Shown here: positions 1 to 64,000 of the stretch, in pieces | Position numbering within the stretch: the first letter of the stretch is position 1 | Layout of the letters: each line of letters opens with the position of its first letter | NCBI GenBank assembly: GCA_016169945.1 | Contig: JADLSH010000289.1 | Location: 1-64,000, forward strand | Length of the DNA: 64,000 nucleotides | DNA from: Trachythela sp. YZ-2020 | Lineage: Eukaryota > Cnidaria > Anthozoa > Malacalcyonacea > Clavulariidae | Direction: 5' to 3' | Notes under the pieces: generated by a model | Database searches by the model: none | The model's input: the letters and a program-made list of their open reading frames with translations, nothing else | Told to the model about the DNA's origin: nothing | Made by a program: the position numbers and the translations under genes

Positions 1-1525
1 TCATCATCAAATATAGCAATTTCTTGCAAGTAATTTTTCGCTTCTTTTACTTAACATATAATCAATCGTGAGGAAATCAAACATTAAAGGCATTTCAGAA
101 AAGCGACGGATGCAGGTAGTGGGGAACTATCATTTATATACTACAGCAATATTAGAACAATTTCTTATATCATATTCTGCATGTTAATCCTACAACTACT
201 TGATGGGCGATAAACTGAATTACACATCTTTACAGGAGGACACTGTGACACCTGCAATGCATACGTGCATATATCAAAATATATATTGAGCTTTTCAAAA
301 CAAGGTTTATAGTTTATACATAAATCCTTTTATTTTAGAAAAGGTGATTTTCAATCAACAAGTTAAATCCCCAACATACATGCACTCGCCATATCAGTAT
401 GTATATACAGTTACATCCTCACTGCAAATCAGCCTGAAATGGACTATACTGGCAATATCTTTAGGAAAATTCTAAGTCCTTAAAAATAAAAATACTGTAC
501 CAATACTTGTCGATCCTCTGAAAATATAACTTTCCCAACGATGGAGATAACACTTGGTCTTCTCCAACAAGAGCACAGGGGACATTTCCGGACCGTTTTG
601 GAGCACCAAACTTCAGGGTCTTCATGGTCCTTCATGGTCATACAAAGAAATGAAATACATGTATATAAGATACAATTTTAACATACTGACAACACATGTT
701 TACACGCTTATAAGTAACTAACTATAACAATAAAAGCTTAAGGTTAAATTTAACTATCATGCAGAAAAAAACAAAACTAAACAGTTTACAGGTTTGATAA
801 ATACATTCATTTGATATTCAATGTTGGTAGGTTTTACCAATTATATTATATCTTCATGATGCCCAGATTATCGTGTTCTTAAAAAGCGTCGGAATTATTA
901 GCAGTTTACTGCATAAGAACTAACCAGGAAAATTGCTTACCATTAAGTCCAAAGGTTTTCCATTTTGCTTTAATGGGTTTAAGTGATAAATGCGAGGCTG
1001 TCTATAATTACCTACGGATGCCTGAGAAGTTAATTCCTTCACAATAAAATCAATATAGAAGCAATTTGACGACATAAAACAATTCGTTTTGCTTTACTTC
1101 GCCCCAAAAATCGCATGTAAGTTCTGCAAATAAACATTGACATGATATTACTGATTCAATATTTACCCATATGGATCAGCAGTTACTGTCTATACAAACA
1201 GACATGTTCGTATAAAATTGCTTACACTCTGTATGGAATAAATTACACAAGGCAACTCTTTTCCCACCCCTGCATTTTCATCGACTAAATAGTTAATCAG
1301 TATGTTCAAACAATAAACTTACTTGCCTTTGGGCTTTTTGGCTGGCTCATTCCTTTACTAATCCCATAATATATCAATGTCTCATTTTTCAGCCAATCGT
1401 TTGAAGACAATCTTTCTTAAATTCTTTCCCCTATCTCCAACCTCCAATTCCTGCTACAAGACTCTTCTGGCATTTAATCGTGAATGAGCCATTATGTTAA
1501 TTTAGGTAACATTACCTACGTTATT
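1..1525. other. Intergenic or intronic AT-rich DNA
   Basis: No gene is visible apart from the possible exon at 461-625. A dispersed repeat lies at 786-886; its close relative is at 36301-36392 (both carry a run starting CAGGTTTGATAAATACA). The rest shows no recognisable structure. Confidence 0.5.
461..625 (-). CDS. Possible coding exon, unrecognised
   Basis: A 54-residue open frame starts at an ATG at 625 and ends with TAA at 461-463. Its composition is protein-like and balanced (it includes FGAPKRSGNVPC near its start and LGKLYFQRIDKYW further on), unlike the surrounding AT-rich DNA. I do not recognise the protein. A second frame across the same bases is also open and cysteine-rich, so the frame choice is uncertain. 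It could be a last exon, since several AG dinucleotides lie just upstream, or chance. No neighbouring exon was found. Confidence 0.28.
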   Translation of the reverse strand: MKTLKFGAPKRSGNVPCALVGEDQVLSPSLGKLYFQRIDKYWYSIFIFKDLEFS

Positions 1526-1540
1526 TCACTCATTGAATAA

Positions 1541-1822
1541 TAATTGAAGGGTTTTGTAGATGGAAAATTATTGAGTGTGAATTATATGCACATTTTATTA
1601 GACTCTAACCAGGAACAGGTGCAGAAAAAATGCAACTATAGGTCCTGGCAGGAATCGAACTGCAGCCCTGCGATTCCGGTGCAGCACTCAACCAACTTGA
1701 GCTACAGGAGTCCAGTTGCTGAGCTCTAACCACAAGTTAATATATATATGCTTTGAGGGTACTGCTATGTTGAAGTTGTGGGTAACTATCAAAAGATTTT
1801 GTTGGCATCTCACTCGATTGAA
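1541..1822 (-). mobile_element. tRNA-derived SINE-like repeat, copy 1
   Basis: On the minus strand, 1642-1713 resembles a tRNA: an A-box-like run (TAGCTCAAGTTGG) and a B-box-like run (GTTCGATTCC) are spaced as in a tRNA promoter. The arms outside it are shared with the copies at 2.8, 6.2, 62.6 and 62.9 kb. A stretch of about 45 bp around TTTTGTAGATGGAAAATTA occurs at both ends (1535-1578 and 1820-1862) as a direct repeat. RNA polymerase III transcription is inferred from the boxes. Confidence 0.6.
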
Positions 1823-2261
1823 TAATAATTGAAGAGGTTTTGTAGATGGAAAATTATTGAGTAATAAATTATATACATTTGAAAATAGGTACGCAAATAC
1901 GTACATGTACGTCTACGTTTAGTGCATGTCAGCCCTATTGATGTCAGCATGTAGTGATGTAGTCACAAGTGAATTAAAGTCAACAAGCCTAAGTTTCATT
2001 GTTTGAATCTGCTCTCAGTTAGTATAAACTCACAAAGCTCCCGGTAAAAGTGAAAACATATTGATACTATGAAAATATTAAAATCATGACTCTTTTGCTT
2101 ACTTTCTGGAAAAGCCTTACCCAGAAACCTTGTTCTTTTAGACACTGATCCAAGAGCATAAATGAAAGATCATCACCTCTGATCGAGTAGTTATTTTGTA
2201 GTTATAGCAATAGCCAAGTGAAGAAGGGTATTAATTACGTTTTGTTTCTTTAATTAATAGC

Positions 2262-2375
2262 TTTGTAGTTTGATTGAGTATTTTGAGTTTGATTAGAGTA
2301 TTTTAGAGTCTGATTGATTTTGAGTCTGATTAAGTATTTTGAGTTTGATTGAGTATTTTGGGGTTTGAGTATTTG
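2262..2375. repeat. Short tandem repeat, about 20-bp unit
   Basis: Five to six imperfect copies of a unit like GAGTTTGATTGAGTATTTT run in tandem. No coding sense is apparent. Confidence 0.7.
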
Positions 2376-2804
2376 AACAAGTAAATCAGAAGTTTCCTTG
2401 TGTTTTTATTTCTGCTTTATTATAATAATCTATGCTGTTTATGGTATCAATTTAAAGGGCCCACAGTAATGGCAAGAAGTTAAATAAATAAATAAAAACA
2501 AATAGAAAGGTGTAATTAGCTTATATTGAAATAGCTGAACCATGCAACATAAAATTATCGAAGACCACGCTACATCAGAACAAGAAACTGCAACATATAT
2601 AAAGCAACTAACTATTTTAAATATTTATTAGTCATGTACTCACATGACTATGGAAACAAACAGATCGGTATCGTTTTATAAGTTGGTTCGTCATCTCGAC
2701 TACCAGTTGTCGGCAAGCCCTGTGACGTCGCAAAACGTCATAGAAAAGTTAGTCGCCATATAGTCCGAATTTATCGATAACATAGCGCTTAAGACGTAGA
2801 CGCA

Positions 2805-2995
2805 AAATGCAATTATAGGTTCCTGGCAGGAATCAGACCTGCGCAGCCCTTGCAATTCCGATGCAGCGCTCCAACCAATGAGCTCAGATTCCAGTTGTTG
2901 AGCTCCAACCACAAGTTAATGTATATATACTAGGTTACTGCCATGTTAAGTTGTGGGTAAATATCTAGAATTTTTGTTGGCTCACTCAATCGGGT
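2805..2995 (-). mobile_element. tRNA-derived SINE-like repeat, copy 2
   Basis: The minus strand at 2820-2893 matches the tRNA-like core of the 1.6-kb copy. The upstream arm is also shared, including the segment around AACTTGTGGTT and the end near 2990 that reads CCGATTGAGTGAGCC on the minus strand. The copy is more diverged than copy 1. Confidence 0.55.
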
Positions 2996-3093
2996 GTATT
3001 TATGAATTACGTATCTCTGTCCCAAAATGTAGTAAACCATGGTGATATACACCTGATAATCTTTCATCTCATCTGATGACTGGTAGAAATCGC

Positions 3094-3276
3094 CTAGTTG
3101 TGGGGTTGATTTGTCTTTTGATCCTGTTTTCTCGCGTAATATATAGCTATTATAGCTGCGGCGGTCCCAACTATATAAAACATAGCAATAGTTACTGTCG
3201 ATGAGAGTGTTGATGGAAATATTGCATCAATCCTTTTCCTCAAGTTGATCAATACATTTGCTCTAAAATTGCTCAA
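3094..3276 (-). CDS. Small ORF with one membrane segment, unrecognised
   Basis: Sixty residues: a basic N-terminal part, one hydrophobic helix (IAMFYIVGTAAAIIAIYYA) and a polar tail with QDQKTNQ. The 5' half lies inside an inverted repeat (3189-3432), so this may be a transposon-shuffled gene tail and not an independent gene. I do not recognise it. Confidence 0.22.
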   Translation of the reverse strand: MSNFRANVLINLRKRIDAIFPSTLSSTVTIAMFYIVGTAAAIIAIYYARKQDQKTNQPHN

Positions 3277-3432
3277 CTTCCCTGTTTACTAGCATACTGG
3301 TCAATCAATCACTGAAACAGGAGACGCCATTGGTCGATTCACACACACAGGAAGTTGAGCAATTTTAGAGCAAATGTATTGATCAACTTGAGGAAAAGAA
3401 TTGATGCAATATTTTATCCAACACTCTTACTG
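3189..3432. repeat. Inverted repeat, arms about 85-90 bp
   Basis: The segment 3189-3282 is nearly the reverse complement of 3353-3432, with a spacer of about 70 bp. Both arms contain the run TTGATCAACTTGAGGAAAA or its complement. Both reading frames that cross the arms are open, which suggests a short coding segment was duplicated in inverse orientation. Confidence 0.75.
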
Positions 3433-3610
3433 CATCAGTAAATATTGAGAGGTAATCTTCAAATTTTGGATTGTTTTCAGCTTCAATTTTCTCACGCATC
3501 TTTCGCTCCCAGCCTCTTTTGAGATCTGCGCCAACCGCTTCCTGCCTCAACTCTGCGTGGATCTTTTCACCAGCATTTTGGACTGTTGTAATCTTAATTT
3601 CCTCACTCCT
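3383..3610 (-). pseudogene. Exon-like coding remnant, unrecognised
   Basis: An open frame of 75 codons reads like a charged helical protein (GEKIHAELRQEAVGADLKRG, then KMREKIEAENNPKFEDYL). It runs into the right arm of the 3.2-3.4 kb inverted repeat and stops at 3383. There is no ATG start at its 5' end, so it would be an internal exon or a broken copy. The family is not recognised. Confidence 0.3.
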
Positions 3611-5104
3611 TTATAGTAGTATAGGTTCTATGTCTAGACTAATAGGTAACTCATAAATAACTCAGGTAACTCAGATAACTCTTCTTGATGATGTAGAGTA
3701 ACCTCAGGCGATGTAGATAACTCATAGGTATGGAGTAACTCCTTGACCTTTCCACATGGGCTCTTAGTCATGTTAATGTTAATAAATCTTTACTGCACAA
3801 GTCACAAGAGTAATCTGCTATGTGCCATGTATTCACTTATTTCCCTAGTAATAAGGTCGTAGTCATTACCAACCATAGTTTTTGTAATCTATATGTTTGA
3901 AGTGGTCAGGGATCATCCTAAGCAGTGGTCTTTTGGATAGTATTCCAGTGTTTTTTGGTGTTTTAAATTCAATTGCCAGAAGTAATATAGTGTTTACTAA
4001 TAGCTTTTTTGCCAGCATGGCTTCAGTTTATGGTAGTGCTCGTAATGAGAACCTTGAGTTTATTCCTCTTGTCCTCGGATAGACTAGCTGATATATGATT
4101 AAGTGTATTGCGCTCTTTCTGTTTTGGCATTATTATAGAAGATATTTCCATTGGTAAGTCATAGTTTTTTCACTATAGTATATTCATTACCAGTTGCTAC
4201 ATTGATTTGACTCCTACATTGAAGAAACGTGATATTGGATCAAGAGGTATAATCGCACTAAGTTAGCTTTCCACACTAAGGTTGCAAGAACATTTTCGTT
4301 TAGTCATCTATTAAAAACATTGGTTAGTCACTTGATACCGTCTGTGATTGCGTATCTACTAAGTCTACTTAAGTTTGCGGTGTGTATAGCTATCTTTGTC
4401 ACTACATTATTTAACGTAACATACTGAAGCTCAAACTCTAGTTGTTAAAGTCATATTTCACTGTGTCTGGAGTCACTTAGTAAATACTGTCTACCTTGTA
4501 TGAGTAAGTAGTACTTCACATATTTGGTATGTACGAGAAGAACAAGCAGCCAGTTTGGAATCAGTCCTGTATGCTTTCATTGGGATATTTGAAGAATGAG
4601 TGGCAGTAAAGTTAATTATAGCTCCATTCTCTACAATACATCATTCTAAGCTCTTACTTGTAAGTTCCAGACTCCACCATTTTTATTCACCATCCTCTTT
4701 TTCATTACATGGGTCTGGAAAATTTGTGAGTATACTGTCATGCCCACCAAATGTCTACCCAACTCAACCGCTATCTTTTGTTCACTGGGATCCACTTCAA
4801 AGAACTTTTAGCTGACTGATCTGAAGTTGCGCCTTATTGATCACATCTAGTGGATCAGTACCTGGGGCAATGTACTTAATCTAGAAACTTACGAACTTTT
4901 AACTATTTTTTAATATTGATTCTTTACAATATCTTGACAGCTTTTTAACTTATAAACTCATAGTATTATCATGATTATATGTTATATAGTATTTTTAAAT
5001 TGTATGTCATATAGTTATAGTATAAGAGGGCCACTCAGTTAGTCAGTTGATATACTGTTCGAGTGTTTACTCCTCGTTAAATAAAGTTGATTGATTGATT
5101 GAAT
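3611..5104 (+). other. Non-coding stretch ending like a LINE 3' end
   Basis: Only short chance frames are open. At the right edge AATAAA (5080-5085) is followed by a tandem GATT tail (5087-5102). That ending is what non-LTR elements of the CR1/L2 type leave, so part of this stretch may be a very old LINE 3' end. No reverse-transcriptase motif remains. Confidence 0.3.
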
Positions 5105-5485
5105 CTGGATTGCCTCCCACATATTTAATGTCCACTCATATGCCCACCAGAAAGGTTGAGCTTTTAATCAGTTCCTTCTTAACCATAAAACATTATACTA
5201 TAGAAGATATTGCGCGCCATATGCTGTCAGACCGGAGAGAAGATAAATAATAAAAATAATGGTGTGTTGTACTTGACTACATGTTTTTGGTGTACACTTG
5301 GGTGCCACACTGTCCTCTAGATTAACCAAGTGATTTGAGGTTCTTGGTGTACCTTTTTTTGGTTGTTGTTTTTTCTGGAAGGCCAACAAAATTAACATTT
5401 TCATTTAATCCAAATTTCATCTTATTAGTTGAGGACTGTTAGTATGTTATTATATCCAGCTATCTTTTCCTTGTTAATGATCGGA
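5105..5485. repeat. Dispersed repeat, intact (empty-site) copy
   Basis: This segment matches 62516-62604 followed directly by 63105-63505, about 57 kb away. The distant copy is split by SINE DNA at the point matching 5190-5206, so this one shows the pre-insertion state. On the minus strand, 5198-5404 has a 68-codon frame ending in a hydrophobic segment similar to the C-terminus of the 63112-63342 frame. Confidence 0.75.
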
Positions 5486-5529
5486 TGAGGCAACTTCCTC
5501 TAGTATGAGATAGACAACTTCCTCTAGTA

Positions 5530-5935
5530 GAGAGTACAACACCATAAATGGATGGACACCTGAAGAAAATGAGGGAGTAAATCCTAGCGATACAACAGAC
5601 CCACATCAGGAGATTGGAGGTAATGGCAACCTAAAAATTCAAGCAGATCACATTTCCAGGGCACGCTAGACAGAACAGTTGAGCAAAGGGATTAAGCACG
5701 GAGAATCAGAAGGAGTACATCGACCCAACAGAAAGGATTACAGGTCTAAGAGGGGCTAGAGATAGATTTGAACAAGAAGGCAATTGGAGGAGTTGAGAGA
5801 ACCAACAGGAGGAAGACGTTAAGAAAGTAGACTTCCAACGGTTTAAGAAGTGCTAAAGAAAACCTCCAGTTGTATTATCAGCTTTGGCAATATCAATAGC
5901 AGGTGTTATCACAACCATTAATAGGTGACAGAAGA
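5530..5935 (+). pseudogene. Decayed coding remnant with a membrane-like segment
   Basis: A plausible splice acceptor (CTCTAGTAG) precedes an open stretch that reads WTPEENEGVNPSDTTDPHQE. It meets a stop near 5669. Farther on, a second open piece carries a hydrophobic run (VVLSALAISIAGVITTIN). The two could belong to one broken membrane protein. A 30-bp segment including AAGCTATCGTCCAGGGAG is then repeated at about 5938 and 5992. No family is recognised. Confidence 0.25.
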
Positions 5936-6204
5936 AGAAGCTATCGTCCAGGGAGGCTGGGAGCCACAGTAAGTAATAGGTGACAGAAAAGCTATCGTCC
6001 AGGGAGCTGAGGCCACCTGCAAGCTTGCCAAAGCTGTATATAATCTAGAGTCAGAAGCTATGCTCATTATTAGCACTACTCTTACTAAGCATTTTGTCAC
6101 AAGTCATATCCTGGGGTGCAAAATGTTTAGCTTGATTAACAATTAACAATCTAGTATATACAGTACCACTAGTGCGTATATACATGAACTTTAATGGTTA
6201 GGAG

Positions 6205-6395
6205 CTCGAAAAACTGGACTCTGTAGCTCAGTTGGTTCGAGCGCTGCACCGGAATCGCAGGGCTGCAGTTCGGGATTCCTGCCAGGGACCTATAGTTGCA
6301 TTTTTCACTTAGCTGTTCCTGGATTAGGTCTAATAAATGTTTATAATTTACACTCTAATAATTTTCCATCTACAAAAACCTTCAATTATTATTTT
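6205..6395 (+). mobile_element. tRNA-derived SINE-like repeat, copy 3
   Basis: Plus-strand copy of the family. The A box TAGCTCAGTTGG is perfect, at about 6224-6235. A B-box-like GTTCGGGATTC follows at about 6269. The 3' arm has AATTTTCCATCTACAAAA and CTTCAATTATTATT as in the other copies. A one-base insertion in the B box suggests this copy is inactive. Confidence 0.65.
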
Positions 6396-7030
6396 AACAC
6401 CCATTTGGATGTTAAATATGATCTTAAAGCAAACTTAAATCATATTTAAATAATATTAATTGATACAGCTAGTGACAATTGGTGCAATTGGTCTGAACCA
6501 AATCTGTCAGGAATGTCAGTGCCATTTGAAAGCTGCTAGACTATAAATATAGGACAATTACAATGTATTGCCTTTATTGAACGCCACTTCGCAATGGAAT
6601 TTGCAGATCGGATCGGTACAAATTGTTGTTTATATTTTTCTAACCTTGCTAAGAATAGATAGTTTGCAGGTTTTATATGGAAATTCACATCGGTAAATTA
6701 AAAATATGTTCAACGGAATTTCACAGTGACTTCGCATATATATGAACAGATATTTCACAATTAAATTGCTTAAATGACAAATCAAATATAGAATCAATCT
6801 TACTATAACTGTGATTTCATAGATATTCTGCACTTTGAGAAGTAATAAATCCAAATTTACTGCAAAATATTTCAGTAAGGTCGCAGTCTTAAGAAGGTAT
6901 AATTTGATTGGTTCCTGTTGCCGAATTGTTAGCCAATGAAAATCACTTCCCACACAGGGTAAACCCATGCTGGCATGCTGCGGTGTTCACTTTGCTCTCT
7001 GCTTAGCTCTTCACACGAACTTCAGCAATA
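6396..7030. other. Nothing recognised
   Basis: AT-rich DNA. The longest frame (6630-6968, minus) has skewed hydrophobic composition typical of AT-rich chance frames, and no motif. Confidence 0.5.
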
Positions 7031-7420
7031 TATTTGCGCGAGTTATTTGCGTCAAGGTTTGAAAAGGCATCTCTTAATACATATTCATGTAAAGTCCGCA
7101 GATATTGTATTATTAGTCCGACAATCTATAATGCACAATGCATAAACAAGGTCGCTGCACAAATGCATATTAAACAATGTCGCTATTGTATTTATATTCA
7201 TCATTCATATTCAACCAATTTTGTATCATTATTTGCGCGAGTTATTTGCGTCAAGGTTTGAAAAGGCATCTCTTAATACATATTCATGTAAAGTCCGCAG
7301 ATATTGTATTATTAGTCCGACAATCTATAATGCACAATGCATAAACAAGGTCGCTATTGTATTTATATTCATCATCATTTATATTTGCGCGAGTTATTCA
7401 CGTCAAGGTTTCAAAACTAG
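7031..7420. repeat. Tandem duplication, period about 199 bp, with a third partial copy
   Basis: The run TATTTGCGCGAGTTATTTGC starts at about 7031 and again at about 7230, each followed by about 120 nearly identical bases. A third, more diverged start is at about 7382. An internal deletion distinguishes the second unit from the first. Confidence 0.8.
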
Positions 7421-7861
7421 ATATTATGCTTATAAACATATGCTATTTCATTCGAACTGTATCGCTCGATTACAACTTCGAACTGTATCGACTATATGCA
7501 TTTGTTCGAAATAAAGTTCGCCATAATTAGAACAATTGTAGAATGTAATATTAGGAACAATAGAACATTATAGAAGTGATCTGACCCGTACCAAGCACCC
7601 ACTCTGTATATTTACTATTACATTTTTGAAATCTCGGTTGCGCGATTTCCAAACTTTCCAGTCAGGCCAAGCACAAAGGCAGCAAATTAGTCTGAGCTGC
7701 TGTAAGTTGTTTAACTCGTCATTTAATAGTGCATCCCTGCTATAAAGTGAGCTAATAAGGTATTGCATATCACAGTCCATAGTCGCCTTTGATAAATATT
7801 GAATACATGCATGTATATTTATGACACTAATAGCTGTGGCACAAAACACAAACTTTGGCCC

Positions 7862-8069
7862 TGATAATTGTTCATATCAAGCTCAGGCAATATATCTAAT
7901 CCTTTTTAAGAGATAAATAGTAGCAGTGGTCAGGAATTAAGAAGTTGTAGCCTTGAAAAATGATAATTGTTCATATCAAGCTCATGCAATATATCTAATC
8001 CTTTTTAAGAGATAAATAGTAGCAGTGGTCAGGACTCAGGAATTAAGAAGTTGTAGCCTTGAAAAATAT
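7862..8069. repeat. Tandem duplication of a 100-bp unit
   Basis: The unit starting TGATAATTGTTCATATCAAG is present at 7862-7960 and 7961-8069. The second copy has a short insertion (GACTCAG) and otherwise differs very little, which suggests a recent duplication. Confidence 0.85.
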
Positions 8070-8161
8070 AGGGGAAAACCAGTGGCTTAATATTCAGTTT
8101 GGTAGGCTGAAAACACAACTTTGATTTTTAGGTCTTACAGTACAAAGTATTTAGCAAGTAA

Positions 8162-8662
8162 TTAACCCATTTAGCTTGCCATGTGCCCTACTTTAGTATT
8201 ATACTCTGTTTAATGCCAGACTGGTAGGTGCCAGCTAAATTGGGTTATTAGTCATAATAGGCCAAAGAAAAAATATTTGGGTTTCCGGTTTCTCAACCCT
8301 ACCTACTGTTGCTTGTGGCTGCCAAAATCCCAACCCTAAACTTGAATAGATTTATGATGCTGAAAAGTTTTTCCCCTGTCCCTGTGCAGAAAATATAGTT
8401 GCCCGAAGAAGGAAATTCGAAACAATCTGACAGGAAATTTCTTTTGCCTGTGTAAACATGCACTAAAAAGGCATGAGGTCTGATTCTATGAACATTAAAT
8501 AAACATTAAGTTAAGAAAAAAAAATTAAACCAACCTACCATACATAGGTTTTTTCAACAAGAAAAAAGAAACTTTTGCTATAGTCATTAATTGTCTTGTG
8601 TTTAGACAGAGTAAAATACTAAAGTAGGGTGTATCTGGATGCATTGCAAGCTAATGGGTTAA
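8162..8662. mobile_element. Non-autonomous TTAA-flanked inverted-repeat element
   Basis: TTAA at 8162-8165 is followed by CCCATTTAGCTTGC. The right end is its reverse complement, running into TTAA at 8659-8662. The imperfect terminal repeats extend about 50 bp and share CCCTACTTTAGTATT. TTAA targets with termini starting CCC fit the piggyBac superfamily. There is no transposase frame inside. A further TTAACCCATT terminus lies alone at 8693. Confidence 0.6.
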
Positions 8663-9596
8663 CAAGAAACACTGGCAGATAGTTTTGTTAACCCATTAAC
8701 TGGCAGTACCCTACCCGACTGACGAGTAAATCATGTTTTATATGATCTACTCCGGGGTACTCCCGGAGAAGAGACACAGGATTTTAAGAGAACGAGAACA
8801 CCTAAAGTTAAAACTGAACGTTTTAAACGGTCTTTTTTTAATAGATGTTTATTCAATTATTTTTGATAACTAGGTATTGATGTAGAATGTAGATTAACCT
8901 AATGCTCTAATTTTATCTATTTTTAACTTATTATAAAATAATTTAGAGTCAATTACTATCTTGAAACTAATTAGTTTGTAGGTACAATAGAATTGCAATC
9001 TTCTTGCCTTTCTTATTGACAATCTTGTAAAGCCACACGTATGTTGTGATGCTATATTTTACAATAAAGACTTTTATTATTATTATTATTATTATTATAT
9101 AGTTTATTTTTGTAAAACGTCAATATGAAATTTTGAATTTTTTGCTGTTATAGTAATTCATAGGAAAATTTTTTAAATTCTCAAATTTTTGGCTGTAAAT
9201 TCAAAATCAGAGATGCCAACATATATAGTCTTGTTCGTCAATGCCTGAGCTTTAAGAAAATGCCTGTTGGCAGCTTGTAACAAACAATGCCATCAAACAC
9301 TTTTTCTGGGCACATTTTTAAGAGTTGGCTGGCCGTCTATTAAAACTGAAGCAATATCGGAGTGACGAAATTGTTTACTGTGACTTTGTGTATTGAAAAT
9401 GTGTAATGTATTGAGGTTGACCACCACGTGTAGCACCAAACAGTTCACTGAAACCCGCCTATTAATATGCTATATCATTAACGGAAATATGTTGGCCGGG
9501 GCTATACGATTTCTTCTGAAAAGGGAACTTATTGGAGAGGGAGGGGGCGGGGCTTCTTTCAGAGGGGAGTTGTTTAGGGCGTGAAAATTGTTGATA
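8663..9596. other. Nothing recognised except an ATT microsatellite
   Basis: An (ATT)n tract lies at about 9072-9100. The short frame at 9393-9584 shows no motif. Confidence 0.5.
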
Positions 9597-9746
9597 ATAA
9601 TATTACCATAATATTTGACAATTATTCGATAAAAGCGGCTTAAAACGCTTTAGGTGATTATCGCGTATTAATCCGAGGTAGCGCAACCAATCAGCGTTGA
9701 GAATTTTCAATAATCACCTATATATGTAATTTTACTAATAAACAAT
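9597..9746. mobile_element. Non-autonomous element fragment, sister of 14831-15001
   Basis: The block from AAAAGCGGCTTAAAACGC to AATAATCACCTA matches the element at 14.9-15.0 kb, including the shared run AACCAATCAGCGTTGAGAAT. The right end (ATGTAATTTTACTA) mirrors the left end of the 14.8-kb copy, so the two copies together define the inverted termini. Confidence 0.6.
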
Positions 9747-9845
9747 TAATGCAGACAGACAAACAAATAAATTTTAAAATACTATATTAATCGTAGATAT
9801 TGTATCATCATAATTTATATATACAATAATGCTTTCGCATTCGTT

Positions 9846-12800
9846 CTATTGTTTCCCTCTGTGTAAACGTCGTCCACACACGGGTTTGCACGATTGGCAC
9901 AGCCTATGAGAGAAAGAAGTATAATTTATAATAAATACATCATAAATTTACACCATGGGCATTAGTGTATAACTGCCAATCACTAACAATCAGGTTATGG
10001 ATATTTACCATTTTCCCTTTGGTACAGACAATAACCCAAGACATCTCTGGTGATAAAAGGTATTGCCGGGACACTAAAAAAAGATTGTTTATTATTTCAA
10101 TTAAGGTGAAGTAATACGAGCAACAAAATGGCTGCAACTTGCAACAAAAACTGATTTTAATGCATGTTAATTGAAGATGTTATAGATGTTGTCTCATGTT
10201 TGTGTAAACATTTTTAATTAGCATGTATTGAAATCAGCTTTTGTTGCAAGTTGCAGCAATCGTTTTCCTCTATTTCAGTTTTCATGTTGTAGTGAACATA
10301 CATACATGCATACGAACAAAGCATTTGCAATACTGCTGAATATAAAATACCTTTTCAGGTTCCTTCGTTTCGCAAAGAAGCATCTCATTTTCTTCCTTTT
10401 GATCTTTTTCCTGGAAATGTTAATATATGACGGCAACCGAATTACAAATATTTTTCGTGTTAAACCTGTAAATCATGGTTATAATGCATAGTGACTGCAA
10501 GATCCTTTCAATTAGCGGTCATGTTCGTTTTGGCTATTGAGTATTGTACATGCAACACGATAGGACATGATGTCTGCAGTGAGACATGCTATCAAGGAAC
10601 AAATTAAGTATAAAATGTGAAGGACGATGTTAAATAATGAGTTGTGCACATATAAATACCTGTTTGCACAAGCACCATTTGTATGGAGTCCTGGGATTTT
10701 CTGGACCATCCTCGGTATCGTTAGCAATGGCAGGGGCTACAAGAGTATGTTAACTTATTATAGAACAAATTGAGGGTTGCTTCGCGTGTGTTGCTTAGGC
10801 ACACGCGAAGCAACCCTCAATTTGTTCTATATGTCCGTGGCCGACGCTGAATTAAAGTCTACGATTAACTTATTATAGTCTGTTTCATATACATTTAGGG
10901 ACCTTCATTTTCTACTGAGAAGAGGGGCTGGCGGAATTAGGGGTTACTTAAATTCAATATTTTCCGAGGAGCATGCCCCTAAACACCCTAGCTATGCTAG
11001 ACCCCTGGAATGACTACGCAATTCGGCCCAGTCGTTACAACGTCTTCTACCTTTTTATAGGTATAACTTGAAAATATATTAACAGTATTAAAGTCAGCCA
11101 ATGACCACAAAGCTTTTTGTTCACAAAAACGATGCAGTAACATCAATGTTAAAAAAAGCAAACAAATAAATAAAAACGGATATGTGAGTAGTGCTTTCAA
11201 TCCTTTCATTCACTAATCCCGATTACGAAATGTCCTGTTAGCTGCCCTGTTTCGCACCCCCGCCCCGGGTTTGCGTGTACGGCCTTGCTTAAGTGTCAGT
11301 AGTACTGGACAGGGGCGGATCCAGGATTTTTCGTACGTTAGTCAAAATATCTGACAATACCAGTTTGCGCCGCAGGCGCAAAATAGGCCGAGCGCCATAG
11401 GCGCGAGCAACCTAGGGGGGTATGGGGGCATGCCCCCCCAGAAAATTTTTGATTTTTGAACCTCGGAAACACCATTTGCGGCACTCTGGGAGCAGCTTCA
11501 GCCAAAAATTAACCTCCTAAGATGGGACCCAATTATAGCAATTTTCAGTCTCACTGACTCCCACAAATCACTCCTTAGGGATTTCACTTCACTTGATCAG
11601 ACATTTAAATATTTGAATCATTGAATGTGTGCCCTATGAAACTACGTCTGTGGCTGTGGATTAAAAACATGAATTTCACAAAATAACACATGATCGTATT
11701 ACACATTTACACCAAGCTATGCCATGTGGTATTGCCTTTGTATATTGCTCCATATACATTATATAAATCCAGTATAGATATAGATAATATTAAACTAATA
11801 TTAGTCCACAAAAAGCATAAACAAACTTCCGATTCGCCTGGGTATTAAACTTGGTTCGCTGTAAATCTTATCTATAAAGTATATTATTATAAAGCGTCGA
11901 GTCTAAGTCTTGACCGCAATATTATGTAAAGCAGTTCACCTCATCACCTACGCGGGTCAATACTTTGCGCACAAATAAACAGTATAGGAGAATGTATTAA
12001 TAATGTATAGGAGTCAAATTTAGTCAACATATAATATATTTACCTTAGGGCCGTACAACAGTTGCTCTTTCGATCTCGAACGTACTTCGGGATGTATGAT
12101 TCGGCACCAAAATTCTCCCAAGGCAAAAGCTTGTGTTGTTGATGGCGCTCACTAGCTCTTCGACAGAACTCTTCGGTGAAGCGTCTATTCGCTTCTTTAG
12201 ATCAACTTCAGAGGATCAACTTCAATATCTTGAAGATATCGCCGATCAGAAAGGCCTTCGAATATAGTTCTATAAATATATTCAGGCTGATCAGGCTGAC
12301 CAGGCTGACTCGCTCTGATCGGTCAAAATTATGCAGCCAATGAGAACTCAGATATTTTTTAAGATTGGCCAATGGCAGAGCTTATATTTGTGCCCCTGAT
12401 GAGTTGCCCGGTCAGAACTCCCCGGAAAGTGGTCAACATCGCTGCTAACCAATCAAATGACCAGATTTGCCACCAAGTCGGTCAAGATTCAAGCGGAAGA
12501 CCGCTGTTTTGACTGATCATCATATTGCTTTACAGAAACGTAAACCTTTACCGCTGAACGCAATGTAATTACTGGACTACAAACTTAAATATGCTGACGC
12601 CACTGAACCAATTTGATAACTGGACCGCGATTTGAATTCGAATTAATTAACTTCGCAATTTTTTACCCTAGTCGCGTGACCGGGTTGACTACCCCTGGAT
12701 CCGCCCCTGGTACTGGAATTCGTGTTGTTACTTACGATCAGGAACAGTACGAGGTAGTGCACCAATTGTTCCATCCGCGAACAAAAATGCTGTATTTTGT

Positions 12801-14630
12801 GGTTCTAAAAATATAAAGCTATACATGAAAGCTATGTGCCATGAGGTTAGTGCACACATCCGGCCCCTTGTTTGAAATCATTTGACAAATAATCCGTGTT
12901 GTACATTATAATGTCATGTAGTATTATCACAGGAAAATATATATCATACCGTTTGGACGTGCTTCTTGTGCCTGAGAGGTTTCACCCCAATCAACTGATA
13001 TTGATGGCACCACATTAGCCCTCTGTCTGTTTGGTACGATTTCACAATCTAATTTTAATAAGGCTACAATTATGAGTCACTAAGCGCTGGTTTCTTGTAA
13101 TTATAATAGTTAAAAACAGGCAGTGGTACAAACATGCTTGTGGTCAACCGCGCAAGCCAGGCTCTTTGGCTTGTGGCATATACAAATGTTTCTCGCTTCG
13201 AAACTTTTAGGGCAGATATTTCCAATAATTCCGTGATACTCTCATCACCACTATTAGTAATTTAGCAATCCGAACATTGCACTAACCTTCGTTTGACGTT
13301 TTCATAATCTTTTTTCCGACTTCAACAGCCTATTTTAAAGTTTAATAGAATTTTAGAATTCGTATCGTAACCCGTAAGGATGGCGAATTTCTATTTCTAC
13401 CATTGTTCTCTATTTAAAATAGGCTTACATAGTTATAACAATATCATACCCATGCGAAAGTTCTTCTTTTTCTTGGAGTCAGGTTGTTGAATTTTAGCTT
13501 GGTGTTCGGCGTGAGTTTCTAATTCAAAAGAGATCAGATTCATAGAAAATAGATCAAATAGAATGATAAATATTAAGGATGATAAACGTTATGATGATTA
13601 ACAAATGATAATAAACATTAAATAGGTAATATAATAGGCAATAGCAGATTTATAAATTGAGACCACTAGAAAAATGAAAGAAATCAAATAGATCTAACGT
13701 TCCTTAAAATATTACCTCTGTGAAGCTATAGTCATATTCATCCTCATCATCCGTGGTGCCACTCTCAGATGCCTCTTCAATTTGTCCGTGTGCCAGATCG
13801 TTTTTCCATGCTTAACAATCAATATTGACATAGTGTTTCAAGATTCTTAATATCATAAATGGTCTGCCCTATAATTGAATGATCTGTATTCTCTAACTAG
13901 TGCTAAACTATGTCAATGACCATGTAATATTCTATTACATGTAAGTCCAATTTTTGGACTGTTAATTTACCTTCCACCTTTATTCGCAGCTCGTTTTCGA
14001 GCGTGTCTAAGATTTCAAGATCCTCACTTGACATCTGAAGTCTACGGGCGTCAGCTTTCTCCTCAAATTCAGCCTCTGTTTCTTCTGGAGGGTCATCGCG
14101 AATCTTGCAAGCTATTTCAAATGAGAGGAAAGTTAAAATGTAAGTATTATTTATACTGAATCGGGATTTTTAAAACTGATATAGGTAATATAATGGATAG
14201 CTGCATCATTGCTTGGTTTCACAGAGACCATTAAAACAATTAGTCGCCGTATCGACCGATGACGATGTGCGTAACGAAAATTATGAAGTCGATCAAAAAG
14301 GTAACAAAATTCAGAATTATGCAGCATTTTCAAATAAAGATATAGTTATGCGCAGCTATAGTGCCTATATTATTCAACATGCATGGGTTTTGATGTTTTT
14401 AAAATAATTGCACCAGAAGCCCAAATTTAATTGAAAAACGTACACTTACCATACTCAATAATGTGTCTTGTTTGCGGTGTTAAAGCATCATCGGGCCATC
14501 TGTACGCCCTCCTTTGACACGTTCTTTTCCTCTTCATCATGTCCTCCAGGGTTCCGCTTCCATCGAGGTTGAAATATATTCCAATAGAGATTGATTCTTC
14601 GACATATTTCTTATGCCCCTCTTTGAACGC
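9846..14630 (-). CDS. Multi-exon host gene ending in a PHD-like zinc finger (partial)
   Basis: Nine exons on the minus strand can be read from splice sites: 14450-14630, 13971-14111, 13716-13810, 13450-13518, 12950-13048, 12736-12804, 10660-10736, 10009-10073 and 9846-9903 (stop TAG). Phases match at every junction except between the third and fourth exons, where a small exon may be missing. The first visible exon carries IGIYFNLDGSGTLEDM. The next two are acidic, with a DDEDEYDY cluster. The last three give KWCLCKQ, then HQRCLGLL, PKGKW and CQSC, the second half of a PHD finger; one zinc-ligand pair is not visible, so a small exon may be missed there too. PHD fingers bind histone tails, so a nuclear chromatin role is inferred. 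The 5' exons were not found. The family is not recognised. Confidence 0.65.
10751..10879. repeat. Perfect 31-bp hairpin flanked by 14-bp direct repeats
   Basis: Arms at 10760-10790 and 10800-10830 are exact reverse complements around a 9-base loop. TTAACTTATTATAG occurs at 10751 and again at about 10866, bracketing the hairpin, so it may be a small insertion with a target duplication. It lies in an intron of the PHD-like gene, just upstream of the exon at 10660-10736. Confidence 0.75.
11310..12709. mobile_element. Non-autonomous hAT-like DNA transposon, 1.4 kb
   Basis: The ends are inverted repeats: CAGGGGCGGATCCAGG at the left, and its complement closing with CCTGGATCCGCCCCTG at the right. 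A perfect 8-bp target duplication GTACTGGA lies at 11302-11309 and 12710-12717. CAGGG-type termini with 8-bp duplications are typical of hAT. There is no transposase frame, so it depends on a partner. It sits in an intron of the PHD-like gene (between exons 12736-12804 and 10660-10736) and apparently left splicing sequences intact. Confidence 0.88.
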
Positions 14631-14724
14631 CTATATATATAAGAAACATTATTTGTTTAGATGTTGGCCTATACAGATATTTCGCCTTTAGGTATGACAT
14701 AATTACTTTAGCACATCTATAATT

Positions 14725-15001
14725 AACAATTATTCGCCGAAGGCGAGGTGAATATCGGTGAATAAAAACCGAGACGAAGTCGAGGTTTTTATTCACCGAT
14801 ATTCACCGAGCCTGAGGCGAATAATTGTTTTAGTAAAATTACATAGGTGATTATTTTGAAAAAAATAAAAAATAAACATTACAAAAATATTTTAGTTGAA
14901 TATTTACGATAAAAGCGGCTGCAAAAAGCTTTAGGTGATTATCGCGTATTAATCAGAGGTAGCGCAACCAATCAGCGTTGAGAATTTTCAATAATCACCT
15001 A
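14725..15001. mobile_element. Hairpin-headed non-autonomous element
   Basis: An imperfect palindrome at 14730-14830 starts with ATTCGCCGAAGGCGAGGTGA and ends with the matching TCACCGAGCCTGAGGCGAAT. Next come a terminus-like TAGTAAAATTACATAGGTGA and a body shared with 9.6-9.7 kb. The outer palindrome ends are the same as in the 44.6 and 45.6 kb elements, but the inner stem sequence is different. Confidence 0.65.
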
Positions 15002-16330
15002 AACCATGAGGTGCATGTTTAGACTTTCGTTGAGTGTAACTATAGAAACACTATTTTCGAAGTTTGCTTCAAGAATCGGCGACATCAGTCCCCCTGTCAC
15101 CGAGGCGAAACTGAGGCGTATCCCATAATACCTGGGGCTTTTGCTCCTGTGCAAACGTCAAAATCATAATCTTATATAATCTTAAAAAAATAAAAAATAA
15201 GAATCTTAACCCATATCATATACATAAAAATAGGCCAGGACACTAATCACTATGTGACTGAAGAGCATGTAAAACAGTGGGGTTAGTAAAAACAGAGACT
15301 GCCATGCACAGAATTGCATTTCTTCTTGCTCTCCAGACTATTTTATGCAAAGAGTTTTGGCCTAGCTGCGAGGAGCCTAAAAGAGGGGTATAAAATGTAA
15401 TCCAAATTGGGCGTATAGCGCTCTTGAAGTTGTGCATTGTGTGCAACTGATATTTTTCGTATTAAGATTATAAGGTTTTTACCTTTTGATTAACGCACCT
15501 TTTTGAATTTTGTATCATTTCAAGTAAAAATGAACAAGTGGCGAGTCAGTAAAAATAATTGAAGCAGTACATAAGTCATAACAAAAGAAGCAATCAATCG
15601 CTAAATTTGTATTACAAAATTCAAACTTGGAGATGCTGATTAAGATGATGTCGTTAGCCAGTAGCTCTCTCTATATAATTAAGCTTAGATAACTAGCTCC
15701 ACGTGGTCGTGGCTGTAACTGCATGCAGAATTCAAGTTTTGAAGTGCACATTTCGAATTTAAAGTTAGCCCCGGCCCTTAGACTATGGAGGTATATATAG
15801 GGTCGCTTCATATCGCTATTTATACTTTAAATTAATCTCTGGCTCTGCAGCGATTAATTTACCGAGGTATAGCGAATATCAAAGGTTATAATACAAACTT
15901 TCACTACAAATTTGTTTCGTATATATATTTCTTGATTGCATTACAGTATAAAGAAAGGAATTAAAAACTAAGAATTCTAAACATAATGTTACTGTTAATG
16001 TATTTTTAATGCAATCACTTCCTCCACGGAGAAAGCTATGCATATGGTGATCATTTTGTCTTCGTTACCGGTCAACAATCCATCTAAAAGAAGCAAGAAT
16101 AAAATTATATTGTTGTCTTTTACAGACGGGAATATCAAACGGTCGAAAAAATATGTGGCTGCTACGCAGAATAATTCAACACCTCACTTCAAACCACAAA
16201 GAAATATCTTAATATAGACCCAATAGCTGTTCCAACGGGACAGGGTCCCCAAAACATGTTCCAGGATCCGAATACCTGCAACCACTGAACCACCAATTCG
16301 ATCTGACCTAAACGAAAAATAAATAAACAT
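15002..16330. other. No gene recognised
   Basis: Short frames only. On the minus strand at about 16268-16300 the run TTGGTGGTTCAGTGGTTGCA resembles a tRNA A-box region and may be a second kind of SINE remnant; this is weak. Confidence 0.4.
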
Positions 16331-17368
16331 TGCTACGGCTGCTACGGCTGCTACGGCTGCTACGGCTGCTACGCTTGCTACGCTTGCTACGCTTGCTACG
16401 GCTGCTACGGCTGCTACGGCTGCTACGGCTGCTACGCTTGCTACGGCTGCTACGCTTGCTACGGCTGCTACGGCTGCTACGCTTGCTACGGCTGCTACGC
16501 TTGCTACGGCTGCTACGCTTGCTACGGCTGCTACGCTTGCTACGGCTGCTACGCTTGCTACGGCTGCTACGCTTGCTACGGCTGCTACGCTTGCTACGGC
16601 TGCTACGCTTGCTACGGCTGCTACGCTTGCTACGGCTGCTACGCTTGCTACGGCTGCTACGCTTGCTGCGGCTGCGACGCTTGCTACGGCTGCTTCGCTT
16701 GCTACGGCTGCTGCGCTTGCTACGGCTGCTACGCTGCTGCGGCTGCTACGGCTGCTGCGCTTGCTACGGCTGCTACGCTTGCTACGGCTGCTACGCGCTG
16801 CGGCTGCTACGCTGCGGCTGCTACGGCTGCTACGGCTGCTACGCTTGCTGCGGCTGCTACGCTTGCTACGGCTGCTACGCTTGCTGCGGCTGCTACGCTT
16901 GCTACGGCTGCTACGCTTGCTACGGCTGCTACGGCTGCTACGCTTGCTACGGCTGCTACACTTGCTACGGCTGCTACGCTTGCTACGGCTGCTACACTTG
17001 CTACGGCTGCTACGCTTGCTACGGCTGCTACGCTTGCTACGGCTGCTACGCTTGCTACGGCTGCTACGGCTGCTACGCTTGCTACGGCTGCTACACTTGC
17101 TACGGCTGCTACGCTTGCTACTGCTGCTACACTTGCTACGGCTGCTACGCTTGCTACGGCTGCTACGCTTGCTACGGCTGCTACGCTTGCTACGGCTGCT
17201 ACGGCTGCTACGCTTGCTACGGCTGCTACGCTTGCTACGGCTGCTACACTTGCTACGGCTGCTATGCTTGCTACGGCTGCTACGCTTGCTACGGCTGCTA
17301 CGCTTGCTACGGCTGCTACGCTTGCTACACTTGCTACGGCTGCTACGCTTGCTACGGCTGCTACGCTT
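16331..17368. repeat. 18-bp GC-rich satellite (GCTACGCTTGCTACGGCT)n
   Basis: More than 1 kb of a 9/18-bp repeat. Because the period is a multiple of three and lacks stops in most frames, long artificial reading frames appear on both strands (Arg-Ser-Lys, Ala-Val-Ser or Leu-Arg repeats). Nothing marks them as genes. GC content contrasts sharply with the flanks. Higher-order alternation of GCTACGGCT and GCTACGCTT is irregular. Confidence 0.95.
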
Positions 17369-17645
17369 AGGCCTGCTCTGGGACCTCAACTCGCCTTAAC
17401 TCGCCTTAAATCGCATCGGTTAAAAGTCCCAATTTTCCTTAAATCGCCTTAAATCGCCTTAACTCGCCTTAACTCGCAATATCGCCTTAAGTCGCCTTAA
17501 ATCGCCTTAAATCGCCTTAAATCGCCTTAACTCGCATTGCTTAAAGTCGCAGTTTTTCCTTAAATCGCCTTAAATCGCCTTAACTCGCCTTAACTCGCAT
17601 TATCTCGCGGCGAGTTAAGGCGAGTTACCGTCCCAGAGCAGGCCT
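17369..17645. mobile_element. 277-bp inverted-repeat element inserted in the satellite
   Basis: The ends AGGCCTGCTCTGGGAC and GTCCCAGAGCAGGCCT are perfect inverted repeats, extended by AACTCGCCTTAACTCGCC and its complement. The 6-bp sequence ACGCTT flanks both sides (17363-17368 and 17646-17651), consistent with a target duplication, although the satellite context makes chance matching easier. The interior is a 10-bp tandem array of TTAAATCGCC. Confidence 0.75.
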
Positions 17646-17756
17646 ACGCTTGCTACGGCTGCTACGCTTGCTACGGCTGCTACGCTTGCTACGGCTGCTA
17701 CGCTTGCTACGGCTGCTACGCTTGCTACGGCTGCTACGCTTGCTACGGCTGCTACT
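17646..17756. repeat. Continuation of the 18-bp satellite
   Basis: The same GCTACGCTTGCTACGGCT unit resumes to the right of the inserted element and ends at about 17756. Confidence 0.95.
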
Positions 17757-20080
17757 ACTTGGTACACCGCTGACGTCGTAGGCACACAGATAATTGGAAA
17801 CATTACGATGCTGAATTTTGAATTTAGATAGTAATTACCATCGACCAATGGAATTGCATCTTCTTAAGACTGCGAGCTGACTCAAATATTTCAATTCGAA
17901 CAAATTCAATTTTCCAAATGATGCTATCCGCCTATCCCGTAAGGCATTGCGTTAAAGAATGTAAACTATTCACCAGTGCAGTGCTTCCACAACCGCCTGT
18001 TCAAAAATCCTTTCACAATCTCCAAAATTCCTTTTTCCCCACAAAATTTCCCTGCCACCCAGAGGAGGTTGGACAGCAGGCCGCAAAGCATCATGGTTAA
18101 CGAGCGTATGTTTCCACGTGCGGCCTCATTTATGCGTTGATTGCCGTGAAGTCAACATCTCTGGCCATAGCAAATTCTGCGAAAATGGACGCTATTGATA
18201 CAGAGACTCAATGCCATCATTATGGATGTGTTTAGTGTTTGTGTATGGATGTATAACAAGACTCTTTGAGTCCGTTTAATGGATTTATTTGTGCAGAAAT
18301 ATCAAAGGCTGCGTGTGATCAACTGGTCTTGCGGTCAATATAAATATTCATGTGTTGAAAATTCTATATGTAATTTGTGGACACTTTGTTCAGTGTTGCA
18401 CGTGTTGCAATTTATATACTTAAGTAAATGATTTCATAAGCTGACCCACTGCTTGGATCGTCTGTATTTGTAATGCATATTGTGCAACTAGTGAGGAGTG
18501 TAGTAGAGACAGTTAACTAAATATTTATTGGCCAGATTGATTCCGCTGGCATCAAAGGTTAGACTTTTAACATGTATTTAGTTATTTATTTATCCCAATA
18601 GCACATTGTGACTACTGAAAACCCCCATATTGGGATTATCAAAGAACTTCTATTCTTCAGCTTAAACATATAGTTTTGCAACAGAAATTTACTGTTTAAA
18701 TGTAGACAAAACAAACTTTACAGTTATATACAGTTCCATTTTTATTGAAAATACATTGCACATGCATAGAATATAATAATACTCTGCTCATTCTCTACAT
18801 ATATAAAGAAATATTAAAGAAAGCAAATATTCACAAAGAAGGCAAATTAACAATACAATGATAGCATTCAAACCAAAATACAAATCTGTAAATAAACAAA
18901 AAAATTTACTTCTAAAATTTTACTTCTAAAATTTTTTAATTTTCTTCTAAAACTCAGCACTTATTTTAAACAGTAAAGTCCACTTCTTCAGAAAAATACG
19001 AGCAATCACTGCGTCAATTGTGGAAATTCGAGATGTTCAACTTCAAAGATTGTTGACAGAAATTGAGAAATGGCATCGGATTAATACAATATGACAACGT
19101 ACAGCCTACATAAAAGATCAAAATAACGTTTACCTTACAAAATACTGCTCACATAGGTAGATCAATAGTTATTGAAATAGCATGGATGCATTCCAGGGGA
19201 AAAATTGAATAACGATGACAAAATATTCGATATTTGCGAGTCGAGTGGGCCGTCAGACAACAAAACTGCAGACAGAGCCAGACACTAGCCCAGATATAAA
19301 ATCTCTAAACAACACGCAAATAACTCCTAAATCTTCTAAAATTCATTCAAAAGTACTTTAACGCTTACTCTAAAGAATAACGCTCTTTATATTAAAGAAG
19401 TTTCAAGATTCATTGGGAAAAACAAGCTTTGGTGGCGCAATATCTTCCTAAACTATTAGACGCCATTTTGGCAAACGTCGAAATGACTATGGTCACTTCA
19501 ATGCCTAATATCTCAAAAACTGCCGGGGGATCCCCGGGATCCCTCCAACAGATTTTTACTATATACATTTATCTTGATTTTTTTGCAAAAATTACGAAAA
19601 TCGAACCATGGGAACTCCAGATATTTTAGTTTGAAAGTTGTAAACAGACGTGGGCTCGAGTCATCACGCTGCGATGACACGACGAACTTTAATCATCAAA
19701 ATAAGTTTAAACAATAATACTTACCTCAGAAATTTTTACAGATACCACAAGTTCTTGTATAATATTAAGGCCACGCTTGCTTTTTTATAAAATTTTTAAA
19801 ATATTAGTATGTATTTTTCAAGTGTTTCTGCGCCCAATGCAAATTAGGGAGCCTAAAATCTTCACAAACACGATGGAAAAATAGCGCGATTTCATTGGTC
19901 GAGAAATTCACGTGACAGCTGTCCAACCTCCTCTGCCTGCCACCCAAACGGTAGAAAAAATCAAGAAAATTCAGGCAAATTTGAGGCAAATGTATCACAA
20001 AATATTGTACGCTCACAATTCTAGGCATTTCCAACTTAGAAGGGTTTGGTTTGTAATAAGAACGTGAAATTTATGTTCAT
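17757..20080. other. No gene recognised
   Basis: Over 2 kb without coding signal or clear repeat. GC content rises modestly near 19420-19560 and 19850-19950. No promoter or exon could be supported. Confidence 0.45.
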
Positions 20081-20081
20081 C

Positions 20082-20200
20082 CAGGGGCGTAGCGGTGCTT
20101 GATAATGGTGGAGGGGTGAATGGCACAAGGCGCTGAACGACAAATTTTGAAATTTATAGTCTCTAGATCGCCGGAAATGGCATTTTCAGATTCTTCTGTA
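20082..20200. mobile_element. Possible hAT-type terminus, one end only
   Basis: CAGGGGCGTAGC at 20082 resembles hAT-like termini. An oppositely oriented TTACGCCCCTG ends at about 24180, but the flanks (TGTTCATC against AATTATTT) do not match as a target duplication, so the two are probably unrelated remnants. Confidence 0.35.
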
Positions 20201-20333
20201 CCTCTTTTGTTAGGCCTATACTATTTATAGGTTCATTTTTACTGGTTTAAGTGGTTTTAGACTTGTAACTGGTATAAGTTACAGAAATCCTTGCAATTTC
20301 CTTTACTTTTTGTATTTTTCCTTGCCATTTCCT

Positions 20334-20444
20334 GGTTACAATTCCATGACACGCACGAAATAGGGTTAGGGTTAGGGATTGGGTCGGGATTGGGGTCAAG
20401 ATCAAAGAGAAATATTCGTGATTGCGTGTCATGGAATTATAACC
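20334..20444. mobile_element. 111-bp non-autonomous element, same termini as the 9.6-kb element
   Basis: It starts GGTTACAATTCCATGACACG and ends with the reverse complement form TGTCATGGAATTATAACC. A perfect 8-bp duplication CATTTCCT flanks it (20326-20333 and 20445-20452). The first 22 bases match the terminus of the 44.4-53.98 kb element with one difference. The interior holds GGGTTAGGGTTAGGG, telomere-like. It is too small to code and was presumably moved by a transposase supplied elsewhere. Confidence 0.85.
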
Positions 20445-20679
20445 CATTTCCTTGTAAAACTCATTTCCTTGCATTTTCCTTGCAAGGACCAATATTTCCT
20501 TGCTGCAGGGAAAAATCCTTGCAAGTGGAAGCACTGCATCAGTGCCCAGCACTGAACTATTAGAGTTCACTGGTGCCCAGTTACCCTGTAGGTGTTCACT
20601 TGTTTCCATCTTTCAAACTGACGTTACGCAATTTTCCCGATTTTCAAAGATTTTCATATTCGTTTTTCTTCATCAATTT

Positions 20680-20748
20680 GGTTAGGGTTTGGTTAGGTTT
20701 AGGTTTTGGGTTAGGGTAGGTATTAGGGTTAGGGTCAGTTACAAAGAT
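20680..20748. repeat. Degenerate telomere-like GGTTAG tract
   Basis: Imperfect GGTTAGGG and GGTTTAGG units run for about 65 bp, similar to the tract inside the 111-bp element 320 bp upstream. TTAGGG is the usual metazoan telomere repeat; an interstitial position is common. Confidence 0.6.
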
Positions 20749-21513
20749 TTTAACTTTACTTCAAAGTTTTAACGTCATTTTGGCAGATGGAAACAAGTGG
20801 CGACCGTTACTGTAAGTCTGTAATGCGACTCTATTGCTGAGTTTGCTGAGTTACTAATATCTTATCGAAATTGAAATTTAGAGTTAATTGTTTAAAGATA
20901 GAAAACTTATTACAATCGAAATTTTATTAATAATTGTTTTGCAAATAGAGACATGTTTTGATCAATTACGATCATTTGCTATAAAAGTGCAAATGCAATA
21001 AACAACGAACAGGTCACCCAAGGTAATAGAAAACTAGCCTCCTAATTGCAAAATTTAGCAACCTAATTATAACTGACCAAAAGAGAAGAATGAGAATAAA
21101 AGTAATGCTTGGAGAAACATCACTACGTACATACTGTCTGTTTGTGATTTCTTGTCTAAGTTGTCTTTCGCTGTCTTCTTCGGCAATATACGTAAATGCA
21201 GGCTTGCCGGATCCATCCATGCCCGGTATACAGCGTAATTGTTGAGCATGACCTTTAATAGTACGACAATATGATTCGTATTATTATTATTATTATTATT
21301 CATCTTTTTACAGGTTAACTTGTTCAGCTATTACAATAAATGCTGTTATCCTACAAGGACCTGTGCCTACATGTACTAAGAATAATAAACTATTTGCTAT
21401 AAAAGTTAGAAAAGTTAAAAGTTAAAAATTATTACTAGATAGTCCAAGATTAAAATAGATAAAAGGTAAAATATTGGTTAAAATAGTGCATGTACTCTAA
21501 ATATCTAACATTA

Positions 21514-22644
21514 TTAAGACATCAGATTTCTTTTAAATGTAACAATGGACTTTTCGGTTTTCATTTCTCGCGGTAGTTCATTGAAAAGTTTACATCCTTG
21601 GAACCGAAAAGTCTTTCTTCCTGCTTCGGTTTTTATCCGCGGGATTATAAGGGAGCATCCATCTCCCCGAGTGTTCTTTCCATGATTGATGAATTTGAAG
21701 AAGTCATGGAACACAGGGGGAGAGACACATTGAATCGCCTTATGAACATCCAGGAGAGTCTGTTGATTGATTATTTCGGAGATCGATTTCCATTCAACTT
21801 CGCTCTGTTTTGATAGCACAATCTTTTTTCCTCTATCCTGGATTGATTGAAGTTTTTCGTTCAAATACACTGGCAGACCAAGATACACTGTCGGACAATA
21901 TGTAATAAGTGGTTGTATCATATTTAGATAAACTCGTTCAGCTGCGTATGTAGTTAAGTTATGCCTTACTCGTTTGAGTAGCTTTAATCTGGCAGACATT
22001 TTGTTGTAAACAGAACGAATCTGTTCATGAAAAGTAAGGTGATGGTCAAATTCTACACCCAAGTACTTGTATTGCATGGTTTGATATACTTGTTCACCGT
22101 TGATCTGGATGTTGATAGAAGTGGAGGATTCTTTGCTCAATTTTTTTGCAGTCCCAAACAAGACACATTCAGTTTTTCCTTTCTTTAAATTTAATGTTAG
22201 ATGATTTTCCGAGAACCAGTTTGCTATCTTATTCACTTCATCATTTAGTATAGACTCCAAATTGGAAACGTCCTTATGACTAAAATATACCACTGCATCA
22301 TCAGCATAGAGTAGAATCTTACATTCATTTAATTCTATGTGGAGATCATTTATAAGTAGGACAAAAAACAATGGTCCGAGGATTGAGCCCTGCGGCACCC
22401 CGTGGGTAATAAATTGTGCATCTGAGAGCGTTCCTTGAAAATCTATGATTTGGGCTCGTGCGAACAAGAAGCTTGCAATCCAGTTATATTCTGAATCTTT
22501 AATACCATAAGCTGGCAGTTTGTCTAGAAGACGATTATGGTTTACGACATCAAATGCTTTACGTAGATCCATAAATACTGCCCCAGTCAATTGACCATCG
22601 TATTCACACTTCGCTAGTAGAAGTTTCCCATAGGTAGATCTGAA
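21514..22644 (-). pseudogene. LINE reverse transcriptase, 5'-truncated
   Basis: The open frame runs from 22860 to 21514 (448 codons), but only the part from about codon 75 is transposon-like. It holds reverse-transcriptase motif A (FMDLRKAFD, about residue 96-104), motif B (HGVPQGSILGPL, about 153-164) and motif C (LYADDAVVY, about 184-192), all with catalytic aspartates kept, then the thumb region and the usual LINE C-terminal part (KSIVTFKRNL). The endonuclease and fingers are lost. The first 70 codons come from unrelated DNA including an inverted-repeat element, so the frame is a fusion by chance. Jockey/CR1-like by motif pattern. Confidence 0.85.
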
Positions 22645-22747
22645 CCATCTATTCTGTATTTGCAAACATTTATTTTCGCATAGAACCCCGTCAAACATCT
22701 CACAACAATCTTCGAGCGCCACAGTACATATCATTTCTAGGGCAAAA

Positions 22748-22981
22748 CTCGCAAAAGCTTGTTCTGTCACGTGGATTTCCCCGAGAATCCGGGGAAAACT
22801 GTGATTGGCTAATCTATAACTATGCAGAATAATATGATATTTAATAAACAAAGATGGCATCTGTTCTAGACACTTCCTTGCTGGAAGTACAGGATTTTGA
22901 GAATGCGCCTTAATTAAGGCATATTTTAGCCTTAATTAATGCGGAGTTTAACCACGTGACAGAACGAGCTTTTGCCCGCCG
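22748..22981. mobile_element. Short inverted-repeat element
   Basis: CAAAAGCTTGTTCTGTCACG at the left and CGTGACAGAACGAGCTTTTG at the right form inverted ends about 23 bp long, with one mismatch. No clear target duplication was seen. It fuses with the 5' side of the LINE fragment frame. Confidence 0.55.
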
Positions 22982-23025
22982 ATTTGCAGTCTATAGAGGA
23001 AACGAAATTTCTGTGTAGACCTGCA

Positions 23026-23345
23026 TCATAGAAATAAGAGACATAGAATGCGTACTTGATCACGAATCATGTCTCCACTTTTTTTCATGCATGCCCTTAG
23101 AAAACCGCCATTTTGAATGGCAAAACAATGCCAAATACCTGTTCAGCATTAGGTTGTAGCAGTAGATATAGAAAGAGCGGTGACAAGACTGGTCGGGAAC
23201 CTGTCAGTATTTTTACCGCGCGAAATTCCTTGCGACGTGAGTCTGGGACGAGTCAAAGTGCCCTTAGAAAACCGCCATTTTGTGGAGACAAAATTTTGAC
23301 TGAGAAAAGATAGGAGTACGCATTCTATGTCTCTTATTTCTATGA
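23026..23345. mobile_element. 320-bp element with perfect 31-bp inverted ends carrying a THAP-like exon
   Basis: The left end TCATAGAAATAAGAGACATA continues to position 23056, and its exact reverse complement occupies 23315-23345. The 6-bp CCTGCA flanks both sides (23020-23025 and 23346-23351). Inside, the 20-bp CCCTTAGAAAACCGCCATTT occurs twice (about 23095 and 23262). A captured coding exon lies between them. Confidence 0.75.
23128..23236 (+). pseudogene. THAP-type zinc-finger first exon, captured
   Basis: From the ATG at 23128 the frame reads MPNTCSALGCSSRYRKSGD, matching the start of THAP domains (Met-Pro-x-x-Cys, then Cys four residues on, then Arg). It runs 36 codons to a good splice donor (GAC|GTGAGT at 23237). 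THAP domains bind DNA and occur in P-element transposases and in many animal regulators. The downstream C-H ligands are missing here, so this is a first exon only. Its position inside a perfect inverted-repeat element suggests gene-fragment capture, or the relic of a THAP-bearing transposase. Confidence 0.5.
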
Positions 23346-23351
23346 CCTGCA

Positions 23352-25190
23352 TGCAGGCTAATAATGATATGTCAACTAACTAAGCTAGCGTGCGCAATAA
23401 TGGTCTAGCTTAGTCACCGCAACTATTAGCGGGTCGTTTAAGTTACATATAGACTGGCACTTGGCACGAATGTAGAATATTGGGAGAAGTCCAAAGAAAA
23501 GTTTCCAATAATATTTGGAAGGTCTATTGTTTAGACTTTAGACCCTTTTAGTTAAACGAATCAAGTCTAAAATAATTGTTTCATAGACATAGATGGAAAA
23601 TTATATTTAAACACGCTTATACTTTGTCAACTATAGTAATGTTGATTTGCCCGAAGGGCGTACGTGTATTTAAAACTATGACAACGGTAATTTAATATTT
23701 ATATTTAAAGGACAGTGGCAATGAAAATTTAGTTTGTCTCATAGTAAAATAACTATATTTAAAATTCTGTTACAGATTTTTCATATCTTGCTTGTTTTGG
23801 ATACGCGGGGTCACGCAAAGTTTTTATATAGACAAACATTATGGCCCAAACTGTATACTTCGATCACTGTATCTATGTCTTGATAGTTTTAATCAATTTT
23901 TTTGTCACCTAAAAGTAGTTTTATACGGCTAACCCAGATTGTGACATCACTAAAACCACCGTGGTCGACTTGTTGGTGAGTAGCGCCGCCCGTGTTGGTG
24001 GGCAAATAACGTAACGATTAACGTATGCATTTATATTTATACTTTTGAAACAGCCTTAATTAGTATTAAAAATTTAATATTTTTGCCCGATCAACTATTG
24101 AGTTTTGCTCTACAAAATGGCCATTGTTAAATATTGGGGGGTACTAGACCCCCTAAAAATCCCCTGTAGTTACGCCCCTGAATTATTTTGTCAACTAAAT
24201 GCATATTTGAAAACTAAGCATGCGCGATGGTCGGTCTAGCTTACTCAACGTAATTATCCGCGATTAGTTTAACTTACATAAACTATAAGAAATCGATCCC
24301 ATCTAAGTTCATAATAAGCCTGTTCATATCTAGCCTGATAGTTCATAATATTTGGAAGACCTATTGTTTAGGTCTGGTTTACACTAGTCGCAACTAAGAA
24401 TCGGCGGTGTCCATTGTCGGTGGTCATTTGGTGTATAAAATGCTTTGTCTGTTGGGAATGAATACAATGGATCGCCGATGAATTGCGACTAGTGTGAACC
24501 AGGCTTTAAGCCAGCTAGTTATATTCTATAATATTTGACGCAAATATATGGTGAAAAAACATTAAATTTCAAAAGATTTTATTTAAACACCCTTACTTCG
24601 TCAACTAATGTTGATTTCCATGATTATGAAGGTGTATTTAAAACTATTACAACGGTAATTTAATAGTTATATTTAAAGGACATTGGCAATGAAAATTTAG
24701 TTTGTCTCATTTAAAATAACTCCTAAAACTATATTTAAAATTCTGCTACAGATTTTTCATATCTTGCTTGTTTCGAGAAATATTTAGAACGAAATTAGTG
24801 AAATGTCCGCCACCTTGGATTGTTGTGGTATGCATGTTACATCACAAGCGGGGTCACGCAACGTTTTTATCATATCCAGACAATCATCGATTATTATGGC
24901 CCCAAAAATATACTTCGATTCATTAAAGCCTGTTTCCAGCCCCAAAAATATACTGATCACACTAAAGCCTTTTTTCAACCGTATCGTAACGAAACGCATT
25001 TCTTTGTTTCCTTAGCACTCGGGCAGAACTAATGATCTCGACACAAAAGAAAATGCTACGTTACGTTACGATACGTTTAAAGTGGAAAACAGGCTTAAGT
25101 CTGAAAAAAATAGATTGAATGAAAGTATTTTAAAATAGATTTAGTAGCTTTTTGTCGTGAGTATAGTTTTTTACGGCTAACCCTCTTTTA
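23352..25190. repeat. Segmental tandem duplication, two diverged copies
   Basis: Copy A (about 23352-23950) and copy B (about 24190-25190) share several blocks in the same order: CAACGGTAATTTAATA, GGCAATGAAAATTTAGTTTG, CAGATTTTTCATATCTTGCT, GGGGTCACGCAA and TACGGCTAACCC. Copy B contains extra material. A hAT-like terminus (CGCCCCTG at 24180) lies between them. Confidence 0.75.
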
Positions 25191-25204
25191 TATATATTTT
25201 TAAG

Positions 25205-25462
25205 AGTTCTGTCACATGAGACAAAGTACATTTTTATGCCCAATGTGTTCGATTTGACATATATAATTTAATTAATCAACAAAATACCAATTTTGGCATC
25301 AAAATACCAATTTTGGTATATAAGAAATACAACAGTTCTGTCACATGAGACAAAGTACATTTTTATGCCCAATGTGTTCGATTTGACATATATAATTTAA
25401 TTAATCAACAAAATACCAATTTTGGCATCAAAATACCAATTTTGGTATATAAGAAATACAAC
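25205..25462. repeat. Perfect-looking tandem duplication, 129-bp unit
   Basis: AGTTCTGTCACATGAGACAA begins at 25205 and 25334; the two 129-bp units appear identical. Each contains two copies of AAAATACCAATTTTGG, itself palindromic. Confidence 0.9.
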
Positions 25463-26205
25463 AATGACACTAACTACTTTTGCATAACATACATATACAT
25501 ATTATGTGTAACATTAATTCCCTTAATTCATGATACTAATTTTAGACTATCAAAATAATGTTAATACATCGAAACAAAATTTCCCTACTAATTTCAAACT
25601 GATTTGTTTTGCATTGTCATAAGGTATATAAACAGGACTTGTGGATTAAATGGTGGACTTTTAGTACGAATAATATTTTGTTATATGTGTAGCTATTTGT
25701 ATACTTAATGGTGCTCTTCCTATTTCACCATATACAGCTAACAGAGTGCTTGCTTTCGGCCATGAATTATGTTTTTCTTTTGACTATTTTGCAAAAATGT
25801 GCACTCATGCAGATCTGGGCTTAGGAATTAAAAGCTTTTCAAATAGTCATGCTTTTCCACAAGAACAAATCGTTTATATTTATGGTCATCTAAGGGAAGC
25901 GTCACATATTACAAGTCATTTCTAAATATTTAAATCTTATAGACTTAAGAATTATAATGGACTTTCTCCAAGACCTTTCAAATATAATTGTAGAAAGTAT
26001 TCTTTAAAAACGTTAGGCTCTTACAGTAGTTTTGAAGTGTTTATGTATACAATGTCGAAAACTGTGTGTGACGTTTCTAAGGGGGGGGGGGGGCTGCTCC
26101 AGAGAAACGTCCATATGGCGTTTCCCCGCGGGCCAAATCGATATGTGACGCTTCCTTAAACTTGCACGGAAGGTATAATTTACCTCGTGCACACTGTTGG
26201 GACTA
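25463..26205. other. No gene recognised; poly-G run
   Basis: AT-rich DNA with a run of about 12 G at 26083-26094. Confidence 0.45.
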
Positions 26206-26438
26206 TCAATTATTCAAACTCTTTGCCTTCTTCTTCATGAAATTTCTCACATAATCTTTAACATGCGACCATTGTCGATCTTTGATTATAAGTTTGTTTT
26301 GCTCGATGAATTTCAGGCACTCATCTTTTTTTGGTAATTCATTTTCCTTAATATTAGTTGAAAAATGTTTGTGAACAATTTTCTTCTCTTCTGTTGTCCA
26401 CGGCTTCGACACTTTTTTTTTACGTTTGTTCAGTCCAT
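26206..26438 (-). CDS. Last exon with a Myb/SANT-like helical domain
   Basis: A good acceptor (TTTTGTAG at 26439-26446, minus) opens an exon of 77 codons: a basic start (NKRKKKVSKPWTTEEKKIV), then FSTNIKENELPKKDECLKFI, RQWSHVKDYVRNFMKKKAK and a stop. The pattern PW-T-EE-K, KK-EC and W--VK-YVRN resembles the C-terminal domain found in many metazoan proteins that are partly transposon-derived. It may be a DNA-binding tail. The upstream DNA is part of an inverted duplication, so the exon could be a stranded gene fragment. Confidence 0.4.
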
Positions 26439-26612
26439 CTACAAAATAAACAGACAATTTCAAGAAACAAAGAAAACTCAACATTTGAGCTATTGAAAAC
26501 AAGACACAAGATTAAGGTGAAATTTCGACTTTATTCCAAAGTCATTGTAAAACTAATAAACTATTTACAAGCGTGCTCAGATCTTTATACCCAAGAAACA
26601 GGAAGATGACGT

Positions 26613-27360
26613 AATAACTTTGTTTACCAGGGTATCAAAATTTGGGTGTTTTTTTCTAATTTTTTAATATAAGGCTAATAATTATGTGCTAATAACAAAA
26701 ATAATGTTTATTTGTGGTTAAAACAAGTTTTGGAATTTTCAGAGCACCCCGGACTTTAAAGTCCCGACAGGTGGTACAGGACTATGCACCTGGGACTTTA
26801 AAGTCCCGACTTTAAAGCTCTCAACATATAGCAGGCAAAATACAGGAATATATTTTCTAATTCAGTTCAAAACAAACAGGTTGAGTTTTAGAAGTCTTCA
26901 AAGTGTTCAAAATAAGATATTTGAAAAGCAATACCAAAGTCATTTGAGAAACTTGAGATAGCCTATACACACTGTCGGGACTTACAAGTCCCAAAACAAA
27001 AAGCGCTATTTCCTAACATTTGTTTTATATTTTCCACAAAAAAATCACACAGAACTGTTCATAACAAGGAACCTAGCACACACAAAAAGTCCCATCCCTC
27101 AAAACATTCGACAAGATTGTAAAAATCGATAAAAAAAATGCATACATATCTTACACGATGCAAATATTGAAGACTGCCATTTTGAATTAATTATGCAACT
27201 GCTGAAAAAATATTGCATTCCCAAATTCGGTCCCAGACTCTTGATTACATTCACACTGTTGGTACTGAAAAGTCCCTACGGGCATTTGAATAATCTAGAA
27301 GATTTTCTGATCATATTTTGTTGTGGGACTTTAAAGTCCCGTCGGTAAACAAAGGGTTAA
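26613..27360. mobile_element. piggyBac-like non-autonomous element with GGGACTTTAAAGTCCC palindromes
   Basis: The right end reads, inward from 27360, TTAACCCTTTGTTTACCGAC; the left end has TAACTTTGTTTACCAGGG. The paralogous site at 29.64-29.65 kb lacks it. The palindrome GGGACTTTAAAGTCCC or a close variant occurs near both ends (about 26755-26770, 26798-26815 and 27326-27342), with weaker relatives at about 26970 and 27268. No transposase is encoded. TTAACCCTTTG ends suggest piggyBac, but a clean TTAA is seen only at the right. Confidence 0.55.
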
Positions 27361-27483
27361 GAGAAATATGGAACTATTTACAGGCATACAAACAGTTCCT
27401 CCGAAGCTTTTATGCCACTGTTTTGTTCTGGATTGTGAAATTTTATGGAAAATGCTTCCATAAACAATAAATGATTGGATAGT

Positions 27484-29021
27484 GTAGATAGATAGATAGT
27501 ATTTATTAGAAATTACATTTGCAGCTGGATAGCTGAATTGCGTAAATCTTTACATCTATAACAATTGTTAAAATAGCCTACAATAATCAGTTAATATTAA
27601 AAAGGATAAAATGTCTAAATTTTCTACTTTACTTACAATTACTGTATATAAAACTGTTTTTCAACCTATTGGTTCTACATTTGGGCACATTAAAGTTCCG
27701 TTTATTTCTAAGGTTAATGTTACACGTGTTCTGATCAGGTAATAAGCAGTGTAACTTGTGATTACTATTGAACGCGATATCTTGGAAAAGTTCTTTCGTA
27801 AGGCTGTCTCTTCGATCGTAAAGGGAAGAGAGGCCACTAGCCGCCAGGGCTTCTCGATAACTCAGCTGGTGAGAGAAAATTATTCTTAGGGCCCGTTTCT
27901 GCAGTCTTTCTATGTCGTCCGCTAGGTATTTTGGAAGTCCGTTGTGAAAAACTTGGCAAGCGTACTCGGCAATGGGACGAATGCAAGTTACATAAAATGT
28001 TAATAAGTCTTTTGTTTGCAGATTTGCTCGCTTTAATTGCCTTAGGAAGTACAAGCGAGTAGATACTTTACGTACAATTTCGTCTACGTGGAGGTTCCAT
28101 TTAAGATCTTTCGAGATGTTGAGACCAAGGAGTTTTACACTAGGAACAAGTTCCACAGGGTTACCATTAATAATAACCGGGGGGAAATCAGGAGCTGACC
28201 TGGCGAAGGATATTCTCAATTCTTTACACTTTGATTCATTTAGTTTAAACTTATTCTGCTCAGATTTCATTTCTAATTCGAAAACTGCCAGTTGGATATT
28301 GCTTACATCACCCTTTCCAACGAGTTCAGCCATGGTCATATCGTCCACGTACTTCCATAGGTCATTGTTCGTAACTTGGATGTCATCAACCATTAACAAG
28401 AAAAGCCAGGGACCAAGTTTTGTCCCCTGAGGGACTCCTGCTGGCACACTTTTCCATTCAGATGTACAGTCGTCGCCCAATTTTACCCTCTGTTTACGAC
28501 ATTTTAGAAAATCGACAGTCCATCGAAGGATTCCATTCGGTATTCCTAGAGCTCGTAGTTTATTTACCAAGATGGTGTGGTCAATTAGATCGAAAGCCTT
28601 TTTATAGTCAAAGAGAATGACTCTTACGTTTGCACCATTACCGTCCGTATATTTATACCAAGTATGTAGCATGCTAATCAATGCATGCACCGATGAAGAC
28701 TTCGGTATGCTTCCAAATTGGTCGTGATTAATTTTTTTCAGAATAGCTGGTCTTAAAAATTCTTCAACAACAAACTCTTCTCCAATCTTAGATAGAATCG
28801 GAGTAAGGAAAATAGGTCGCAGATGTTTATCGACGTTTGTTGCGGGTCTTTGTTTTGGAATGGGTATGATATCTGCCTCTTTCCAACATGGTGGTAAACA
28901 ACCCTCATGGAATGAACAATTTAAAATGCTTGCGATAGATGTTGCTAGTATATCAGCATTTTCTTTAAGGATCCAAGCAGGGATGCCATCTGGCCCTTGC
29001 GCCTTTGTGGATTTCAAGAAG
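27484..29021 (-). pseudogene. L2/CR1-like LINE, 5'-truncated reverse transcriptase
   Basis: One uninterrupted frame of 462 codons (29017-27629) starts at the KAQGPDGIPAWIL segment of the reverse transcriptase. Motif A is FDYKKAFDLIDH (about residue 136-147), motif B AGVPQGTKLGPWLF (about 193-206), and motif C YVDDM (223-227, catalytic pair intact). The thumb and the C-terminal CIRPIAEYACQVFHNGLP follow. The 3' end is a tandem TATC-type tail (27484-27503). The absence of stops suggests a fairly young copy. The endonuclease half is lost. It lies inside an inverted duplication. Confidence 0.88.
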
Positions 29022-29642
29022 AGAATGGAGGATTTTAGTATTAGTTAATATATATAAGGTCTTGGTTAGAGTAGGGGTTATCTAAGTCACAGTCATTAAC
29101 ATTGTCGTAAAGATTATATAAGTCAGTTATGTGTATTGCGTGTTGACAGTCGGTCAAGTGCTTTGAAGTCGCACTCTTAACGTCGTCCGGTTTTGCATGT
29201 TCCAAAATCCGCGTTTCCAAATTTCTCATTGTTTGCCTGTATAAGAAAGACTTCGAGCGGCCAAGACAAGTAAACTAAGTTGTTTGGCGCAAAGTATGGA
29301 ATTCTATCTTTCTTTGGAATGAAATAGGAAACTTTTTTGCTTTGGTAAATAACAATAAATATCACCGGTTTTGTAAGGTTACGCTGGATTTTCTTAATTA
29401 GCTTTTTGAACAAAAAGTCGCCTTGCTTGCTGCAATGTCTTAGGAGTAAACATTTTCAGATACAGAGAGACAATGACCTTATATTTGCTCATACTAAAAT
29501 CCTCCATTCTCTTCAACACACTATCCAATCTTTTATGTTTATGGATATTAATTACACATAAAATTTCACAATCCAGAACAAAACACTGGTTGTATGCTTG
29601 TAAAATAGTTCCATATTTCTCATAAGCCATCCCTCTTTTCAC
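29022..29642 (-). pseudogene. Penelope-like GIY-YIG endonuclease fragment
   Basis: Frames on the minus strand read VSYFIPKKDRIPYFAPNNLVY and, after a frameshift near 29229, RNLETRILEH and SATSKHLTDCQH. The order (YYI-KD-IPY-NLVY, -NL-TR--EH, KHL--C) is that of the endonuclease domain of Penelope-like retroelements. The 22-bp ATACTAAAATCCTCCATTCT sits in opposite orientations at both ends (29022-29045 and 29494-29516). It is broken and lacks the reverse transcriptase. Confidence 0.6.
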
Positions 29643-30182
29643 TTCTTACCTCATCTTCCTGTTTCTTGTGTATACAGATCTGAGCACGCTTGTAAATAGT
29701 TTATTTGTTTTACAATGACTTTGGAATAAAGTCGAAATATCACCTTAATTTTGCTCAATTGTGAGTTTACAAGATGTATTTTTCCGGAGTTGGTTTCTTT
29801 CTTTATTTCTGGATTCTTATATTTTATTGGGTATCCAAGATCTCAGTTTATAGGGCTGGAAATGCTCCATAGAAACGCGGTAAGGAATGTTGGCCCTCCC
29901 AGTAGGTCTGAGTAAAAGTTTCGTTGTACAATTTCCTCAATAACTGTTCTAACTGTTCTCTACACGGCTACAGCTTGGACAGTCTGCGGCTGAGTCTAAC
30001 AATAGTCTAGCATATTCAGTGTTAATTCACCTGCATGGTATTCCAGCATGTGGAATACCAGGTGAATTATTGAGACTTTGACACTTGCTATATAATAAAA
30101 CACTTATTTACTGAGACCTCGGGAAAACAGCATGTTTTGTGGCCCCTCGACCGCCGTTGTTTCCCTCGGCTTCGGCAAGTGA

Positions 30183-30400
30183 TAATTATGAGACTTTCCT
30201 TGTCCCCAATGTCAATCAATTTCAAAAGTTTCTCAAATTCTCTAAAGACATCGATCGGAGAGTTAGGTGGCCTATACCATGTGGTTATAAGAAACGGTTC
30301 GATAATATCACTATTTAGATCTAGTCCTTCATTAAAGTTAATAGTATTTCTTATGTAAAATCCAACACCCCACCATACCTATTTCTATTTTTTTTGCCAT
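30183..30400 (-). pseudogene. LINE endonuclease fragment
   Basis: The minus strand reads GGVGFYIRNTINFN, then EPFLITTWYRPPNSPID, then KLLKLIDIGDKESLII, the central part of an APE-type endonuclease from a LINE. It is cut at both sides. Confidence 0.65.
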
Positions 30401-30814
30401 GCATGTGTACCCTCAATAGAAACTAGATCAACTGGATAGTCGGGGTTAAACGTTGGGGTTAAAAGAAGTCGGGGTTAAACTGATACAATCAAGACTATAT
30501 ATTATAAGGCTATACATATATACTAAGAAGTAGATGGTTTCAGCCAAATATATGTTTGAGATTCTTTTGCCAGCTTATTAAATTGTGCCTTTGGATACAG
30601 TCGGTGGCTGTTGGTGGTCAAAGTAAAATTAAAGATTAAAAGCACTATTCAAATGAATTTTGGGGAGCATTTCTCAACTATAGTCACCGTATATGCTGCA
30701 TTAACGTAGCCACAATCATTAAAGATAAAAACGTACTTAGAAATAATTATATTACTTATGAGTCTTCGGTAAATGTAGTTTAACAAAGCGAGTCTGCCAG
30801 TAAGATTTGGCAAT

Positions 30815-32392
30815 ATGGCGGATAGTCAGGAAATTCCGAGCTCCTCGTGTTTATTAAATTTAGCGTCAAAATCTCTGAAAATAAGCAACCAAATCGATTC
30901 AAACATCAATCTTCTTGTCGTGTGTAACTCTCAACTCTCATGGGAGGGAAATATAGATCAATTAAAAGATTTTACGTGTAATATATTGAAGCTGACAGGG
31001 AAATGGAAATCACCGGGTGGCGATGTGAAATTATTTACAAGTTCAAATGAGGAATTGGTCCTCAAATGGCAGGGTTTGAAAAGGAAAAAGATCGAGGTAA
31101 TAAAAGATCGTGACAACGTACTTTTAAATAGCCTAAGAAGCCATGCCTATGAAGAAACTAAAGCGAGCGACAGCATTATAAATAATCTTGAAGAACCGAT
31201 CGACCACGTGTGCGCTGCCATGTCATTTCCTCTGCCTTCGCCAACGTGTAACGAGTGCGGTAAACATGAATTATGTTTAGATCAAACTGAGCTAGAAACG
31301 AAGTTTGAAATGGTACTTGCTCGGCTAAATAAAATCGAAGAAAAAACGAAGAATGAAAATATGGCGGAAACGTTGCTGGTCAATCAAAACAACAAAATGG
31401 CGGCTGAGATTGAACATTTGAGAGCGACTGTGACCGAATTACGGGAAGAAAACGATGAAATTAGGACATTGTTTGACATTAAACAAAACGAGTGGATTCA
31501 AGTTGAATCTAAACAATGCCCGAGCAAACCTAAAACTACCGAAATCCCTTCGACGCCAGTTGAAAATCGCTTTGCTGCCCTTGCTATCGAAGACTCTGTT
31601 ATTGAAGTAAACAGCTTGCCAGTGGAAGCTGATACCGACAGAAATGTCCGCATACAAATCAATGATTACAGAACCAAACAAAAGCGGGACTTCTTTAAAT
31701 TAAACAAGACCAGAGGCAAAGGAAATGAAAGTAAACTTGCACACCCAAACCAACCAAGAGAAATGGCAGAAACACAGAAGAAAACCCTTATCATTGGGGA
31801 CTCTATGATAAAACACATTGACGAAAAGAAAATTGAAAGGGCAGCAAGAGGCAATACTGTTTGCCACTCGTACAGTGGAGCCACTGTAAGTCAACTGCAT
31901 CAAAAATTTGAAGAGAATTGCCATGAAAAGGAGTATGAAACCATCATTCTGCACGTGGGAACAAACGACTTGGTGAGAGAGGATGCAGACAAGGTGGCGG
32001 AAAAGATGGATGAATTAGTGGAAGAAGTAAAGCATCGAACGAAGAGAGTTGCTGTTTCCAGTGTCGTGAAGAGGTATGATGGTCGAGTACGATCAAGTAA
32101 GATAGAAGGTTACAATTACCTAATTTATCAGTTATGTTTAAAGCATGATATATATTATATTGATAATGATGATATAAATGAATCTCTCTTGAACAACTCA
32201 AAATTACATTTGAACAAAGCAGGAGATAGAGCACTAGGAAGTGCCTTTTGCACTTTCTTAAAATCAACTAGACCTAGCAATAATAGGCCAGTACCCATAA
32301 GAAATGATCAGCATTTTTTTCAAATAATGGAACACCGCAAGAAAGAGTGGACAGATTATCTGAAATATGTCAGTCAAGTACTGAGAAATTAA
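30815..32392 (+). CDS. LINE ORF1 with coiled coil and SGNH-type esterase domain
   Basis: An intact 525-residue frame. A cysteine cluster (CNECGKHELC, 145-154) is followed by a charged coiled coil (about 160-230) and, from about 322, an SGNH hydrolase-like domain: IIGDSMIKHI (block I, Ser at 330), ILHVGTNDLV (block III, about 378-387), and a late LHLNKAGD with the candidate histidine. CR1-type LINEs carry such an esterase in ORF1, thought to help RNP or membrane interaction. The start ATG lies in a good context (AATATGG). Its 3' end overlaps the downstream ORF2 frame by about 45 bases. Confidence 0.85.
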   Translation: MADSQEIPSSSCLLNLASKSLKISNQIDSNINLLVVCNSQLSWEGNIDQLKDFTCNILKLTGKWKSPGGDVKLFTSSNEELVLKWQGLKRKKIEVIKDRDNVLLNSLRSHAYEETKASDSIINNLEEPIDHVCAAMSFPLPSPTCNECGKHELCLDQTELETKFEMVLARLNKIEEKTKNENMAETLLVNQNNKMAAEIEHLRATVTELREENDEIRTLFDIKQNEWIQVESKQCPSKPKTTEIPSTPVENRFAALAIEDSVIEVNSLPVEADTDRNVRIQINDYRTKQKRDFFKLNKTRGKGNESKLAHPNQPREMAETQKKTLIIGDSMIKHIDEKKIERAARGNTVCHSYSGATVSQLHQKFEENCHEKEYETIILHVGTNDLVREDADKVAEKMDELVEEVKHRTKRVAVSSVVKRYDGRVRSSKIEGYNYLIYQLCLKHDIYYIDNDDINESLLNNSKLHLNKAGDRALGSAFCTFLKSTRPSNNRPVPIRNDQHFFQIMEHRKKEWTDYLKYVSQVLRN

Positions 32393-35307
32393 TTAATATA
32401 GGTCTGTCAGATGAAAATGTGAGTAGCGATTTTTACACTAGCCTTAATTCTATTCCCAATGAAAGAGGTTTTAAGATGACTTTCCTAAACATTGTCAGTT
32501 TGCCTAAAAATATTGATGAAATACGTTACTCAATGTCTAACAAACACATTGACCTGATTGGTTTTAGTGAGACACGACTTGATCTGAATATAACCGATAA
32601 TATGATTGACCTTGATGACTATGATATTATTAGAAAAGACAGATCAAGAAATGTGGGTGGAGTTTGTATCTACTTGCGTAGCTCCATCAACTACAAAATT
32701 AGAAATGATCTAATTCCCTCTGAATTGGAGGCTGTTTGTGTAGAAATTATAAAACCACATAGTCGACCATTTTTGGTTACAACTATTTATCGACCACCAA
32801 ATTTGGCAAACAATTTCTTTGAAAAGTTTGAAAAATTAATCAAAGCAAATGATGATGAAAATAAAGAAATATATATTCTTGGTGATTTAAATTGTGACAT
32901 GCTTAAAACAGAAGCTGATACCCCAACCAAAAAAATTAAATCACTGTATGAATTGTATCAATTGTCACAATTAATTAAGGAAGCTACTCGAGTAACCATG
33001 ACAACCTCCAGCCTCATTGATCATATAGTTACTAACACACCAGAGAAAATCTCAGATTCTGGTGTAATACATACAGGAATCAGTGATCATAGTTTGGTAT
33101 ATGCTATCAGAAAAATACATATTTCTAAGAAACAAGATAAAAACATAGTGGAAATTAGAAATATGAAAAACTTTGATGGGCAAAAATTTGTTGAGGATTT
33201 GCTTAGTCAGCATTGGGAATATGTGTACTTTTTCGCAGATAATCCAAATTCTATGTGGGAGATTTGGAAGAAATTGTTTACAGAAGTACTAAATAAACAT
33301 GCACCTATTCAACATAAAAGGATCAGATCAAAAAAAGTCCCATGGATTACTAACGAGATAAAAAAGCTTATACATAAGAGGGATAGATTTAAGAGAAAAG
33401 CCATAGTGAAAAACTTTGAAACAGATTGGGAAGTGTATAAACAAACCAGAAATAAAGTAAATATACAAATAAGAAAGGCCAAAAGGATTATTACTCCAAG
33501 AAAATTGCTGGTCAAAAACAAAATCCAAAAGAGGCTTGGAAAACAATAAACAATTTACTGGGAAAACAAAACAAACCAACCAAAGTGAATGAGCTGAATA
33601 TAAATGGAAATATTAATTTAACAAATTCTAAAGACATTGCAGAGGGCTTCAATGAATTCTTTTCAAATATTGGTTCTGACTTAGCTAGCAAACTTGATAC
33701 GTCAAATTGCAATTTTCAAGAATATATTAAGAAACCTAAATCAGAATTCACAGGATTTGAGTCAATTACTACCAACAAAGTTTACCATCTCCTGCATGGC
33801 CTTTCCAGTGCAAAAGCCACTGGCATTGATAAAATTTCAAGTAAAATTTTAAAACTAGCAGCACCTGCTATCGCCAGTTCATTAACTTATATCTTTAATC
33901 AGGCTATTGCACTATGCACTTTCCCTGATGAGTGGAAAATGGCAAGAGTATCGCCTCTTTATAAAAATGGCCCAAATATGCCTGGTAACTACAGACCAAT
34001 TTCTGTTTTGGCAGCCGTTAGCAAAATTATGGAAAGAATTTTATATGATCAACTATATGACTATTTGACAAAATTTGAACTACTTAGTGATTGTCAATTT
34101 GGCTTTCGTAATTCTCATTCAACTGCTACAGCATTATTAGACGGTACTAATAGTTGGATATTGACAATATGAATATTGACAAAAAAACTATTCAACTTAG
34201 TTGTACTAATTCACTTAAACAAAGCCTTTGATACTGTCGATCACCAGATTTTACTAAAAAAACTCGAACTTTATAGCGTAAAAGGAGATGCTTTATCTCT
34301 ACTAAAATCGTACTTGATGAATCGCACCCAGAAATGTCAAGTAAATGGAACTATCTCATCAGAGAGATTGATTAAGTGTGGTGTGCCCCAAGGCTCCATT
34401 TTAGGGCCTTTACTCTTTTTGTTATATATTAATGACCTGCCTCATTGTTTAAACAAAACAAAACCCCGATTGTTTGCTGATGATACAAACCTAACAGCTG
34501 CTGGTCAATCTATAAATGATGTTGAAGCTGCAATGAATTCTGATTTAGAAAAACTTAGGAAATGGTTAATTGCCAATAAACTAAGTTTAAATGTAGCTAA
34601 AACTGAATTTATGTTAATTGGATCTAAACCAATGATAAAAAGTGTTTCAAATATACAGCCAAACATTACCATTGAAAACAAACCAATTAGACAAGTTTAC
34701 GTTTGCAAATAGTCTGTGAGTGTCTGTCGAACTGCATTTGTCTTGGAAGAATAATACTGAAAAGGTTTGCAAGAAAATAGTATCAGGAATATCAGCTATT
34801 CGTCGAGTAAAAGAATTTGTTGAGAAAGATACGCTTGTTTCTATATATAATTCTATTGTTCGCCCACACTTTACTTATTGCTGTGAAGTATGGGATGTGT
34901 TTGGTGAAACACAATCAAAACGTTTCCAAAAGCTCCAAAACAGAGCTGCTCGAATCATAATGAATATGAGCAATGATGTAGATCATCAGGTTGCTTTAGA
35001 TGCTTTAGGCTGGAAGTCACTTAAAACGGAAAGAATGAAGGCTAAGTCAAAACTGATGTTTAAATTGTTGAATAAAATGGGTCCTAAATCACTTACTGAT
35101 TTATTTACTTTCAAAAATGAAATGACAAATTATGAACTTCGGGATATTGAAAGTACTCTTTGCTTACCACAGCCACGTACTAATAGCATGAAAAAAAGTT
35201 TCATGTTTGACGGGGCACACATTTTGAACTCTTTACCAAATGAAATTAGGGAGAGCAACTCCCTCATGTCTTTTGAAACTAAAATCACTACTCACATTTT
35301 TGAATGA
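32347..35307 (+). pseudogene. LINE ORF2, endonuclease and reverse transcriptase, disrupted
   Basis: The first segment (32347-33549) is an APE-type endonuclease: LIGFSETRLD, TIYRPPN, YILGDLNCD, SLIDHIVTN and GISDHSLVY. A frameshift near 33490 leads into the reverse transcriptase (33585 onward: PGNYRPISVL, QFGFR). An in-frame TGA at 34170 and a frameshift near 34715 follow. Motif A reads IHLNKAFDTVDH, so the catalytic aspartate has become histidine; motif B (CGVPQGSILGPLLF) and motif C (LFADDTN) are intact. The last part (34720-35307) is the usual C-terminal domain. The copy cannot move itself. Confidence 0.9.
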
Positions 35308-35484
35308 CATAGAGATTTGTAAATAGATATGTTTCACTATACGTTTTTCTATACCTTATATTCTTGTACCTATATAACTTTCTTATTCTATACTGTATTA
35401 CCATCTATACTATATTTTTGTAATCTTATTATCGTACACGCCCCTTGTGGAAATCAGCCTATATGTTGACAATGGTTAGCGTGT

Positions 35485-35540
35485 TTAAATAAAGTTATTC
35501 TATCTATCTATCTATCTATCTATCTATTCTATCTATCTAA
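35485..35540. repeat. TCTA microsatellite, LINE tail
   Basis: Tandem TCTA/ATTC units directly follow the LINE 3' end and its AATAAA, as usual for this LINE group. The 27.48-kb LINE ends with the same kind of tail. Confidence 0.85.
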
Positions 35541-35706
35541 GATGAAAACACCGATGCAATAATCAAGTGTAACACCCATTGGTTTTAATGGGCCTTGCAG
35601 GGAAATACAGAGTTTTAAAATACCCAACTTGAAGAGGGTGCATTTTGGATTAATCGGTTATTAGGTTCAGACCTCATACAAATTATTTTCTTATTAACAG
35701 TGGAAA

Positions 35707-36018
35707 ATGGTAAAGTTGTCTGTTAAAGATTATTTATCAATTTTTGGAGGAGGAATGTTCTTGCTGATCGCCGTATATTTATCATTGAGAATGGGACAAA
35801 CAACAATCGCCAAGGACGAGTCGGTTGCACCGCTATGGGCGTTGATTATAATTTGCATTTTCTGGGTTTTTTGTTTGGGGGCTATTTATTATAAATATTT
35901 TGCAATTGCACTTAGAATTGTTAGACGCTGGAAAGCGTCCAACCAGCACATCGTAATAAACAGCACAAGCAAGGCAATAACTTTAAAGAGCACCGTTGTA
36001 TATATAACGTCTGTATAG
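35707..36018 (+). CDS. Two-TM small protein or exon, unrecognised
   Basis: A 103-codon frame with ATG at 35707, preceded by an acceptor-like CTTATTAACAG. Two hydrophobic helices are clear: about residues 13-28 (FGGGMFLLIAVYLSL) and 43-68 (LWALIIICIFWVFCLGAIYY), with a short loop, followed by a basic stretch (RIVRRWKAS). The arrangement looks like a real membrane protein. I do not recognise it, and no neighbouring exons were found. Confidence 0.4.
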   Translation: MVKLSVKDYLSIFGGGMFLLIAVYLSLRMGQTTIAKDESVAPLWALIIICIFWVFCLGAIYYKYFAIALRIVRRWKASNQHIVINSTSKAITLKSTVVYITSV

Positions 36019-36979
36019 TATGCACTGAAAAATGTTCCAATATGCACAAATTGTATAGCATCCACTAGTTTGTCGCACTCGCATCGCACTCCCATGGCGG
36101 GAAATGGTGGCCATCATGAGATGGAGCTTATCCTATATCGAAAATTGTAGCGAGGTCCATACAGTTCCATTATTCAGAAGAAAAGAGACCAACTAATTCA
36201 TGCAAAAGGAGATATAAGGTTCATTCGAAAATCGGAAAATACTCAAATTTTGGGGTAAAAATCGCAACAACGAAAAATCATTACGGAAGATAGTTTCTTA
36301 CAGGTTTGATAAATACATTCATTTGATATTCATTGGTATAGGTTTTACCAATTATGTTATCTTCATGATGCCGTTGTCATGTTCTTAAAAAAGAAGAAAA
36401 CAAAGAAGAAAAAGACAGCCACATCGATTGTGAACAAACCCACTTACCAGAAACATAATGTAATTTTTTCAGGGATGGATTTACTGTGGGTGTGGAGGGG
36501 CGGCGGCAGGTGCGGTGCCAATTCCCATATCAAATCCAAGTTTTGGATTTGACAGCGTCTTTATCAAATAAAAATAATATATTTGGCCATTGATGGGCCT
36601 TTTGACCATCTAGGCAATCTTATTTTTCAAACTTTTTCTGACAAGATGACCTCCTTGACTCTGTGTGGGGGGGGGCCTTCAATGACGATTCACCCGGACG
36701 CCGGTCACGCCCTACTTCATGACCAGCGTCAAGCTGGAGTCATCCCTGAATTTCTTTTGCCTAAAGTATCTAATTCTGTTTGTACGTTTATTTAGACCAT
36801 ACCTCGGGAAATCGTTACCACTGTTTCCATCCAGCTGGTATTCACACAGTCACTTTGCCCTGGCTAAGAAATCTACAACAGTTTTGTAATGGTAGGGAAT
36901 TATATTCTTAAAATACTGCACGAGTTCTCCACGAATTCAGCGGATGACGTGAGCAAACATAGAGCTGTATCCCATTATG
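36019..36979. other. No gene recognised
   Basis: Contains the dispersed repeat 36301-36392, related to 786-886. The rest shows no supported feature. Confidence 0.45.
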
Positions 36980-37605
36980 TTGAAGGATTTTTGTAGATGG
37001 AAAATTAGAGCGAAAATTATACACTATCTTTGCATTCAGCGATGTCTAACTTAAATTTTGATATATGTCGTGTGCATTTTCATGCAATATTGACCGAGAT
37101 AGCTGCGTTTAAACTTGAGAAAACATTTTTGGAAGTGTCGAGAATTAGCTAAAAATTGCCTATTGCGCATATTGCGTAAGTATTCGTTTCAATGAAGTGA
37201 AGTTGAAGTTAGAAGGCCAAACGTTAGAATAAAAGAGCATATCTATTCAAGAAACATTTCTAACTTCAACTTCACTTCATTGACATAATACTTACGATAA
37301 AATGGTAACGCGGTTATCAGATTAGTTTAATAGGCCGTTTTTAGCTAATTCTCGACAGTTTCAAAAAATGTTTACTCAAGTTTAAACGCAGCTATCTCGG
37401 TCAATATTGCATGAAAATTCACATGGCATATATCAAAATTGAAGTTAAACATCGCTGAATGCAAACTAACTTGTTTAAGTTATACTTTTTGCTTTTCGTT
37501 ATTACTTGTTTACGTCTAAAAATATGTATATAATTTTCGCTCGAAATTTCCATTTACAAACACCTTCAATATTCAGTTTTATCGAGCGAGATGCACAAAA
37601 TGTAG
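36980..37605. mobile_element. Foldback repeat with SINE-family ends
   Basis: Two long arms (about 36975-37220 and 37255-37590) are imperfect reverse complements; both include the TAGCTGCGTTTAAACTTGA region or its complement. The ends carry GAAGGATTTTTGTAGATGG and its mirror, and the right end GAGCGAGATGCAC, all as in the tRNA-like SINE family, but the tRNA-like core is absent. The flanks TGTATCCCATTATG (36967) and TGTATCCATTATG (37606) look like a target duplication of about 13 bp. Confidence 0.65.
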
Positions 37606-37925
37606 TGTATCCATTATGCACGTCGCCACCCAATTCAAACAAATATATAATTTAAATGCTTATAGTTACCTTTGTCCCATTCTATGCTTACATTATCATA
37701 ATATGTGGTATCTAGGCAGATATTAAAAGATCAGACTATTATTTTGTTTTCCAGAAACAGAACGAGTAGTAAGCTTCGATTCAAACGAAAATGGAATTGT
37801 TCAACATCTTATTTGCACAAATCCTGTTCCATTGAGGTATTTACCTATGCCTTTTGTTCTTGTAGTTTTATCAATGTACACACATACAAATCTCGCAATT
37901 GTCAAAAAGATGGTTCATGTGTTCT
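37606..37925. other. No feature recognised
   Basis: AT-rich DNA with one short frame (37705-37959) lacking motifs. Confidence 0.4.
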
Positions 37926-38275
37926 TCAAATTAACAACAACTTGTTAACAAGTTGTTGATTGCAGGACGATAACAAGTTGTTGGAACAACTTGTTAACAA
38001 GTCTGTTGAGTCAACAACATACACGGATTTCCTCGGGGGGGCTGCGGAGGTGTGCGCACCCCCCCAAATGATATATATTACCAACCTCTCGCCCGAAAGA
38101 AGCCCTTGCTGGGCTTTGCCCCCAGACCCTTCCAAAGCAAACAGTAGCACCCCCCAGATATATGTCCACCCCCCCGAACAAAAATATGAAAATCCCTCTC
38201 TGGTCAACAGCCTTGTAGTAAGTTGTCAACAAACCAATGATAACTTGTCAACATGCTGGGAACAAGTATATAGTG
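37926..38275. repeat. CAACTTGTTAACAAGTTG palindromes around a GC-rich remnant
   Basis: Self-complementary words such as AACAACTTGTTAACAAGTTG cluster at 37930-38010, with weaker relatives at 38200-38265. Between them a C/G-rich block (CACCCCCC-type runs) resembles a terminal transposon segment. Frames open on both strands are composition artefacts. Confidence 0.55.
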
Positions 38276-38902
38276 CAAACACATCCTGATAAGTATTTTC
38301 GCTACGGACTCAGGACATACGTGTGAAAAAAAGTCTCTAAAAACACTCTGCAGAAGGTTGTGAGTTTTCTTCGAGTACTCCAGTTCCTCCCCAAGGGAAT
38401 GTTGACAGGATATGTCAGGATACCTGGTAGTTAGATTCACGTTCCCATACAGTAAAAACTATTTGGTGATTAAGATGATATAATCAGTAGTTATTTAGAG
38501 AGTTGGCAAGCGAGAGTTTGCCCCGTCAAACGAGAGCAAGAATCACATGAAAGACGACTGGATATTACCACGCGTACTGGTCAAACGTGCGCCGACAAAA
38601 CCGGGATTCGCAATAAAGACGGCATTTTCACGAGAATTGTCATAAACTGGCTAGTTTATTTCGTATGGATATTTAAATATATCCTTTCGAACGGGATTTT
38701 CAAGAGCTATCCAATGGTCATACTTAGGAGTTTGTAGCGTGTAAACCAAAGGTAGGAAAGCGAAATGATTATTTAATTGACTGGAAGACGTTTAGGTGAT
38801 TGGTTTGCTGAGCACTTGCGTGATGTTAAGAACAATGTGCACAACAAACCGGTTGCTAGGCACTTCAACAGTGCCAACATTGTGGTACTCCTGATGTAAC
38901 CT
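38276..38902. other. No gene recognised
   Basis: At 38815-38900 a fragment reads like the end of a Penelope-type GIY-YIG frame (plus strand: GDWFAEHLRDVKNN, then KPVARHFNSA), next to the LINE junction. It is too short to classify firmly. Confidence 0.35.
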
Positions 38903-40357
38903 TTAACGTCTTGACGTCGCTCCATGAACCGTTGTCTGTTGGTAACGATCACTTAGATATGAAGAAAACCAATTCAGAATGTTCCCTCTAAACCCAAATT
39001 CGCGAAGTCGATTTAGTAGCTGAGCGTGACTTACTTTATCGAACGCTTTCGACATGTCCAAATACAGTACATCTATTTGCTCACCGTTGTCCAATTTACG
39101 ACCTATTTGTTCAAATACCTCAACAAGTTGTGTAACGCATGATTTTCCTGGCACAAATCCATGTTGACAAGCGTTCAGTTGTTGGAACACATGATATTTA
39201 ATGTTGTTGAAGACACAGCGTTCAAGGACTTTGGAGATGAGGGAAAACAACGAAATTCGCTGATAATTTTCTACATGCGCCTTTACACCCTTTTTATGGA
39301 CAGGCACCACATTAGCTAGTTTCCAGTCGTCTGGAAGTATACCACATCGTAAAGATTTGTTGAAGAGTGCGCAAAGCGACGGAGCAATTAGAAATGCAGT
39401 TTCTGACAATAAACGAGCAGGAATTCCATCGGGGCCTTGAGCTTTGTTGTTATCTAAGTTCATCAAGACCGATATCACTTCATCGTTGGTTAGTGTTATG
39501 TCTTCCAATGTAATGTCAGATTCCAGATTTTCTTCATGTTGACGATCAGTAGCGGAGTCAAATGTAAAGATCGAGACGAAATATTTGTTAAACAAATTTG
39601 CGATTTCAACGTTGTTGTCTGCATTCATTCTATCACTGTCACTCACTTTCATCGAAACGTTCTCTGGGATGTTGGAGACTCTGGTTTTTATCTTAAAGAA
39701 TGACCAGAAACGTTTCGGATTATGTCCACGAGACGTGCAAATTGAATTTAAATATTCCAAGCGACTTTCACGCAACATGCGCTTAATTTTAGCTCGAAGC
39801 TCTCGGAACTTTTCTTTAAGGTATTCACTGGGTGAACAGGATTTCTTTATTCTCATTCTGATGGAATTTTTCTTCTTAATGAGATGAAGTATCGCACTGT
39901 TCATCCACGGCAGATAGTTTCGACCTCGAATTTTTTTTATGGGAACAAAATCCGATATCGCAGCGAGAAAAGTATTTTTCCAGTTGGACCAGTCTTGGTT
40001 TATATCACCGTCCTCTGATATACTGTCTGCGAGTTTGAGCGATTGAAGATGTACTCGTAGACCATCAAAATCAGCTCGACGGTAGTCAAACACAGTTCTC
40101 TTTATCTTTGGTATAGGATTGCACGATAAAAAAAGATCGAAAATGATGGCGCTGTGATCGGTAAACATTCCAGAATAGTTTGGATTTAAAATTTCTTGAA
40201 TTTTGATACGGTCAGGAATACTAGTTATAACGAGATCAAGAATGTTTTTTCCTCTTGTCGGACTTGTGTTCACTTGTTCTAAGAAAAAGTCATTTAGTAT
40301 TTTAACAAACGCCGTCTCATTCCCGCCAATTATCAATAAGTCCCTGATGTCTTCCAC
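38903..40357 (-). pseudogene. LINE fragment: end of endonuclease plus first half of reverse transcriptase
   Basis: A 484-codon open frame. It begins in the endonuclease tail (ILDLVITSIPDR, MFTDHSAI), continues through the linker (YLPWMNSAILHLIKKKN, RFWSFFK), and enters the reverse transcriptase (NKAQGPDGIPARLL, QHGFVPGKSC, LYLDMSKAFDKVSH). It stops just past motif A, so motifs B and C and the thumb are missing. It is truncated at both ends but free of stops. At about 40357-40363 it meets another LINE fragment head to head. Confidence 0.85.
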
Positions 40358-40362
40358 ATACC

Positions 40363-41715
40363 CTTATGTTTGGAAACTTACTGAAGTCATACCACTCTTA
40401 AAAGAAGGCGACCGCGAAGTTGCATCCAATAACCGTCCACTCTCCATGTTAGCGATCGCATCAAAAATATGCGAAAAGGTGGCATTGCACAAATTAACTG
40501 ATTTTTTACAAAAAAACGAAAGTCTTTCCACCCACCAAAGCGGTAATAAGAAGAGTCATTCAACCGAAACTTTGAACATTTTCATAACTGACCAAATACT
40601 ACAGGCAATGGATCAGAAAAAGGTGACGGCTTTGATTTTGATAGACATGTCTAAAGCTTTCGACAGTTTAAGTAACGAAGTTTTGTTAAGGGAATTGGCG
40701 TACATTGGTTTGTCCGAATCTGCCACAAAGTGGTTCCGCAGCTATCTCACTGGTAGATCTCAATACGTGAAAATTGGTTCAAGCAAGTCGACGCCACTTC
40801 ATATCACACATGGTGTCCCTCAAGCATCGATTCTTCCCCCCCTCCTCTTCAGCATTTATACAAATGACCTTCCAACCGCAGTGGTAAACAGTGGCCTCGA
40901 ATCGTTCGTTGACGAGAGTAAAATCTTTTTGTCCTTTTCAGTGCAGGATAAATCGGAAGCAAAGGCCAAACTAGAAGAAGATCTAACTAGAATAACAAGC
41001 TGGTGTTGTACGAACTCACTTTTAATAAATCCAGAAAAGACAAAATTCATGTTATTCGGATCACCATTCTTGCTGAGTTTTTTAGGCAAAACGCTATTCC
41101 CTGTTTTTTTTCTGCCAAAGACTTGGGAGTCTCGTTAGATGCATATATGAAATTCGATGAACACACCAGTCTGTTGGTTTCTAAATGCATGGCCAAGTTA
41201 TGTCAAATCCGTAGGATCCGTCATCTTCTGGATCAGGAAACGTTGTGTTCAGTGGTTCAAGCATTGGTCTTGACAAGGTTGTTTTATTGTTCGTCCGTAT
41301 GGGCAAACACAACAGCAAAAAACGTAAAGAAACTCCAGCTGGTCCAAAATTTCGCAGCCCGTGTTATTTTGAATACACGAAAGTTTGACCACATCACACC
41401 TATCTTAAGAGAATTGAAATGGATGACGGTCGACCAACACTTGTATACAAAGATATTGTACAAACATACAAGTGCATGAACGGTTTTTCACCGCCTTACC
41501 TGAGTGAGAAATTCTATCTGCGAGATACTATCCACAATTATTCTACTAGGTCCAGCAAAGATCTTGCAATTCCAAAATCAAATACAAACTACGGCCAAAA
41601 AACGTTTCATTATCGCGCGGCCAAACATTGGAACAGCCTGCCTGATTCAATCAAATTATTTAGTAATATCAAACATTTTAAATCTGAAGTAAAGAAACAC
41701 ATTTTAAATAATTGA
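40363..41715 (+). pseudogene. LINE reverse transcriptase, mutated and frameshifted
   Basis: From about 40363 the frame reads WKLTEVIPLLKEGDREVASN, LIDMSKAFDSLSN (motif A), HGVPQASILPPLLFSIYTND (motif B, with two glycines lost) and SFVDESKIF (motif C, second aspartate now glutamate). Frameshifts near 41090 and 41440 lead to the thumb and the C-terminal part (RAAKHWNSLPDSIK). A tandem AAT tail closes the element at 41803-41817. The polymerase is dead. Confidence 0.85.
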
Positions 41716-41802
41716 ACAATCATGTATATAATAGCATATTTTAGTCTTTCTATTGTAATTGTATGCCGAAAAGCCCTTTTGGGAGCATGTAATTTTATAA
41801 TA

Positions 41803-41817
41803 ATAATAATAATAATG
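41803..41817. repeat. AAT microsatellite, LINE tail
   Basis: Five ATA/AAT units directly follow the preceding LINE 3' end, acting as its tail. Confidence 0.7.
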
Positions 41818-42506
41818 AAATCCACGCGTTAAGCTATCCGAAATGCTTCTCGCTTTCGAATAATACAATTTGCAGATATGGAAACCGGCAAATCATTTCG
41901 AACTAACAAATATAGAAAATAAAGCAAAATACAGATAATTGCCAAAAGCTCCATATTGTCAACAATGTGTGTATGTCCCAGCGGCTATTTTAACTGTGTG
42001 TGCACAAATACAAGCGAACACTTAAGAAACAACAAAAGACGAGGGTGCTCAACCTAAACCGCCTACATCCTGAATGCTAGCACAATATCTAAACCATTGG
42101 CTTACTAGCATCGATCTAAAACCCAAATATCGAAACACTAAACCTGTTTGTCACAATGTACATGCATCAGACATATCTAACGTAATCCTTAACTATAGCC
42201 TTCGTATAGTATAAGTTCATAATATTGCGGTTCATTGATCCTAAATATCGGTGTGTGTTGATGCACAATATAGACAAAAACCGAATCGGCGATTAACCCG
42301 CAGGTCAATCATTTGTCTACCATCTAACTTATCCGTAGGAATGAAAAACTATAAAGCCACACCCGTGGACACTGAAATAATACGAAAAGAAACCTATTTA
42401 TCAGCATACTAGTTACAACCTCAACTACAACACTGAAGTCTAGAAGGTCTACAGCATGCCCCAGAGTGAAAGAATAACGAAAACATGTGAGAATATCCGA
42501 ACGAAC
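41818..42506. other. No gene recognised
   Basis: No repeats or coding signal identified. Confidence 0.45.
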
Positions 42507-42626
42507 CTGATCTGCTGAGGCCTCAGCAGCCACATTTACATTCTCCGGCTGTTGCTCCTGCCCTTGAACTCTACCATCTTCCCCGCCAGCTGGCGGCTGC
42601 AACAGTGACGCTGGAGGCGTGGACCA
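42507..42626 (-). CDS. Possible 5' exon, proline/glutamine-rich
   Basis: An open stretch reads QPPAGGEDGRVQGQEQQPEN, then VNVAAEASADQ, and ends at a donor-like CAG|GTTCGT (42506). The local GC content is higher than around it, as expected near a promoter. An ATG in good context (42654) lies upstream but one base out of frame, so either the start lies in another exon or the copy is frameshifted. Function unknown. Confidence 0.3.
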
Positions 42627-42924
42627 TCAGCGGGCACTTCTCTCTCTCTGCCATGTTTCAATGTCAAATTGCGAAGGGCTGTAGGCCAACAGCGAGTTTA
42701 CGTATTTATTTTAACCCAACAACTTTATAATTTTCGCGTCTTCTGGCACGTTCTGCTTTAAACAGGCTGATTGAATAAACCCACCCTGCTTTTATGTGCT
42801 TAATCTGCATAGCTAGGTACCCATTTGAGCATCTTAGCCAATCGGTGCCGTTTTTCAGTCTCTTCCCGTGCGCATTTTTTGCATTTTCCCAGTTAATGAA
42901 AGACTCCATGAAAGACTGGTTTTG

Positions 42925-43660
42925 AATAACGACGAAATTGAAACAGTGACTATAGAAATAGCCAAAAGTAAAATGAAACCATTTCTCATTACTACCTGGT
43001 ACAGACCACCAAATTCATCAATTGATAAACTTAAAGAATTCTAAAAACTTTTACAACGTATAAATATTGAAGATGAAGAGAGTATAATATTGGGAGATAT
43101 AAACTGTGACTTACTCACCAAACACTTAACTGATAGGCACACAAACCAATTATAATTTCTTATGAATCTACTCAATATACCCAGAATATTGAAGAAGCAA
43201 CCAGAGTCACTAGGGACACACTGACCCTAATTGATCATTTCTATTCAAATAGACCTGGAAATCTAACTTTAACTGGAGTATCAAAAATAACAATCAGTGA
43301 TCATTATCCTATATACGGTATTCGCAATTTCCAAGTCTGAAAGGAAATAGTAACATAATAGAATTTCGCAATTTCAAAAACTTTGAAATAGAAGGTTTCA
43401 GACAAGATCGTAGTTCCCTAGCGACATTCAATCTTTATTCTTTTTACGATGCTAATGAGGTATGGATTATTTGGAAAAATAAGTCTACGCAAATTGTTGA
43501 TAAACATGCCCCATTAGTTAAGCGCAGAATTGGCAAACGGTTGGCTGCCTGGATAAATAGAAACCTCCTGGTTAACATATGGGAAAAGAACAACTTAAAA
43601 AAGAAAGCCTGTAAAACAAATAGCCCAATGACTGGGAAATAACTGCAGTTCTCACACAAT
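42925..43660 (+). pseudogene. Decayed LINE endonuclease fragment
   Basis: In shifting frames the plus strand reads MKPFLITTWYRPPNSSIDKL, ESIILGDINCDLL, then after several stops VDKHAPLVKRRIGKR and IWEKNNLKKKA, the same order as in the 32.3-kb LINE endonuclease and linker. It has many stops and frameshifts. Confidence 0.75.
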
Positions 43661-44388
43661 TGTCCTCTGATATTAACCCTTTGTGCCCCAATTTAAATGA
43701 TGAAAACTCGGATAAATCTAACTTGCCTGGCTATCAACGTATTTTACTTCATTGTGTTGCAAATACCCCATACAAATTATATATCATTAAAATGCATATA
43801 TATCAGTGTTTCTGATAAAAATATTTGTGTGATTGACAGTTGTACCTACGACGTCATACGCTGTCACAAAATACCAACCAATAATAACTCTCGTTATCAA
43901 TATTCATAATTAACAATTAGTGCAACGGTGTAGAACATCGAATGGCAGAAAAAATGTTATCAAATGAGCCATGAGCTCATTAAAGAGTCAAAATATGTTG
44001 CCGAGAAATTTCCACATGTTCTTCAAAATCGGTCTCACTTTCAATCAAGCTTTCACAAGATGAGCCCAGAAGAACATATAGTGACTATTCATGCTTTTTA
44101 GAACTCGGAATTTTTTAACAATAAGGTCAGCTATTCATAGTACATCATATTTAGTTTATATAAAACTATTTTAGAGTTATAACATAACAGAAAACAAAGT
44201 AACAGTATAAAATATCCATCCTCTAATACATGGTTCATCCTTACCTGAAGTATATAAACACCAAAATCATCATCCCCTCTTGATACCATATTATACTCAT
44301 CGCTCCATCACTCTACGCCTCTAAATCGGCCTGTATACGCTCCAAAATCGCATCCTTTGTAATATGTTGTTGGACGCCATTTCTAAGC
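43661..44388. other. No gene recognised
   Basis: TTAACCCTTTGTGCCCC at about 43674 resembles a piggyBac-like terminus standing alone. The remainder shows no structure. Confidence 0.4.
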
Positions 44389-44396
44389 CCAAAAGT

Positions 44397-44507
44397 GGTT
44401 ATAATTCCATGACACGCAATCACCAAATACATTATCATAATTAGGTATATAATATATGCCATATAGGCATTACTAATATAGATATACATAGCTATAGTAC
44501 TATGGTT
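44397..44507 (+). repeat. Left terminal inverted repeat of the 9.58-kb element
   Basis: About 110 bp unique sequence before the minisatellite, including AATTAGGTATATAATATATG. It pairs with 53869-53979. Confidence 0.88.
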
Positions 44508-44570
44508 CTATAGTTCTATGGTTCTGTAGTTCTATGGTTCTATGGTTCTATAGTTCTGTGGTTCTATTTA
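44508..44570. repeat. TTCTATGGT minisatellite, left array part 1
   Basis: 9-bp units TTCTATGGT with TTCTATAGT and TTCTGTGGT variants. Interrupted by the hairpin element at 44572. Confidence 0.95.
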
Positions 44571-44571
44571 A

Positions 44572-45294
44572 CAATTAGTCGCCGAAGGCGAGGTGATTAC
44601 AAGCCTATAGTCACTGAGCCGAAGGCGAAGTGACTATAGGCTTGTAATCACCGAGCCTGAGGCGACTAATTGTTTTAGTAGAAATTTCAAAGAGAAAAAC
44701 AAACACAGAAAGTTATGAGGTCAGTTGAAAAGGCTATAGGACAAAATTCAGCGCTTTTCTGAGAGGCCGGTTATTAAAAACATGTCGGCAAAAGACGAGT
44801 GTCGAAAACATATCGAAGCGAAACAAAAACAAACAATTTCATGAGAAAAATACTTTGGAAAGGCTCAAATACAAAGTAGAATGGTTTTAAAAATATATCA
44901 CAGCTAGGTTTTTGCTGAATATAACGATATAAATGAGGATAAAACGAATAATTTTCAAAATAAACACTTGTGGTTGAGCCGTACGGAAAAAGTTTTATAC
45001 ATGTTCATTTCAACAGCGAGAAAACGTTGCCTTTCATGGAAGAAAAATAGTGTATCGCTTACCTTTAAAAATGTCAAAAATATATCCTCCTTTAATTTAG
45101 CGGCAGTTTTTTTCATTTAAAACTTTGAATCAGGCTCAAAAAAACGATTTTGTTTTAAATTCGGCAGCTTGCGAAGAAGCCATTTTGAAAAAAAAAGTGA
45201 TAGTCACTGACCAGTGACTATCACTTTTTAGAGGCTCAATTTGGACCAATCAGAATGCAGGAAAATCGATAGTCACCTGGAAATTTCTACTAAT
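44572..45294. mobile_element. Hairpin-headed element, copy inside the minisatellite (1)
   Basis: Starts with a palindrome of about 105 bp (TTAGTCGCCGAAGGCGAGG, its mirror CCTGAGGCGACTAA). Then TAGTAGAAATTTC (44683) and, at the far end, GAAATTTCTACTA (45282-45294) form short inverted ends. Near the right end are a perfect hairpin AGTGATAGTCACTG/CAGTGACTATCACT and ACCAATCAG. No coding frame. Confidence 0.75.
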
Positions 45295-45588
45295 GTTCTA
45301 TAGTTCTATGGTTCTATGGTTCTATAGTTCTATGGTTCTATGGTTCTATAGTTCTATGGTTCTATGGTTCTGTAGTTCTATGGTTCTATGGTTCTATGGT
45401 TCTGTGGTTCTATGGTTCTATGGTTCTATAGTTCTATGGTTCTATGGTTCTATGGTTCTATGGTTCTATAGTTCTGTGGTTCTATGGTTCTATGGTTCTA
45501 TAGTTCTATGGTTCTATGGTTCTATAGTTCTATGGTTCTACGGTTCTACGGTTCTACGGTTCTATGGTTCTATGGTTCTATGGTTCTA
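45295..45588. repeat. TTCTATGGT minisatellite, left array part 2
   Basis: Same 9-bp unit in the same orientation, between the two hairpin elements. Confidence 0.95.
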
Positions 45589-45591
45589 TTT

Positions 45592-46318
45592 AACAATTAG
45601 TCGCCGAAGGCGAGGTGATTACAAGCCTATAGTCACTGAGCCGAAGGCTGAGGCTGCACTAGTTGTAATCTGGTTCTAGTAGTTTTAATTGTTTTAGTAG
45701 AAAAACAAAAGAACAAAAACACAGAAAGTTATGAGGTCAGTTGAAAAGGCTATAGGACAAAATTCAGCGCTTTTCTCAGCGGCCGGTTGTTAAAAACATG
45801 TCGGCAAAAGACGAGTGTCAAAAACATATCGAAGCGAAACAAAAACAAACAATTTCGTGAGAAAAATACTTTGGAAAGGCTCAAATACAAAGTAGAATGG
45901 TTTTAAAAATATATCACAGCTAGGTTTTTGCTGAATATAACGATATAAATGAGGATAAAACGAATAATTTTCAAAATAAACACTTGTGGTTGAGCCGTAC
46001 GGAAAAGGTTTTATACATGTTCATTTCAACAGCGCGGAGAAAACGCTGCCTTTCATCGAAGAAAAATAGTGTATTTGTTATCGCTTACCTTTAAAAATGT
46101 CAAAAATATATCCTCCTTGAATTCAGCGGCAGTTTTTTTCATTTAAAACTTTGAATCAGGCTCAAAAAAACGATTTTTGTTTTAAATTCGGCAGCTTGCG
46201 AAGAAGCCATTTTGAAAAAAAAGTGATAGTCACTGACCAGTGACTATCACTTTTTAGAGGCTCAATTTGGACCAATCAGCATGCAGGAAAATCGATAGTC
46301 ACCTGGAAATTTCTACTA
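45592..46318. mobile_element. Hairpin-headed element, copy inside the minisatellite (2)
   Basis: Near-identical to 44572-45294 over most of its length (for example CGTACGGAAAA, AGCGGCAGTTTTTTTC). The second half of its leading palindrome has been replaced by a rearranged stretch (45645-45695). Because minisatellite plus element is repeated as a unit, the pair could have arisen by tandem duplication as well as by two insertions. Confidence 0.75.
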
Positions 46319-46622
46319 AAGTTCCATAGTTCTATAGTTCTATAGTTCTATGGTTCTATGGTTCTATAGTTCTATGGTTCTATGGTTCTATGGTTCTATG
46401 GTTCTATAGTTCTGTGGTTCTATGGTTCTATAGTTCTATGGTTCTATGGTTCTATGGTTCTATGGTTCTATGGTTCTATGGTTCTATGGTTCTATAGTTC
46501 TGTGGTTCTATGGTTCTATAGTTCTATGGTTCTATGGTTCTATGGTTCTATGGTTCTATGGTTCTATGGTTCTATGGTTCTATGGTTCTATGGTTCTATG
46601 GTTCTATGGTTCTATGGTTCTA
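46319..46622. repeat. TTCTATGGT minisatellite, left array part 3
   Basis: Continues the array up to the mariner-like palindrome. Confidence 0.95.
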
Positions 46623-46624
46623 TA

Positions 46625-46946
46625 CAGGGTGTATAAAAAAAACTGCAAATACCATAATTTGTATGCACGAGATCATACATTAGAATTTCAATGGCTGTGC
46701 AAATAATTACGCTTCTGCGATTTGAAAATACGTTTCCACGTGCAGTACTATCAAAATAAGCACACAAAGTGAATTAAAATTAGTTCGAACTCATAAGTTT
46801 AATTCACTTTGTGTGCTTGTTTTGATACCCCTGGGAAACGTATTTTCAAATCCCAGAAGCGTAATTATTTGCACAGCCATTGAAATTCTAATGTATGATC
46901 TCGTGCATACAAATTATGGTATTTGCAGTTTTTTTGATACACCCTG
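46625..46946. mobile_element. Palindromic mariner-like element in a TA site
   Basis: CAGGGTGTATAAAAAAAACTG begins the left arm and its reverse complement ends the right arm, with TA on each side (46623-46624 and 46947-46948). The arms are about 160 bp each and nearly perfect, so the whole 322 bp can fold back. TA duplication and a CAGGGTG-type start fit Tc1/mariner-type non-autonomous elements. It is inserted in the minisatellite. Confidence 0.85.
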
Positions 46947-46948
46947 TA

Positions 46949-47932
46949 GTTCTATAGTTCTATGGTTCTATAGTTCTATGGTTCTATGGTTCTGTAGTTC
47001 TATGGTTCTATGGTTCTATAGTTCTATGGTTCTATAGTTCTATGGTTCTATGGTTCTGTAGTTCTATGGTTCTATAGTTCTATGGTTCTATGGTTCCTTG
47101 GTTCTATGGTTCTATGGTTCTATAGTTCTGTAGTTCTATAGTTCTATAGTTCTATGGTTCTATGGTTCTATGGTTCTATGGTTCTATAGTTCTATGGTTC
47201 TGTAGTTCCATGGTTCTATGGTTCTATGGTTCTATGGTTCTATGGTTCTATGGTTCTATGGTTCTATGTTCTATGGTTCAATGGTTCTATAGTTCTATGG
47301 TTCTATGGTTCTGCAGTTCTATGGTTCTATGGTTCTATGGTCCTATGGTTCTATGGTTCTATGGTTCTATGGTTCTATGGTTCTATGGTTCTTTGGTTCT
47401 ATGGTTCTATGGTTCTATGGTTCTATGGTTCTATGGTTCTATGGTTCTATGGTTCTATGGCTCTATGGTTCTATGGTTCTATGTTTCTATGGTTCTGTAG
47501 TTCTATGGTTCTATGGTTCTATAGTTCTGTGGTTCTATGGTTCTATGGTTCTGTGGTTCTATGGTTCTATGGTTCTCTAGTTCTATAGTTCTATAGTTCT
47601 ATGGTTCTATAGTTCTATGGTTCTATAGTTCTATAGTTCTACAGTTCTATGGTTCTATGGTTCTATGGTTCTATGTTCTATGGTTCTATGGTTCTATGGT
47701 TCTGTAGTTCTATGGTTCTATGGTTCTATAGTTCTATGGTTCTATGGTTGTATGGTTCTATGGTTCTATAGTTCTATAGTTCTATGGGTCTATGGTTCTA
47801 TGGTTCTATGGTTCTATGGTTCTATGGTTCTATGGTTCTATGGTTCTATGGTTCTATAGTTCTATGGTTCTACAGTTCTATGGTTCTATGGTTCTATGGT
47901 TCTATAGTTCTATGGTTCTACAGTTCTATGGT
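46949..47932. repeat. TTCTATGGT minisatellite, left array part 4
   Basis: Nearly 1 kb of the 9-bp unit. It reads as repeated Phe-Tyr-Gly-Ser-Met-Val-Leu-Trp in all frames of one strand; these frames are artefacts of the period. Confidence 0.95.
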
Positions 47933-48143
47933 GCTCTCTCATCAGGTGTAACATACTATCAGCTAACCTAGGTCTTATTGATACTCATCGACTATGCGTT
48001 CCTTAGTAAAAGTCTGCCTCCGTGGCGGCATTTATTAGCAAGTTCATTCTTACTGTTCAATGAGCACATGTGGAGTTTACATATAATAAAAACTTTTCAG
48101 TTATGCATAAATTGCATCGTTTCCTATCATTTACCGGCAGGCT
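47933..48143. other. Unique spacer
   Basis: No feature recognised between the minisatellite and the first Penelope-like fragment. Confidence 0.4.
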
Positions 48144-48700
48144 TTGAATAAAAGCGGATACATGCAGCTACACCCTGAAATACGAAAAGCAACACGAAGA
48201 AAGACAACAGAAAAGAAAAAAATATGTCACGCAAATAATATAACCTGGTACATCCCACCCTCCAGTAAGCAGGTACCAACCAATGTAGGACAAAGCTTTT
48301 TAACAATTGTCAAGGGAGGATTTGCGAGCGCTCACCTTCTGAGGTAAATTTTTAATAAGAATACTCTGAAACTAAGTTATTCATGCATGCCTATAATCTA
48401 CGAAGAAAGATTAGTAGACACAATAAATCGATCCTCCAGAAGAGTCAAGGGAATATCAACAACCAGCAAGCGTGCAATTGCATCTCATCACCAATTTGTT
48501 TTACGAAGCTACGGTAGAGACCGGCACAACTAAGGAAACCTATATCGGATTGACGCAAAACAAATTGAAAACCAGGTACAGCAACCACCTGGCGTCATTT
48601 AAAGACAGAAACAATATGCACGCGACACAGCTGAGCAAATACATTTGGGTTTTGAAGGACAAACGCATTCGTTTCAAATTAGCATATATATATATATATA
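48144..48700 (+). pseudogene. Penelope-like element fragment (linker and GIY-YIG part)
   Basis: Two frames: NNITWYIPPSSKQVPTNVGQ, then after a break EATVETGTTKETYIGLTQNK and SNHLASFKDRN, HATQLSKYIWVLKDK. These match in order the linker and GIY-YIG endonuclease of the fuller copy at 49.6-50.5 kb. Several stops separate them. It ends at a TA microsatellite (about 48685-48702). Confidence 0.7.
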
Positions 48701-48721
48701 TAGATTTTCGCTTACCTCAAA

Positions 48722-48777
48722 ACTTGACTGCAACAGGCTGTTTCATCTGTAAAAGAATCATCAGGCAGTTTACAAGT
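48722..48777 (-). ncRNA. Hammerhead ribozyme motif, minus strand
   Basis: On the minus strand ACTTG-TAA-ACTGC forms stem I with GCAGT-CAAGT around the core CTGATGA...GAAA, with a two-base-pair stem III (CA/TG) and cleavage expected after CTGTT. Stem II (TTC/GAT) is weak, with one mismatch. Penelope-like elements are known to carry hammerheads in their terminal repeats. The orientation is opposite to the coding strand around it. Confidence 0.7.
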
Positions 48778-48905
48778 ATCGAAAGAAATGACCGCTTATA
48801 TGCTTATATGTTCCGAGTGATCATCTACCGACACGTTATTATAAATGGCACCGACGTGCGCCTCTGCATTGGTGCCAGTATTGTTGATGAATGGTTATCT
48901 GATGC

Positions 48906-50503
48906 TCTCGATTAATTAATCCCGCTAAAAGCGAATCCGGAAAACTAAGCAAAGTTATTTTGGACAAAATTAATTTCAATTTGAGAGAAAAACTGAATTT
49001 AAATCAATGGAGGAATACAAAACAAGTTATTCAGTGGTTTGGCAATATAAAAGATAAGGACAGACACAGTTTTATTTCGTTTGACATTGTCGATTTCTAC
49101 CCATCTATTTCTGAAAAACTATTGGACCAAGCTTTATCTTGGGCTTCAAATTTGACTACTATACCTGAAAACGATATTTCAATAATAAAACACGCTAGAA
49201 AATCTCTCCTTTTCAATACCGGAATTTCATGGATAAAAAAAGATAGCCATAGTTTGTTTGACGTTAGCATGGGCAGTTTCGACGGCGCGGAAATTTGTGA
49301 GTTAGTAGGCCTTTTCATTTTAAACCACCTGAGTAAGAAATTTGGCAAAGAAAGCATCGGCCTATATAGAGATGACGGTTTGGCTATTATAAAAGTAAAT
49401 CAGCACGTTTAGCAGACAAAACAAGAAAAGATCTCCACAAAATTTTCGAGCAGTTTGACCTAAAAATTACCGCCGAATCAAATTTACGCATTGTAAACTT
49501 TTTAGATGTAACTTTCGACCTTAACAATGGAAAACATAGGCCCTATAGGAAGCCCAATGACGATCCACTATACATAAATATGCACTCTAATCACCCACCG
49601 AGCATCTCAAGGCAACTACCTGCATCAATTAACAAGCGCATCGCACTCCTTTCATCAGATGAGCAAACTTTTCAGGAATCTGCACCCATATATCAGAACG
49701 CACTTAGGCATAGCAACTTTAATCATGAACTTAGCTACACTCAGCACACACCGCAAAAACAACGCAGGAATAGGCAACGCAACATCATTTGGTTCAACCC
49801 ACCATTTAGCAAGAGTGTTAGCACAAACATGGGACGTAATTTCCTTAGTCTAATTGACAAGCATTTTCCACCGCACCGCAAGCTACATAAAATTTTTAAC
49901 AGAAATACAGTTAAAGTAAGCTATAGCTGCATGAACAATATTAAGTCAGTAATCACTAAACACAATGCACGCATATCTAGAAATAACAAGCCACAGGAGA
50001 GGGACACTACCAATTGCAGTTGTAGAAAAAACACCATTTGCCCGCTTCAAAAACAATGCATGACTAGGGACATAGTATACAAAGCAACAGTCACAGTAAG
50101 CAACACAAACACGATCAAAAATTACATTGGCATGACTGCAACCACATTCAAAGAGCGATTGGCCAACCACACTAAATCTTTTCAGCATCAAAAGCATGCA
50201 AATGACACGGAACTTTCGAAATATATTTGGACATTGAAAGAAAACAATAAGGATTTCAGTATTAATTGGCAAATTTTAAAACATTCTATTTCGTATACGG
50301 GAGGATCAAAACGATGCAATTTATGTTTAGAAGAAAAATTTTGTATTTTGAAAGAAAAAACAGGATTGTTTACTCAACAAAGAGCTGAAATAATTTCACG
50401 ATGTCGTCATCGTAACAAATTTCGCGTAAACAACGCAAACAAAGCCATGCATGCACACATTGTCTCCCACACACACCCCCACGCCCCGGCAGGAAGCATA
50501 TAA
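48906..50503 (+). pseudogene. Penelope-like element: reverse transcriptase and GIY-YIG endonuclease
   Basis: The reverse transcriptase begins already truncated (INPAKSESGKL), then has FISFDIVDFYPSISEKLL (motif A), FDVSMGSFDGAEICELVG and LYRDDGLAI (motif C, YRDD). A single frameshift near 49398 moves the frame, which then stays open to 50503: RLADKTRKDLHKIF, ITAESNLRIVNFLDVTFDL, a zinc-like CSC-CPL-C cluster (about 50020-50060) and the endonuclease (YIGMTATTFKERLANH, TELSKYIWTLKENN, RCNLCLEEKFCIL). The C-terminal position of the nuclease marks a canonical Penelope-like element. Only the frameshift and the 5' truncation are seen as damage. Confidence 0.88.
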
Positions 50504-50521
50504 GCGGTCATTTCTTTCGAT

Positions 50522-50577
50522 ACTTGTAAACTGCCTGATGAATCTTTTACAGATGAAACAGCCTGTTGCAGTCAAGT
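50522..50577 (+). ncRNA. Hammerhead ribozyme, plus strand, intact
   Basis: Stem I: ACTTG (50522) and ACTGC (50530) pair with GCAGT (50568) and CAAGT (50573). Core CTGATGA at 50535-50541. Stem II ATC/GAT closes a 7-base loop. GAAA at 50555-50558. Stem III is CA/TG with a three-base loop. Expected self-cleavage is after T50567. All conserved positions are present. It follows the endonuclease stop by 19 bases, in the 3' terminal repeat of the Penelope-like element. Confidence 0.82.
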
Positions 50578-50639
50578 TTTGAGGTAAGCGAAAATCTATA
50601 ATTTGCTCTAACTATATGTTGTCGAGCACTCTTTGCGCT

Positions 50640-50700
50640 TCGTAGACCTAAACCTACACGTATATATATATATATATATATATTGACGAAGCAAATGCTT
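50640..50700. repeat. TA microsatellite
   Basis: A TA run at about 50661-50684 lies in the Penelope 3' region. Confidence 0.7.
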
Positions 50701-50751
50701 GGCGGTATTCACTTTAGTCCAAGAGTGCTCAACACGAACAGTGGAGCGAAC

Positions 50752-50870
50752 TATATACAGTTAATATTTACAAATAAAAATACTGTTACTCGAGTTTTCA
50801 TGGTCCCCAACGCGACGTGAGACTTGAGTAACAGTATTTTTATTTATAAATATTCCATTTTAACTGTATA
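50752..50870. repeat. Inverted repeat, arms about 45 bp
   Basis: AAAAATACTGTTACTCGAGT and ACTTGAGTAACAGTATTTTT pair around a 26-base spacer; the outer parts (CAGTTAATATT/AATATTCCATTTTAACTG) pair with a small bulge. It may be part of a Penelope terminal repeat. Downstream, GCCGTTCAACGGC (about 50942) is a further small palindrome. Confidence 0.65.
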
Positions 50871-51225
50871 TATATACATGCATATCTGCAGATCGAAATA
50901 TATATATATATATAGTCAAATCTGCAGACATGCATGTTTCGCCGTTCAACGGCTCGTCAGTGCAGCTTGTAACGCAGTCTAGATGCGAGTGACTTCGTAT
51001 TTATACACCATACTCTTGCCCTCACCAAGCGCATGTGGTACAATACTCAGACACATGCGCATCCAGACATGCGTGAAGTGTCTTGGGGCCAGAGTGCTCA
51101 AACGACCACAAGGGAAGTGAGCTTTTGCATTATAGCTTATAGCCACCAATTAACCTCACAGAGTGCTCAACGACACAAGTGAAGGAGCATATAGTCAAGT
51201 GAAGGAGCATATATATTTTCGCTTA

Positions 51226-51345
51226 CCTCAAAACTTGTCTGCAACAGGCTGTTTCATTTGTAAAAGAATCATCAGAAACTGCCTGATGATTCTTTTACCG
51301 ATGAAACAGCCTGTTTCTGTGTACCAAGATAGCAGACAAGTTTTG
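51226..51345. ncRNA. Two hammerhead motifs fused head to head, both incomplete
   Basis: The minus strand has CTGATGA (51275-51269), GAAA and stem I 3' strand GCAGACAAGT, but its 5' stem I strand is gone. The plus strand has CTGATGA (51283-51289), GAAA (51303-51306), CAGCCTGTT and then 16 unrelated bases (51316-51331) before GCAGACAAGT. The extra 16 bases sit exactly at the expected cleavage point. Both motifs share the short join at 51276-51282. Neither should fold into an active ribozyme. Confidence 0.7.
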
Positions 51346-52663
51346 AGGTAAAAACAAGTTTTGGTATGAAAATTCTATAATTTGCTCTAACTATATGTTG
51401 TCGAGCACTCTTTGCGTTTCGTAGACCTAAATTGCAAAATAACTGAATAATTGCAAAATAACTGAATAATAACTTTGAAGAACATTTATTGAATTGAATT
51501 GAAGACTTAACGTGCTAAGGCTAATAAACAAGAGAAATAAAGAGTTTTATTCATTTTTATATAATCATTTTTACATAGTTCTATTAATAAAATTTGCTTA
51601 TTTTTTCGTTTATATATATGATGGCTAGCTAACTCAGCAGTTGTCTGCTCGACGTCTTTTCGGTTCTGTTGGCACGTCTTTCTGGGATAGACCATCTCTT
51701 AAACGGGAGATTTCCCTGTTTTCTGGGAGATCTTGCAGGCCTATAAAAAGTCCAATGTAGAAATTATATTACATGAAATTCATATCCATGTTGACATTCT
51801 GATATTAAGAAGCATCTCACAATATTGAACAAAGCACACAATCACAGACCGAAGGTCGTAGCACTATTCTGAGACTGATGAGTGGATGTAAACTGTAGCT
51901 AAATAATGCATTTCTTCGTCAGTCTGCATATAAATTTTTTTCGAAATATTACACAAAATTGCTTCGCTTTAATTAGGGTTAAGAATACACTGACTACTAT
52001 ATTGAGAAAGTAAATAGACAATCAAACCAAGGAACAATCAAATTGTAGTGGTGTTTAAATTAATTTTACTATCATACTAAGATAAAGGTTCACTTAGACT
52101 TTTAGCGAGGTTAAGAAAGTTTCAAACACTAGATCACGAGACTTCATATATAAAATAACTCGTATAACCGAGTTAAATTGGGACAATCTCGTAACAATAA
52201 GTCGCGTCTTACTCTACGTGTTAGTGTGTCAGTTGTCGCGAACTAATCGTACACCCTTTCCGATAATTGCATGGTTTTCAAAATTTCTCCGTGGTCCGGA
52301 AGCCTCATTCTAATCAATCGTGGGCAAATGGCCTTTGTCAGACCAACAAAGCATTCGTTACGTTAATATTAATACTAATAGAAAGGGTGTATGACCACTG
52401 ACGAAAACTGTTGCTTAAACATCTTAAGTGTTATCTAAGTTCTGTTGAGGGGAAGCTTGTATTTTTTTAATATGTTTATACATTTAATTTGACATCATCT
52501 AAGACATATATGCACTACTTATTACATATCTGCATGAGGAAAATCTATATTTACATGTTTGAAAGAAGCTTACAGACAAGGAAAAAGTCTATCATGCACC
52601 ATTATAGGCATGAACCATATTCAGTTTTTGAAATCTCTACGACTACATGTTTACTATAATAGT
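51346..52663. other. Interior of the 9.58-kb element, mostly unrecognised
   Basis: No transposase frame could be found. GTACACCCTTTC (about 52249) and GAAAGGGTGTATGAC (about 52380) form a small inverted pair. One possible minus-strand exon is listed separately. Confidence 0.4.
51634..51740 (-). CDS. Possible last exon with basic nuclear-signal-like motif
   Basis: After an acceptor-like TTTTTATAG (51741-51749) the minus strand reads LQDLPENREISRLRDGLSQK, DVPTEPKRRRADNC and stops. KRRR is nuclear-signal-like. It lies downstream of the C48 protease remnant on the same strand, so it could be that gene's last exon. This is inference only. Confidence 0.25.
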
Positions 52664-52689
52664 TTTTATAATGGGGTCCTTTTCGCGCT

Positions 52690-53245
52690 TACGTTTCATC
52701 TGATTTTTCAACGGGAATCAGACAATTTTTTGTTTTTCAAAACATTCCAAAAGGTGTGACCTCATCTTCTCTTGGTCATACGTGACACCTTCAGGTCGAT
52801 TCCATTTGCTAGCTCGAAAGCCCATGCGATAGCAAATATTCCGCAATCTACCGAACTTCTTTGATATTGGCATGGAACAATTTTTACTTCCAACACATTT
52901 TGTTTTGCGAAGTGTTTGTAAATGGAGATTAATTGAATTTCAGCGTCACTACTCACAGTGTCGTACACACTGTCAAACACTTCTCGAGCACGAAGTAATC
53001 CAGTGGTTAAAACGGACGTGGTGGATTTGAACTCCTTTGGCGTTTGAATCAATTGGAATAAACATATTCTTTTGGCACAATATTGTATTTTGAAAGCCTT
53101 GGATTAGAGGAAATTGTTTGGAAAGGATTTTTTGAGCAGCGTTAATGTGGATATCAGTTAGCATCTGTGGTGATTCAAGAATGGATTTGTCCTTTTCGCT
53201 CAAATTAAGAGAATGGATCCAGGAACTTGTATTATTATCTGCAAT
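52690..53245 (-). pseudogene. Ulp1/C48-type cysteine protease, frameshifted
   Basis: The minus strand reads LTDIHINAAQKILSKQFP, then VRFNHWITS (catalytic His in NHW), a frameshift, VFDSVYDTVSSDAEIQL (Asp), VPCQYQRSSVDCGIFAIAWA (Gln and catalytic Cys in DCGIF), another frameshift near 52790, and YDQEKMRSHLLECFEKQK before a stop. The order His-Asp-Gln-Cys is that of Ulp1-like proteases, which act on SUMO or related tags. The 5' part is cut by the minisatellite. Such genes occur in large transposons and as multicopy genes in cnidarians and sponges. The copy is inactive. Confidence 0.75.
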
Positions 53246-53247
53246 TC

Positions 53248-53868
53248 CATAGAACTATAGAACTATAGAACCATAGAACCATAGAACCATAGAACCATAG
53301 AACCATAGAACCATAGAACTATAGAACCATAGAACCATAGAACCATAGAACCATAGAACCATAGAACCATAGAACCATAGAACCATAGAACCAAAGAACC
53401 ATAGAACTATAGAACCATAGAACTATAGAACCATAAAACTATAGAACCATAGAACCATAGAACCATAGAACCATAGAACCACAGAACCATAGAACCATAG
53501 AACCATAGAACTATAGAACCATAGAACCATAGAACCATAGAACCATAGAACCATAGAACCATAGAACCCTAGAACCATAGAACCGTAGAACCGTAGAACC
53601 ATAGAACTATAGAACCATAGACCCATAGAACCATAGAACTATAGAACCATAGAACCATAGAACCATAGAACCATAGAACCATAGAACCATAGAACTATAG
53701 AACCATAGAACCATAGAACCATAGAACTATAGAACCATAGAACCATAGAACCATAGAACTACAGAACCATAGAACCATAGAACCAGGGAACCATAGAACC
53801 ATAGAACCATAGAACTATAGAACCATAGAACCATAGAACCATAGAACCATAGAACCATAGAACTATAG
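53248..53868. repeat. Minisatellite, right array (reverse orientation)
   Basis: Units read ACCATAGAA on the plus strand, the reverse complement of the left arrays. About 620 bp, uninterrupted. Confidence 0.95.
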
Positions 53869-53979
53869 AACCATAGTACTATAGCTATGTATATCTATAT
53901 TAGTAATGCCTATATGGCATATATTATATACCTAATTATGATAATGTATTTGGTGATTGCGTGTCGTGGAATTATAACC
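53869..53979 (-). repeat. Right terminal inverted repeat of the 9.58-kb element
   Basis: Reverse complement of 44397-44507 with one clear difference (CGTGTCGTGG where the left end gives CGTGTCATGG). Confidence 0.88.
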
Positions 53980-53987
53980 CCAAAAGT

Positions 53988-55235
53988 ATCAAATTCCAAA
54001 ACTCAAAAAGAAAACATCTAAAAAATTGCAATTTTTCAAAAAGATTTGCCCAAATTGCAACCAAAATTGTTTATAAACAATGTATTTAGTAACTGCGTAT
54101 GAGTAGAGGAGAACATAAGTAATAATAATTAAGATAAATATAAGCAAAATAGATCATTTCTTTAATTTATATGAAAGAATTACCATTCGAGAGCCATGTG
54201 AATTCGCAGCGGTGCTTCCACTTTAAGAAAGCAAAATATTTTTATCCTGATTTTGATACAAAATTTCCTTTAAATTTCCTAGCTTCAAGCTTCAGGCCCA
54301 ACTAGACAAACGAACTTAACATAACCTTTTGCTTGATATTTTATTGCATTTGAAATGGCGATAACTATGAGGTGCCGTTACTGCAGTTTGTAATTCGTTG
54401 TAGGTTCTGCAACTGGAAGCGCTTGCAGTAGCGGCAGTAGTAGATGCCGTAGAAAAACCATCGACTGTCTACCTGTCGGTTTGTAAAGACCACCTTCGTT
54501 CAGATGCATTCCCGGAAGACGAAACTGCGACACGAGAGGAGATCTGAAAAAATCACAAATTTACAAAGATTATGTGTTGCACATTCCGATCATATTTTTG
54601 CAATTGTACAGATCATTATACCAAATAAATCGTATCAAACTAACTAAACAAAATAAACTAACAAACTGTTCGCGCAATCAAAACAAATGTCATTACAGTA
54701 CCTGCAGGGTGGATCTCCTCCGTTCGAGCTATTTAAAACGTTTTTCTGTCTCTGTATAACTGCTTTTTTAGGTTTTAAATTACACTTTGAATAAATTATC
54801 AAGTGACGTCATGCTAAGGTAAAATATTAATCCTAAACACACCTGTGCATTTCACTGTGTCTAAAGTATCGTATATATATATATATATATATAACGCAAT
54901 GTTCAATTATAGAAATTAACATAGAAATACTTTGAACTCACATCATGTGAATTGGCAACGCTCAGAGGCCTACTGAATTCCGGAGCATCCTCCTTTCAAT
55001 GCAGTCTTCCTGTGCTGTTTTACGAAAAATGCGGGTCGTCATAGTTTATCCTAATAAACCATGTTTGTTGTTTTTAGACAAAAACGATACCGATTATTCA
55101 AGTTCAAATGATGATAAAAGACGGTTACTTAATTACAAATAACGTTAATAAACAATTGCGCAAGCAAACTAATATACGTCAATTTCGCGCAACTTTATAA
55201 ATGTGCTTCTATAAATCTTCTATAAAAATTACAGT
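53988..55235. other. Mostly unrecognised; TA microsatellite
   Basis: A TA tract lies at about 54873-54892. One possible plus-strand exon is listed separately. No repeats were recognised. Confidence 0.4.
54404..54547 (+). CDS. Possible last exon, unrecognised
   Basis: After an acceptor-like TTCGTTGTAG the plus strand reads VLQLEALAVAAVVDAVEKPS, TVYLSVCKDHLRSDAF, PEDETATREEI and stops. Local GC is raised. The minus strand is also partly open, so this is uncertain. Confidence 0.25.
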   Translation, partial: VLQLEALAVAAVVDAVEKPSTVYLSVCKDHLRSDAFPEDETATREEI

Positions 55236-55360
55236 AAACAAACAAACAAACAAACAAACAAACAAACAAACAAACAAACAAACAAACAAACAAACAAACA
55301 AACAAACAAACAAACAAACAAACAAACAAACAAACAACAGCAACAGCAACAGCAACAACA
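55236..55360. repeat. AAAC microsatellite followed by CAACAG units
   Basis: About 25 perfect CAAA units (55236-55335) lead into CAACAG repeats. The Cys-Leu-Phe-Val frame on the minus strand is an artefact. Confidence 0.95.
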
Positions 55361-55647
55361 ACATAATACAAAACAGACAAGCATGCTAATTGAGAAGCTA
55401 AGCAAGACATTCGAATTTCCCCCGACATTCTCTCAAGACTACTCGAAAGCACTTCTACAGTCGCATCTTCCCTGATCTTCGCCGTATGATTTCTCCATGT
55501 GTTTGCCAACGACGGACGACATTTGTTCATCAATGCGTTGGTATAAGTGTCGGCAATAAAACGTCGTTCTTTATTAAATTTGTTATCGCTATTTTAGTTG
55601 TTTTCTCACATAAAATACATGCAATGTTTTCTTGTTCATAATTATAC
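55361..55647. other. No gene recognised
   Basis: Minus-strand frame 55195-55533 includes a short non-repetitive part but shows no motif. Confidence 0.35.
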
Positions 55648-56440
55648 TAGATATATATGTTACGGTAGGTTTCCTAGGGTGATCAACTCATCCAAGCGTT
55701 TACTGGTTGCTGTATACAAACAAGTTAACGGTTAATAATTACGCTGTAAAAAGTCAGTTAAGTTATTAACTATAGATCACCTAACACATATACGGTCAAG
55801 TGGGCCATAAAACATATTCAATGGGACCACTTGCTATTCGCTTTTATTCAAAGTTTGTTGTTTGCTTTAGATAGCGTATAGTTTTGTAAATTAGCCAAAA
55901 CTTGCCGATAAACATATAAACTCTATTCTGGCAGTACAGTAATGTAATATGTTTACCACTCTGAGGTGGACGGAAAGCCTTAACAGGTTTTGCAACCCAA
56001 TTGACAAAGGTTCCGAGGCGGGTTAGTTAGTGGTTAGTGCCTAAGGGTTAGTTTTTAGCGAGGGAGGAAAACCGGAGTACCAGGAGAAAACCCTCGAAGC
56101 ACAGGAGAGAACCAACCAATCTCAACTTACATGAGTTTATCAAGCGCACTGACGTTTTCCAACCTGAGCGTAAGCCAGCTTAACTCAGAGGTAAGAGACA
56201 GCGCGCTATCTAAAGCAAACAACAAACTTTGAATAAAAGCGAACAGCAAGTGTTCCCATTGAATACGTTTTATGGCCCACTTGACCGTATATGTGTTAGG
56301 TGATCTATAGTTAATAACTTAACTGACTTTTTACAGCGTAATTATTAACCGTTAACTTGTTTGTATACAGCAACCAGTAAACGCTTGGATGAGTTGATCA
56401 CCCTAGGAAACCTACCGTAATATATCTATCTAGTATAATT
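55648..56440. repeat. Foldback repeat, arms about 230 bp
   Basis: The arm 55648-55880 and its mirror 56205-56440 are nearly perfect reverse complements (for example AGATCACCTAACACATATAC and its complement). The 325-bp spacer contains GAGGAAAACCGGAGTACCAG and AGAAAACCCTCGAAGC, a motif widely scattered in animal genomes. Confidence 0.85.
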
Positions 56441-57605
56441 GTGAACAGGAAATCATTAAACACTTAAACTTGCCCAAAATTTTCGACGTGAACTTAAAGG
56501 TTGGGCGCGGTTTCCAGTGATTGTTGATTAAATTAAGATTATAGTATCACCATCAATTGCTGCCACATATACAAACCGTCCAATATGCGCGCAAAGCATA
56601 GTTTTCAACCAAATCACTTTACTAAGCTCAGGTGCAAAATCCACAGCAATAGAACATAGGTCTGCAAAGGAAATTGTTGATTTGCTGATGTACTGCATTG
56701 TATTCTAAACATACTTGGATATTTTGCACGTACAGTATATGTTACTGCAAATGTGCAAGAGCGCATTTACAATACTGCAAGAATATAGGTTATGTGCTTA
56801 TCAGCAAGTTTTGGGCAATATATTTACAGAAATTATACGCTATCTAAAACAACAACAAACTTTGAATAAAAGCGAATAGCAAGTGGACCTATTGAATAGG
56901 TTTGTTAATCGTTAACTAGGTTCTAAAAGCAACCGGTAATTAAACGCTTGGGTGGCCTGATTATCCTTGAAACCTACCGTAATAATATATCTATATATAT
57001 CCAGTATAATTATATACAAGAAAACATGTTTTTTTAAGGGGGGAAACAACTAACAGGGTTTATTATCAGTGACAACTTGACCAATTTTCAGACAACTCTG
57101 AAATTTGTTTTCAACCTAATCACTTTACTGTACTTTTATTTTGGGTGCTAAATACATTACATTCTATAGGTAATTAAATTACATAGGTCTGCAAAGGATA
57201 TTGCTGATTTGCTAATGTACTGTACTGTATACTAAATATACTTGGGTTTTTTAATGTACAGTATGTATGTGTTAATGCAAGTGTGCAACAGCACACTTAC
57301 AATGCTGCAAGAATAGAGTTTTTTTTGTTTATCAGAAAGTTTTGAGGCAATTTAGAGAAATTATACAACATCTAAACCAACAACAAACTTTGAATAAAAG
57401 CGAACAATTGGTCCCATAGAATAGGTTTTATGGCCTACTTAACCGTACGTGCTGCCGAGTAATTTAATCAATGACTTAACCTACTTTCAAGAGAGTAATT
57501 GTTCACCGTTAACTTGTCTGTATACAGCAACAAGTAAACGCTTGCATGACCTGATTATGTAAGAAAATGATATCACTTCCTATAAAGCTAATCTATATAT
57601 ACGTA
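56205..57605. repeat. Diverged tandem units, period about 525 bp
   Basis: The right arm of the foldback (AACAACAAACTTTGAATAAA and GCTTGGATGA-type segments) recurs at about 56845-57010 and 57370-57600. Between them, a second block (ATAGGTCTGCAAAGGA, TACAATACTGCAAGAATA) recurs at about 56600-56845 and 57110-57370. The array lies directly upstream of the MACPF gene. Confidence 0.7.
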
Positions 57606-57689
57606 TAGTTTACTGCAATCTCTCCGTTATCTGTTTCTTCCATTCAATAGTACAGGTAATGTATGGATTAACTTTACATTAACTTTATA

Positions 57690-58285
57690 TCTTACTTTGC
57701 TTTACATTTTTACTTACTTTGCTTAACACTTTTACGTACTTTGCTTTACACTTTTACTTACTTTGTTTCACACTTTTACTTACTTTACTTTACACTTTTA
57801 CTTAGTTTGCTTTACACTTTTACGTACTTTGCTTTACACTTTTACGTACTTTGCTTCACACTTTTACTTACTTTGTTTCACACTTTTACTTACTTTGTTT
57901 CACACTTTTACTTACTTTACTTTACACTTTTACTTACTTTGTTTCACACTTTTACTTACTTTACTTTACACTTTTACTTACTTTGCTTTACACTTTTACG
58001 TACTTTGCTTTACACTTTTACTTACTTTGTTTCACACTTTTACGTACTTTGCTTTACACTTTTACTTACTTTGTTTCACACTTTTACTTACTTTGTTTCA
58101 CACTTTTACGTACTTTGCTTTACACTTTTACTTACTTTGTTTCACACTTTTACTTACTTTACTTTACACTTTTACTTACTTTGCTTCACACTTTTACTTA
58201 CTTTGCTTCACACTTTTACTTAGTTTGCTTTACACTTTTACTTACTTTGCTTTACACTTTTACTTACTTTGCTTTATTTTTTTAC
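57690..58285. repeat. 22-bp minisatellite upstream of the MACPF gene
   Basis: About 27 units of TTTTACTTACTTTGCTTTACAC with C/T variants. It ends about 100 bp before the start codon of the MACPF gene. Three long frames on the plus strand are artefacts of the repeat. Confidence 0.95.
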
Positions 58286-58311
58286 GATACAGGATTACAT
58301 TTCATTCTTAA

Positions 58312-58324
58312 GCTCATAAATAAA
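58312..58324 (+). promoter_or_regulatory. TATA-like box of the MACPF gene
   Basis: CATAAATAAAAG lies about 65-70 bp before the ATG at 58383, between the minisatellite and exon 1. A start site about 30 bp downstream would give a short leader. Only position and sequence support it. Confidence 0.45.
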
Positions 58325-58382
58325 AGAGGCCCGTAATTTGTGAGGTGGTGTTAGCGAAGCCTTCCTGGTGTTTCTCGTTAAC

Positions 58383-61300
58383 ATGGACTTTAAAGTTCTC
58401 TTAATTCTTTATGTGATCGTCCAAGGAGTTCAAGGACAAGGTGAGAAATCATCACACGCTGTACTTTTAGACCCTTTCTAAAGGATGAATTAAGAACGGC
58501 AAAATTGCTTGATATTTTTCATGATGTAGAACAAAGCTGAAAGTATGGTGATTATTTATCGAGGGTAATTATTAACCTGACTGAAAAATAACAATTGACC
58601 CCCTCCCCTTTAAGATCTTCAAATTCCTAGTGACCCTCCCCTGTTTAAATGACATTTAAACACACTCCCTAAAGAAAATATTAGTATATGTTGTTATTTA
58701 GCAATAATTTAAATTAACAAACTCAAAACTTGGATAAACAAATAGCTGTAATTCAATGTAGGTAGTTCGTTTCAGGAAATAGCAGTTCTATAAGAAAAGC
58801 TTATTTTTAAGAAAATTTGTTTTGGGCTTTGGTAACGCTAACTTAGTATAGTTACTTCGTAGGTTGTGATTTGTGTTTTCACATATTATAAATAGCTGAT
58901 CAGATATATATTTCGGCAATTTTCCCGTTAACGCCTTGAACGTTACTATAATTTCACGGTTTTTTAATATCCTTTCCACCGGTAGCCAATTAAGATTAGC
59001 AAGTATTTCACTGGAACGAACATCATATGAATCACGCGTGCAGCTCTCCTTTGTAATTAGGATAATTTGGCAATGTGGGAGCTACACCCATATACATCGT
59101 AATTAGGTATTTTTGTATAACAAAAGATTTTGCTCTTCTTAACAGTGATATATTCTGTGTAATTTTCTTGCATTGTTCGTCAATGTGGTTATCAAATTTC
59201 AAGTGCTCATCGATGATAAGGCCAAGGGTTTTCTTGTATTTAACTATTTTTATGTTATACCCACCCAAGATAATTTTGGGGCTCTCATATGTACAATAAC
59301 ATTGATAGTTCAAAGTCAAATTAAATTTAAATTTCTACTTAAGATTATGTGTAATTGAAGTTAAGCACCCCACTTTTCATCAAGTTTTATCATAGTCATA
59401 TTTCTGGGACTAGGATTAGAATCTGAAATGTTCCGTTATGGCAAAGAGAGTTGTGAACTTCATTTGTATGCTATATTATCTTTTTACATTGCTAGTTTTA
59501 TTATGACATGGACATAACGTTTTGAGTTTCATATTGGTTGACTATTAAAATGTTAAATGAAAAGATTCTTCATAATAACGGTTAATGTACCTAATCTTTA
59601 AGTGAATTTAAACAAATTCCTGTTTTAAAGCAACAAAATGTCAAAGGACTTACTTTTGACCCCTCTCCCCTTAAATGGTATAATGAATGATAACCCTCCC
59701 ATTTTTTACCTTCAAACCTCCCTGAATAAATAATGACCGGTCTCTAAAATGAAGAGTACTGCGTAGGCAGTATAGTTAGAAAATTTAACATATCGAAAGG
59801 GATGCATTAAAACTGCCGGGAATTTAACTAACGGAATACTGACGTTTCGATTGGAACCCTTCATCAGAGTAGAATGTTAAAGTTAAAAAAAAGTAGAGCT
59901 ATATGTGGTCGCTGTTAATATATATGTGTTATTTCTGTATTTCTGCTCAGCATCTCTCTCTGATCTCATCTGACTCGTTTTCGCCTTGCTTTTATGCTTT
60001 CGCGCCTGGATACCTTTTACTACGTGATCATTCGTTTACTCCGTCCAATCGGCGTTTACCATGAGATGTGTCACGTCCGGTCGTTTTTTTCCACGCTCGT
60101 GCACATTTAACTTATTTAACTTACTTATTTTTACTTAAAATTTGTAAATGTTCATTTGAAAACTATGAACTATAAGTATATCATATTTATTTTGCAAACT
60201 AAAGCACTATTTCTGAGAAATGACCGAATAGAAAATCTACGTCATACGTTGAATATCTACAGTTGGCATTTAAAACTTCTGTACAGAAATCCTTGCAAAC
60301 TGTAGGATGCAAAGTGCAACGAAATTCGTGCACGCAAGGACACTTCTTCGTTTTGTGTTCTGTCATAAACCAAATACGGCATCTTTGTATTCATCACCTC
60401 CTGTCTTATTGTCCATTTATGTCAAAATCACTTACAACTGTTACGAAAAAAAATCGAAACGAACTACGAAGAACTGTTTTTAAAACTAAAGTTAAGTTTA
60501 CATGGTGACAACGTTTTACAGTTCATTAAAATAATTTGGACTTTACAAGAGAGCCGCAGAAAGTTGCATAACAATATGTTGACATATTGTTCTTTTCGAA
60601 ATTTATCAGATATGCTTAACATATGAAAAGGGTATTTTACAAACAATTTTTTCCAAATTTATGAGATATGTTTGATACAATATATGAAAAGGGTATTTTA
60701 CAAACACTCGTAGAACCTTTAACTCTCGCAAGTGGGGTGGAATATAGAAGAAAAAAATTCTCACTTTTTGCTGCATATTTAAAATCAAGTAAATTTAAGC
60801 CAGAAACTTCACTTATTTCTGTTTATCATGTAAAATCACGTATTCGACTAAGCTACCATTAATATTTTTCATCCGTGTGTCATGAAACTTTTGAGAAATA
60901 CAAATCAAAAGAAATAACAATGAGTGGTGTTCCTCAGGGATCAATACTGGAACCACTTCTATTTCTTTTGTATATTAATGACATAAAAATAGCTCGATAT
61001 TAAGACAGTACAGATGAAAATAGGTCAAGCGGATTTATAGTTTTTGAAATAATTTCATTCGTTCACAAACGACTGGCTATTAAATTATTTTTTTAATTGT
61101 ATATAGACATTCAACTTGGTAAGCCGTTCAGTATCCTACATGGCTTTAAGCCAGCATTCGCTAGAGCAGGTGATTTAAGCCGCGTATTTTACCCGGTTAA
61201 GAATGAAAATTTGTTCACCAACGTCAACAATGAAGTGGTCTCAACCAATCAGACTTTTTTTGGTCCCGACATCAAGCTAACCTACCACCCCGACTCATAT

Positions 61301-62104
61301 AATTTAATCCAAGAGTTTTTCTCGATGTGGCGTTTTGAAGAAGAGACTCGTGACGCCGCAGGATATATCTACACGGCAGAAAACACCACACTAACCTTAG
61401 CCACTCTTCTTGGAATATCTCCAGAAAACATGGTAGACAAAGCATACGTACTGGCACGTTATTGGAAGACTTTAAGTACCACAACTATGACCACAGGTGA
61501 TCTCGCAGATGTCACGTCGTCCGCCGTTTCGCCTAATGCAACCGCTGACAACATCACGAAACTGTTCGCGGAACACGGTACCCATTACCTTTCTGGTTAC
61601 GAGACGGGGGACATGATTTATCAAGTGTTCGTTTACGATACAGATGTTGGCGACGACCTTCAACAACATTACTTTCGAAATCGAGTCCTCTCCAGAGACG
61701 TCGACGTCGTCGCCTTCCGCCAATTCACCCAACAAAAGTCCGTAGGAACTAACGGATTCTGTCACGAAGCTGGCACGATTAAGTCCGCCAGTGGGGATGC
61801 AACTCTAGCAAGTATTATACTTCAATTGCACGACGACATCTACCGGGTTTCGCACAGTATCCTCATGTTTCTAACTTCACGCGAAAAATATGAACTTGCC
61901 GACCAGCTAAATACTACGATCCCCATAAGACTTTTCTTCAAACCCATTATCAACAAACTCATACCAGTAAATGCAACATCCAAATCAAAATGGAGCAAGG
62001 TACTGGCAGTCGTTGTTTTTCAGAAATTTGGCTCCGATAGTTTACCCGGCTTTCCCACCATTTACGACAATCACGAGGTATTTTCCATGAAACTTGTCGC
62101 GTAA
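58383..62104 (+). CDS. Secreted MACPF-domain (perforin-like) protein, two exons
   Basis: Exon 1 (58383-58440) encodes a 19-residue signal peptide (hydrophobic core VLLILYVIV) and ends at a donor (AAG|GTGAGA). Exon 2 (61107-62104) follows an acceptor (TGTATATAG), and the phases fit (one base plus two), giving 351 residues. The MACPF signature appears as FAEHGTHYLSGYETGD, with GTHY at about residue 177-180. Several N-glycosylation sites and very few cysteines are present. MACPF proteins insert into membranes; roles include immunity, development and venom, and which applies here is not shown. There is no EGF-like or other C-terminal module. No inactivating change is seen. The 2.67-kb intron contains LINE fragments. 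Confidence 0.8.
58788..59345 (-). pseudogene. LINE reverse transcriptase C-terminal fragment
   Basis: The minus strand reads KYKKTLGLIIDEHLKFDNHI, QNISLLRRAK (thumb), YLITMYMGVAPTLPN, and after breaks VTFKALTGKLPKYISDQL and ALPKPKTNFLKN. These match in order the thumb and C-terminus of LINE ORF2. No motif A-C remains. Confidence 0.7.
60905..61003 (+). pseudogene. LINE reverse transcriptase motif B fragment
   Basis: SGVPQGSILEPLLFLLYIND is the motif B region of a LINE reverse transcriptase. It ends in a stop after about 30 codons, and it lies about 100 bp before exon 2 of the MACPF gene. Confidence 0.7.
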
Positions 62105-62267
62105 CGCCGATGTAACGGCATGGTAATTAAGGAAAAATCATTGAAGTGCGACGTGGGACCATGTTTTGTATTGTTCTGTGAGTCCTTTTTTACTTAACAT
62201 GCGTTTACGTCAGCGTTGCGAGACAAGTTGCATGAAACAACAGCACCGTGTAACAACAGCGCCTTTA

Positions 62268-62512
62268 TTCCAGATATATATAGAGCTCACTGCTTTGGCT
62301 TCACTTTTCATATTGGCCAAATTACTGAGTTCGTACTCCAGATATATATATATAGCTCACTGCTTTGGCTTCACTTTCCTTATTGGCTAAATTACTGAAG
62401 TTCTTACTCCAGATATATATATAGAGCTCACTGCTTTGGCTTCACTTTTCGTATTACTGAAGTTTCTACTCCAGGTATATATACAGGTCACTGCTTTGGC
62501 TTCACTTTTATT
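62268..62512. repeat. Tandem repeat, four units of 60-73 bp
   Basis: Each unit includes CTCACTGCTTTGGCTTCACT and a TATATA run. It lies about 160 bp downstream of the MACPF stop codon, so it may be in the 3' untranslated region. Confidence 0.85.
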
Positions 62513-62515
62513 ATT

Positions 62516-62604
62516 CGTCAAATTAATGTCCCACTCATTTGCCGCCAGAAAGGTTGAGCTTTTCATCAGTTCCTTCATAACCATAATACATTATACTATA
62601 GAAG
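62516..62604. repeat. Dispersed repeat, left part (filled site)
   Basis: Matches 5110-5206. It ends in ACATTATACTATAGAAG, which is repeated at 63104-63120 on the other side of the SINE insertion. Confidence 0.8.
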
Positions 62605-62820
62605 GTTTAGGTGGATGGATATTTCGAGTGAAATATTATATACAATATTTTAGACCTGAACGGGAACGACTGCGAAAAATGCAACTCTAAGTCCTCCGAC
62701 AGGAATTGAATCTGCGGCCCTGCGATTCCGGTGCATCGCTCTGCCCACTGAGCTACAGAGTCCAGTTGCCAAGCGTTAACCACAAGTTCATGTATAAATA
62801 TAAACATCTTGTAATTTACC
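62605..62820 (-). mobile_element. tRNA-derived SINE, outer copy
   Basis: Minus-strand SINE with the tRNA-like core at about 62697-62764 (B-box-like GATTCAATTCC and A-box-like TAGCTCAGTGG on the minus strand). It is flanked by the 17-bp duplication ACATTATACTATAG(A/C)AG at 62588-62604 and 63104-63120. Its distal part AAACATCTTGTAATTTAC was in turn duplicated by the inner insertion. Confidence 0.75.
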
Positions 62821-63087
62821 TTATCACAACCCGCAGTACCCGCATCTATATATATATATACATGAACTTGTGGTTAACGCTTGGCAACTGGTCTCTGTAG
62901 CTCAGTGGTCAGAGCGCTGCAACGGAATCGCAGGGCCGCAGATTCAATTCCTGTCGGAGGACTTAGAGTTGCATTTTTCGCAGCCGTTCCCGTGCAGGTC
63001 TAAAATATTGTATATAATATTTCACTCGAAATATCCATCCACCTAAACCTTCTATACATCAATTTCAATCGAGTAAGATGCAGAAAA
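62821..63087 (+). mobile_element. tRNA-derived SINE, inner copy in opposite orientation
   Basis: Plus-strand SINE: TAGCTCAGTGGTCAGAGC (A box) at about 62898 and GATTCAATTCC (B box) at about 62941. The 3' end is GAGTAAGATGCAG plus an A run. AAACATCTTGTAATTTAC flanks both sides (about 62804-62821 and 63087-63104). The opposed pair makes a palindrome of about 450 bp. Confidence 0.75.
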
Positions 63088-63104
63088 AAACATCTTGTAA
63101 TTTA

Positions 63105-63505
63105 CATTATACTATAGCAGATATTTTGATATTGCGTATGTTGTCAGACCGGAGAAGATAAATAATAAAAATAATTGTGTGTTGTCTTTGACTACGCGTT
63201 TTTGGTGTACACTTGGCGCCACATTGTCACTGACTTTGCCCTCTATTTCATCTAGATTATCCAAGTGATTTGAGGGTTCTTGGTGTACACTTGGCACCTC
63301 ATTATCACTGACTTTTCCCTCTATTTCATCTAGATTATCCAAGTGATTTGAGGGTCCTTGGTGTACCTTTTTTGGTTGTTAAAGGCCAATAAAATTAATA
63401 TTTTCATTTAAGCCGAATTTCATCTTATTAGTAGAGACCGTGTTATGACCGTGTTATATGACCGTGATATGTTATTTTATCCGGCTATCGTTTCCTTATT
63501 AATAA
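63105..63505. repeat. Dispersed repeat, right part (filled site)
   Basis: Matches 5190-5485. It includes an internal near-exact duplication of about 95 bp (63200-63380; unit around TTTCATCTAGATTATCCAAG) that the 5.1-kb copy lacks. A minus-strand frame (63112-63342) shows a repeated EGKVSDN segment and a C-terminal hydrophobic stretch (FLLFIFSGLTTYAI). Confidence 0.75.
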
Positions 63506-63998
63506 TCATTGAGCTTGGGACTAGAATAACTCCAGGTATAATAGCAACATTTAGAATTACGTTTGTATCCTGAATTGCTATTCGCATATTTGATAGTGTT
63601 ACTGTAGTGTCAGTCTGTATAATTGCGTCGCCCACAATTTTTCGAAACACATCTTGCGTTTGTAATGACTTTGCCCCTTGTCCAACAATCCGCCATCTAT
63701 TGCGCGTTTGTGCACCTAACACAGAAATACGTAAGCTTTGCAACTCTCCTGTAATAGCTTAATACCTGTATCGGTCAAACCAGAGCTCTTGTTCAATATA
63801 ATACGTTTAAAATCACTTTTACTAATCAAATTCTGTCCCTCTAATTCATAATACTGTTTGCCATAGTATCCTCGTCCATTTATAACCCAATCTCGAACAT
63901 TTGTGACACGTTTCTTATGATGCGCCAGCAACTCTCGTTTACATAGTCCTAGTGATGCTCTGTTTCCCTGGTCATGGACCAATTTCCATGTACCCTTT
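63477..63998 (-). pseudogene. Unrecognised coding region, split by a frame change
   Basis: Two overlapping minus-strand frames. The 5' one (from the window edge to about 63720) reads RVTNVRDWVINGRGYYGKQY and SDFKRIILNKSSGLTDTG. The 3' one (to 63477) reads LQSLRISVLGAQTRNRWRIV, VFRKIVGDAIIQTDTTV and a hydrophobic VILNVAIIPGVILVPSSMII. Both have good protein-like composition, so this is probably one gene with a frameshift near 63740 or a short undetected intron. The family is not recognised. It continues beyond the window. Confidence 0.4.
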
Positions 63999-64000
63999 TT

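Follow-up and report, generated by a model that had tools for sequence, protein, structure and literature searches.

The window, by which we mean the whole stretch of 64,000 nucleotides of Trachythela sp. YZ-2020 DNA that was analyzed, contains at positions 44397–53979 a true DNA transposon of 9,583 bp, which in our judgment is very probably a defective copy of a foldback element of the Mutator/IS256 type. Apart from a single mismatch at position 14, its two ends are reverse complements of each other over their first 129 bp. The same 8-bp sequence flanks both ends; a previous reading made from the sequence alone, which had described inverted ends of about 110 bp with about one change and an 8-bp target duplication, was thus accurate on both points. 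That sequence-only reading had also reported opposed arrays of a 9-bp unit just inside the ends. Their opposite directions are confirmed, but the period of the arrays is 8, with the consensus GTTCTATG. Flanking, variable tandem-repeat and inner domains are found together in composite inverted ends, and this layout is the plan of foldback elements (table 1).

Table 1. Features of the transposon and of a second family copy, in positions of the window
Feature	Positions	Strand	Remark
Second, 111-bp family copy with CATTTCCT duplications	20326..20452		
Left target-site duplication, CCAAAAGT	44389..44396		
Left terminal inverted repeat; last bases already 8-bp units	44397..44506	+	
8-bp array block 1 (GTTCTATG)	44497..44568	+	
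Inserted DNA, first copy, inside left array	44569..45293		
8-bp array block 2	45294..45590	+	
Inserted DNA, second copy, inside left array	45591..46325		97% identity across 300 nt and 95% across 107 nt
8-bp array block 3	46326..46624	+	
Palindromic miniature element, ends ACAGGGTGTAT..., TA both sides, in array	46624..46948		
8-bp array block 4	46947..47935	+	
Inner domain with Penelope-like remnant	47936..48700	+	
Nested Penelope-like retroelement frames	48903..50503	+	
Remaining core; common to C237, C283 (13.5 kb) and C191 copies	51431..53245	-	
Ulp1-like protease remnant, over two frames	52646..53245	-	
Right terminal inverted repeat	53870..53979	-	
Right 8-bp array	53246..53879	-	
Right target-site duplication, CCAAAAGT	53980..53987		

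The left array of the window copy is parted into four blocks by inserted DNA. Two of the inserted blocks, each of about 0.73 kb, are copies of each other and have no match in the 12 other pieces compared, and we therefore consider them later insertions; the palindromic miniature element is read as a later insertion too, and its end sequence, ACAGGGTGTAT, also breaks up ends in two other copies, C191 and C185. The inner domain recurs as DNA of 91–98% identity lying directly inside an array in all eight other copies compared, and is seen at both ends in the C237 copy only. The frames of the nested retroelement, which gave no convincing Pfam match, presumably encode reverse transcriptase and GIY-YIG. 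Elsewhere in the window, positions 16331–17755 hold an array of CCTTAAATCG surrounded by a 9-bp repeat (TGCTACGGC/TGCTACGCT) that takes up about 1.1 kb and a further 0.1 kb, possibly another array-bearing element. The frame open at positions 61097–62104 has six homologues and weakly matches MACPF/perforin (0.042).

When the first 110 bp of the element were searched against the genome it comes from, which comprises 396 contigs and 578 Mb, at least 47 matches were found, which we count as about 35 distinct ends (eleven ends were matched as two overlapping pieces, and one was split). Ten pairs of opposed ends from this search were used to look for target duplications: eight of them have an exact 8-bp duplication, and every 8-mer is different (CCAAAAGT, CGAATTAT, CACACAAG, CTAATTTA, GATCTCAG, AGAATCTT, GGAGTTAG and CACAATGT). 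The two pairs without a duplication, L022 and L025, are short copies, and the right end of L025 was matched only in part. An eleventh copy, of 111 bp, lies in the window itself (20334–20444) between 8-bp duplications of its own, so that duplications accompany nine of the 11 paired copies overall. Given eight exact and distinct 8-mers among ten pairs, plus the eleventh copy, the paired ends and their duplications are far beyond chance; further copies, for which the sequence-only reading had proposed to search, and further 8-bp duplications do exist in this genome. Two additional observations concern pairs of loci with the same flank. L008 and L028 (C16 and C241) share flank and end with 99.4% identity over 1.66 kb, which we read as alternative haplotypes or a duplication, while L023 and L026 (C110, 3 Mb apart on opposite strands) share a flank with 84% identity over 344 bp including the end, which suggests an old duplication or inversion.

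The eight large copies measure from 7.4 to 25.1 kb, and the end sequences form two close subfamilies, six copies having in common additional duplications, of 9 bp and about 30 bp, close to the end. Seven of the eight large copies have inward-directed arrays that start at the ends; in C191 the arrays are short and rearranged, one block being turned round. At a single end the array can measure as little as about 0.17 kb, in C191, and as much as 14.7 kb, a value that sums two neighboring pieces of the right array in the C332 copy; this free variation in length accounts for much of the difference in copy size. In none of the copies read was every part found intact. Sequence transfer from one array of an element to the other was also considered, but has no general support: in one of seven elements only (C283, the 13.5-kb copy, 214 nt) do both arms find their best match, the longest exact string they share, in each other, the other six having a longer exact string in common with some other element.

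No transposase had been visible in the window copy, and none is present there; the search for one common to other copies succeeded. In the C282 copy a single open reading frame of 1,055 codons encodes it, and parts of it occur in C237, C22, C191 and others. Two small length differences between C282 and the C237 and C22 copies alter the residues around one catalytic motif. The protein combines a cysteine-rich N terminus, a DDE core of the RNase H fold that has a helical insertion, an OTU protease and a CXC domain, and both C237 and C191 carry its gene together with a Ulp1-like gene in divergent orientation. A DUF3987 frame (2.5e-17; L013 5206–6309) adjoins the transposase inside the C237 copy.

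Does this transposase belong to the element, or is it a passenger nested in some copies of an element that another transposase carries? Nesting is common here, as the retroelements and other genes within the copies attest, but each of the seven loci with close transposase matches (84–100% identical; 78% for one short C110 piece) is found at a family end or at most 12 kb away from one, and the ends of two distant families, which have a transposase of this kind, can be aligned with those of the window; we give the passenger explanation very little credence. The distant families come from a transposase search of the same genome, which returned 79 matches, many at 29–56% identity, and from which three distant loci were read. 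L038 (39%) has the end GGTTATAAGGCCATGTTAC and then, within 135 bp, a 2.2-kb array of GTTCTAGG/GTTCTGTA; L039 (38%) has the end GGTTATAAGCCCATGTTAC and, within about 100 bp, 124 bp of tandem 8-bp units (ATACTATG). The 60-bp ends of both align by eye with the ends in the window. The third, L037 (36%; C332, 4.50 Mb), shows GGTTATAA and, 85 bp further in, a 0.75-kb array of 9-bp units; beyond GGTTATAA its end has no further likeness to the family ends, and its status as a sister locus is doubtful. Neither a second end nor a duplication was found in the 17–18 kb read of each locus, and the richness of this genome in arrays limits the weight of finding them at two or all three of the sister loci. 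Ends, arrays and candidate transposase probably occur together in relatives also.

The family of the transposase, taken as the own-genome protein P0003 and 120 homologues, matches IS256, ISL3 and, weakly, MULE models in Pfam. P0003 itself has an ISLre2 match only (0.0043), neither IS256 nor MULE; the weak MULE matches concern eight of 51 relatives at E ≤ 10 (best 0.0041) and, in a second set, six of 70 at E ≤ 0.1 (best 8.5e-4), P0003 being among them in neither case. The fold of a close relative shows a DDE core that is RNase H-like, carries a helical insertion and is of IS256/MULE type, and the best structural match listed for the core, again from the fold of a relative and not of P0003, is the IS256-family transposase ISCth4. 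Among the 50 structural matches listed there is no eukaryotic MULE structure, which carries no weight either way. The duplication of 8 bp falls within the 8–11 bp of the Mutator/IS256 superfamily, a range that the available part of one account gives for Mutator elements (PMC6446971). The named relatives among the 120 listed homologues are cnidarian.

These matches bear on the lineage proposed in the sequence-only reading, Zisupton/KDZ. An element of this kind would account for the 8-bp duplication, which Zisupton makes according to the excerpted text of PMC12730594, as well as for the Ulp1-like gene and the large size. However, no KDZ model appears for P0003 and its 120 homologues among the best 25 of 38 and 25 of 42 families, below which a KDZ match in a single member may lie, the IS256, ISL3 and MULE models being matched instead (a separation drawn from profiles), and the structural match to an IS256-family transposase points the same way. 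The profile search once suggested for classifying the transposase hence favors IS256 and ISL3, with MULE weakly in relatives, and a Zisupton/KDZ affiliation now appears highly improbable. A Polinton or a virus was also considered and rejected, as no virus polymerase or capsid profile was found in the 6 + 10 frames and 51 homologues scanned; a lone poxvirus Bcl-2-like match (one of 51, 0.0026) is taken as chance.

The Ulp1-like protease recognized previously in the window copy survives there as a remnant. In a set of 23 proteins, made up of the Ulp1-like protein P0004 and 22 of the 28 homologues found for it, nine match the Ulp1 (C48) model and ten the PHD finger, P0004 itself falling below every C48 threshold. 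The best solved matches of the P0004 profile are PHD fingers (from 3.7e-9), and Ulp1/SENP protease structures follow at 3e-5 to 2e-4. In the alignment of P0004 and homologues D106, Q143, D148 and C149 are invariant, and presumably represent the Ulp1 active site. The single species name among the 28 homologues is that of a mussel.

The PHD fingers recall Rehavkus, the nearest named group of Mutator elements, with which our family can be compared by description: the accessible portion of PMC6446971 mentions a minisatellite before the 3' end, inverted repeats of 26–400 bp, a Mutator-type transposase with a PHD finger and 9-bp duplications. Membership in this group would fit the minisatellite near an end, the inverted repeats and the type of transposase, and PHD fingers do occur here in the separate Ulp1-like protein and its relatives. 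Yet no PHD model is found for P0003 and the 120 homologues among the best 25 of 38 and 25 of 42 families, the transposase family has OTU and CXC domains instead, the arrays lie at both ends rather than before the 3' end only, and the duplications are of 8 bp. We consider such membership unlikely, and retain the reading of a Mutator/IS256-type foldback transposon.

In mechanistic terms, the larger copies are built of ends beginning with GGTTATAATTCC, inward 8-bp arrays at each end, an inner domain and two divergent genes. The transposase would recognize the ends, join the element to a new site and leave the 8-bp duplication, the last of which is observed. The element might move by cut-and-paste, as described for MULEs in the text seen of PMC13359780, or by the copy-out route that excerpts of PMC7780238 describe for IS256. 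Slippage or unequal exchange may alter the length of the arrays, which could add transposase binding sites, as proposed for Galileo (PMC4079207, in part), while the targets of OTU and Ulp1 may be the transposition complex or repair, as has been suggested for Ginger1 (PMC2836005, in part). The window copy could presumably move only with a transposase from another copy, because it has none and holds nested insertions. More tentatively, and with a chance well short of even, one may envisage a whole lineage, in animals, of foldback Mutator transposons that are autonomous and share a GGTTATAAnnCCATG end; an obligatory subterminal minisatellite of 8–9 bp would there be the binding platform of the transposase, perhaps via the CXC domain, and two protease domains would strip ubiquitin and SUMO from the transposition complex.

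The family provides a transposon whose minisatellites reach kilobase size, the longest measuring 14.7 kb at one end, and it exemplifies the fusion of a DDE transposase to both a CXC and a deubiquitinase-like domain. Some foldback elements, for example Tetris, are known only as non-autonomous copies (PMC4079207, as excerpted); with ends, arrays and candidate transposase in one family, the need of subterminal tandem repeats for transposition becomes directly testable. Neither an OTU-CXC Mutator transposase nor a description of the present family was found in the open-licence literature searched.

The layout itself, for which the sequence-only reading knew of no described family, has precedent in foldback elements, above all in Tm1, the Mutator/Foldback element of root-knot nematodes and the nearest published case. 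In the part of PMC3169594 consulted, Tm1 likewise has inverted ends of composite structure in which short tandem repeats (13–15 bp in Tm1) vary in number, an inner motif, and both non-autonomous and transposase-coding members with a Mutator-type transposase; it differs in its mostly 9-bp duplications, asymmetric 7-bp outer motifs and Phantom-like transposase, and that part of the paper mentions no OTU-CXC transposase. Tetris and other foldback elements also have flanking, tandem-repeat and inner domains in inverted ends and 8–10-bp duplications, whereas Tetris repeats are of 220 bp and its authors found no coding copy, as far as the excerpt of PMC4079207 goes. ISCth4 of the IS256 family shares the transposase fold and the 8-bp duplication but is bacterial and of 1.5 kb, with one 47-kDa transposase and no arrays mentioned in the sections available (PMC7780238). 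Ginger1 transposases, some of them in Hydra, similarly bear a C-terminal OTU or Ulp1 domain, in contrast with a Gypsy-integrase type core and 4-bp targets (PMC2836005, partial text). As far as the descriptions of Tm1 and Rehavkus show, it is the 8-bp duplication and the OTU-CXC architecture that set the present family apart from both.
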